44,590 nt of DNA, taken from NCBI GenBank assembly GCA_030690545.1, contig JAUYGN010000062.1:1-44590 (forward strand). The letters are read 5' to 3'. Under the pieces are notes generated by a model. That model had not been told where the DNA came from. It did no database searches and worked only from the letters and a program-made list of their open reading frames with translations. Positions within the stretch are counted from its first letter, which is position 1; the number at the start of each line of letters is the position of its first letter. This document shows, one piece after another, positions 1-44,590 of the stretch. This DNA is from Solirubrobacteraceae bacterium (GTDB taxonomy: Bacteria > Actinomycetota > Thermoleophilia > Solirubrobacterales > Solirubrobacteraceae). Made by a program: the position numbers and the translations under genes.

Positions 1-1121
1 CAGGCCAGCGCAGCGCCGCCGAGCGCCGCCGCCGCGAGCGCCGCGACGATGCGCGCGGCCGGACCGATCCGGCGCCGCGCGGCGTGCTGTTCGGCGACCG
101 GCGCTGGCAGCTGCGCCTGCTGTGCGCTCGGCACGCGGAGCTCGTCGACCGGGCGCGGTTCGCGCCGCCGCCAGCGGTCGTGCCCGTCGCGCGGACGCTG
201 TAGGCGCGTGCGCGTGTGGCTCAGCGCCGGCACCGCGAGCGTGTCCAGGCGATGCCCGTCGACCGGTCCCGCGACGTCGCCGACGTCGCCCTCGGCCGCT
301 TCCAGCGCGCGGCGCAGCGCGCCGAGGCCGCTGCGCTCCACCGGCGCCACCACCACCGCCGCGTCGATCGCGCGGCACAGCTCGGCGGGCAGGTCACGGC
401 GCACGCGGCGCAGCGGCGCCAGGCGCATGCCGACGCGGCGCGCCGTCGCGGCGGGGTTGCCGGCGCGGATCGGGTTGACGCCGGTCAGCGCCTCGTACAG
501 GACGACGCCGAGCGCGTAGACGTCGACGGCGCCCGTGATCTCCTCGCCGCGCGCCTGCTCGGGCGCCATGTAGGCGAGCGTGCCGATGATGTCCCCCGTG
601 CGCGTGAGGACGTCGTGGTCGGCCATCCGGGCGATGCCGAAGTCCGTCAGCTTGGCGGATCCGCGTCCCTCGTCGGCGGCGGGGCAGATGACGTTGGACG
701 GCTTGACGTCGCGGTGGATGACCCCGCGCGCGTGCGCGTGCGAGAGGGCGCCGCAGAGCGTCGCGCCGATCCGCAGGACGGCGCGGTCCGACAGCTCGCC
801 GTCGCGCAGCAGGTCGGCGAGCGTCGGGCCCTCGACGAGCTCGGACACGAGGTACACGTTGTCGTCGTCGCGACCGGACTCGTAGAGCGCCACGATCCCC
901 GCGTGCGCCAGCCGCGCGGCGGCCAGCGCCTCGCGCTCGCCGCGCCCGTCGGGATCGTGGCCGGCCGAGATCCGCTTGACGGCGACGTCGCGCTCGAGGT
1001 GCTCGTCGCGTGCCCGGTAGACGACGCCCATCCCGCCCGCGCCGAGGCGCGACCCGAGCCGGTAGCGGCCGAGCACGATCTGGCCCGCATCGGCGGGCGC
1101 GGGGCTGTGCGCGTGAAACAC
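1..1121 (-). CDS. PknB-type serine/threonine protein kinase, C-terminus cut by window edge
   Basis: Hanks-type Ser/Thr kinase, read from a GTG at 1121 with a GAGGGAG ribosome site just upstream. Seen: glycine loop GAGGMG (about residues 27-32), VAVK lysine (49), catalytic HRDVKPSN (137-143), DFG (160-162), and MAPEQ in the activation segment. After the kinase domain there is a Pro/Arg-rich juxtamembrane stretch, then an Ala/Leu-rich hydrophobic segment that runs off the left edge and is probably the transmembrane helix of a receptor kinase. The extracellular sensor, if there is one, lies outside the window. The family phosphorylates cell-wall, division and metabolic proteins; targets here cannot be told. 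It is divergent from the next gene, with 149 bp between them. Confidence 0.93.
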   Translation of the reverse strand, partial: MFHAHSPAPADAGQIVLGRYRLGSRLGAGGMGVVYRARDEHLERDVAVKRISAGHDPDGRGEREALAAARLAHAGIVALYESGRDDDNVYLVSELVEGPTLADLLRDGELSDRAVLRIGATLCGALSHAHARGVIHRDVKPSNVICPAADEGRGSAKLTDFGIARMADHDVLTRTGDIIGTLAYMAPEQARGEEITGAVDVYALGVVLYEALTGVNPIRAGNPAATARRVGMRLAPLRRVRRDLPAELCRAIDAAVVVAPVERSGLGALRRALEAAEGDVGDVAGPVDGHRLDTLAVPALSHTRTRLQRPRDGHDRWRRREPRPVDELRVPSAQQAQLPAPVAEQHAARRRIGPAARIVAALAAAALGGAALA

Positions 1122-1270
1122 CGGCTCCCTCTTCGGCCGCTTGACGACGTGTCCTTGCGGGCAGAGGCAGGAAACCGGCCGCTGGCGGGAAAGTTGCAGG
1201 TAGAACCTCAAGCGGCGCGCGCGGTCATACTGCGCATTTCCGCCGGCTTTCGCAAGGAGCGAACCAGTCC

Positions 1271-2371
1271 TTGTTCGACGATGACGAGCCTCGCACGACC
1301 CGCACGCGCCCGCGCAGTCCGGCGCCTGCGGCCATCGGTCCGCCCTCCGATCCGCAGCAGCTCATGGTGCGCCGTCTCGCAGCGGTCGGAATCGGCCTGC
1401 TCGTCATCGTGCTGCTCGTCTTCGGCATCAACGGCTGCCTCAACAGTCGCCAGGAGCAGGCGCTGAGGGACTACAACCGCGACGTCTCCAGCGTCGTGCA
1501 GGAGGCCAACGCCAACGTCGACGCCTTCTACGAGACGCTCAGCGGCGGCGGCAACTCGTCGACCGACGTCCAGTCGGAGATCAACCAGCTGCGCTTCAGC
1601 GCGCAGCGTCAGAGCAGGCAGGCCGCCGACTTCGACGTCCCCGGCGACATGCGGCCCGCGCACACGAACCTGCTGCTGTCGCTGTCGCTGCTGCAGGAGG
1701 CGATCGGCAAGGTGGCGATGAAGATCCCGGCGGCGCTGTCGACGGACTCGGCCACGGCCGTGCCGGCCGTGCGCGCGATCGCCGCCGAGATGCAGGCGTT
1801 CGACGCCGCCAACGTCGTCTACAACCGCCGCAGCGCGGCGCTCATCAAGCAGGTCCTCGACGAGAAGGGGATCGGCGGGCAGGTGGTCCAGAACTCCGAC
1901 TACCTGCAGAACCTCGGCTGGCTGCAGCCGTCGACGGTCGCCCGCCGGATCAACTCCCAGGCCGGCCGCGGCGCCGGCGACGGCGCCGCCAGCGAACCGC
2001 CGCCGGGGCTGCACGGACACGCCCTGCTCGCGGTCGCCGTCGGCGATCTGACGCTCACGTCCGGGCAGGCGAACCGGATTCCGGCGGGCTCGAACGTCGC
2101 CTTCGGCGTGCGGATCGCCAACCAGGGCGACCACCCCGCGACCGATGTCCGGGTGCGCGTGCGGATCACCGGCTCCGGGGACCCGATCACCGTCCAGCAG
2201 GTCGTCGAGCAGACCGCCGCCAAGACCGAGGCGACGGTGACGGTCCGGCTCACCCAGGCGCCGCCGATCGGCCAGCCGGTCACGATCACGGCCGAGGTCC
2301 TGGAAGTGCCGGGCGAGCGCAACCTCGACAACAACCGGCAGACCTACCCGGCCCTGTTCGTTCGCGGCTGA
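1271..2371 (+). CDS. membrane-anchored protein with C-terminal CARDB-like domain
   Basis: Predicted 366-residue single-pass membrane protein of unknown role. It begins at TTG 1271, with AAGGAG 11 bp upstream at 1254-1259. Seen: a Pro/Arg-rich cytoplasmic N-terminus, one transmembrane helix (about 34-55, ending in NGCLN), a helical middle rich in Gln/Ala (60-240) and a beta-rich C-terminal domain (about 265-366). The C-terminal domain has the look of CARDB or COG1361-type adhesion modules (NQGDHPATDVRVRV, then NLDNNRQTY near the end). The domain assignment is by pattern only. It is followed 25 bp later by the DUF4446 gene, so the two may be co-expressed, although the second has its own promoter-like hexamer. 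Confidence 0.85.
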   Translation: MFDDDEPRTTRTRPRSPAPAAIGPPSDPQQLMVRRLAAVGIGLLVIVLLVFGINGCLNSRQEQALRDYNRDVSSVVQEANANVDAFYETLSGGGNSSTDVQSEINQLRFSAQRQSRQAADFDVPGDMRPAHTNLLLSLSLLQEAIGKVAMKIPAALSTDSATAVPAVRAIAAEMQAFDAANVVYNRRSAALIKQVLDEKGIGGQVVQNSDYLQNLGWLQPSTVARRINSQAGRGAGDGAASEPPPGLHGHALLAVAVGDLTLTSGQANRIPAGSNVAFGVRIANQGDHPATDVRVRVRITGSGDPITVQQVVEQTAAKTEATVTVRLTQAPPIGQPVTITAEVLEVPGERNLDNNRQTYPALFVRG

Positions 2372-2396
2372 TCGCGCCGCGCTACCGTTGGCGCGC

Positions 2397-2894
2397 ATGG
2401 GTGACGAGCTGACGTCCACGGTGGGCATCGTCGCGCTGGCGGGCGTGGCGCTTGCGATCGTGGCGCTCACGCTCGCGGCCCTGCTGTCCCTGCGGCTGCG
2501 GCGCCTGCGCGTCGACCAGCGCGTCGTGCTGGGCGACGAGGACACCGACCTCGTCGCTCATGCGGCAGCGCTGGACGCGTCGTTTCGCGCTCTGCACAGC
2601 TACGTCACCGACGTCGCCGAGCGGCTCGACGCGCGCGTCGGCGTCGCCGAGGCACGGCTCGACGGCGCGATCTCCTACTGCGGCCTGATCCGCTACGACG
2701 CCTACAACGAGATGTCCGGTCGCCAGTCGACCTCGATCGCGCTGCTCGACAGCGCCCGCAACGGCGTCGTGCTGTCCTCGATCCATCACCGCGACCAGGC
2801 GCGGCTGTACGCCAAGCAGGTCTTCGAGGGCAAGGGCGAGCTGCAGCTCTCGCCCGAGGAAGAGGAAGCGCTGCGCATCGCGATGGCGTCCTGA
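2397..2894 (+). CDS. DUF4446 family membrane protein
   Basis: 165-residue protein matching the DUF4446 pattern: one N-terminal transmembrane helix (about 7-30, Val/Ala/Leu-rich), a coiled region (LDASFRALHSYVTDVAERLD), then the conserved C-terminal domain with LIRYDAYNEMSGRQSTSIALLD and LSSIHHRDQARLYAKQV, ending in acidic SPEEEEALRIAM. Function is unknown; the family is widespread in Gram-positives. ATG 2397 is preferred to the in-frame TTG 2388 because the hexamer TACCGT lies 8 bp upstream, which fits a leaderless transcript. The stop overlaps the start of pheA (TGATG), so translation is probably coupled. Confidence 0.88.
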   Translation: MGDELTSTVGIVALAGVALAIVALTLAALLSLRLRRLRVDQRVVLGDEDTDLVAHAAALDASFRALHSYVTDVAERLDARVGVAEARLDGAISYCGLIRYDAYNEMSGRQSTSIALLDSARNGVVLSSIHHRDQARLYAKQVFEGKGELQLSPEEEEALRIAMAS

Positions 2895-3763
2895 TGGGGG
2901 TGCGGACGATGATGCGCCTGGGCTATCTCGGGCCCGAGGGCACGTTCTCCGAGGAGGCCGCGCGCGCTGCGCTCGGTGGCGGCGACGCCGAGCTCGTCGG
3001 CCTGGCGACGGTGCGCGACACGATCCTCGCCGTCCACGACGGCAGCGTCGACCGCGCGATCGTGCCGATCGAGAACTCGCTCGAGGGCCCCGTCGGCGTG
3101 ACGCTCGACACGCTCGCCGACGACAACGACGTCGCGATCGTCGGCGAGCTCGTGCTCGCCGTCTCGCAGCACCTGATCGCCCGCCGCGAGCTCGCGCTGG
3201 ATGCGATCGAGCGCGTGCTGTCGCATCCGCAGGCGATCTCGCAGTGCGCGCGCTTCCTGCGCGAGCAGGTGCCCGCCGCGGTCGTCGCGCCCGCCTCGTC
3301 GACCGCCGAGGCAGCGCGCGTCGTCGTCGAGCACGACGAGCCGTGGGCCGCGATCGGGACGCGGCGCGCGGCCGAGCTGTACGGCGCGACTGTGCTCGCC
3401 GAGTCCGTCGAGGACGAGCCCGGCAACGCGACGCGCTTCGTCTGGCTGGCGCGGCGCGGCGCGGCGGCGCACGCGCCGTCCGTCGCAGCGCCCGCGAAGA
3501 CCTCGCTTGCGTTCTGGGGCTCGGGCGACGACAGTCCCGGCTGGCTCGTGCGCTGCCTGTCGGAGTTCGCGTTTCGCGGCGTCAACCTGACGAAGATCGA
3601 GTCGCGCCCGCTGCGCGCGCGGCTCGGGCACTATCGCTTCTTCGTCGACTGCGAGGGGGCCGCGGCCGACGGTCCCGTCGCAGCGGCGGTCAGCGGGCTC
3701 GGAGCGCACTGCGAGCATGTCCGGATCCTCGGGTCCTACCCGGCCGCCGCCCCGCCTGATTAG
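2894..3763 (+). CDS. pheA: prephenate dehydratase
   Basis: Converts prephenate to phenylpyruvate, the committed step to phenylalanine, in the cytoplasm. Seen: the N-terminal signature LGYLGPEGTFSEEAA, the IVPIENSLEGPVG substrate-binding loop, SHPQAISQC, a TRFVWL segment of the PDT domain (residues about 6-190), and a C-terminal ACT regulatory domain (about 200-285) with PGWLVRCLSEFAFRGVNLTKIESRP, the Phe-binding ESRP motif. Length (289) is usual for the monofunctional enzyme. ATG 2894 overlaps the previous stop; ATG 2909 or 2912 (MMRLGYLG) is an equally good start. The ACT domain suggests feedback inhibition by phenylalanine. Confidence 0.96.
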   Translation: MGVRTMMRLGYLGPEGTFSEEAARAALGGGDAELVGLATVRDTILAVHDGSVDRAIVPIENSLEGPVGVTLDTLADDNDVAIVGELVLAVSQHLIARRELALDAIERVLSHPQAISQCARFLREQVPAAVVAPASSTAEAARVVVEHDEPWAAIGTRRAAELYGATVLAESVEDEPGNATRFVWLARRGAAAHAPSVAAPAKTSLAFWGSGDDSPGWLVRCLSEFAFRGVNLTKIESRPLRARLGHYRFFVDCEGAAADGPVAAAVSGLGAHCEHVRILGSYPAAAPPD

Positions 3764-3778
3764 ACTTCCGCGCGACCC

Positions 3779-4357
3779 ATGGCGACCCAGCCCACGCCAC
3801 CAGGCCCAGGGAGGTTCGCGCCGCATCCGGAGCACCGGCGGCGCGGGCGTGAAGCTGGTCGTGTGCTCGTGCTGAACGCCACCTACGAGCCGATCAACGT
3901 CTGCACGGTGCGCCGCGCAGCCGTCCTGCTGCTCAAGGAGAAGGCGGAGATCGTCGAGCACTCGCGCTACGAGCTGCGCTCCGAGCACTCCACGATCCCG
4001 CGCCCGGTCGTGATCCGACTCGTGACGTTCGTCAAGGTGCCGCGCGACACGCACCGCCGCAAGATCACCCGCCGCGCCGTCTTCGCGCGCGACGGCTGGG
4101 CCTGCCAGTACTGCGGCGCGCGCGCCAACCTCACCGTCGACCACGTCATCCCGCGCTCCAAGGGCGGCGGGTCGACGTGGGACAACATCGTCGCCTCGTG
4201 CGCGCCCTGCAACCGGCGCAAGGGCGACTCGCTGCCCCACAGCGCCGGCATGCACCCGCGCCGCCCGCCGCGCATCCCCCACCCGGACGTCTTCATCCAC
4301 GTCGCGAGCCCCACGATCCCGTCGGCCTGGCGCCAGTGGTTGCCCGAAGCGGCCTGA
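3779..4357 (+). CDS. HNH endonuclease family protein
   Basis: 192-residue HNH nuclease of the stand-alone type common in actinobacteria. Seen: the N-terminal element VLVLNATYEPINVCTVRRAAVLL (about 29-50), typical of this subfamily, and an HNH core at about 100-150 with CQYCG, the TVDHVIPRSKGG histidine, WDNIV asparagine and CAPCNRRKGD (two zinc-binding CxxC pairs). All catalytic positions are present. ATG 3779 follows TAGACT (3761-3766) by 12 bp; a later GTG at 3863 is possible but would lose a basic tail. The biological role is not known. A restriction or repair role is conceivable, but nothing nearby supports it. Confidence 0.92.
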   Translation: MATQPTPPGPGRFAPHPEHRRRGREAGRVLVLNATYEPINVCTVRRAAVLLLKEKAEIVEHSRYELRSEHSTIPRPVVIRLVTFVKVPRDTHRRKITRRAVFARDGWACQYCGARANLTVDHVIPRSKGGGSTWDNIVASCAPCNRRKGDSLPHSAGMHPRRPPRIPHPDVFIHVASPTIPSAWRQWLPEAA

Positions 4358-4382
4358 AGGGCGCACCGCGGCGCGTCGATGA

Positions 4383-4433
4383 GGGGGTCTTCGAGTCACC
4401 GTCCGCGATTTGGACGCGAACACGAAGACCCCC
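4383..4433. terminator. large two-tier hairpin between convergent HNH and gyrA genes
   Basis: An 11-bp perfect stem (4383-4393 with 4423-4433, GGGGGTCTTCG arm) encloses a second 5-bp stem (CGTCC 4400-4404 with GGACG 4412-4416). It starts 25 bp after the HNH stop. The right arm runs into ten consecutive C residues, not T, so it is a U-poor hairpin. This is acceptable for terminators in very GC-rich genomes but not diagnostic. It most likely ends the HNH transcript. Confidence 0.55.
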
Positions 4434-4574
4434 CCCCCGCTCGCCGGCCTCGCCACCGGGTCGGACCCGTCTTGTCGGAGATGCCGTTCCCCGGGCGGCG
4501 CCGAGCTCAGGCCGGGGCGCCCGCGCAACGCTCCAGCCGCGTGACGCGCCCTGCCCGGACAAGACCCGAACGCA

Positions 4575-4604
4575 CGAAGGGCGCCGCGGCAGCGGCGCCC
4601 TTCG
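4575..4604 (-). terminator. 13-bp perfect hairpin downstream of gyrA
   Basis: Perfect inverted repeat 4575-4587/4592-4604 with a 4-nt loop (CGAAGGGCGCCGC arm). It lies about 220 bp after the gyrA stop and is the strongest hairpin on that side, so it probably ends the gyrBA transcript or a small RNA in the gyrA 3' region. No T-tract follows on either strand. Confidence 0.55.
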
Positions 4605-4826
4605 CAACTTCTGACTGGACTTGCAACCCGAGCAGGATGTTCTGCGTGCCGGTGGGACCAATCCGGCGTCCGGCTCGGGGGTGGCCCGGTGTGGATTCGC
4701 TGGGCGACGCCAGCCTGTCCGACCTAGCGGCCGGGCACCTCCAGGGTCCCGCAAGAACTTGAGCTGATTCGGACCACCTCCTTTCTCTGGTACGTCCAGA
4801 GTACCGGACGTCGCCGACGTACGTGG
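4605..4826 (-). ncRNA. candidate structured RNA or leader in the gyrA 3' region
   Basis: Between the gyrA stop and the 13-bp hairpin there is no credible gene of normal size. Read on the minus strand, the segment starts with mutually exclusive hairpins (CTCTGG/CCAGAG at 4785-4801 versus GGTAC/GTACC), then has the 16-nt AGAAAGGAGGTGGTCC (plus coordinates 4771-4786), and later a GCTGG/CCAGC stem and repeated CCGG blocks. The only reading frame tied to the ribosome site is 17 codons from GTG 4777 to TAG 4724, and that GTG lies inside the ribosome site itself. It could be a 3'-UTR-derived small RNA, a leader, or an unstructured spacer. Confidence 0.3.
4771..4786 (-). promoter_or_regulatory. extended Shine-Dalgarno sequence without a gene
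   Basis: On the minus strand this reads AGAAAGGAGGTGGTCC. That is the complement of the usual actinobacterial 16S rRNA 3' end over 16 nt, with one G:U wobble. No ATG, GTG or TTG lies at a usable distance downstream: the first TTG is about 20 nt away and the GTG is inside the motif. Whether ribosomes use it is unknown. Confidence 0.5.
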
Positions 4827-7421
<2,595 letters not shown>

Positions 7422-7435
7422 CTAGCGCAGCTCCC

Positions 7436-10381
<2,946 letters not shown>

Positions 10382-10385
<4 letters not shown>

Positions 10386-11491
10386 GCGGCCGCGGCGGCG
10401 TCCTGCAGCACCGCTCCGCCGGCCACCGCCAAGCGCGTCACGCCGGCGCCCGCGGCGCCCGGCACGTGGGCCAGGTCGGTCGTCGTGACGACGCTCTGAC
10501 CGGCGCCGCGCAGGAGCTCGGCGAGCATCGCGCGGCGATCGGGGTCGAGCTCGCTCATGACGTCGTCGAGCAGCATCAGCGGCACCGTGCTGCGAGCCTC
10601 GGCCAGGGCCTCGCGCTCGGCCAGCAGCAGCGCCAGCAGCGCCAGTCGCTGCTCCCCCTGCGAGCCGTAGGAGCGCAGCTCGCGCCCGTCGCGCAGCAGC
10701 GCGAGATCGTCGCGATGCGGGCCGTGTCCGGTGAAGCCGCGATCGAGGTCGGAGTCCGTGCGCTGCGCGAGCTCGGCGGCGAGCTGCTGCGCATCGGCGG
10801 CGCGCGAGCGCGGGCGATAGCGCAGCTCGGCTCCCGCGCCGAGACCGAGGGCGCCGGCCAGGGTCGAGAACCGCGGAGCCAGCAGCTCGATCGCGGCGGC
10901 GCGATCGTCGCGCAGCGCGATCCCGTGACGCGCCAGCTCAGCGTCCCAGGCCGGCAGGGAGTCGCGCGACGAGCGACCCGAGCGGATCCCTGCCAGCAGC
11001 GCGTTGCGCTGCGCGAGCGCCCGGCCGTAGGAGCGTCGCGTGGCGCTGCGCGCCGGCCAGCTGGCGGCGATGACGTGGTCGATGTGCGACCGGCGCAGGG
11101 CCGGCGGGCCCTTGACGAGCTCCAGGCGGTCGGGCATGAAGACGCAGACGAGCGGGCGCATCTCGACGTCGACGAGCCGGTCGACGAGCACGCCGTCGGC
11201 CTGCAGGCGCTTCGCGTCGCCCGGCGTGAAGCCGACCGCGAGCTCGTGCGCGCGGCCGTCGGCGTCGCGCAGGTCGACCTCGACGCGCGTCGTCGCAGCG
11301 TCGAAGCGCACGACCTCGCGCTCGTTCGACGTCCGGCAGGAGCGCCCGGTGCACCCGAAGTACAGCGCCTCGAGGAGGTTCGTCTTGCCGGCGCCGTTGG
11401 ATCCGTGCACGACGGTCAGCCCGGCGCCCAGTGCGACGTCCGTGCGCTCGTAGCTACGGAAGTCGCGCAGCCGCAGACGGGTCGCGAACAC
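10382..11491 (-). CDS. recF: DNA replication and repair protein RecF
   Basis: 369-residue SMC-like ABC ATPase that helps load RecA at gaps (RecFOR pathway). Seen: N-terminal LRLRDFRSYERTDVALG, Walker A GSNGAGKTN (about 30-38), the lid region (MPDRLELVKGPPALRR), ABC signature GSQGEQRLALLALLLAE and Walker B LMLLDDVMSELD, then TTTD. Length is normal. It starts at GTG 11491, 9 bp after the dnaN stop, and its own stop overlaps the DUF721 start. Confidence 0.96.
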
Positions 11492-11500
11492 GCCGGTGCA

Positions 11501-12610
11501 CTACACGTTGAGCCTGATCGGCATGATCAGGTACAGAAACCCGCTGCCGTCGGCCGACTCGATCAGGCCGGGGCGCAGCGGGCTGATGAGCTTCAGCACG
11601 AGGTCGCCTCCGTCGCCGCTCTCCAAGCCGTCGCGCAGGAACTCCGGGTTGAAGCCGATCTCGAACGACTCGCCGCTGAACGCAAGCGGCATCGTCTCGC
11701 GCGCCTCGCCGACGTCAGGGGTCTGTGCCGACACGGTCAGCTCGCCCTCCGCGAAGTGCAGGCGCAGCGGCGCGTTCTTCTGCGCCATCAGGCTCATGCG
11801 CCGCACGACCTCGGTCAGCTCGCCGGAGGTCAGCGTCAGCTCGTGCTCGAAGGCGTCGGGCAGCAGTTGGCGATAGTTCGGGAACTGACCTTCGATCAGC
11901 CGCGACGAGAGGACGTCGCCGCCGACCTCGAAGACGATCTGGTTGGAGCGCACCGAGACGGTCAGCGTGTCGGCCTCGGCGGCCTGTGAGATGCGCGCGA
12001 GCTCCTGCAGCGCGCGGGCCGGCACGTTGGCCTCGAACCCGCCCTCGAGCGGGGCCTCGAGCCTCGTCTCCTTGACGCTGAGGCGGTAGGAGTCGGTGGC
12101 GACCATCCGCAGCTCGTCGCCCGACGCCGAGACGAGGATGCCCGTCAGGATCGGCCGTGTCTCGTCACGCGACGCCGAGCGGGCGACGCGGTTGATCGTC
12201 TCGACGAACGCGGTCGCCGGCACCTCGACGACGTTCTCGCCGCCGGGCTCGGGCAGCGGGGGGAAGTCCTCCGAGCGCAGTGTGCGAATGTGGAAGGTCG
12301 CGGAGCCGGAGACGACCTCGACGTCCTGCTCGGCGGGCCGGAGCTCGAACGTCGCCTGCGCGCCGGGCAGCGAGCGCGCGACGTCGAGCAGGAGACGAGC
12401 CGGCAGCACCACGGTCCCCTCGCGGTCGACTTCGGCCTCCAGCGGGACACGGAGGCCGATCTCCATGTCGGTCGCCCGCAGCTCGGCACCGCCGGCATGA
12501 GCGCTGAGCTGGACGCCGGAGAGCGCTTGCACCGCGCTCCTCGTCGAGGCGACGCGCGCCACGACGCCGAGTTGTGCGAGCAGGCTCGCACATGACGTCG
12601 AGAACTTCAC
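11501..12610 (-). CDS. dnaN: DNA polymerase III beta subunit (sliding clamp)
   Basis: 369-residue processivity clamp, which encircles DNA as a dimer and binds DNA polymerase III and repair partners. Seen: three clamp-fold repeats, with ATDMEIGLRV in domain I, RPILTGILVSASGDELRMVATDSYRLS in domain II, and the C-terminal LMPIRL segment that forms part of the client-binding pocket. It starts at GTG 12610 (MKFSTS). The only upstream purine-rich stretch is AGGAA, about 9 bp away, so initiation may be weak. It lies between dnaA and recF in the canonical order. Confidence 0.97.
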   Translation of the reverse strand: MKFSTSCASLLAQLGVVARVASTRSAVQALSGVQLSAHAGGAELRATDMEIGLRVPLEAEVDREGTVVLPARLLLDVARSLPGAQATFELRPAEQDVEVVSGSATFHIRTLRSEDFPPLPEPGGENVVEVPATAFVETINRVARSASRDETRPILTGILVSASGDELRMVATDSYRLSVKETRLEAPLEGGFEANVPARALQELARISQAAEADTLTVSVRSNQIVFEVGGDVLSSRLIEGQFPNYRQLLPDAFEHELTLTSGELTEVVRRMSLMAQKNAPLRLHFAEGELTVSAQTPDVGEARETMPLAFSGESFEIGFNPEFLRDGLESGDGGDLVLKLISPLRPGLIESADGSGFLYLIMPIRLNV

Positions 12611-12733
12611 GTCGAACCGTTCCTATGCGAGATCGGAGTCATAGAGCGTGTGCAGATGTGGAGAACGGGATGCATTCGCGCGAGTTGCGCAGACCTGTGG
12701 GGTGCGAGCGGTCGCAGTGGTGTGCAGAGTGTG
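12611..12733. promoter_or_regulatory. dnaA-dnaN spacer with degenerate DnaA-box-like motifs
   Basis: 123-bp spacer where many actinobacteria carry oriC. Seen on the plus strand: TGTGGAGAA (12657-12665), one mismatch from the DnaA box TGTGGATAA; TGTGGGGTG (about 12696-12704), weaker; and two identical octamers GTGTGCAG (12648-12655 and 12720-12727) flanking the set. No perfect DnaA box and no AT-rich unwinding stretch are present. It may be the dnaN promoter region with DnaA autoregulatory sites, a reduced or non-canonical origin, or both. Confidence 0.4.
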
Positions 12734-14134
12734 TCAGCTCGTGCGGTCGTCGAGTGGCTCGGCGAGGCGCCGTTCAAGATCCTGCACAAGAGCCTGTGCA
12801 GCGGGGTCGGAGGCGAGGCGCTCGCCGGCCCGGCGACAGGCATACATGACGGTCGTGTGGTTGCGTCCGCCGAAGCGCTCGCCGATCGCCGGCAGCGTCG
12901 CGCCGGTATGCCGCCGGGCGAGATACATGGCGACCTGGCGCGCCCAGGAGACGCGAGTGCTGCGGCTGGCCGAGAGAAGTTCGTCGCGGCTGAGCTCGAA
13001 CGCGGCGCAGGTGAGCTCCTGCACGCGGTCGATCGTCGGCGAGGCGCGCCGTGCGGGGGCCTTCGGAGTGGGATAGAGGCCGGCGAGGACCTCGTCGGCG
13101 AGGGCGGCGTCGATCGGCCGCTGTGTCAGCGAGTGGTAGGCGACGACGCGGATGAGGGCGCCTTCGAGCGCGCGGGCGTTGGCCGTGATGCGGTGGGCGA
13201 TGGCGTGCAGCGCGCCTTCGTCGGGCAGCACGATCGCGTCGTGCTGGACGCGCTTTCGCAGGATCGCCAGGCGCGTCGCAAGGTCGGGGGAGGCGAGCTC
13301 GGCGACGAGGCCGGCCTGGAAGCGCTCGAGCAGGCGTTGCTCGAGCGCCGCCATGTCGGCCGGTAGGCGATCGCAGGTCAGCACGAGCTGACTGCCGGTC
13401 TCGTACAGCGCGTTGAACGTATGGAAGAACTCCTCCTCGGTCTTGACCTTGCGCTGGAGGAACTGGACGTCGTCGATGAGCAGGACGTCGGTGTCGCGGA
13501 AGCGCGCCTTGAACTGGTCGGTGCCCTGCGTCTGGACGGCCGCGACGAAGGCGTTCGTGAAGCGCTCGGCGGTCGTCGAGCGGACGCGCAGCCCTCCGCC
13601 GTGCGCCGAGACGTAGTTGGCGATCGCGTGCAGCAGGTGGGTCTTCCCGAGCCCCGGCGCGCCGTAGAGGAAGAGCGGGTTGTAGGCCTGCCCGGGCATC
13701 TCGGCGACGGCGAGCGCGGCGCCGTGGGCCAGGCGGTTGGAGTCGCCGATGACGAACTGGTCGAACGTGAACTTCGGGTGGATCTCGTGGTCGTGATCGG
13801 GGCACGCGGCCGCCGCGGCGACGTGCCCTGGGGCGGGTCGAGAGGCAGCGCCGCGAGGTCGTTCGTCGATCGCCTCCGTTAGCGAGACGACGTCGATCGT
13901 CGCCCGGGGGCCGAGGACGGCCGCGGCGCAGGTCTGCAGGACGCCGGCGAAGCGCGCAGCGACCCAGCTGCGGATCTCGTCGGGGGCGGCGATGATCAGC
14001 GTGTCGCCGTCGATCACCCTCGGCCGCAGCGGCTCGAGCCAGATCTCGAACGTCGAGTCGGGAACGGCCTGTTGCAGCCGCGCGCGGATGAGCGCCCAGT
14101 CGCGGGCGAGCTGCGGGGTTACGGCAGGCGTGAT
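12734..14134 (-). CDS. dnaA: chromosomal replication initiator DnaA, non-canonical start codon
   Basis: AAA+ initiator that binds DnaA boxes and opens oriC. Seen: domain I (LARDWALIRARLQQAVPDST, then FEIWLEPLRP), a short domain II, Walker A GAPGLGKTH, Walker B VLLIDDVQFL, and domain IV with RVSWARQVAMYLARR and the DnaA signature GGRNHTTVMYA. The first ATG, GTG or TTG in frame is GTG 14017, which would remove half of domain I. The frame with domain I homology is open further up to an AAGGAG site at 14143-14138. The possible starts there are ATC 14134 (3 bp from AAGGAG) and ACG 14131 (6 bp). ATC is used here for the coordinate, giving about 466 residues; ACG fits ribosome spacing better. A sequencing error cannot be excluded. 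Confidence 0.93.
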   Translation of the reverse strand: MTPAVTPQLARDWALIRARLQQAVPDSTFEIWLEPLRPRVIDGDTLIIAAPDEIRSWVAARFAGVLQTCAAAVLGPRATIDVVSLTEAIDERPRGAASRPAPGHVAAAAACPDHDHEIHPKFTFDQFVIGDSNRLAHGAALAVAEMPGQAYNPLFLYGAPGLGKTHLLHAIANYVSAHGGGLRVRSTTAERFTNAFVAAVQTQGTDQFKARFRDTDVLLIDDVQFLQRKVKTEEEFFHTFNALYETGSQLVLTCDRLPADMAALEQRLLERFQAGLVAELASPDLATRLAILRKRVQHDAIVLPDEGALHAIAHRITANARALEGALIRVVAYHSLTQRPIDAALADEVLAGLYPTPKAPARRASPTIDRVQELTCAAFELSRDELLSASRSTRVSWARQVAMYLARRHTGATLPAIGERFGGRNHTTVMYACRRAGERLASDPAAQALVQDLERRLAEPLDDRTS

Positions 14135-14338
14135 CGACTCCTTCGGAGGGGGTCCGACAAGACAGCGAGAGGGCGCGAGGCGGCCCGGACGCGGGCGAAT
14201 ATACCAACGCCTCGACGGCCTTCGGAGGAGCCGTGGAGGCGACTCCGCTCAGCGCGGGAAAAACGATCGGTCCGCGGCGCGACGGCGGTCGTGCGCTAGG
14301 ATCGAAGCCCGTCGGCGGTCGTCGACGTGGACAGCATC
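14135..14338. promoter_or_regulatory. divergent dnaA-rpmH promoter region
   Basis: About 200 bp where transcription diverges. For dnaA (minus strand) a TATATT hexamer at 14203-14198 is the best -10 candidate. For rpmH (plus strand) TAGGAT at 14297-14302 gives a leader of about 30 nt. The block CTTCGGAGG occurs twice, near 14141 and 14222. No DnaA box was found. The region could still be part of the origin, since gene polarity switches here. Confidence 0.5.
14138..14148 (-). promoter_or_regulatory. dnaA ribosome-binding site inside a hairpin
   Basis: On the minus strand CTCC-GAA-GGAG forms a 4-bp stem whose 3' arm is the GGAG of the dnaA Shine-Dalgarno sequence AAGGAG. Together with the lack of ATG, GTG or TTG, this would keep translation of dnaA low. 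The stem is short, so its stability in the cell is uncertain. Confidence 0.4.
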
Positions 14339-14473
14339 ATGAAGCGCACCTACCAGCCCAAGAAGCGCAAGCGCGCACGTACCCACGGCTTCCGTCAGCG
14401 TATGCAGACGAAGGCTGGTCGCGCCGTGCTTCAGCGCCGTCGCGCCAAGGGCCGCAAGCGCCTCACCGTCTGA
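14339..14473 (+). CDS. rpmH: 50S ribosomal protein L34
   Basis: 44-residue, highly basic ribosomal protein of the large subunit. The sequence begins [19 protein letters not shown] and ends in KGRKRLTV, essentially the family consensus (HGFRxRMxTxxGRxVLxxRRxKGRxxL). It is the first gene of the plus-strand operon rpmH-rnpA-yidD-yidC-jag. Only a weak purine stretch (GTGGACAG) precedes the ATG. Confidence 0.98.
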
Positions 14474-14522
14474 GCGCCGCGGCCGCGCGCCCGGCCACGC
14501 GCTGCCCACTAGGCTGCTCAGC

Positions 14523-14918
14523 GTGGACGACCCGCTCGCACGCCTGTCCAGCCGCCCGCGCCCGCGCCCGCGCCGCACGCGACTGTCGCGCAGCGCCGAG
14601 TTTGAGCGCGCGTACCGCCAGGGGCGTTCGCACGGCAACCGGCACTTCGTCGTCTATGCGTTTCCTCGCGGCAACGACGTCGCGGAGCCTGATGTCCGCC
14701 TTGGCCTGTCGGTCTCGCGCAAGGTCGGCGGCGCGGTCGACCGCAACCGCGTGAAGCGCCTCCTGCGGGAGGCGTTCGCCGCCGAGGCCGGCTCGATGCC
14801 AGCTGGTCACGACGTCGTCATCGTCGCGCGCCCAGCGGCCCGCGAGCTCGCCGAGCGCGAGGGGCTTGCCGGCGTACGCGGGGCGCTCCGGGAGCTGCTC
14901 GAGCGGGCGGGCACGTGA
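14523..14918 (+). CDS. rnpA: ribonuclease P protein component
   Basis: 131-residue protein subunit of RNase P, which assists the RNA subunit in 5' maturation of tRNAs. Seen: an Arg/Pro-rich N-terminus, LSRSAEFERAYRQGRS, the conserved GLSVSRKVGGAVDRNRVKRLLREAF with the RNR motif (about 60-84) and DVVIVARP. It starts at GTG 14523; TAGGCT (14510-14515) is 7 bp upstream with no ribosome site, so a leaderless start is plausible in addition to read-through from rpmH. Its stop overlaps the yidD start. Confidence 0.95.
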   Translation: MDDPLARLSSRPRPRPRRTRLSRSAEFERAYRQGRSHGNRHFVVYAFPRGNDVAEPDVRLGLSVSRKVGGAVDRNRVKRLLREAFAAEAGSMPAGHDVVIVARPAARELAEREGLAGVRGALRELLERAGT

Positions 14919-15169
14919 TGAAGGCGACGCGGATCGTGCAGGCGCCGATCGTCGCCTATCAGCGCGTGATCTCACCGGCGCTGCCGCGGCGCTGCAAGTA
15001 CGAGCCGACGTGCTCGGCGTATGCGGTTCAGGCGCTGCGGGAGTTCGGCATACTTCGCGGCTTGGTGCTGGGGGCGTGGCGCCTGCTGCGCTGCAACCCC
15101 TTCAGTCATGGGGGATTCGACCCGGTTGACGCCCAGCGCCTGTTCTCCGTGCCCCCTCGCTCTCGCTGA
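14918..15169 (+). CDS. yidD: membrane protein insertion efficiency factor YidD
   Basis: 83-residue membrane-associated protein that helps YidC-dependent insertion. Seen: IVAYQRVISPALPRRCKYEPTCS, the three conserved cysteines (CKYEPTCS and LLRCNP) and GGFDPVD, all family hallmarks. ATG 14918 overlaps the rnpA stop (TGATG); GTG 14915 is possible. It lies between rnpA and yidC as in most bacteria. Confidence 0.95.
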   Translation: MKATRIVQAPIVAYQRVISPALPRRCKYEPTCSAYAVQALREFGILRGLVLGAWRLLRCNPFSHGGFDPVDAQRLFSVPPRSR

Positions 15170-15173
15170 TCTC

Positions 15174-16103
15174 ATGACCCTTCACGCCCTCATCGCCCCC
15201 GTGCAGTTCATCGTGGACGTGCTCGAGCCCGTGCTCGTCTTCATCCACGAGACGCTCGGCGTCGGCTGGGGGATGTCGATCGTCCTGCTGACGGTGCTCG
15301 TGCGCGCCCTGATGGCGCCGCTGACGCTCAAGCAGTTCAAGTCGATGCGGGCGATGGCGTCGGTCGCTCCGGAGCTGAAGAAGCTGCAGGCGAAGCACAA
15401 GGACGACAAGCAGCGCCAGCAGCAGGAGATCATGAAGTTCTACTCGGAGAACAAGATCAATCCGTTTGCGTCATGCCTGCCGCTGCTGGCGCAGTTCCCG
15501 TTCTTCATCGGCCTCTTCTACCTCCTGCAGGGCAACCTGCGCCGCGAGATCTGCGGCGACGCAGCTGCGGGCGGTGACACCGACGCGGCGGGGAACCTGC
15601 TGCCGTGCGGTCAGATCGCGAACCCGACGGGCGCGGAGTCCTTCCTGTTCGTGCCGGACCTGACGGCCGGCGCGACCGGCTGGGTGCTGGCGACCCTGAT
15701 GATCATGTACGTCGGCTCGCAGCTGCTGTCGACGCTGCTGACGCCGACGACGCCCGATCGCAACCAGCAGATGCTGATGTACGGGCTGCCGCTCGTCTTC
15801 GCGGTCTTCATCGTGCTCTACGAGTTCCCCGCCGGCCTGCTCGTCTACTGGATCACGACGAACCTGTGGACGGTCGGCCAGGGCTACCTGCTGCGCAAGA
15901 AGCTCGGGCCGATCACGCCACCGAAGGCCGAGGGCGATGGCGAGGGGGACGGGGATGCGAACGAGGGCCTGTTCGCGAAGCTGACGGGTGGGGCGATGGG
16001 CGCCAAGCAGCCGGCACCCGCGGCCGCCGCGAAGCGCGCGCCGAGCGGTCCGCCTCCGCGCCCGCCGCGCAAGAAGAAGAAGCGTTCGGGACGTAGGCGC
16101 TGA
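15174..16103 (+). CDS. yidC: membrane protein insertase YidC/Oxa1
   Basis: 309-residue insertase of the Gram-positive type, without the large periplasmic domain. Seen: the first helix near residues 10-27, WGMSIVLLTVLVRALMAPLTLKQ with the conserved intramembrane Arg44, a coiled cytoplasmic loop (PELKKLQAKHKDDKQRQQQE), FASCLPLLAQFPFFIGLFYLL, and GLLVYWITTNLWTVGQ in the last helix. The C-terminus is a long Pro/Ala and Lys/Arg-rich tail (PRKKKKRSGRRR), of the kind that contacts ribosomes. ATG 15174 follows yidD closely; the open frame upstream is an extension inside yidD. The stop overlaps jag. Confidence 0.96.
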   Translation: MTLHALIAPVQFIVDVLEPVLVFIHETLGVGWGMSIVLLTVLVRALMAPLTLKQFKSMRAMASVAPELKKLQAKHKDDKQRQQQEIMKFYSENKINPFASCLPLLAQFPFFIGLFYLLQGNLRREICGDAAAGGDTDAAGNLLPCGQIANPTGAESFLFVPDLTAGATGWVLATLMIMYVGSQLLSTLLTPTTPDRNQQMLMYGLPLVFAVFIVLYEFPAGLLVYWITTNLWTVGQGYLLRKKLGPITPPKAEGDGEGDGDANEGLFAKLTGGAMGAKQPAPAAAAKRAPSGPPPRPPRKKKKRSGRRR

Positions 16104-16564
16104 TGACCGAGGACCCCGGTCCGGCGGTGCGCGAGCTGCTCGAGCGGGTGGTCGCGGCGCTTGGGCTCGACGAGGTCTCGGTGCAGATCACCGATGACGG
16201 CGAGACGTGCACGGGCGCGGTCCACGGCGAGGACCTCGGCCTGTTCATCGGTCGCCACGGGCAGACGATCGACGCGGTGCAGCATCTCGCCCAGCGGGTC
16301 TCGGGCGCCCGCGCGCAGCATGGCCGACGGATCGTCATCGACGCCGAGGGATACCGCGAGCGGCGGGCGACGATCCTGCGCCGCCAGGCCGACGGCGCGG
16401 CAGAGGACGCGCTGCGCGACGACCGACCGGTTGCGCTCGACGCGATGACGGCGAGCGAGCGCCGTCTGGTGCACGAGTACCTGCGCGACCACGGCACGGT
16501 GCAGACGTACTCCGAAGGCGAGGAGCCGGACCGGCGCCTCGTCGTCGCTCCGCTGAAGCGATAG
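16103..16564 (+). CDS. jag: Jag/KhpB RNA-binding protein (KH and R3H domains)
   Basis: 153-residue RNA-binding protein. Seen: a KH domain with GLFIGRHGQTIDAVQHLAQ (about 46-65; the GxxG loop is GRHG) and a C-terminal R3H domain with MTASERRLVHEYLRDH (about 115-130), TYSEGEEPDRRLVVAP. The N-terminal Jag-N domain of firmicute homologues is absent, as usual in actinobacteria. ATG 16103 overlaps the yidC stop, so the two are translationally coupled. The family binds many transcripts and influences cell division and envelope genes. Confidence 0.95.
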   Translation: MTEDPGPAVRELLERVVAALGLDEVSVQITDDGETCTGAVHGEDLGLFIGRHGQTIDAVQHLAQRVSGARAQHGRRIVIDAEGYRERRATILRRQADGAAEDALRDDRPVALDAMTASERRLVHEYLRDHGTVQTYSEGEEPDRRLVVAPLKR

Positions 16565-16579
16565 CGCCGGCGGCGCGAC

Positions 16580-16606
16580 GTTTCACGTTTTTCTCCCCGG
16601 TGAAAC
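16580..16606. promoter_or_regulatory. inverted parS-like half-sites separated by 13 bp
   Basis: GTTTCACG and GTGAAACA are exactly the two halves of the ParB site TGTTTCACGTGAAACA, but here the arms GTTTCAC (16580-16586) and GTGAAAC (16600-16606) are separated by a 13-bp pyrimidine-rich spacer. parA and parB lie about 1.1 kb downstream. The same repeat could fold as a 7-bp hairpin ending the rpmH-jag transcript. Its identity as a ParB site is an inference. Confidence 0.45.
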
Positions 16607-16619
16607 ACTTTGGTGCAGC

Positions 16620-16976
16620 ATGTTGACGGAGGCAGAGCGTGGGCTCGTCGCGGGGATCCTCATGAGCGAGGGCTCGTTCGGCGGCGACGGCAAGCAGCCA
16701 CACATCATCCTGCGCAAGCACGTCCGCCACGAGTCGCTCATGCGCTGGCTCGTCCAGCGCTTCCCGCGCTCGCGGCTGTACGGGCCCTACCACCATGCGG
16801 ATCGCTCCTACTTCCAATGGGTCGCTCGCGGCGCGGCGCTCGTCGAGGACGTCCTTCCCGTGCTCGACGAGCTCGTGGTCCCCGAGCTCGACGCGCACGC
16901 GGCGACCCGTCTCGCCGAGCTGCACGAGCGCTACGGCCCCTACATCGCGCGCCTGCGAGCGCGCGCCGACGGATGA
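16620..16976 (+). CDS. stand-alone LAGLIDADG-like protein
   Basis: 118-residue protein whose N-terminus reads GLVAGILMSEGSFGGDG (about 8-24). This is a LAGLIDADG helix with the acidic catalytic position (the E of SEGSF), followed by a beta-rich core (PHIILRKHVRHESLMRWL and SYFQWVARG). A single motif means it would act as a homodimer if it is an endonuclease. No intron or intein is visible around it. It is embedded between jag and rsmG in the origin cluster; its stop overlaps the rsmG start (ATGA). Upstream are the split parS-like repeats. It could be a domesticated homing endonuclease or a DNA-binding protein like the WhiA N-domain; function is unknown. Confidence 0.72.
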   Translation: MLTEAERGLVAGILMSEGSFGGDGKQPHIILRKHVRHESLMRWLVQRFPRSRLYGPYHHADRSYFQWVARGAALVEDVLPVLDELVVPELDAHAATRLAELHERYGPYIARLRARADG

Positions 16977-17680
16977 GCGTCGAACGCCGGTTGGCTGAGC
17001 TGGGGGCGCGCCACGAGCTGCCCGGCGACGCGCGCGCGGCGCTTGCGCGCCTGATCGAGCTGCTCGCCGACGACCCGACGGCGCCGACGGCCCTGCGCGA
17101 CTCGCTCGCCGCCGTCGACCTCCATGTCGCCGATGCGCTCGTCGCGCTCGAGGTCGACGAGGTGCGCGGCGCGCGCCGGATCGCCGACCTCGGATCGGGC
17201 GCGGGCGTTCCGGGCCTCGTGCTCGCGGCCGCGCTGCCCGCCGCCGAGGTGGCGCTCGTCGAGTCCAACGGGCGCAAGTGCGCGTTCCTGCGGCGCGCGG
17301 TCGAGGCGATGGGGCTGGGCAACGTCGTCGTGGTGTCCGAACGGGCGGAATCGTGGCGGGACGGGGTGGGCAGCCGCGACCTCGTCTGTGCTCGCGCGCT
17401 CGCGGCCCTGCCGGTGCTCGTCGAGTACGCCGCGCCGCTGCTCGCCGCGGGCGGCGCGCTCGTCGCGTGGAAGGGGCGTCGCGACGGCGCCGACGAGGCC
17501 GACGGCGCTGCCGCTGCCGCTGCGACCGGACTACGACCCGTCGCGGTCCGTCCGGTTCGGCCATGGGACGGGGCCGAACATCTGCATCTGCACCTCTACC
17601 TGAAGGTTGGTCTGACCCCGAACCGCTACCCGCGGAGGCCTGGAATGGCCAGCAAACGGCCGCTCCGAGCGTCAACCTGA
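16973..17680 (+). CDS. rsmG: 16S rRNA (guanine-527-N7)-methyltransferase
   Basis: 235-residue SAM-dependent methyltransferase that makes m7G527 in 16S rRNA (the GidB family; loss gives low-level streptomycin resistance). Seen: motif I IADLGSGAGVPGLVLA (about 66-80), ESNGRKCAFLRRAVEAMGL, the VCARALAALPVLVEYAAPLL segment, VAWKG, and the typical ending NRYPRRPGMASKRPL. ATG 16973 overlaps the LAGLIDADG stop. It is upstream of parAB, as in most bacteria. Confidence 0.95.
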   Translation: MSVERRLAELGARHELPGDARAALARLIELLADDPTAPTALRDSLAAVDLHVADALVALEVDEVRGARRIADLGSGAGVPGLVLAAALPAAEVALVESNGRKCAFLRRAVEAMGLGNVVVVSERAESWRDGVGSRDLVCARALAALPVLVEYAAPLLAAGGALVAWKGRRDGADEADGAAAAAATGLRPVAVRPVRPWDGAEHLHLHLYLKVGLTPNRYPRRPGMASKRPLRAST

Positions 17681-17750
17681 GCGCAAGGAGCAGTGCTTCA
17701 GCCCCGAACGATCACAGCTCGGCCCGTTTCGTCGGTACCGTTGGGGGTCG

Positions 17751-18518
17751 ATGGGGACCGTCTACGCGATCGCGAACCAGAAGGGCGGGGTCGGGAAGAC
17801 GACGACTGCGGTCAACGTCGCCGCCTGCATCGCCGAGGCCGGCTTCCCGACGCTGCTGATCGACATCGATCCGCAGGCCAACGCGACGCTGGGCCTCGGC
17901 GTCGCGAAGGACACGACGCCGAACGTCTACGACGTGCTGGCGGGGCGCTGCGCACTCGCGGAGACGCTCGCCGACACGGCGATCGAGCGTCTCAAGCTCG
18001 TGCCGGCCCATCCGGACCTGGCGGCCGCCAACAGCGAGCTGCCGCGCGAGCCCGGCTCGGAGGTACGGCTGCGCGAGGCGCTGACCGGCGTCCGCGACGC
18101 GTTCGACTACGTCCTGCTCGATTGTCCGCCGTCGCTCGGTCCGCTGACCGTCAACGCGCTCGTCGCGGCCGACCGCGTGATCGTGCCGGTGCAGACGGAG
18201 TACTTCGCGCTCGAGGGGCTCGCGGGCCTGCTCGACACGCTCGCGCTGATCCAGCGCGAGCTCAATCCGCGGCTGACGATCGCCGGCATGCTGCTGACGA
18301 TGCACGACGGCCGCACGCGCCTGGCGCGCGATGTCGAGCGCGAGGTGCGCGACCACTTCCCGGCGCTCGTCTTCGAGACGGTCATCCCGCGCAACGTGCG
18401 CGTCGGCGAGGCGCCGAGCTATGGACGGCCGGTGACGCACCACGATCCGCACTGCTCGGGCTCCGACGCGTACTTCGAGTTCGCCAAGGAGGTCGTACGG
18501 GCGGGGGCTGCGACATGA
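17751..18518 (+). CDS. parA: chromosome partitioning ATPase ParA
   Basis: 255-residue Walker-type ATPase that moves ParB-parS complexes over the nucleoid. Seen: the deviant Walker A motif KGGVGKTTTAVNVAA (about 11-25), Walker A' IDIDPQANAT, Walker B VLLDCPPSLGPLTVNAL, and FETVIPRNVRVGEAPSYGRPV. It is the short Soj-type form without an N-terminal HTH. ATG 17751 has TACCGT (17736-17741) 9 bp upstream, which suggests its own leaderless promoter after rsmG. Its end overlaps a tiny frame that leads into parB. Confidence 0.97.
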   Translation: MGTVYAIANQKGGVGKTTTAVNVAACIAEAGFPTLLIDIDPQANATLGLGVAKDTTPNVYDVLAGRCALAETLADTAIERLKLVPAHPDLAAANSELPREPGSEVRLREALTGVRDAFDYVLLDCPPSLGPLTVNALVAADRVIVPVQTEYFALEGLAGLLDTLALIQRELNPRLTIAGMLLTMHDGRTRLARDVEREVRDHFPALVFETVIPRNVRVGEAPSYGRPVTHHDPHCSGSDAYFEFAKEVVRAGAAT

Positions 18519-18574
18519 GCGCGCGTCGTCCGGTCGGGCGGCGGGCAGGGGCTGCCCGGAGGCGCTCGCGGTGA
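18515..18574 (+). CDS. 19-codon Arg-rich frame linking parA and parB (possible coupling ORF)
   Basis: ATG 18515 overlaps the parA stop (ATGA) and its TGA at 18572-18574 overlaps the parB GTG start (GTGA). It encodes a 19-residue peptide, MSARRPVGRRAGAARRRSR. No homology is recognised. It may only carry ribosomes from parA to parB, or be chance in GC-rich sequence. Confidence 0.3.
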   Translation: MSARRPVGRRAGAARRRSR

Positions 18575-19464
18575 GCGGTCCCGCGCGCGGGATGGGACGT
18601 GGCCTGGCCGAGATCCTGCGGGTCTCGGGCGCGCCGGCGGTGACGGGCGACGACCTGCGTCAGGTACCTGTCGACCTGATCGTCGCCAACCCCAAGCAGC
18701 CGCGCCGCTCGTTCGACGAGGCGGCGCTGGAGGCGCTCGCCGGCTCGCTGCGCGAGCGCGGGGTGCTGCAGCCGGTGCTCGTCCGCCCGGTCGCCGGCGG
18801 CACGTACGAGCTCGTCGCCGGCGAGCGCCGCTGGCGCGCGGCGCAGCTGGCCGGCCTGGAGGCGATTCCGGCGCTGATCCGCGAGCGCGACGACGCCGAG
18901 TCGCTCGAGGCGGCGCTGATCGAGAACATGGCGCGCGAGGACCTCAACCCGGTCGAGGAGGCGCGCGCCTGCGCCGCCCTCGTCGAGGAGCTCAGCCTGA
19001 CGCGCGAGTCCGTCGGGCTGCGCGTCGGCCGCAGCCGCGTCGCGGTGACGAACCTCATCCGGCTGCTCGACCTGCCCGACGACGCGCTCGACCTGCTCGA
19101 GCGCGGCGACCTGACCGAAGGTCATGGCCGCGCGCTGTTGCTCGCCGCCGACCACGCCGACCGCCACCGGCTTGCCCGCGCGGCCGTTCGGGAGGGCTGG
19201 TCGGTCCGCGTGCTCGAGACGCGCGCGCGCGGCGCCAACGCCGCCGAGGATGCCGCTGCCGGTCGCAAGGGCGCCGCGCCGCCGGCGCCGCATCCCGATC
19301 AACAGGCCGCCGCCGAGCAGATCGCCGACGCGCTCTCCGGCGCGCTCGGGATCGAGGTCGCCGTCAAGCCGCGTGGCGACGGCTACCGCGTCGAGCTGGC
19401 CTTCGACGACCCGGAGGACGCGCTCGCCCTCGCCCGCCGCCTGCACCCTCGCGCGACCGCGTAG
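18571..19464 (+). CDS. parB: chromosome partitioning protein ParB
   Basis: 297-residue CTPase/DNA-binding protein that spreads from parS. Seen: N-terminal MGRGLAEIL, the ParA-interacting segment, VPVDLIVANPKQPRRSFDE, the CTP-binding box YELVAGERRWRAAQLAG (about 71-87), LIENMAREDLNPVEEA, a central HTH region (LTRESVGLRVGRSRVAVTNLIRLLDLP), TEGHGRALLLA, and a C-terminal dimerisation domain ending in ALARRLHP. GTG 18571 overlaps the preceding tiny frame. The partner parA is directly upstream, and parS-like half-sites are at 16580-16606. Confidence 0.97.
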   Translation: MSGPARGMGRGLAEILRVSGAPAVTGDDLRQVPVDLIVANPKQPRRSFDEAALEALAGSLRERGVLQPVLVRPVAGGTYELVAGERRWRAAQLAGLEAIPALIRERDDAESLEAALIENMAREDLNPVEEARACAALVEELSLTRESVGLRVGRSRVAVTNLIRLLDLPDDALDLLERGDLTEGHGRALLLAADHADRHRLARAAVREGWSVRVLETRARGANAAEDAAAGRKGAAPPAPHPDQQAAAEQIADALSGALGIEVAVKPRGDGYRVELAFDDPEDALALARRLHPRATA

Positions 19465-19490
19465 CGGCCCGCTAGACTGCTCGACCTTCC

Positions 19491-19564
<74 letters not shown>

Positions 19565-19606
19565 TCCTCGGGATCTCGTCGCGTTCGGTGGCGTACCCTG
19601 GGCAGG

Positions 19607-19956
19607 ATGTCGGTCGACACCCCCGAAGAGCTGCGCGCGCTGCGCGCCGTCGAGCGGGTCGTGGCCGAGACCCCCGCCCGCAGGCGCGCCGGCTCGTCCA
19701 GGCCGCCGAGCAGGCACTTGCCGCGGCGCTCGAGGTGGTCCGCCCCGACGTGCCCAACGTCTTCGAGGCGACGCTGTCGGAGCCGCTGCACGACGGGCTC
19801 GTCATCACGATCGAGCCGCTCGTCGCCGCCGGCGGTCCGGGCGTGCGGATGGGCCGCGACGGATGGACGATCCGCACCGCCGACGGGTCGCTCGCGGCCG
19901 ATGCCGAGCACACGATCGTCGTGCGCGACGGCGCACCGCTGATCCTCACCGCCTGA
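19607..19956 (+). pseudogene. methionine aminopeptidase remnant
   Basis: Decayed type I methionine aminopeptidase gene of about 350 bp (intact genes are about 750 bp). The N-terminus in frame from ATG 19607 reads MSVDTPEELRALRAVERVVAET, as in MAP. The frame then shifts, and a second frame holds LVQAAEQALAAALEVVRP followed directly by the C-terminal part LVITIEPLVAAGGPGVRMG, DGWTIRTADGSLAADAEHT. The central part with the GHGIG histidine and metal ligands is deleted. Promoter-like TACCCT lies 7 bp before the ATG. A working copy should exist elsewhere. Confidence 0.8.
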
Positions 19957-19972
19957 GGCCGGCGGGCGTCCG

Positions 19973-20578
19973 CTACGCAGCGATCGCGATGCCCTCGCGG
20001 GCGAGCAGCAGCAGGCCCAGCTCGCGCGCCTTCCGCGCGGCGTCGGCGTCGCCCTCGTGGGCGGCGACGATCGAGCCCTTCATGAGGATGTGCCACTGCG
20101 CCGCGAAGCGCTCCGGGTCGCTGACGCCGGCCTCGCTCGCGAGCTCGCAGACGAAGGCGCGGATGTTCGCCAGGTGCATGACGCAGGCCTGGCGGACGGG
20201 GTCCTCGCGGTCTTCGAACTCCAGCAGCGACGTGATGAAGGCGCAGCCCTCGAAGTCCTCGCGGTGAAACCACTCCGAGAAGATCTCGAAGATCGCCAGC
20301 AGCTGCTCGGCCGGCGCGTCGGCGCGGCGCAGGACCTCGGCCCGCACCCAGCCCTTCGTCCAGCGCTCCTCGCGCAGCCCGAGGAACGCGACCGCGAGAT
20401 CGCTCTTCGAGGCGAAGTTGCGATACAGCGTCATCTTCGCGACGTCGGCCTCGGCGGTGATCGTGTCGACGCCGATCGCCCGCACGCCGGCGCGGCTGAA
20501 CAGGCCGTACGCGGCGTCGAGGATGCGATCGCGGCCGCTGCGGCTGCGAACGGCGGCGTTGGGGTCGCCTGCTGCCAT
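19973..20578 (-). CDS. TetR/AcrR family transcriptional regulator
   Basis: 201-residue repressor-type regulator. Seen: N-terminal TetR HTH at about 14-60 (RDRILDAAYGLFSRAGVRAIGVDTITAEADVAKMTLYRNF) and a helical ligand-binding domain with EIFSEWFHREDFEGCAF, as in the TetR_C subgroup near YbiH/LmrA types. ATG 20578 is chosen over an upstream GTG because TATAGT (20590-20585) sits 6 bp before it, a leaderless arrangement. It is divergent from the bifunctional-nuclease family gene with about 77 bp between starts, so it may control that gene or itself. The ligand is unknown. Confidence 0.92.
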   Translation of the reverse strand: MAAGDPNAAVRSRSGRDRILDAAYGLFSRAGVRAIGVDTITAEADVAKMTLYRNFASKSDLAVAFLGLREERWTKGWVRAEVLRRADAPAEQLLAIFEIFSEWFHREDFEGCAFITSLLEFEDREDPVRQACVMHLANIRAFVCELASEAGVSDPERFAAQWHILMKGSIVAAHEGDADAARKARELGLLLLAREGIAIAA

Positions 20579-20655
20579 TGGACGACTATAAGGGCGAACG
20601 CCGCCGCCGGGCCAACGACGTCCTGCGGACACGGCCCGTAGCTATGCTCCAGCGG

Positions 20656-21144
20656 ATGCAGGAGATGGTCATCTACGGCGTCAGCTTCGACATGGTCGGC
20701 AAGCAGCCGATCGTGCTTCTGAAGACCGTCGACAGCAACAGGTTCCTCCCGATCTGGATCGGCCATCCCGAGGCCGCGGCGATCCTGATGAAGCTGCAGG
20801 GGGCCTCGACGCCACGCCCGATGACGCACGACCTGCTCTGCGACATGCTCGGCGAGCTGGAGGTCCGCTGCACCCAGGTCGCCGTCACCGAGCTGCGCGA
20901 CAACACGTTCTTCGCCTCGATCACGCTGGCCGTCGACGGCAAGGAGATGGAGATCGACTCCCGGCCGAGCGACGCCCTCGCCCTCGCGGTCCGCTCCGGC
21001 GCGCCGATCTTCGCCGCCGAGGAGGTCATCGCCGAGTCGGCGATCGAGTTCGAGCACGACGTCGAGGACACCGAGGAGGTCGTCGAGAAGTTCAAGGACT
21101 TCCTCGACGAGGTCTCGCCGGAGGACTTCGCCGGCGAGCAGTAG
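20656..21144 (+). CDS. bifunctional nuclease family protein (DUF151)
   Basis: 162-residue BFN/DUF151 protein. Seen: VIYGVSFDMVGKQPIVLLKT, LPIWIGHPEAAAILMKLQG, RPMTHDLLCDML, and IDSRPSDALALAVRSGAPIFAAEEV, all typical, followed by a helical acidic C-terminal tail. Members of the family show DNase/RNase activity in plants and are often found in actinobacteria and Thermotoga; the bacterial role is poorly known. The start is uncertain between ATG 20644, 20656 and 20665. TAGCTA (20639-20644) 11 bp before ATG 20656 favours that one. Confidence 0.93.
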   Translation: MQEMVIYGVSFDMVGKQPIVLLKTVDSNRFLPIWIGHPEAAAILMKLQGASTPRPMTHDLLCDMLGELEVRCTQVAVTELRDNTFFASITLAVDGKEMEIDSRPSDALALAVRSGAPIFAAEEVIAESAIEFEHDVEDTEEVVEKFKDFLDEVSPEDFAGEQ

Positions 21145-21149
21145 CGCGG

Positions 21150-22076
21150 CTACGTCGCGAGCGCCACGATGCGCTCGATCAGCGCGTCGAAGTCCATCCC
21201 CGCCGCCTCGGCCGCCTGCGGCAGCAGCGACGTCTCGGTCATGCCCGGGATCGCGTTGGCCTCGAGCACCGTCAGCTCACCGGTCTCGTCGCACAGCATG
21301 AGGTCGATCCGCGCGAAGCCGCGGCAGCCGAGCGCGTCCCAGACCTCGCGCGCGAGCTCCTGCGCGCGGGCCGTCAGCGCCGCGGGCAGATCGGCCGGGC
21401 AGACGAACTCGGTGCGGCCGATCTCGTAGCGCGCCTCGAAGTCGTAGAAGTCATCGCCCAGCGGGACGGCCTCGACGACCGGCAGCGGCTCGCCGTCGAG
21501 CACCGACACGGCGAGGTCGCGGCCGTCGATGCGGCGCTCGAGCAGGACCTTGTCGCCGTAGGAGAACGCCGCCACGAGCGCGCCGGGCACGTCCTTCGCC
21601 GAGGCCGCGAACTTGATCCCCAGCGCCGAGCCCTGGTCGGCGGGCTTGACGACGATCGGAAACGACAGGCGCTCTTCGATCGCCGGCAGCGCGTCGGCCG
21701 CGCCGAGCTCCTTGAAGGCGGTCTCGTTGAAGGCGAAGAAGTCCGGCGTCGGGATCCCCGCGTCGCGCATGTGATGCTTGGCGATGACCTTGTCCGAGCA
21801 GCGGATGCAGGCCGACACGCCGCTGCCCGTGTACGCGATGCCGAGCGCTTCGAGCAGCTCCTGAACGGTCCCGTCCTCGCCGTCGCGACCGTGCAGCGCG
21901 ACGAACGCGACGTCCGGTTCCAGCGTGCGCAGCCGCGTCACGAGGTCGTGCCCGACGTCGATCCCGACGACCTCGTAGCCGAGCCGGTCGAGCGCATCCT
22001 GCACGCGGGCCCCAGACTTCAGCGACACCTGACGCTCGAGCGAGCGGCCGCCCTTGAGGACCGCGACGCGCGTCAT
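21150..22076 (-). CDS. ddl: D-alanine--D-alanine ligase
   Basis: 308-residue ATP-grasp ligase that makes the D-Ala-D-Ala dipeptide for peptidoglycan. Seen: N-terminal VAVLKGGRSLERQVSLKSG, VALHGRDGEDGTVQELLEALGIAYTGSG, the ATP-binding region FPIVVKPADQGSALGIKF, FARIDLMLCDETGELTVLEANAIPGMT near the end, and ETSLLPQAAEAAG. Length is normal. ATG 22076 overlaps the aminotransferase stop (ATGA), so the two genes are translationally coupled. The open frame upstream of this ATG lies within the aminotransferase. Confidence 0.96.
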   Translation of the reverse strand: MTRVAVLKGGRSLERQVSLKSGARVQDALDRLGYEVVGIDVGHDLVTRLRTLEPDVAFVALHGRDGEDGTVQELLEALGIAYTGSGVSACIRCSDKVIAKHHMRDAGIPTPDFFAFNETAFKELGAADALPAIEERLSFPIVVKPADQGSALGIKFAASAKDVPGALVAAFSYGDKVLLERRIDGRDLAVSVLDGEPLPVVEAVPLGDDFYDFEARYEIGRTEFVCPADLPAALTARAQELAREVWDALGCRGFARIDLMLCDETGELTVLEANAIPGMTETSLLPQAAEAAGMDFDALIERIVALAT

Positions 22077-23506
22077 CCTTCGCGCGCGTCTGCGCGCCGC
22101 CGGCGCTCGAGCGCCGGCAGGTGCAGCACGTCGGCGAGCGCCGCGTCGGGCTCGGCCGGCGCCGGCTCGGCGGGCACGTCCACCGTCGGGTGCGTGCCGG
22201 TCAGCGTGCCGTACAGCTGCACCTGCTCGCGGACGACCTCGCCGATCCGTCGCACGCCCTCGCGGATGTCGGCCTCGCCGACGCCGGAGAAGTTCAGTCG
22301 CATCGAGCTGGCGCCGCGACCGTCGAGGAACGCGGCGCGGCCGGGCACGAACGCGACGTGCTCGTCGAGCGCGAGCGCGAGCAGGTCGGTCGTGTCGATG
22401 TAGTCGGGCAGCGTGACCCAGATGAACAGCCCGCCCTGCGGGTGCGTCCAGCTGCACTCCGCGCCGAGGCACTCGGCGAGCGAGTCGAGCATCACGTCGC
22501 GGCGGCGGCGGTAGATCTCCTTCAGCGATCCGACGTAGTCCTGCCAGCGCCCGCTCTCGAAGTAGGCGGCGACGAACAGCTGCGTCAGCGACGACGAGCA
22601 GAGGTCCGATGCCTGCTTGCCGATGTTCATCTTCTCCAGCACCGGGCGCGGCCCGACGCTCCAGCCCAGCCGCACGCCGGGCGACAGGATCTTCGAGAAC
22701 GTGCCGAGGTAGATGACGAAGTCGCCGCCCTCCAGCGAGTAGAGCGTCGGCAGCGAGTCGCCCTCGTAGCGCAGCAGGCCGTAGGGGTTGTCCTCGAGCA
22801 GCAGCAGCTCTCGCTCGCGCACGACCTCGACGAGCCGGTGGCGGCGGGCCAGCGACATCGTCGTCCCGGCCGGGTTCTGGAACGTCGGCACGGTGTAGAT
22901 GAACTTCGGCCGCCGGCCCTCGCGGTCGAGCCGCTCGAGCGTCTGCTCGAGCTCGTCGATCCGCATCCCGTCCTCGTCGAGGCTGATCTGGATCACCTCG
23001 GCCTGGTAGGAGCAGAACGTCGGCACCGCGCCGGGATACGTCGGCGCCTCGGCGATGATCACGTCACCGGGGTCGATCAGCGTCTTGCAGACGAGGTCGA
23101 TCACCTGCTGGCCGCCGGTCGTCACGAGCACGTCGTCGGGATCGATCGTCGTGCCCTCCTCCTCCATGACCTCGGCGATGCAGCGCTTGAGCACCGAGAG
23201 TCCCTCGGTCGGGCCGTACTGCAGCGAGCGCGCGGTCGACTCGACAGCGACCGTGCCCATGATCGCGGCGAACGACTCGGCCGGAAACGAGGAGGTGTCG
23301 GGCAGGCCGCCGGCGAGCGAGATGATGTCGCGGCGCTCGGTCAGCGCCATCAGGTCGCGCATCGCCGAGGACCGCATCACCTTCGTGCGGGCAGCGAACA
23401 GCGCCGTGTAGCGCTCGAGGTCGCGCGACGTCTGGCGGGGACCGGGTGCGGCTGTCATGAGGCGGGGTTCGCCGGGGGCCCGCGCGTCCCTGTCGTCTAT
23501 CGTCAT
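22073..23506 (-). CDS. class I/II PLP-dependent aminotransferase (2-aminoadipate/aromatic type)
   Basis: 477-residue fold-type I aminotransferase. Seen: ISLAGGLPDTSSFPAESF, LQYGPTEGLSVLKRCIAE, TTGGQQVIDLVCKTLIDPGD, EAPTYPGA, the NPAGTTMS loop, EDNPYGLLRYEG, the PLP lysine in LGTFSKILSPGVRLGW, and the C-terminal arginine in SSMRLNFSG. There is no N-terminal GntR domain, so it is not a MocR regulator. The C-terminal about 50 residues (Pro/Ala/Asp-rich) are extra. ATG 23506 leaves only 24 bp to the divergent gene; ATG 23458 is an alternative start. Coupling to ddl hints at an amino-acid supply role for the wall, but the substrate is not known. Confidence 0.93.
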   Translation of the reverse strand: MTIDDRDARAPGEPRLMTAAPGPRQTSRDLERYTALFAARTKVMRSSAMRDLMALTERRDIISLAGGLPDTSSFPAESFAAIMGTVAVESTARSLQYGPTEGLSVLKRCIAEVMEEEGTTIDPDDVLVTTGGQQVIDLVCKTLIDPGDVIIAEAPTYPGAVPTFCSYQAEVIQISLDEDGMRIDELEQTLERLDREGRRPKFIYTVPTFQNPAGTTMSLARRHRLVEVVRERELLLLEDNPYGLLRYEGDSLPTLYSLEGGDFVIYLGTFSKILSPGVRLGWSVGPRPVLEKMNIGKQASDLCSSSLTQLFVAAYFESGRWQDYVGSLKEIYRRRRDVMLDSLAECLGAECSWTHPQGGLFIWVTLPDYIDTTDLLALALDEHVAFVPGRAAFLDGRGASSMRLNFSGVGEADIREGVRRIGEVVREQVQLYGTLTGTHPTVDVPAEPAPAEPDAALADVLHLPALERRRRADAREG

Positions 23507-23530
23507 GCGGCCTCCACGGTACCGGACCCG

Positions 23531-24109
23531 TTGCAGCTGCTGATCGACATCCTCCAGGGCGCTGGCCTGGCCGGCGCCTCCGGCGTGCGCCCATTCCTGC
23601 CGGCGCTCGTCGCGGGCGCGCTGGCCAGCGCCGACGTCGGCATCGACTACGAGGGGACGCCGTTCGCGTTCCTCGAGCAGCCCGGCTGGCTGCTGGCGGT
23701 GCTGATCGCCCTCGTGGTGGTCGTCGTCCTGCAGCGCAAGGGCGTCGCCGAGGGGCCCGTCGAATCGGCGGTCCAGGGCCTCGGGATCGGGATCGGCGCG
23801 CTGCTGTTCGCCGGCACGCTGGCCGACAACAGCGACCTCTGGTGGCCGGGACTGCTCGCCGGCGGCCTCTGTGCCGCGCTGGCCGCCGCGGCCACCCGCT
23901 CACTGATGACGCGCGTCCGCGCGCGGCTGGACGCCGAGGCGCGCGGCGCGCTGCCGGTCTATCTCGAGGGCTCGGCCGTCGTGCTCGCCGGCCTGTCGGT
24001 CGTCGTCGCGCCGATCTCGGTCCTCGCACTGGGCTTCTTCGCGTTCCTGCTGCGCGGCGGACGGCGCCGCGAGGGCGAGAAGTACGCCGGGCTGCGCATC
24101 CTGCGGTGA
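23531..24109 (+). CDS. DUF4126 family membrane protein
   Basis: 192-residue integral membrane protein. Seen: GAGLAGASGVRPFLPALVAGALA near the start (DUF4126 hallmark), then hydrophobic segments LAVLIALVVVVVL, GIGIGALLFAGTLA, LLAGGLCAALAAAA and VVLAGLSVVVAPISVLALGFFAFLL, ending in a basic tail. No ATG or GTG lies in frame near the start; TTG 23531 is used. It begins a run of overlapping plus-strand genes (its TGA overlaps the GTG of the phosphodiesterase). Function unknown; a transporter or envelope role is suggested only by the neighbours. Confidence 0.85.
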   Translation: MQLLIDILQGAGLAGASGVRPFLPALVAGALASADVGIDYEGTPFAFLEQPGWLLAVLIALVVVVVLQRKGVAEGPVESAVQGLGIGIGALLFAGTLADNSDLWWPGLLAGGLCAALAAAATRSLMTRVRARLDAEARGALPVYLEGSAVVLAGLSVVVAPISVLALGFFAFLLRGGRRREGEKYAGLRILR

Positions 24110-25572
24110 GCGACGCTCGCCCGCCCAAGCTCGTCCTGACCGTGATCGACGGGATGAAGCCGACGATGGTGCAGCGCGCGATGAAGTCCGGCAGCGCCCC
24201 GGCGCTGTCGGCGATCGCGCAGCGCGGCCGCTACGTGCCCGACTGCGTCGCGGCGTTTCCCTCCGTGACGCCCGTCTGCGCGGCGACGATCGCGACCGGC
24301 AGGCTGCAGGACGAGCACGAGATCCCGTCGATGAACTGGTACTCGCGCGCCGAGCAGCGCTACGTCGAGTACGGCTCGTCGTTTCAGGCGTCGCGCAGGT
24401 TCGGCCTCAACCGCCAGCTCGTCGACACGATCTTCAACATGAACGCGACGCACCTGTCGCCTGACGTGGCGACGATCTTCGAGACGCTCGACGACGCCGA
24501 GGCGGTGCGCACGGCGTGCACGACGTACCTCATCTATCGCGGCCGCCACGAGCATGAGATCTCGCGCGACTTCGCGCTGACGCGCGCCGCCTCGTCGCTG
24601 TTCAAGCGCTCGACGCTCGGGCCGCGAGAGCTGTTCTACGCCGACATCTTCGCCAGCCGCAAGACGACCTGCTGGTCGCGGATGGGGATTCCCGGCATGC
24701 GCGACCAGCACGCCGGCTGCGTCGGCGCCCACCTCGTCGAGCACGACCTGTTCGACTTCCTGCTGCTGTCGCTGCCCGACAACGACGCGCACTCCCACAA
24801 GCACGGGCCGCACGCGCAGATCCAGTCGATCGCGACCGCCGACGCGGAGCTGTGGCGCGTGATGGAGGCCGGCGGCGGGGCCGATGCCTTCCTCGACGAG
24901 CACGCGATGATCGTCATGGCCGACCACTCCCATTCGCACATCGAGCGCACGATCGACCTGACCGGGCCGTTCGCGGACTGGCGCGTCCTGCCGCCGTCGG
25001 GCGCGGGCGCGCGCCTCGCGGAGCTCGCGCTCTGCCCGGCGCAGCGCTCGGCGATGATCTACCTGCTGATGGAGTCCCATGAGCAGGCGCTCGCCGGCGT
25101 CGTCGCGACCGCGCGTGCGATCGAGGGCATCGACCTCGTGATGTGGAGGGATGGCGAGCGGGTGCGGATCGGGGGACTGCGCGGCGAGCTGTCGTTCGCG
25201 CCCGGCGACGAGGTCGCCGACCCGCGCGGGCGGCGCTGGTCGGTCGACGGGGAGCTCGACACGCTGCTGGCGACGATCGAGGACGGCGTCCTGCACTGCG
25301 AGCACTACCCGGACGCGCTGGCGCGCGTCTGGGCCGCGATGAGCTGCCCGACGTCGGGCGACGTGCTGCTGTCCGCCGAGCCGGCGTTCGAGTTTCCCGA
25401 CTGGGGCAACCGCGCCCACGTGCGCGGCGGCAGCCACGGCTCGCTGCATCGCGTCGACTCGCTCGGGGCGCTGCTGTTCTGCGGCCTGCCGGAGCCGCCG
25501 GGGCGCGCCGACGGCAACTGGTCGATCGCCGACATCGCGCCGATGGTCGTCGGCCACTTCGGCGCTGCGTAA
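24106..25572 (+). CDS. alkaline phosphatase superfamily protein (type I phosphodiesterase/nucleotide pyrophosphatase)
   Basis: 488-residue metal-dependent hydrolase. Seen: LTVIDGMKPTMV (first metal Asp), the nucleophile region FPSVTPVCAATIATG (Thr), PSMNWYSR, FLLLSLPDNDAHSHKHGP, MIVMADHSHSHI and the late GSHGSLHRVDSLGALLF, which together supply the two-metal site of the superfamily. There is no signal peptide, so it is probably cytoplasmic, or the substrate is membrane-lipid linked on the inner face. GTG 24106 overlaps the DUF4126 stop. In a run with GtrA and glycosyltransferases, a phosphoglycolipid or nucleotide-sugar substrate is plausible but not shown. Confidence 0.9.
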   Translation: MSDARPPKLVLTVIDGMKPTMVQRAMKSGSAPALSAIAQRGRYVPDCVAAFPSVTPVCAATIATGRLQDEHEIPSMNWYSRAEQRYVEYGSSFQASRRFGLNRQLVDTIFNMNATHLSPDVATIFETLDDAEAVRTACTTYLIYRGRHEHEISRDFALTRAASSLFKRSTLGPRELFYADIFASRKTTCWSRMGIPGMRDQHAGCVGAHLVEHDLFDFLLLSLPDNDAHSHKHGPHAQIQSIATADAELWRVMEAGGGADAFLDEHAMIVMADHSHSHIERTIDLTGPFADWRVLPPSGAGARLAELALCPAQRSAMIYLLMESHEQALAGVVATARAIEGIDLVMWRDGERVRIGGLRGELSFAPGDEVADPRGRRWSVDGELDTLLATIEDGVLHCEHYPDALARVWAAMSCPTSGDVLLSAEPAFEFPDWGNRAHVRGGSHGSLHRVDSLGALLFCGLPEPPGRADGNWSIADIAPMVVGHFGAA

Positions 25573-25581
25573 CCTTCCGGG

Positions 25582-26052
25582 ATGCCCGCCGACGAGGCCG
25601 TCGCCGACAGCGCGCTCGACGCGCCGCGCCGCCTGCGCGGCCAGGCCCGCGCGCGCGCCGCGCTGCGCAAGCCTGCCAACTGGGCGCAGCTCGTGCGCTT
25701 CGGAACCGTCGGCGCGAGCGGCTACGTCATCAACCTCGCGGTCTTCGCGCTGCTCGTGCACGGCGTCGGCGTCGACAAGGGGATCGCCGCGACGTGCGCG
25801 TTCGTCGTCGCGCTGAGCAACAACTTCGCCTGGAACCGGGTCTGGACGTTCCGCGCCAGCGAGGTGCACGCGGGCTTTCAGGCAGCGCGCTTCTGCACCG
25901 TCTCGCTGGCCGCGTTCGGGCTGAACCTCGTCGTGCTCTACACGCTCGTCGACGGCTTCGGCGTCGCCGAGGTGCCGGCGCAGGCGATCGCGATCGCCGC
26001 CGCCACGCCGCTGAACTTCATCGGCAACAAGCTCTGGAGCTTCAAGGCTTGA
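25582..26052 (+). CDS. GtrA family membrane protein
   Basis: 156-residue four-helix membrane protein. Seen: LVRFGTVGASGYVINLAVFALLV, SNNFAWNRVWTF and the closing NFIGNKLWSFKA, all GtrA family signatures. Homologues flip undecaprenyl-phosphate-linked sugars or help polysaccharide glycosylation. The N-terminal 35 residues are Arg/Ala-rich and cytoplasmic. It lies 9 bp after the phosphodiesterase and overlaps the next gene (TTGA), supporting a joint envelope-glycan function. Confidence 0.93.
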   Translation: MPADEAVADSALDAPRRLRGQARARAALRKPANWAQLVRFGTVGASGYVINLAVFALLVHGVGVDKGIAATCAFVVALSNNFAWNRVWTFRASEVHAGFQAARFCTVSLAAFGLNLVVLYTLVDGFGVAEVPAQAIAIAAATPLNFIGNKLWSFKA

Positions 26053-27944
26053 GCGCGGGGTCCGCGGCCCGCAGGGGGCGCCGACTCGACCGATTGCTGC
26101 GTCCGGCGGTCTGTCTTGCGCTGCTGCTGGTCGTCGGCGCGGGCGCTGCTGCCGCCGCCCACGCCCAGGTCGGCGCGCCGGGCGGCTCCGGCGGCCTGCC
26201 GACGTCGCTGCCGGGCACGGCGGTCGGCCCGAACGAGCTCGTGCGCCCGCCGAGCGACGACCTCGCACCGGACGGACGCCGCCGGACCGCCGTCGAGATC
26301 GGCGCGTTGGCCGACCGGGTGACGAAGGTGCGCGACGCCCGGCGCGAGCATCCGCGCTCGACGCGCGAGGTCTTCCTCAAGGGCGCCGACCGCTGGCAGG
26401 TCTCCTACTTCGCCGCCACGGAGCCCGGCGAGCCGCGCAAGGAGATCGCCCAGGTGCTCGTCGACGACTTCAGCGGCCGCGTGCAGGAGGCCTGGACGGG
26501 CTTTCAGGTGCCGTGGTCGATGGCGCGCGGCTACGAGGGCGCGTTCGGGCGAATCGTCAACGCGCCCTGGATCTGGATCCCGCTGGCGGTGCTCTTCGTC
26601 GCCCCGTTCCTGCGCCGGCCGTGGGGCATCCTGCATCTCGACCTGCTCGTGCTGAGCGCGTTCTCGGCGTCGCTGGCGTTCTTCAACGCGGCGCGGATCG
26701 ACGTCTCGGTTCCGCTCGTCTATCCCCCGCTGCTGTACCTGCTGGCCCGCATGCTGTGGATCGGGCTGCGTCGCGGGACCGTCGCCGAGCAGGCGCGCCG
26801 CCCGCTGCGGCTGCTCGTCTCGGTGCGCTGGCTGGCGATCGCGGTGATCTTCCTCGTCGGCTTCAGGGTCGCGCTGAACGTCACCGATTCGAACGTCATC
26901 GACGTCGGCTACGCGAGCGTGATCGGCGCCGACCGGATCGTCGACGGCGATCCGCTGTACGGCGAGTTTCCGAGCGACAACGCCAACGGCGACACGTACG
27001 GACCGGTCGCCTACCTCGCCTACGTGCCGTTCGAGCAGGCGATGAGCTGGAGCGGAAGCTGGGACGACCTGCCCGCCGCGCACGCCGCCGCGATCGCGTT
27101 CGACCTGCTCGCCTGCCTGCTGCTGTTCCTGATCGGCCGGCGCGTGCGGGGGCCCGATCTCGGCGTCGTGCTGGCGTACTGCTGGACGACGTTTCCGTTC
27201 ACGCTCTACGCGCTGATGTCCAACAGCAACGACGCGCTCGTGGCGCTGCTCGTGCTGGCCGCCGTCTGGTCGGCCGGCAGCGCCCCCGCGCGCGGCGCGT
27301 TCGTCGCGCTGGGGGGCCTGACGAAGTTCGCGCCGCTCGCGCTCGCGCCGCTGTTCGCGCTGCACCGTGGGGAGCCACGTGTGCGCGGCCGGCGTCGCCT
27401 GCGCGCGCGGGGAGGGCGGCGCGAGGCGGAGGACGGGCCGCGGCTCGAGCGGCCAGGGCGGCGTAGCGCGGAGAACGCGCCGCGGCCCGAGCGGGACGGC
27501 TGCGTCGGGCGGGTGCGCTCGCTGGCCGCGTTCACCGCCGCCTTCACGGTCGCCTTCGTGCTGGCCTTCCTGCCGCTGCTGGGCAGCTTCGACGCACGCG
27601 CCTTCTGGGACGCCTCGATTGCCTTCCAGGCGCAGCGCGGCTCGCCGTTCTCGATCTGGGGGCTGCATGACCCGGACGTCGACTGGCTGCACATCGCCCA
27701 GCGCGCCGTCCAAGCGGCGAGCATCGTGCTGGCGCTCGTGCTCGCGTTCGTGCCCCGCCGCCGCGACGTCGTCGGCCTGGCGGCCTGCGCCGCGGCGATC
27801 CTGATCGCCCTGCAGCTCGGCGTCACGCACTGGTTCTACCTCTACATCCCGTGGTTCTTCGGCCTCGCGATGATCGCGCTGCTGGGGCGCTTCGGCGCGC
27901 CCGAGCAGCTGCGGACGGCCGCTAGACTCAGACCCTGTCGCTAG
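26049..27944 (+). CDS. GT87-like multipass membrane glycosyltransferase with Arg-rich insertion
   Basis: 631-residue polytopic protein of the DUF2029/GT87 type (polyprenyl-phosphate-sugar dependent, GT-C fold). TTG 26049 overlaps the gtrA-like stop. Seen: a signal-like helix at about 17-36, an extracytoplasmic domain of about 130 residues (KGADRWQVSYFAATEP), then many helices; VYPPLLYLLARM, the extracytoplasmic loop VIGADRIVDGDPLYGEFP, TYGPVAYLAYVPF and GGLTKFAPLALAP are family features. At about residues 440-492 a strongly basic, low-complexity stretch (HRGEPRVRGRRRLRARGG onward) interrupts the helices. Acceptor and sugar are unknown. The end is close to a new promoter-like TAGACT at 27923-27928. 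Confidence 0.85.
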   Translation: MSAGSAARRGRRLDRLLRPAVCLALLLVVGAGAAAAAHAQVGAPGGSGGLPTSLPGTAVGPNELVRPPSDDLAPDGRRRTAVEIGALADRVTKVRDARREHPRSTREVFLKGADRWQVSYFAATEPGEPRKEIAQVLVDDFSGRVQEAWTGFQVPWSMARGYEGAFGRIVNAPWIWIPLAVLFVAPFLRRPWGILHLDLLVLSAFSASLAFFNAARIDVSVPLVYPPLLYLLARMLWIGLRRGTVAEQARRPLRLLVSVRWLAIAVIFLVGFRVALNVTDSNVIDVGYASVIGADRIVDGDPLYGEFPSDNANGDTYGPVAYLAYVPFEQAMSWSGSWDDLPAAHAAAIAFDLLACLLLFLIGRRVRGPDLGVVLAYCWTTFPFTLYALMSNSNDALVALLVLAAVWSAGSAPARGAFVALGGLTKFAPLALAPLFALHRGEPRVRGRRRLRARGGRREAEDGPRLERPGRRSAENAPRPERDGCVGRVRSLAAFTAAFTVAFVLAFLPLLGSFDARAFWDASIAFQAQRGSPFSIWGLHDPDVDWLHIAQRAVQAASIVLALVLAFVPRRRDVVGLAACAAAILIALQLGVTHWFYLYIPWFFGLAMIALLGRFGAPEQLRTAARLRPCR

Positions 27945-27961
27945 TAAGGGAGGTAGTTCGC

Positions 27962-28470
27962 TTGGCCATTTGTAGCGTCCCGAGTTCTGGAGGTTTGCTC
28001 CGCGCGTGCGCTGTGCTGTGCCTAGCTCTGTTGGGTCCGTCTGCCGCACTCGTTGCGGTGCCTGCCGCAGAGGCTGCCACATCGCCGGCTTGCGGAAATC
28101 GCGTCTACGACAAGGAAGCGGCCTTCTCTTTCAGCCTGACCCGTCTACGTGCAGGTGAGGAGAGAGGGCACCGCTTTGTCCAGTACCAGCTCACATACAA
28201 GCGTACCGGAAGTATACGGTGAACATCGCCTACACTTGGCTTCGAGCTGCGGGACGGGCACCTGACGGACGGGCAACTGTCGGTGCGGACGACTCGCGAC
28301 TCAAGGTCGGGCGGAAGAACCACATGCCGTGGTACGCGCACTTCCGGATCAAGGTAAAGCCGGGCTCTGTCCTGAAGTACAAGGGATACCTTCGACTGCG
28401 CGTCCCAGTCCCGGTCGGCTCCGGTCAGCTGACGGGCTTTCACTACAACGGTGCGTGTAGGGCTCGCTGA
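27962..28470 (+). pseudogene. decayed small secreted protein gene
   Basis: A good ribosome site (AAGGGAGG) precedes TTG 27962, which opens a signal peptide (ACAVLCLALLGPSAALVAV, then AAEAATSPA as the cleavage region). The mature part reads CGNRVYDKEAAFSFSLTRLR and runs to an in-frame TGA at 28220-28222. The same frame then continues plausibly (LGFELRDGHLTDGQLSVRTT) and switches near 28310 to another frame with KVGRKNHMPWYAHFRIKV, ending in GFHYNGACRAR* at 28470. One nonsense change plus one frameshift would explain this. It may instead be two short genes with overlapping GTGA at 28219. Base composition is less GC-rich than the neighbours. Confidence 0.55.
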
Positions 28471-28471
28471 G

Positions 28472-28996
28472 ATGGGGCTTGTGGCGGATGCGGGCGAGGT
28501 TCTGAACGCGGGTGCCCTTAAGGCTGCCGAGACTGCGGATCTTCCTGGTCGAGAACCCCAACCCGTCGCGTTTGCCCGCTGCTCGGACAGCGGCGCCGTC
28601 ATGTTTTTGCTCCGACGGACCACGAGTGACTGGATGGCGATCATCGCGGTGCTGAAGCGACGGGATGCGTACTGGGACGAGGTGACGCTCGTACACAAGC
28701 CGTGGTGGAATCCTGCCGAGCCGTTCGTAGATGACGAGCTGATCCTGACCGGCGGACACTCGCGCTTCGCGACGGAGTCGACCGCTGAAATCGTGCTGAT
28801 CCCAGGACAAGCTGCGCCCGATACCTCGGTCGCGCGTCTGGACCGGCAGTCCACCGATGCGATCAAGGTCCATCCACCGTGGGGACACTTCGTCTACCTC
28901 GGTGAGATCAGCGGCATCCATCAGACCGTGACCTTGGCAGCGCGACGAGCAGGAATCGAGCAGACCGTCGCCTTTGAACCCCTCGGTACGCCCTGA
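28472..28996 (+). CDS. hypothetical protein in a lower-GC island
   Basis: 174 residues from ATG 28472 (GTG 28451 is in frame upstream). No family recognised. It is soluble-looking, with no signal peptide or membrane helix: VMFLLRRTTSDWMAIIAVLKRR, HKPWWNPAEPFVDDELILTGG, KVHPPWGHFVYLGEISG. Codon use is less GC-biased than in the flanking glycosyltransferase genes, as in the decayed gene before it, so the two together look like an insertion between two members of an operon. Its stop overlaps the most likely upstream start of the next gene. Confidence 0.6.
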   Translation: MGLVADAGEVLNAGALKAAETADLPGREPQPVAFARCSDSGAVMFLLRRTTSDWMAIIAVLKRRDAYWDEVTLVHKPWWNPAEPFVDDELILTGGHSRFATESTAEIVLIPGQAAPDTSVARLDRQSTDAIKVHPPWGHFVYLGEISGIHQTVTLAARRAGIEQTVAFEPLGTP

Positions 28997-30192
28997 CGCC
29001 GGGTAGGCTCTCGTCGAGCATCGCGGCGCTGCCAGCCAGCGCCCTCCTCGTCGTCTACGCCGTCGCGACGACGACGGGGCCGTTCTCGGACGTCACGGTC
29101 AACGACCTGTTCGTGTACCGCACGTACGCCGAGCTGCTGCACGCCGGGCAGCTGCCGTACGTCGACTTCGCCTTCGAGTACCCGCCGCTGGCGGCGCTGC
29201 CGCTCTGGCTCGCCGGCGTTCCGGGCCTCGACGATGCGACGATCGCGTGGAGCTTCGGCGTGCTGATGGCGCTGTGCCTCGTCGCCGGCCAGCAGCTCGC
29301 CGCGCGCCTGGCCGGCGGCGGGCGCGACGGGCTGACGGTCGCCTGGCTGCTCGTGCTGACGCCGGTCGTGATCGGCGCCTCGGTGCGCACGCACTTCGAC
29401 CCCCTGCCGATCGCGATCGCGCTCGCCGGGCTGCTCGCCTTCGCGCGCGAGCGCAACGACGTCGGCTTCCTGCTGCTCGGCCTCGGCACGATGACGAAGC
29501 TCTTCCCGGGCCTGCTCGCCGTGCTCGCCGTCGTCTGGCTGCTCGGCCGGGGCCAGCCGCGCGCCGCGCTGCGCGGCGGCGCGATCTTCGTGGCCGTCGT
29601 CGTCGCGATCTCGCTGCCGCTGGCGGGCTCGGGCTACGTCGACTCGTTCGCCTTCCATCTCGAGCGCCCGGTGCAGATCGAGTCCAGCGCGGCGAGCGTG
29701 CTGTTCGCGCTCGGCGGCTCGCAGGTGACGGGCACGAACCTGCGCCCGGACCGCTTCAAGTCAAACGGCCTCGACGGCGGCCACGCGGACACGGTCGAGG
29801 CGATCTTCGCCGTCCTGCTGATCGCCGCGCTCGCGGCGATCGCGCTGCTTGCCGCGCGCCGCCGAGACGCGCGCCAGCTCGTGCTGTGCGGCTTCGCCGC
29901 GCTGCTGGCGTTCGTCGCGCTCGGCAAGGTCTTCTCGCCGCAGTACGTCATCTGGCTGGCGCCGTTCGCGGCGATCGCCTGGGTCTGGGGCCAGCGCACG
30001 GTGGCCGCCCTCACCGCCGCCGCGATCGTGCTCACGCACGTCGAGTTCCCGAGCCGCTACTTCGACCTGATCAACGTCGATCATGGTGTCGTCGCGCTCG
30101 TGGCGACGCGCAACGCGCTGCTGCTGGCGGCGCTCGTCGTGTTGCTGCTCGGCCTGTGCCGCCGGCCGGAGCGACAGGATGTGCCACTGTGA
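28993..30192 (+). CDS. second GT87-like membrane glycosyltransferase
   Basis: Up to 399 residues, polytopic. The first ATG, GTG or TTG start is GTG 29113, but the open frame upstream encodes a normal first helix (IAALPASALLVVYAVATTT) and the family loop GPFSDVTVNDLFVYRTYAELL, so the real start is earlier: CTG 28993 (overlapping the previous stop) or ATC 29020 (10 bp after TAGGCT). Seen further: LPYVDFAFEYPPLAALPLWL with the acidic loop of GT-C enzymes, MTKLFPGLLAVLAVVWLL, GKVFSPQYVIWLAPFAA, and a C-terminal basic tail. It is shorter than the first GT87-like gene and has no Arg-rich insertion. Confidence 0.82.
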   Translation: MTPGRLSSSIAALPASALLVVYAVATTTGPFSDVTVNDLFVYRTYAELLHAGQLPYVDFAFEYPPLAALPLWLAGVPGLDDATIAWSFGVLMALCLVAGQQLAARLAGGGRDGLTVAWLLVLTPVVIGASVRTHFDPLPIAIALAGLLAFARERNDVGFLLLGLGTMTKLFPGLLAVLAVVWLLGRGQPRAALRGGAIFVAVVVAISLPLAGSGYVDSFAFHLERPVQIESSAASVLFALGGSQVTGTNLRPDRFKSNGLDGGHADTVEAIFAVLLIAALAAIALLAARRRDARQLVLCGFAALLAFVALGKVFSPQYVIWLAPFAAIAWVWGQRTVAALTAAAIVLTHVEFPSRYFDLINVDHGVVALVATRNALLLAALVVLLLGLCRRPERQDVPL

Positions 30193-30243
30193 GCCCGCGC
30201 GCTTCACCCTGCGCGACGGCGGATTCGACCTCGTGACACCCTC

Positions 30244-31518
30244 ATGAACAAGCGCTGGCCGGCCGCGATCGCGATCGCGCTCGGCGCCCGCTACGCCGCC
30301 GACTCGCTGCGTCACCGCCGCGAGCAGGGCCAGGGCTACGAGCTGCGCGGCGACGGGCTCACGGTCGACTCGGACGAGTTCCTGCGCGCGACCGAGGCGA
30401 TCACGATGGCGCCGATCGCGCACGGCAACGAGGCCGAGCTGTTCATCAACGGCGACGCGATCTTCCCGGCGATGCTCGAGACGATGGCGAGCGCCAGGCG
30501 CTCGCTGAACTTCCTCTCCTACCTGTACTGGAGCGGCGAGATCGCGGGCGACATCTGCGCCGCGCTGTGCCGCAGCGCCCGCGCGGGCGTCGAGGTCAAC
30601 GTCCTGCTCGACGCGGTCGGCAGCGCGAAGATGGACCGCGACCTGGTCTCCGACATGGAGTCCGCCGGCGTCACGTTCGCCTACTTCCGCCCGCCCAAGC
30701 CCTACGCGCTGCGACGCGTCAACAACCGCACCCACCGCAAGCTGCTGATCGCCGACGGCGAGGTCGGCATGACCGGCGGCGTCGGCATCGCCGACCAGTG
30801 GACGGGCGACGCGCAGGACCCCGACCACTGGCGCGACACGCACGTCCGCGTGCGCGGGCCGATCGTGCGCGGGCTGCAGGGCGCCTTCGCCGAGAACTGG
30901 CTCGAGGCGACCGGCGACGTCCTCGTCGGGCCGGCCTACCTGCCGCCGCTGCAGCCGGTCGCCGACGGCGGGCCGATGCAGGTCGTGCGCTCGACGGCGG
31001 AGGTCGGCGACACGAACGTCGAGGCGCTCTACTTCCTGGCGATCGCTTGCGCGCGCGAGAAGCTGTACCTGACGTCGGCCTACTTCGCCCCGCGGCCGGC
31101 GTTCGTCGAGGCGCTGACCGACGCCGCGCGGCGCGGCGTCGACGTGCGCGTGCTCGTCCCCGGGGAGCACACGGACAAGCAGGTCGTCCGCCAGGCAGGC
31201 CGCGCGGTCTACGAGCCGCTGCTGGAGGGCGGCGTGCGGATCTACGAGTACGGCCCGACGATGCTCCACGCCAAGACGCTGACGATCGACGGCACCTGGT
31301 CCTCCGTCGGCTCGGTGAACTTCGACAACCGCTCGTTTCAGCTGCAGGACGAGGTCACGCTGTGCGTCTGCTCGCGCACCTTCGCCGGGCTGCTCGACGA
31401 GCAGTTCGAGCGGGACCTCGCGCGCTCGACGGAGATCGACCTGCGGCGCTGGAAGGACCGGCCGCTCACGTCACGGGTGCGCGAGAGCGTGACGAAGCTC
31501 GCGCGCCGCGAGCTCTGA
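30244..31518 (+). CDS. phospholipase D family/cardiolipin synthase-like enzyme
   Basis: 424-residue protein with two HKD motifs. The first is NRTHRKLLIADGEVGMTGG (about 160-178) and the second MLHAKTLTIDGTWSSVGSVN (about 340-359), each H-x-K-x4-D. The N-terminus has a short hydrophobic start (AAIAIALGARYAA) instead of the two transmembrane helices of the classical ClsA, as in ClsB-type enzymes. Between the motifs is RDTHVRVRGPIVRGLQGAFAENW, a cardiolipin synthase hallmark. It is predicted to transfer phosphatidyl groups between phospholipids at the membrane. It ends 10 bp before a convergent gene. Confidence 0.92.
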   Translation: MNKRWPAAIAIALGARYAADSLRHRREQGQGYELRGDGLTVDSDEFLRATEAITMAPIAHGNEAELFINGDAIFPAMLETMASARRSLNFLSYLYWSGEIAGDICAALCRSARAGVEVNVLLDAVGSAKMDRDLVSDMESAGVTFAYFRPPKPYALRRVNNRTHRKLLIADGEVGMTGGVGIADQWTGDAQDPDHWRDTHVRVRGPIVRGLQGAFAENWLEATGDVLVGPAYLPPLQPVADGGPMQVVRSTAEVGDTNVEALYFLAIACAREKLYLTSAYFAPRPAFVEALTDAARRGVDVRVLVPGEHTDKQVVRQAGRAVYEPLLEGGVRIYEYGPTMLHAKTLTIDGTWSSVGSVNFDNRSFQLQDEVTLCVCSRTFAGLLDEQFERDLARSTEIDLRRWKDRPLTSRVRESVTKLARREL

Positions 31519-31528
31519 GCGACGTCGG

Positions 31529-31744
31529 CTACGCCGAGCCGAAGCCGACGCGGTGCTCGTCACGGGCGCTGCGGACGTAGACGACCTCGCTGAGGTTCAG
31601 GCGGATCGTGCCGTCGTCGACGGTCAGGTCGTGCCACTCGCCGCCGGCGACGGCCTTCAGCAGCCCGTCGAGCGCGGCGTCCTCGAGACGGACCGCCAGC
31701 ACCTGGTTGCCCGCAAAGCCGATCGAGACGCGCTGCAGGGCCAT
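31529..31744 (-). CDS. small conserved protein of unknown function (DUF3107-like)
   Basis: 71 residues with alternating beta strands: RVSIGFAGNQVLAVRLEDAAL and DDGTIRLNLSEVVYVRSA. The pattern (N-terminal strand, helix, then LNLSEVVYV) resembles DUF3107-type small actinobacterial proteins, but the match is loose. Its ATG overlaps the epimerase stop by one base (TGATG), so it is expressed with it. Confidence 0.65.
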   Translation of the reverse strand: MALQRVSIGFAGNQVLAVRLEDAALDGLLKAVAGGEWHDLTVDDGTIRLNLSEVVYVRSARDEHRVGFGSA

Positions 31745-32154
31745 CAGTGCGCCTCCGCCGGCTGGACGATCTCGGTCAGCAGCCCGCCCGCCGTCGCGGG
31801 ATGCAGGAAGGCGACGCGCGAGTCGCGGATGCCGCTGCGCGGCGTCTCGTCGATCAGCCGCAGCCCGGCCTGCTTCAGCGCGGCGAGCGCGGACTCGATG
31901 TCATCGACCTGATAGGCGACGTGGTGCATGCCGGGGCCCTTCTTCGCGAGGAACTTGCCGACCGGAGTGTCGGGGCCGGTCGCCGCGAGCAGTTCGACGT
32001 GGTTCTCGCCGACGTCGAGCAGGACCGCCTCGACGCCCTGTTCGGCGACCGTCTCGCGGTGGACGAGCTTCATGCCGTAGTCGCGCTCGTAGAGCTCCAG
32101 CGACACGTCGAGATCCTCGACCGCGACGCCGATGTGATCGACTCGGTTGAACAT
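31744..32154 (-). CDS. mce: methylmalonyl-CoA epimerase
   Basis: 136-residue vicinal-oxygen-chelate metalloenzyme that interconverts (S)- and (R)-methylmalonyl-CoA in propionate metabolism. Seen: RVDHIGVAVEDLDVSLELYE (metal His), LLDVGENHVELLAATGPDTPVGKFL, GPGMHHVAYQVDDIESALA (metal His) and the closing LTEIVQP (metal Glu). Length and motifs are complete. ATG 32154 has TAGGAT (32166-32161) 6 bp upstream. The TAG of that hexamer is also the ftsH stop codon, so this gene probably has its own leaderless promoter at the end of ftsH. Confidence 0.95.
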   Translation of the reverse strand: MFNRVDHIGVAVEDLDVSLELYERDYGMKLVHRETVAEQGVEAVLLDVGENHVELLAATGPDTPVGKFLAKKGPGMHHVAYQVDDIESALAALKQAGLRLIDETPRSGIRDSRVAFLHPATAGGLLTEIVQPAEAH

Positions 32155-32163
32155 GCGCCCATC

Positions 32164-33741
32164 CTATTGGCGCGGCGGCTCCGGCGGCGGCGCCGACGTG
32201 CGCGCGCTGCTCGGGACCGGATCCGGCGGCGGCGGCGCAACCGATGCGACGACGCGCAGGCCGCGTCCCGGGCGGCGCTCCATGCGCGGGACGCCGCGCA
32301 TGATCGTGTCGATGTCGATCCGCTCGAGGACCTCGTGCTCGAGCAGCGCGGTCGCGAACTCCTCGAGCGTGTCGCGCTGGCCGGTCAGCAGCTCGTGCGC
32401 CGCGCGCGAGGCTTCGTAGGCGAGCTCCTGCTGCTCCTCGTCGCGCACGCGGCGAAACTGCTCGGAGTCGACCGCGCCCTCGAGGATCGCGCGCTGTGCG
32501 GTGCCGGCGGTGCCCATCGCGTAGTCGTGGACCATCGCGCGGGCGACCTGCGAGACGCGCTTGAGGTCGTCCGAGGCGCCGGTCGTCACCTCGCCGAAGA
32601 CGATCTGCTCGGCGACGCGGCCGCCGAGCAGGACGGTCATGTGGTCGATCAGCTCCTCGCGCGTCTTCAGGTAGCGGTCCTCGTCGGGCAGGTTCATCGT
32701 GTAGCCGAGCGCCCGCCCGCGCGGGATGATCGAGATCTTGTGGACGGTGTCGACGCCGGGCAGCAGCTCGGCGCAGAGCGCGTGGCCGGCCTCGTGGTAG
32801 GCGATCACGCGCTTCTCGTGGTCGTTGAGGACGCGGCGCGACTGCACCCCGGCGATGACCCGCTCGAGCGCCTGGTCGAAGTCCTCGTTGGTCAGCGCCT
32901 CGCCCTCGCGCCGCGCGCAGCGGATCGCCGCCTCGTTGCAGAGGTTCGCGAGGTCCGCGCCGGTCAGGCCGCTCGTCTGCGCCGCGATGGCGCCGAGGTC
33001 GACGTCGGGGCCGAGCGGCTTGCCGCGCGTGTGCACGCCGAGGATCCGCTCGCGCCCGGCGATGTCCGGCGGCGAGACGAACACCTGACGGTCGAAGCGC
33101 CCGGGCCGCAGCAGCGCCGGGTCGAGCTTCTCGAGCAGGTTGGAGGCCGCCATCACGACGACGTCGCCGGTCGAGTTGAAGCCGTCCATCTCGACGAGCA
33201 GCTGGTTGAGCGTCTGCTCGCGCTCGCTGGAGTTGTCCGAGCCGCGGCGGCCGCCGACGGCGTCGAGCTCGTCGATGAAGATGATCGCCGGCGCGTGCTT
33301 GCGCGCCTCGCGGAAGAGCCGTCGGATGCGCGACGCGCCGAGGCCGGCGAACATCTCGACGAACGACGCCGCCGACTGCGAGAAGAACTGCGCGCCGGAC
33401 TCGTGCGCGACGGCCTTCGCCAGCAGCGTCTTGCCGGTGCCGGGCGGACCGTGCAGCAGGACGCCCGCCGGCACGCGCGCTCCGAGCTTGCGAAAGCGCT
33501 TGGGGTGGCGCAGGAACTCGACGACCTCGCGCAGCTCGTCCTTCGCCTCGTCGACGCCGGCGATCTCGTCCCAGCCGATCGAGGACTTCTGCTCGGGCTT
33601 GATCTGGACCGGCTTCGTGCGCGGCATCATCCGCAGCGTCTTCCAGAGGAAGAACGTGATCACGAACAGGAACAGGATCATCGCGACGCCGGACCATTCG
33701 GTGCCGAAGTCCTTGATGCCGTCCCAGAAGCTTTGGTCCAT
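32164..33741 (-). CDS. ftsH: FtsH-type AAA+ zinc metalloprotease with a single membrane helix
   Basis: 525-residue membrane-bound protease, ATPase plus M41 peptidase. Seen: one transmembrane helix (about 17-37, SGVAMILFLFVITFFLW), the linker IGWDEIAGVDEAKDELREVV, Walker A GPPGTGKT, Walker B IIFIDELDAVGGRRG, SRH NLLEKLDPALLRPGRFDR, zinc motif HEAGHALCAE, the third ligand region FGEVTTGASDDL, and a Pro-rich C-terminal tail. Classical FtsH has two helices around a periplasmic domain of about 70-100 residues; here that part is missing. The start with GGGAG before ATG 33741 is well supported, so the short form is not an artefact of start choice. It probably degrades membrane proteins or regulators. 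Confidence 0.93.
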   Translation of the reverse strand: MDQSFWDGIKDFGTEWSGVAMILFLFVITFFLWKTLRMMPRTKPVQIKPEQKSSIGWDEIAGVDEAKDELREVVEFLRHPKRFRKLGARVPAGVLLHGPPGTGKTLLAKAVAHESGAQFFSQSAASFVEMFAGLGASRIRRLFREARKHAPAIIFIDELDAVGGRRGSDNSSEREQTLNQLLVEMDGFNSTGDVVVMAASNLLEKLDPALLRPGRFDRQVFVSPPDIAGRERILGVHTRGKPLGPDVDLGAIAAQTSGLTGADLANLCNEAAIRCARREGEALTNEDFDQALERVIAGVQSRRVLNDHEKRVIAYHEAGHALCAELLPGVDTVHKISIIPRGRALGYTMNLPDEDRYLKTREELIDHMTVLLGGRVAEQIVFGEVTTGASDDLKRVSQVARAMVHDYAMGTAGTAQRAILEGAVDSEQFRRVRDEEQQELAYEASRAAHELLTGQRDTLEEFATALLEHEVLERIDIDTIMRGVPRMERRPGRGLRVVASVAPPPPDPVPSSARTSAPPPEPPRQ

Positions 33742-33791
33742 CCGCTCCCGTATCGGCAGGAGCGCCGCGGACCTTCAGTCCGCTTCGTCCT

Positions 33792-34628
33792 CTAGGCGGG
33801 CGCGGGCTCGACGCGCAGGATCTCGGCGAGCGCGGCGCGCCCGACCTCGAGCTGGTGCTCGGTCGGCTCGCGCGTGCCGAGCAGGCGCTGCAGCTCGTGG
33901 CCGGGCCTGCGCAGGATCCGCGTGACGGCGCTGTCGGCGTGGCGCTCGGACCAGACGAAGACCTCGACGGCGACGCCCAGCGAGGCGACGCCGACGGCGA
34001 ACTGGGCCGCCGTGCCGGGGCGATCGAGCGTGCGGCGCAGCAGCGCGGTGCCGGCGAGGTTCGATGCCAGCAGCGGCGCCATCAGGTGCGAGCCGCAGCG
34101 GTCGTGCTCCTTGGCGGCGTCGGCGGCGTCGGTCGCGTCGGTCTCGTAGGCCGCGATCGCCTTGTGCTCGACGCCGTGGTAGGCGGCGAGGTCGCCGCCG
34201 CGCAGCGCGACGAAGCTCGGCAGCAGCGACACGGCGACGCCGAGCGCCTCCGCGCCCGGGCTGGCCTTCAGCTTGCTGCGCAGCAGGCGCCCGCCGGCGG
34301 CCGCGGCGAGCATCGTGCCGAGCACCTTGGCGTCCTCGAAGGGCAGCTTGGCCTCGGGCAGCGCGCGCTTGACGAGCGGGATCACGAGCATCGCCTCGCC
34401 GAGCCGCACGACGCCGCGCACGCCGGCGATCTTCTCGACGCCCCGCAGGCGCGGCTTGTGGCCCGATGCCGACGCGATCGTGCCGTCGCGGCGGCGCACG
34501 GCGGCGGCCCAGTGCGTCGGGCCGTGGACGAGCAGGCCGTTGCGCAGCGCCATGCCGCCGAGGCGCAGCTTCGCGGTCGGCTGGCCGTCGCCGGGGGCGG
34601 GCGTCCCGTTCTCGAACATGTCAGGCAC
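33792..34628 (-). CDS. DUF1385 family protein
   Basis: 278-residue membrane-associated protein. Seen: LGGMALRNGLLVHGPTHWAAAVR (DUF1385 start motif), YHGVEHKAIAAYE with conserved His residues, DRCGSHLMAPLL, and hydrophobic segments MLVIPLVKRAL and FAVGVASLGVAVEVFVW. The family is common in Gram-positives and is described as putative metal-dependent enzymes; function is unknown. GTG 34628 overlaps the M20 peptidase stop; ATG 34619 (MFENGTPAPGDG) is an alternative start. Confidence 0.9.
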   Translation of the reverse strand: MPDMFENGTPAPGDGQPTAKLRLGGMALRNGLLVHGPTHWAAAVRRRDGTIASASGHKPRLRGVEKIAGVRGVVRLGEAMLVIPLVKRALPEAKLPFEDAKVLGTMLAAAAGGRLLRSKLKASPGAEALGVAVSLLPSFVALRGGDLAAYHGVEHKAIAAYETDATDAADAAKEHDRCGSHLMAPLLASNLAGTALLRRTLDRPGTAAQFAVGVASLGVAVEVFVWSERHADSAVTRILRRPGHELQRLLGTREPTEHQLEVGRAALAEILRVEPAPA

Positions 34629-35949
34629 CGAGCAGCTCCTTGCAGACGTCGCGATAGAACGATGCAGCGAAGCCGAGGTCGCGCACGTCGATGCGCTCGT
34701 CGGCCGCGTGGATCAGGGGGGCGGTCTCGTACAGGCTCATGTGCCGCTGCGGGAAGAACCCGTAGGCGACGCAGTCGGGGAAGGCGTCGCGGAAGGTGCG
34801 CGAGTCGGTGAAGCCCGGCAGCGCGGTCGGCACGACGCGCGCGCCTGCGTCGTTGGCCGCAAGCCAGCGCTCGATCGCGTCCATCAGCGGTGAGCTGACG
34901 GGCGACTGGTTGCCGACGACCTGCTCGGTGAACTCCAGCCGGTAGCCGTCGTCGCCGAGCACCTCGCGGATGCGCGCGCGGGCGTGCTCCTCGCCGAGTC
35001 CCGGCGGGATCCGGCAGTCGACGCGCAGCTCGGCGCTCGCCGGGATCACGTTGATCTTCTCCGAGGCGCTGATCCGCGTCGGCGCGAGCGTGACGCCGAG
35101 CAGCGGCTCGACGAGCAGCGCCAGGCCGGCGTCCTTGGCTCGCAGGCGCTCGAGCGCGGACTCGACCCCACCCGCCCCGCCGTCGGGCTGCGTGCCGAGC
35201 CCCTCCAGCAGCGCGCGCGGCCCGTCGGTCAGGTCGAAGCTCGGCTGCCGTGCCGCCATCCGCTCCAGCAGCGGCGCCATCTTCAGCAGCGCGTTGTCGC
35301 CGATCCTCGGGATCGAGGCGTGGCCGGCGACGCCGTCGGTCGTCAGGCGGAAGCGAAAGACGCCCTTCTCGGCGACGCAGACGCCGTAGTAGCGGTCGCC
35401 GTCGTAGGAGAAGTGCGCGCCGGCGCCCTCGTTGAGCAGGTAGTCGCAGCGCACCTTGTCGGGGTGGTGCTCGCACGTCCAGATCGCGCCGAGCTCGCCG
35501 CCGACCTCCTCGTCTACGACGACGACGACGAGCAGGTCGCCGTGCGCGGGGCGCCAGCCGGAGCGGGCGAGCGACAGCGCGGCGGCGACCTCGGCCGCGG
35601 TCTGCGACTTCATGTCCAGCGCGCCGCGCCCCCAGACGTGGCCGCCGGCGAGGTCGCCCGACCACGGGTCGTGCGTCCAGTCGGCGGGCGTCGCGAGGAC
35701 CGTGTCGACGTGCGACAGCAGGCACAGCACCGGCCCCTCGGCGGCGCCGCGCAGGCGCGCCACGAGGTTCGGGCGCTCGGGCACGGCGCCGAGCAGGTCG
35801 ACCTCGAATCCGGCGTCGCGCAGGTCGGCGGCGAGCCCTTCCTGCAGCACGCGCTCGTTGCCCGGCGGGTTGACGGTGTTGCAGCGGATCAGGCGCTGCA
35901 GCAGCTCGGTCGTCTCCTGCTGGAGGTCTGCGGCCACGATCGGTTCCAT
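34621..35949 (-). CDS. M20 family metallopeptidase (ArgE/DapE/carboxypeptidase group)
   Basis: 442-residue zinc peptidase/deacylase. Seen: LIRCNTVNPPGNE, the metal site LLSHVDTVLATPADW, GRGALDMKSQTAAEVAA (second metal Asp), VVVVDEEVGGELGAIW (catalytic Glu pair), a dimerisation domain starting KGVFRFRLTTDGVAGHASIP, and late PTALPGFTDSRTFRD, YGFFP and HAADERIDV. All family metal ligands are in place. ATG 35949 is used; the open frame upstream is Arg-rich and not conserved. The substrate is not predictable. It is coupled to DUF1385 by overlap. Confidence 0.93.
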   Translation of the reverse strand: MEPIVAADLQQETTELLQRLIRCNTVNPPGNERVLQEGLAADLRDAGFEVDLLGAVPERPNLVARLRGAAEGPVLCLLSHVDTVLATPADWTHDPWSGDLAGGHVWGRGALDMKSQTAAEVAAALSLARSGWRPAHGDLLVVVVVDEEVGGELGAIWTCEHHPDKVRCDYLLNEGAGAHFSYDGDRYYGVCVAEKGVFRFRLTTDGVAGHASIPRIGDNALLKMAPLLERMAARQPSFDLTDGPRALLEGLGTQPDGGAGGVESALERLRAKDAGLALLVEPLLGVTLAPTRISASEKINVIPASAELRVDCRIPPGLGEEHARARIREVLGDDGYRLEFTEQVVGNQSPVSSPLMDAIERWLAANDAGARVVPTALPGFTDSRTFRDAFPDCVAYGFFPQRHMSLYETAPLIHAADERIDVRDLGFAASFYRDVCKELLGA

Positions 35950-36141
35950 GCTAGTGGGCGTGCACCGGAGCGCCCGCGCGGCCCGGCTCGTCGGGTTGCT
36001 CGCGCGCCGAGGGCGTCGGTCGGGTCGGTCCATGGGCGGCTGCGGCGAGCGTCGGGCCGGGTACCTTGGCAGCCTCATGGTGTCGCCTTGTCCTCTCGCC
36101 GACGCTGCGTGTCGGGCGATGAACCCCAACGCTGGTGTGCC

Positions 36142-36837
36142 GTGAGATCGCATATCGCCGTGACGCTCGCCCTCGGCCTGGCGCCGATCGTTCTTGCCGG
36201 ATGCGGGTCGGGTAACTCACGCGGCACGACCGACTCGCCGATGCAGCGCTGCGGGGATGGGCGCACGATGACGGTGACCGATCCCGCTCGCGACGGCCTG
36301 AGCCCCTCCGAGGCGCCCGCTGAAAGACGGCGCGCGGTAGCGGACAACCCGGATGCCTTCGACCTGCTGCGGGTATCGCTGAAGACCGGCAACGGCGTGC
36401 TCTGCGTGTCGGCCACGCTCGCCGCCGGCGATCCTTCCGGCGAGCGCGTCATCGGACTGAGCGTGGCGCCGGCAAGACCCCGATTGGACCCGGACAGTCC
36501 CCTGGCCAGCCTTCATTACGGCCGTAACGAGAACGTCGCCAGCCTGGCGGAGTTCGGAGCTATTCAATCCGAGCCGGTCAGCGGCGCGACCACCAGTGGC
36601 GTCCGGGGACGAGTCGTCGAATTCGCCGTCCCGCTCAACGAGCTCTTCGTCGTCTCCGAGCGAGCCGGCAGCGTTCTGGATCATCGCTCGTTCACCTGGC
36701 GCATCGGAACGGCATCCGACTGCATACCAGGCCCCCGACGGCTGATCAGGTACCCCACCGGCGAAAGGCTGGCGCTGCCAGGGAGCCCTGAGCGTCAGAT
36801 AAACGCCGTCGCGCCGCGAGGTTGCAGGGACGCGTGA
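36142..36837 (+). CDS. predicted lipoprotein of unknown function
   Basis: 231 residues from GTG 36142, with signal peptide IAVTLALGLAPIVLAGC (lipobox LAGC). The mature part begins with a Gly/Ser/Thr linker, then GDGRTMTVTDPARDGLSPSE, FDLLRVSLKTGNGVLCVSATL and LASLHYGRNENVASLAEFG, and looks all-beta, resembling carbohydrate-binding or DOMON-like sandwiches. That resemblance is weak. Three cysteines follow the lipobox one. No operon partner is evident. The following lipoprotein gene has the same type of signal. Confidence 0.75.
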   Translation: MRSHIAVTLALGLAPIVLAGCGSGNSRGTTDSPMQRCGDGRTMTVTDPARDGLSPSEAPAERRRAVADNPDAFDLLRVSLKTGNGVLCVSATLAAGDPSGERVIGLSVAPARPRLDPDSPLASLHYGRNENVASLAEFGAIQSEPVSGATTSGVRGRVVEFAVPLNELFVVSERAGSVLDHRSFTWRIGTASDCIPGPRRLIRYPTGERLALPGSPERQINAVAPRGCRDA

Positions 36838-36907
36838 GGACGGTCGTCATCTCCAGCGGGCAGCACTCCCAACAAGCTGGGTCTGCGCCCTGCTGTGGAC
36901 CGGCGGG

Positions 36908-37765
36908 ATGCGACCCGTAGTCGCTGCCCTCCTCACGTCGGCCGCCATGTGCCTGTGGGTTGGATGCGGAGAGGACATGTACATCGACATGCGCGGAGGG
37001 GCGGGCGACTGTGTTGAGCGGCTGTCGCTCGAGCGAGACGCGTCGCTGTCGGTGACGCGCCAGAGCCTCCTGCGCCGGCTGGCCGGCGTTCGGGAGCTGC
37101 GAAGCGGCGACTACGCGGTCTTCGCCGCCGGGCCGGGCGGTCCCCCCGTCTTCTTCGACCACAGGGTGCCCGTCCCGGTCTCGTTGCGGGCCGGCTTCGT
37201 GTCCTGGCGGCAGGGCGACAAGACCGTCAACGTCGTGTCGCATACGGCGGCGCCACGGTACATGCAAGCGGTGTTGGACTGCGCGGACTTCACGCCGCGG
37301 GGCCGCGTGCCCGGGGGCGTGGTGTGGCGCCCGGGCCGCGCCCGCAGCTTCGTCATCGAAGGCCGCGGCATCCTCGTCACCGGCCGCGATCTGCCGTTGC
37401 TACGGAGGGTCGCCGAGGCAGTCGACACCGCTCAGCCGGGGCAGCCCCCGGCGGATTGGCAAGCGCTGCGGCGAGCGTCCGGACAGGCCGCGGCCCTGGT
37501 CCGCAGCGCGTCCTCATGCGAGGACTACCACGTGCTCAGCACGCTCTCGACCCGCCAGGTCGAGCTGTCCGTCGCCCTTCCCACGGGCCAGCGACTTCGC
37601 GGCGTGCGGGCGCCGCGCGGTGTCCGGCTGGGAGCGACACGCCAGTCGTCAGGGGGGATGGCGACACGGCGAGCGAACGTGCCCAACGCCGAACGTGCAG
37701 TGACCGTGTTCGCCGGCGTTCCTCCGGATCCCAGGCAGCCCTGGCGCGTCTCCTGCGGTCGGTAG
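36908..37765 (+). CDS. predicted lipoprotein of unknown function
   Basis: 285 residues from ATG 36908. Signal peptide VVAALLTSAAMCLWVGC (lipobox WVGC) followed by an acidic linker. The mature part has DYAVFAAGPGGPPVFFDHRV, FVSWRQGDKTVNVVSHTA, two inner cysteines and a Pro/Arg-rich C-terminal third. No family recognised. It is in tandem with the previous lipoprotein (70 bp apart), and no ribosome-binding site is visible for either. Confidence 0.72.
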   Translation: MRPVVAALLTSAAMCLWVGCGEDMYIDMRGGAGDCVERLSLERDASLSVTRQSLLRRLAGVRELRSGDYAVFAAGPGGPPVFFDHRVPVPVSLRAGFVSWRQGDKTVNVVSHTAAPRYMQAVLDCADFTPRGRVPGGVVWRPGRARSFVIEGRGILVTGRDLPLLRRVAEAVDTAQPGQPPADWQALRRASGQAAALVRSASSCEDYHVLSTLSTRQVELSVALPTGQRLRGVRAPRGVRLGATRQSSGGMATRRANVPNAERAVTVFAGVPPDPRQPWRVSCGR

Positions 37766-37772
37766 CGGGCGT

Positions 37773-38132
37773 TCAGAGGACGAAGCTGAGCAGGGTGACC
37801 GCGACGCAGACCACGAGCATGCCCGTCGCGTTGACGAACAGGTTGCGGCCAAGGTCTCGCGCGGCGACGTGCATGGCGATCGCCGCGACGAAGTAGGCGA
37901 TCAACGCCAGGCAGGTCACCAGTCCGAGCCCGGGAACCCAGATGCCGGCGATCAGGCCGGCGGCGGCGGCGAGCTTGATCGGCGCCATCAGCTTCCACAG
38001 GCGCCGGGGCAGGCGGACGTCCTCGAAGCACTGCGCCACGAACGCGACCGGCTTGATGCACAGCAGGGCGTCGCCGAGCTGGATGACTGCGAGGACCACG
38101 ACGGGCCATGCCGGATCCGGGGTGAGGCCCAT
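37773..38132 (-). CDS. DoxX-like membrane protein
   Basis: 119-residue four-helix membrane protein. Seen: VVVLAVIQLGDALLCIKPVAFVAQ, APIKLAAAAGLIAGIWVPGLGLVTCLALIAYFVAAIAMHVAARD and a closing hydrophobic segment, matching the DoxX-like (DoxX_2) family. Homologues sit with redox or quinone-linked systems. It lies 15 bp downstream of the cytochrome c lipoprotein gene on the same strand, so the two may be co-transcribed. Confidence 0.85.
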   Translation of the reverse strand: MGLTPDPAWPVVVLAVIQLGDALLCIKPVAFVAQCFEDVRLPRRLWKLMAPIKLAAAAGLIAGIWVPGLGLVTCLALIAYFVAAIAMHVAARDLGRNLFVNATGMLVVCVAVTLLSFVL

Positions 38133-38147
38133 GCTCGCCGGTCCGGC

Positions 38148-39542
38148 CTACGTCTGCGCGGGCTCGAGGCCGGCGCCGCGCAGGCAGCCCCGCGCGTGGC
38201 GGCCGCTGACCTCGCGACAGCGCTCGCGCAGCGCCTCGCTGGTCGTCTCGATCGACCCGAGCACCGATCCGACGCCCTCGAAGCAGTGCTCGCGGTGCGG
38301 CTTGGGCGCACGTGCGCAGAAGCGCCCGCCGCGCGCGCCGCCGGCGTCGGAGCTGACGACGTCGCGCGCGACGCCGTACAGGCAGTCGCTCTCGTGGCGC
38401 TTGGCGAGGCGACAGTTCTCCAGCGCCTTCGTGGCGTCGTTTCCCGCCATGCCCGACACGTCGCGGCCGAAGGACTCGTAGCACGTGCTCACCCAGGCGG
38501 GCTCGCTGCGCGGGCAGGCGTCAGCGGTCTTCTGGAGGTCGTAGCCCTCGAGGCGCAGGATGTTCGACGTGACGAGCAGGTAGCAGTACAGCTTGTGACG
38601 CTGAGCGACGCGATTGCACGGATAGATCGGGTCGTCCTTGCGCAGGTACTTGGACGTGACGCCGTAGGAGGAGGTGAAGTTCTCCATGAAGGCGCCGCCG
38701 CTGCAGGAGACGCGATCGAAGCCCGATCGCAGGCCGTCGCAGGTCTTCAGCGACCCGGGCAGGTCATAGCCGGTGTAGATCATCAGCCCGTGGCCGAGGC
38801 CGTGGATGCACTGGTAGGCGAGGAAGCGCTGGGAATTGATCCGCTGATCGCTGCAGAGCTGGCGCGCCACGACCGCGAGCTTGTCGTCGGGCTGGCCGAG
38901 GAAGGCGCGCTCGACGATCCCGTGGTAGTAGCCCGACCAGCAGACCGGGCTGCCGGCGATGAACGCCTGCGCGACGTCGTCGTCGAAGCGCTTCAGCGCC
39001 GCCGAGCCCATCCGGTGCGTGATCCGGTGGCAGTCCGAGGCGACGGTGGTGTTCGTCGCGAGCATCCGCTGCAGGAGGTCGAGCGCCGGCTTCGGCCCGT
39101 CGTTGAAGACGAGGTTGCCGAAGGACTGCTCGAAGCACTCCGTGTCGCCGTCGCCGCAGTCGGCGAGGCGCTTGTCGTCGGGCGAGAACGGCGCGACGAC
39201 GGGCTTGCCCGACTCCGCGCTCGCGCCGACGAAGGCGGCGAGGTCGGTCCTCTGCTTCTCCGACAGCTTCGTCGCGTAGCTGGGCATCAGCCCGCCCGGC
39301 TTGCGCAGCTGTGCCATCACCCGGTTCGGGTCGGCGCCGACGGCGTCGAGGTCGGGGCCGACGTCGGACGTCGAGGAGGCGGCCGTGAAGGCGTGGCAGC
39401 CGGCGCAGCCCTCCGACGTGAAGAGCCGCTTGCCGGCGACCGGATCGCCGTCGTCGGCGGGCTCGCCGCTCGTGCACGCCGGCAGCCCGACCGCAGCGAC
39501 GACGACGAGGGTCAGGCTTGCCAGCAGGCCGTGCAGCTTCAT
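38148..39542 (-). CDS. cytochrome c lipoprotein with C-terminal Cys/His-rich repeat domain
   Basis: 464 residues from ATG 39542, with TATCGT 7 bp upstream (leaderless pattern). Signal peptide and lipobox LPAC (Cys23); class I cytochrome c domain at about 33-110 with heme motif CAGCH (46-50) and axial Met in GGLMPSY (86). Then follows an unfamiliar domain of about 340 residues with paired cysteines. At least six units follow C-x(9-11)-C, four of them with His at -4 of the second Cys: HKLYC, HESDC, HREHC, HARGC. Before them stand DCHRITHRMG, YYHG and CIHGLGHG. It is on the outer face of the membrane. Electron transfer to metal or heme centres in the repeat is possible but not shown. Confidence 0.88.
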   Translation of the reverse strand: MKLHGLLASLTLVVVAAVGLPACTSGEPADDGDPVAGKRLFTSEGCAGCHAFTAASSTSDVGPDLDAVGADPNRVMAQLRKPGGLMPSYATKLSEKQRTDLAAFVGASAESGKPVVAPFSPDDKRLADCGDGDTECFEQSFGNLVFNDGPKPALDLLQRMLATNTTVASDCHRITHRMGSAALKRFDDDVAQAFIAGSPVCWSGYYHGIVERAFLGQPDDKLAVVARQLCSDQRINSQRFLAYQCIHGLGHGLMIYTGYDLPGSLKTCDGLRSGFDRVSCSGGAFMENFTSSYGVTSKYLRKDDPIYPCNRVAQRHKLYCYLLVTSNILRLEGYDLQKTADACPRSEPAWVSTCYESFGRDVSGMAGNDATKALENCRLAKRHESDCLYGVARDVVSSDAGGARGGRFCARAPKPHREHCFEGVGSVLGSIETTSEALRERCREVSGRHARGCLRGAGLEPAQT

Positions 39543-39606
39543 GGGAGCGACGATAGCCGCGCCGGCGCGGCCGGTGTCGCGCTTGCCCGGTCGCGATACT
39601 GGACGG

Positions 39607-40935
39607 ATGTCCGACCAGCTCTTCGACACCGGCGAGGGGCCCGCGCGCGGGGCGACGCCGGTCCCGCCGGCCGACGCGCCGCTGGCGGTGCGCATGCGCC
39701 CGCGTACCGTCGACGAGCTCGTCGGGCAGGAGCACCTGCTCGGCACGCCGCAGGAGCCGACGACGCTGCGCCGCGCGATCGCCGAGGGGCGCCCGCACTC
39801 GATGGTCCTCTACGGGCCGCCGGGGACCGGCAAGACGACGCTCGCGCGGATCGTCGCGGGCTCGGCGAACGCCGCCTTCGAGGAGCTCAGCGCGGTGCAG
39901 GCCGGCCGCGCCGAGGTGCGCGGCGTGATCGATCGCGCCGCGCACCGCCGCAGCGCGCGCGGCGAGCCGACGGTCTTCTTCCTCGACGAGATCCACCGCT
40001 TCAACAAGGCCCAGCAGGACGCCCTGCTGCCGGCCGTCGAGGAGGGCCTCGTGACGCTGATCGGCGCGACGACGGAGAACCCGTACTTCGAGGTCAACTC
40101 GGCGCTGCTGAGCCGCACGCAGGTCTACGAGCTGCACGAGCTGACCGCCGGCGACATCGAGCGGCTGCTGCGCCGCGCGCTGGAGCGCGGGGAGTGCGCG
40201 GCCGAGGTGTCCGACGAGGCGCTCGAGTTCCTCGCCGGCCGGGCCGGCGGCGATGCGCGGACGGCGCTCGCCGCGCTCGAGCTTGCGTGCGCGACGGCGG
40301 CGGGGGCCGGCGGCGCCGAGGATCCGGACGCCCCGGCGGTCGTCACGCTCGAGGGCGCCCAGGAGGCGCTGCAGCGCAAGGCGCTGCGCTTCGACCGCGC
40401 CGGCGACCAGCACTACGACTACATCTCGGCCTGGATCAAGGCGACGCGCGCATCGGACCCCGACGCGGCGCTCTACTACCTCGCCGTGATGATCGAGGGC
40501 GGCGAGGACGCCCGCTTCCTCGTGCGGCGGATGGTGATCCTCGCCTCCGAGGACATCGGCAACGCCGACCCGCAGGCGCTCGTCATCGCGACCGCCGCGG
40601 CGGCCGCCGTCGAGCACGTCGGCATGCCCGAGGCGATCCACGCGCTCTCGCAGGCGACGATCTATCTCGCGCTGGCGCCGAAGTCCAAGGCCGCGACGAT
40701 CTCGATCGGCGCGGCGATGCGCCGCGTCCGCACGCACGGCGCCGCCGCGCCGCCGCCGACGATCCGCTCGCAGGCCGTCGGCTACGACAGCCCGCACGAC
40801 CACCCCGGCCATCTGTCCGAGCAGGAGGTCGCGCCCGACGAGGTCGCCGGCGTGCGCTTCTACGAGCCCGACGAGATGGAGGCCGAGCAGGGCGCCCGGC
40901 TCGAGCAGATCCGCCGCGCCCGCGGGCGCCCTTGA
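39607..40935 (+). CDS. rarA: replication-associated recombination ATPase RarA (MgsA)
   Basis: 442-residue AAA+ protein that acts at stalled replication forks. Seen: [17 protein letters not shown], Walker [17 protein letters not shown] (about 66-81), [24 protein letters not shown] (Walker B), [20 protein letters not shown], the C-terminal domain [22 protein letters not shown], and [16 protein letters not shown]. Length is normal. ATG 39607 is used. Divergent from the cytochrome c gene with 64 bp between, in a shared promoter region. Confidence 0.96.
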
Positions 40936-40970
40936 CGCGCCGGATCGGCGGGTTGTCAGAATCGGTCGCG

Positions 40971-42569
40971 ATGGCATCGACCGCGTCCGTGCCCGCCAGG
41001 ATCGAGTCGATCAGCCCGATCGACGGCGCGCACCTGGGCAGCGTCGCCGCGACCGCGGCCGACGACGTCGCCGCCGCGGTCGCCGAGGCCGCCGCGGTGC
41101 AGCGGCTCTGGGCGCAGCTGCGCGCGAGCGACCGCGCCCGCTACTGCGCCCGCGCCGCGCAGGCACTGATCGACGAGTGGGACGAGCTCGTGCGGATCAT
41201 CGTCGGCGAGCAGGGTCGCCCGCTCGCCGAGGTGCAGACGATGGAGCTGCTGCCTGCCGTCGAGACGCTGCTGTGGCTCGCCGAGCACGGCCCGCGCATC
41301 CTGGCACCCGAGCGCGTCGGGCTGGCCCGCTCGCTGCAGCCGGTCAAGCGGGCGCGCCTGACGTTCGAGCCGCTCGGCGTCGTCGCCGTGCTGACCCCTG
41401 CCGCTGAGCCGTTCGCGACGCCGCTTGGCGATGTCGCGATCGCGCTGATGGCCGGCAACGGCGTCGTCCTGCATCCGTCGCCGCTGGCGGCGCTCGCGGG
41501 CGAGCGGATCGTGCGTGCGTTCGTGCGCGCCGGCCTGCCGGAGGGATTGCTGCAGGTCGTGCACGGCGCTCCCGAGACGGCCCGCGCGCTCGTCGCGGCG
41601 CCGGCCGTCGCGCACGTGCGCTTCACCGGATCCTCGCAGGCCGGCCGCGACGTCGGCGAGGCCTGCGCGCGCGACCTCAAGCGCGCGACGATCGAGGTCG
41701 GCGGCAAGGACCCGATGCTCGTGCTCGCCGACTGCAACGTCCCGCGCGCGGTCGCCGGCGCGGTCTGGGGCGCGTTCGCGAACGCCGGCCAGTCGGGCGG
41801 CAGCGTGGCACGGGCCTACGTGCTGCGCGAGCGCTACGAGCGCTTCCTGGCGGGCGTCGTCGCGCGGGCGCGGGCCCTGCGCGTCGGCGATCCGGGCGAG
41901 TCGGCGACGGAGGTCGGACCGCTGCTGGCGCCCGACCGCGTGCCGCGCCTCGTCGCGCTGATCGACGAGGCCGTCGCCGGCGGCGCGACGCTGCACTGCG
42001 GCGGGCCGCTGACCGTGGGTGGGCGCGAGGGCGCGTACTTCGCTCCCGCGGTCCTGACCGGCGTGCCCGCCGGCGCGCGCCTGCTGCACCAGGACGCGCC
42101 CGGCCCGTGGCTGGCGATCGAGGCCGTCGACAGCGAGCAGGAGGGGATCGCGCGCTGCAACGGCGGGCCCGGCGGCGGCCTCGGCGCGTCGGTCTGGACC
42201 GCCGATCAGTACAAGGGGGCGCGGATCGCGCGCGAGCTGCGCGCCGGGATGGTGTGGATGAACGACCACGTCGTGCAGCGCGCCGACCCGCAGCTGCCGT
42301 GGGGCGCGGTCGGCGGCGCGGGCATCGGTCGCGCGCGCGGCGCCGTCTCGCTGCGCGCGATGGTCGAGCCCAAGCTCGTCACCTGGGACCCGCCTGTCGG
42401 CCGGATGGCGTGGTGGCAGCCCTACGACGGCTCGCTCGTCGCGGCCTGGCGTGCATTGGCCCGGCTGCGCTCGGCACGCGACTCGGACCGCGAGCGCGGC
42501 TGGCGTCAGGGGGCGCTCCCGCTGGCCCGCGTCGCGGCTCGCTCGCTGCGCGCGGCGCGCCGGCGATGA
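40971..42569 (+). CDS. aldehyde dehydrogenase family protein lacking the catalytic cysteine
   Basis: 532 residues from ATG 40971. ALDH fold features seen: ISPIDGAHLGSV, TFEPLGVVAVLTPAAEPFATPLG, the coenzyme loop FTGSSQAGRDVGE, the general base in TIEVGGKDPMLVLADCN, and LPWGAVGGAGIGRARG. The nucleophile segment, normally NxGQxC, reads NAGQSGGSVARAY, so the catalytic Cys position is Gly. The C-terminus has about 50 extra residues (MAWWQPYDGSLVAAWRALARL onward). It is therefore probably not an oxidising dehydrogenase; it might bind nucleotide or have another role. It lies 35 bp after rarA. Confidence 0.88.
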   Translation: MASTASVPARIESISPIDGAHLGSVAATAADDVAAAVAEAAAVQRLWAQLRASDRARYCARAAQALIDEWDELVRIIVGEQGRPLAEVQTMELLPAVETLLWLAEHGPRILAPERVGLARSLQPVKRARLTFEPLGVVAVLTPAAEPFATPLGDVAIALMAGNGVVLHPSPLAALAGERIVRAFVRAGLPEGLLQVVHGAPETARALVAAPAVAHVRFTGSSQAGRDVGEACARDLKRATIEVGGKDPMLVLADCNVPRAVAGAVWGAFANAGQSGGSVARAYVLRERYERFLAGVVARARALRVGDPGESATEVGPLLAPDRVPRLVALIDEAVAGGATLHCGGPLTVGGREGAYFAPAVLTGVPAGARLLHQDAPGPWLAIEAVDSEQEGIARCNGGPGGGLGASVWTADQYKGARIARELRAGMVWMNDHVVQRADPQLPWGAVGGAGIGRARGAVSLRAMVEPKLVTWDPPVGRMAWWQPYDGSLVAAWRALARLRSARDSDRERGWRQGALPLARVAARSLRAARRR

Positions 42570-42620
42570 CGGGTCGCCGCGAATCCGCCGTGCGCCCCGG
42601 GTCAAGCGCGCCGTGCGCGG

Positions 42621-44186
42621 CTACCGGCGCAGCGGGAACGGCGTGCGCGCGAGGCCGGTGAGGGCCTGTGCGGTGACCCAGACCGGCGTCTGCGCGCTCG
42701 AGCGCGAGTAGCGCACGGCGCCGCCGGAGGACTGCAGCGACGCGAGGTAGGCGAGCGGGGAGCGAGCGCCGCCGCGCCGCAGCCCGGTCGGGTTGCGCCC
42801 GGCCGCGACGACGCCCTGGATCGCCCACGCGGTCGACTGCGCGTTGGAGCCCTGGCCCGGCGTCAGCGGCATCCCGCCGTCGGGGTTCTGCTGGCGGGTC
42901 AAGAACGACGCTGCGCGCGACACGGTGACGCTGCTGCGCTTGCCGGCCGCGACGAGCGCCTGCAGCGCGGCGGCGGTGTCGTCGATCCCGCTGCGCCCGC
43001 CCCGGCCGGCGAAGTGAAAGCCGCCGTCGTCGTTGCGCTGGGCCAGCAGCCACGTCGTCGCGGCCCTGATCGTGGCGTCGCGCGGCGAGCGGCCGGCGGC
43101 GCGCAGCGCGAGGATCGCGAACGACGTCTGGTTGACGAGCCCCTCGAAGGAGCCGTTGGCGCGTCGCTTGCGCACGAGCTCGCGCACGAGGTCGCGGCCG
43201 CCGACCGCGCGCGGCGAGCGGCCGGCGGCGCTGAGCGCGAGGATCGTGCGCTGGACGTCGCCCGTCGTGCGCACCTCGCCGATCCGGCGCACCATGTAGT
43301 CGACCGGCGAGCGCCCGCCGCGGCGCACGCGGTTGGGGTCGCGGCCGGCCGCCTTCAGGCCGAGCACGGCCCAGCTCGTGTAGACCTGGCTCGATGGGCG
43401 TCCGCGGTCGCCGCCGAAGCCGCCGTCGGCGTTCTGCGCCCCGGCGAGGTAGGTGATCCCGCGCGACGCGGCGCTCGCATGAGCCTGCGGCGGCGCGATC
43501 GCGACGGCGCTCAGCGCCACGAGCAGCGCCGCGACGACGATCGCCGTCGCGGGCCCGGTGGCGGGTGCGGGCGGCAGTGGCTTCCAGGTGATGTCCAAGC
43601 GGTCACGGTAGCGCCGCAGCGCGCGCACGAGCAGCGGTCCGAAGGCGAGGCAGAAGACGACGTTGCCCGCAGCATGGGCGATGTTGAACGGCAGACCGCG
43701 CCCCGCGATCACGAGGTACTCGGTCATCGAGTGCGCGCCCGCGTACATGACCCACAGGTGCAGGTCCATGAACGCGCCGTACGCTAGGCCCGCCAGCGCG
43801 CACGCCGCGGCAAGCGCCCAGCGACCGAGGCCGCCGCCGAAGATGCGCGCCAGCAGCGCCCCGAAGACCCCGACCCCGCCCCAGGCGGCCATCTGCCAGG
43901 GCGTGAACGGCCCCTGGCCGAAGAAGACGTTTGACGCCAGCGCGGCGACCGCGCCGACGACGAAGCCCGGCGCGCCGCCCAGCACGTAGCCGGCGAGCAG
44001 CACGATGTCGGTCGTCGGCTTGACGCTCGGCAGCGGCGCGAACGCGACGCGACCGAGCGCGGCCAGCGCAGCCAGCGTCGCGACGAGCGCGAGCACCTTC
44101 GCCGACGGCCGTGCGCGCTCGTACCACGTGAAGCCGACCCCGAGCGCGACGGCGAGCAGGCCGAACGACGCGAGCTGCCAGGTCAC
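42621..44186 (-). CDS. ECF transporter S component fused to prenyltransferase/squalene-cyclase-type repeat domain
   Basis: 521 residues from GTG 44186 with AGGTGG 4 bp upstream. Residues about 1-200 form five or six helices typical of energy-coupling-factor S components (TDIVLLAGYVLGGAPGFVVG, NVFFGQGPFTPWQMAAWG, LPFNIAHAAGNVVFCLAFGP). A further helix (about 215-235) leads outside. The rest (about 240-521) is an alpha/alpha toroid with repeated QN-DGGFGG-type motifs: LAGAQNADGGFGGDRG, LLAQRNDDGGFHFAGRGG, LTRQQNPDGGMPLTPGQG, each followed by helices such as QTSFAILALRAAGRSP. The toroid has the fold class of squalene cyclases and of eukaryotic cobalamin carriers. The substrate is unknown; the next gene is its ECF ATPase. 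Confidence 0.92.
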   Translation of the reverse strand: MTWQLASFGLLAVALGVGFTWYERARPSAKVLALVATLAALAALGRVAFAPLPSVKPTTDIVLLAGYVLGGAPGFVVGAVAALASNVFFGQGPFTPWQMAAWGGVGVFGALLARIFGGGLGRWALAAACALAGLAYGAFMDLHLWVMYAGAHSMTEYLVIAGRGLPFNIAHAAGNVVFCLAFGPLLVRALRRYRDRLDITWKPLPPAPATGPATAIVVAALLVALSAVAIAPPQAHASAASRGITYLAGAQNADGGFGGDRGRPSSQVYTSWAVLGLKAAGRDPNRVRRGGRSPVDYMVRRIGEVRTTGDVQRTILALSAAGRSPRAVGGRDLVRELVRKRRANGSFEGLVNQTSFAILALRAAGRSPRDATIRAATTWLLAQRNDDGGFHFAGRGGRSGIDDTAAALQALVAAGKRSSVTVSRAASFLTRQQNPDGGMPLTPGQGSNAQSTAWAIQGVVAAGRNPTGLRRGGARSPLAYLASLQSSGGAVRYSRSSAQTPVWVTAQALTGLARTPFPLRR

Positions 44187-44238
44187 GAGACCACCTCGGC
44201 GGCGACCTCGCGCGACGCCGGGCGGGGCCGGCGAACGG

Positions 44239-44590
44239 TCACGGGCGCGCCTCGATCGTCAGCCGCGCGCGCAGCAGGTCGGCGCCGTCCTCGGGCAGCA
44301 GCGCGCCGTCGACGATCCGCGCCGTCTCGGTCGCGAAGTACCAGCCGCCGCTGAGGACCTCCGCGGCCGCGCCGTCGGCGATCAGGCGCCCGTCGGCGAG
44401 CAGCACGACGCGGTCGGCGACGGTCGCGGCGAACTCCGGATCGTGCGTCGCGACGAGCACGGCGCTGCCGGCCGCGGCGGCGGCGCGCAGGCTCGATGCG
44501 AGCTCGCCCTTGGCGGCGCGGTCCATGCCGCGCGTCGGCTCGTCGAGGCACAGCGCGGCGGGCGCCCCGGCGCTCGGCGGGCCGTTGCGC
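44239..44590 (-). CDS. ECF transporter ATP-binding protein, N-terminus cut by window edge
   Basis: C-terminal 116 residues of an ABC ATPase. Seen: Walker B with the D-loop, LCLDEPTRGMDRAAK, the H-loop histidine in VLVATHDPEFAATVADRVVLLADG, and an ECF-type C-terminal extension (LSGGWYFATETARIVD). Walker A and the signature motif lie beyond 44590. It is upstream of and co-directional with the S component (52 bp apart), so it is likely the energising subunit. The T component is expected beyond the edge. Confidence 0.9.
   Translation of the reverse strand, partial: RNGPPSAGAPAALCLDEPTRGMDRAAKGELASSLRAAAAAGSAVLVATHDPEFAATVADRVVLLADGRLIADGAAAEVLSGGWYFATETARIVDGALLPEDGADLLRARLTIEARP

Follow-up and report, generated by a model that had tools for sequence, protein, structure and literature searches.

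The window, the whole analysed stretch of 44,590 nucleotides from a Solirubrobacteraceae bacterium, carries on its minus strand a 521-residue open reading frame (44186..42621; start codon GTG) in which a CbrT-like ECF S component is fused to a toroid predicted to be extracytoplasmic. The AF2 model of the fused protein, calculated from 77 aligned sequences (mean pLDDT 93; pTM 0.79), shows membrane helices within residues 3-226, followed by 12 toroid helices between residues 239 and 512. From its N-terminus the protein consists of an extra membrane helix seen in the model (residues 3-24; 44115..44180), which falls outside the part aligned with Lactobacillus delbrueckii CbrT; the ECF-CbrT-like S-component domain (residues 29-196; 43599..44102), recognised by a phmmer match to 6fnp_A and by AF2; a linking hydrophobic segment (residues 211-232; 43491..43556) with a hydropathy peak at 213-231 and an AF2 helix at 212-226; and an alpha6/alpha6 toroid (residues 233-521; 42624..43490), identified by Pfam, AF2 and fold comparison. 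An S-G-I-D-D-T motif apparent from alignments (residues 399-404; 42975..42992) opens one of the inner helices of the toroid. The basic stretch R188-R196 ahead of the linking helix should be cytoplasmic, and the toroid is therefore predicted to lie outside the membrane. Adjoining the gene, on the same strand (44239..44589), are the C-terminal 116 residues of an ECF ATPase, cut by the contig end and recognised by NCBIfam ABC/ECF ATPase matches. The preliminary description, made from the DNA letters, had proposed an S component, linking helix and extracytoplasmic toroid in one frame next to an ECF ATPase gene; this layout is confirmed, the extracytoplasmic side of the toroid being a prediction, and in the full-chain structure prediction that it called for the repeat region folds as an alpha6/alpha6 toroid.

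In relatives the gene order is unbroken: riboswitch, D1, D2, EcfT (CbiQ), double ATPase and S-toroid. EcfT and the double ATPase, which lie beside S in those genomes, are found as partial copies at two contig ends in the genome of the window. The window itself stops at the end of contig C12, and contig C145 ends inside the CbiQ/EcfT gene, upstream of which, on the same strand, are D1, D2 and a cobalamin riboswitch (RF00174; 61 bits). The partial ATPase (44589..44239) aligns at 85% identity with residues 417-526 of its counterpart in relative G002. The window's assembly did not yield its first 416 residues, so that C145 is joined to C12 on the basis of synteny. The preliminary description had also suggested looking for riboswitches upstream of the operon, and one of the cobalamin type is present, on the same strand, at 22 of 22 family-level loci examined (the genome of the window included, across the assembly gap); these loci are related to one another and therefore do not represent 22 independent events. 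Cobalamin riboswitches also occur in several Bacillota and other Actinomycetota operons. None was found in the fetched DNA of the Clostridia loci L127-L130, L134 and L136, or of the archaeal, Armatimonadetes and Streptomyces-type loci, some of these stretches beginning inside the operon.

In the window's genome metE, a class I ribonucleotide reductase operon and cobG/cobIJ/cobF each stand behind a further cobalamin riboswitch, three targets that would be expected for a B12 regulon. At locus L044 (5406-9958), too, a cobalamin riboswitch stands ahead of the genes for a class I ribonucleotide reductase (beta, then alpha), suggesting that a B12-dependent reductase is encoded elsewhere in that genome. 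At two further loci (L062:15418-15806 and L071:15311-15753) divergent transcription units start from a pair of cobalamin riboswitches that lie on opposite strands and overlap or are close neighbours. Divergent from the B12 operon of L040 (2689-8016) are genes for two FecCD/BtuC-like permeases, an ABC ATPase and an apparent siderophore-interacting protein, probably an iron uptake locus.

D1 is a secreted protein with DUF4430 and Ig-like domains in relatives; the D1 of the window's genome has no Pfam match of its own, and its DUF4430 assignment rests on these relatives. D2 is a lipoprotein containing DUF4430 (PF14478; E 6e-12), the C-terminal domain of the vertebrate B12 carriers (PMC4350170). 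In a model (pLDDT 95) of the D2 homologue from the close relative L113, the first 102 residues match haptocorrin (4kki) with a Z of 13.8 and bovine transcobalamin with 12.8. The model also matches the beta domain of intrinsic factor (Z 12.4-12.5) and the isolated human transcobalamin beta domain with cyanocobalamin (5np4; Z 12.3), the beta-domain family as a whole spanning Z 11.8-13.8. The best 15 structures all belong to this family or are 3u7z of Ruminococcus gnavus, and the match that follows them (Z 10.5) involves another part of the chain. At the sequence level, a profile of the whole D2 lipoprotein returned nothing significant from the PDB, while a wider DUF4430 profile from the operons reached haptocorrin as its best sequence (E 0.0018; residues 377-432). 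Tyr385 of haptocorrin has been named as a ligand-specificity residue (PMC3331988), and its position is occupied by Phe or Tyr in 41 of 41 D2 homologues; the position of Trp382 is Gly in most of them, so that the agreement in contact residues is partial. The C-terminal part of D2 (residues 109-282 of model m129348947963, a homologue of L040:518-1471) is similar in fold to a BcsB domain and to the N-terminal domain of GH67 glucuronidase, each with a Z of about 10. The DUF4430 beta-domain partner was absent from the preliminary description, and it makes the idea of ligand capture much more specific.

The C-terminal half of the fused protein matches the Pfam families SQHop_cyclase_C (2e-13) and Prenyltrans (1.5e-9), and the toroid is modelled by AF2 with a pLDDT >93 across most of the domain. 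Fold comparison aligns it with squalene-hopene cyclase (Z 27.4; 265 residues, 2.9 A) and with RabGGTase-type (geranylgeranyltransferase) beta subunits (Z 22.8); the best 50 matches listed in this full-chain comparison are cyclases, prenyltransferases and a few hydrolases. Judged by sequence, squalene cyclases and prenyltransferases come closer to the toroid than the alpha domain of transcobalamin does. No transcobalamin-type Pfam family was found for it at E<=1, nor for 15 Bacillota toroids, and no transcobalamin chain is among the 60 matches listed for a toroid profile against the PDB, which comprise cyclases, prenyltransferases, complement/macroglobulin domains and a few others. The zinc ligands of the prenyltransferases (Asp, Cys, His) are likewise not seen: the toroid of the window possesses no Cys and its relatives have 0-1.

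The most serious alternative to a binding domain is that the toroid is an extracellular enzyme, related to the class II terpene cyclases, which acts upon a corrinoid or another ligand. Its nearest relatives in sequence and, among the matches listed, in fold are indeed cyclases. Moreover, S399, D402 and T404 are invariant in the toroid alignments; D402 aligns with the catalytic D303 of drimenyl diphosphate synthase (the residue mutated in the synthase entries), and the motif D-x-D-x-T is invariant in the Bacillota toroids, both of which would favor catalysis. However, the window protein reads G-I-D-D, the first Asp of DxDD being replaced by Gly, and the full DxDD is present in 10 of the 27 aligned toroids and missing from the other 17, the window protein included. 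No Cys or His is conserved. The predicted extracytoplasmic position would also hold the domain away from the known isoprenoid diphosphate pools, and the toroid shares its operon, and in some Bacillota its polypeptide, with a beta domain of the B12-binding type. Taken together, an enzymatic role appears unlikely to us, and a binding domain is preferred.

In sister orders, in other Actinomycetota and in Bacillota, the ECF operon holds toroid and S component as two separate genes. Such separate genes accompanied by DUF4430, EcfT and ATPase are found in Clostridia (L127-L131 and L134), in an Armatimonadetes bin (L137) and in Actinomycetota (L133, L146 and L157). The stand-alone toroids exhibit signal-like segments at their N-termini and SLH, LPXTG or C-terminal membrane anchors. 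In Bacillus/Neobacillus (L145:2795-4606 and L155:2724-4550) the DUF4430 domains and the toroid reside in one surface polypeptide, that of L155 with an LPXTG anchor, and a cobalamin riboswitch lies ahead of the operon; both transcobalamin-like halves are here in one chain, in reversed order. Genomes of the Streptomyces type contain an SCO2321-family toroid gene before EcfT, ATPase and a distant S component. Cultured carriers include Conexibacter arvalis for the fusion, and Desulfoscipio geothermicus and Neobacillus cucumis for the split forms. In Clostridium muellerianum (L149:7845-11355) two CbrT-like S genes are separated by a few kb, and a toroid gene immediately precedes the second; the cobalamin riboswitch in the fetched DNA of this locus lies downstream (12515-12701).

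The archaeal operons possess DUF4430, ATPase and S genes without a toroid, and S genes without a nearby toroid are found at L066, L069, L070, L078 and L079; the toroid is therefore not indispensable. Because some operons with DUF4430 have no nearby toroid, the domain could be a scaffold linking the transporter to the DUF4430 lipoprotein or to the cell surface, with the DUF4430 proteins alone capturing the ligand; the beta domain of human transcobalamin, in isolation, has indeed given crystals with cyanocobalamin (5np4). Against this stands the conservation within the toroid. Toroid pockets bind ligands where the inner helices begin, and it is at the inner-helix starts that alignments and the AF2 model place strictly or nearly conserved polar residues (N352, S399, D402, T404, N448, Q450, S451, T452 and T505; T452 and T505 aside, these residues are strictly conserved), which suggests a ligand site in the toroid. 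We consider a purely structural role improbable, and infer instead that the toroid binds a corrinoid.

The nature of the cargo is indicated by the membrane half. Searched with phmmer against all PDB chains, residues 29-196 match residues 9-175 of 6fnp_A with an E of 8e-14, and no other PDB chain matches the S half at E<=10; in Pfam, residues 30-177 weakly match ECF_trnsprt (0.006, under the cut-off). The motifs P..D, SN.F.G.G.WT and HAAGN are common to the S domain and CbrT. Structure 6FNP is that of ECF-CbrT from L. delbrueckii, in which CbrT, an S component specific for B12, binds and transports the vitamin and also transports cobinamide (PMC5997447). It is thus very likely that the operon takes up B12, and cobinamide, being a substrate of CbrT as well, may be a co-substrate. 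Two kinds of ligand had been entertained in the preliminary description: the cobalamin-like one is strongly supported by the CbrT-like S domain, the cobalamin riboswitch and the beta-domain lipoprotein, and the hydrophobic one finds no support in the operon. Cobalamin riboswitches also precede transporters of cobalt and of precursors (PMC2667541), and the genome of the window has aerobic cobalamin synthesis genes behind a riboswitch, so one might suppose that a corrinoid precursor (cobinamide or dimethylbenzimidazole) or cobalt is carried in place of B12. The S domain, however, matches CbrT and no other S component in the PDB, and the fold of the beta domain is that of the B12 carriers; these two findings render precursor or cobalt transport very unlikely, and B12 remains the preferred cargo.

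The survey of the class proposed in the preliminary description gives a divided picture, with the fusion confined to one order and the halves encoded by separate, neighbouring genes in the other families. A profile of the fused protein matches 178 of the 229 genomes of the class; in 70 of the 229, all from one order (families f1-f3), a single match covers both halves. Fused reading frames are present at 37 of the 79 loci of a named survey, including that of the cultured Conexibacter arvalis DSM 23288 (L095). In the other families the S gene comes first and the toroid gene follows closely or overlaps it (for example in G312, G310, G316 and G237). As 70 genomes of one order span both halves and the sister families are split, the fusion is an old, inherited state of that order. 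An assembly or sequencing artefact, which might be imagined from the adjacency of separate S and toroid genes in sister orders and from the G036 copy broken by a frame change, is ruled out for practical purposes by these 70 genomes and 37 loci, and the sequencing error which the preliminary description had named as a threat to its interpretation is thereby set aside. In the G036 copy (L075:9022-10632) the frame changes near residue 103, probably through a sequencing error or decay of the copy. Two loci titled as a Bifidobacterium breve MAG (L085) and a Chlamydiae bacterium (L099) carry operons of the Solirubrobacterales type and are probably misnamed bins.

From the genes, the predicted folds, the regulatory element and the co-occurrence described above, we consider it likely that the fused protein is the substrate-binding subunit of an ECF importer for B12 (corrinoid) with a built-in extracytoplasmic capture domain. 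The toroid would stand outside the membrane atop the CbrT domain. Because the operon encodes the second half of a clamp of the transcobalamin type, we propose that the toroid, as the alpha half, and the beta domain of the D2 lipoprotein would close upon one corrinoid in the manner of the two transcobalamin domains; probably they grip it together and hand it over to CbrT. The corrinoid would be released from the clamp into the outward-facing CbrT pocket, whereupon EcfT and the ATPases would drive the usual ECF cycle, and when B12 is plentiful the riboswitch would shut the operon down. The genes and the riboswitch are observed; the grip, the hand-over and their geometry are what we read from them. 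That S and toroid are separate in sister orders and fused here argues for their physical cooperation. The more far-reaching proposition, that this is a split transcobalamin (the alpha half on the ECF S subunit and the beta half a lipoprotein) which clamps the corrinoid over the transporter and is akin to the vertebrate carriers, seems to us evenly balanced between true and false.

The general description of ECF importers has, to our knowledge, no place for an extracellular capture protein, since the vitamin is bound by the S component itself. In the open papers searched we found no report of DUF4430 or a toroid joined with an ECF system, nor of an S component with an extracytoplasmic domain attached to it. 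Already known are ECF-CbrT, DUF4430 in the vertebrate B12 carriers and the annotation of an additional lipoprotein component beside a putative cobalamin ECF transporter in lactobacilli (PMC9963975). If a widespread B12 ECF operon has a capture module covalently joined to its S component, this would change the picture of ECF transport, assign a function to bacterial DUF4430 as well as to the SCO2321 family, and link bacterial uptake to the intrinsic factor and transcobalamin of vertebrates. Were the split transcobalamin to prove true, the vertebrate B12 carriers would either be descendants of the capture proteins of bacterial ECF importers or have a common ancestor with them. The analysis suggests that bacteria, here a soil bacterium, attach a two-part B12 catcher to the transporter itself; and since the fusion fixes which S component belongs to the toroid, hand-over becomes testable within one protein.

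Among known systems, ECF-CbrT of L. delbrueckii (6FNP) shares with that of the window the S family, EcfT and two ATPase domains. The solved CbrT is a 182-residue S component without a toroid and relies on an ECF module common to other S components, whereas the window-type operon has its own ECF module, a fused toroid and DUF4430 proteins. The CbiMNQO and NikKMLQO importers transport metal ions, and their component families differ from those found here; we know of no toroid or DUF4430 among them. They are similar in that they, too, are ECF importers with components beyond the M, Q, O core (PMC2667541). The lactobacillar CbrS-CbrT cluster (PMC5997447, PMC9963975) has an extra component beside a cobalamin ECF transporter, with no toroid reported. 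The SCO2321 family (NCBIfam NF053823) is comparable in that its toroid gene shares an operon with genes for EcfT, an ATPase and a distant S component; it differs in being a separate gene with a C-terminal membrane anchor and no DUF4430 found nearby, and the two Streptomyces-type loci that were scanned showed no riboswitch. Squalene-hopene cyclase and drimenyl diphosphate synthase resemble the toroid in fold (Z 25-27) and are its closest sequence relatives, whereas the window protein lacks a complete DxDD, is membrane-tethered, is predicted to lie outside the cell and belongs to a B12-regulated operon. Transcobalamin, intrinsic factor and haptocorrin combine, like the window-type operon, an alpha6/alpha6 toroid with a DUF4430-type beta domain, although no sequence similarity was detected between the toroid of the window and the alpha domain of the vertebrate proteins. 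In the vertebrate carriers the two halves constitute one soluble carrier that is read by an endocytic receptor, whereas here, as predicted from genes and models, the transporter bears the toroid and a lipoprotein supplies the beta domain.
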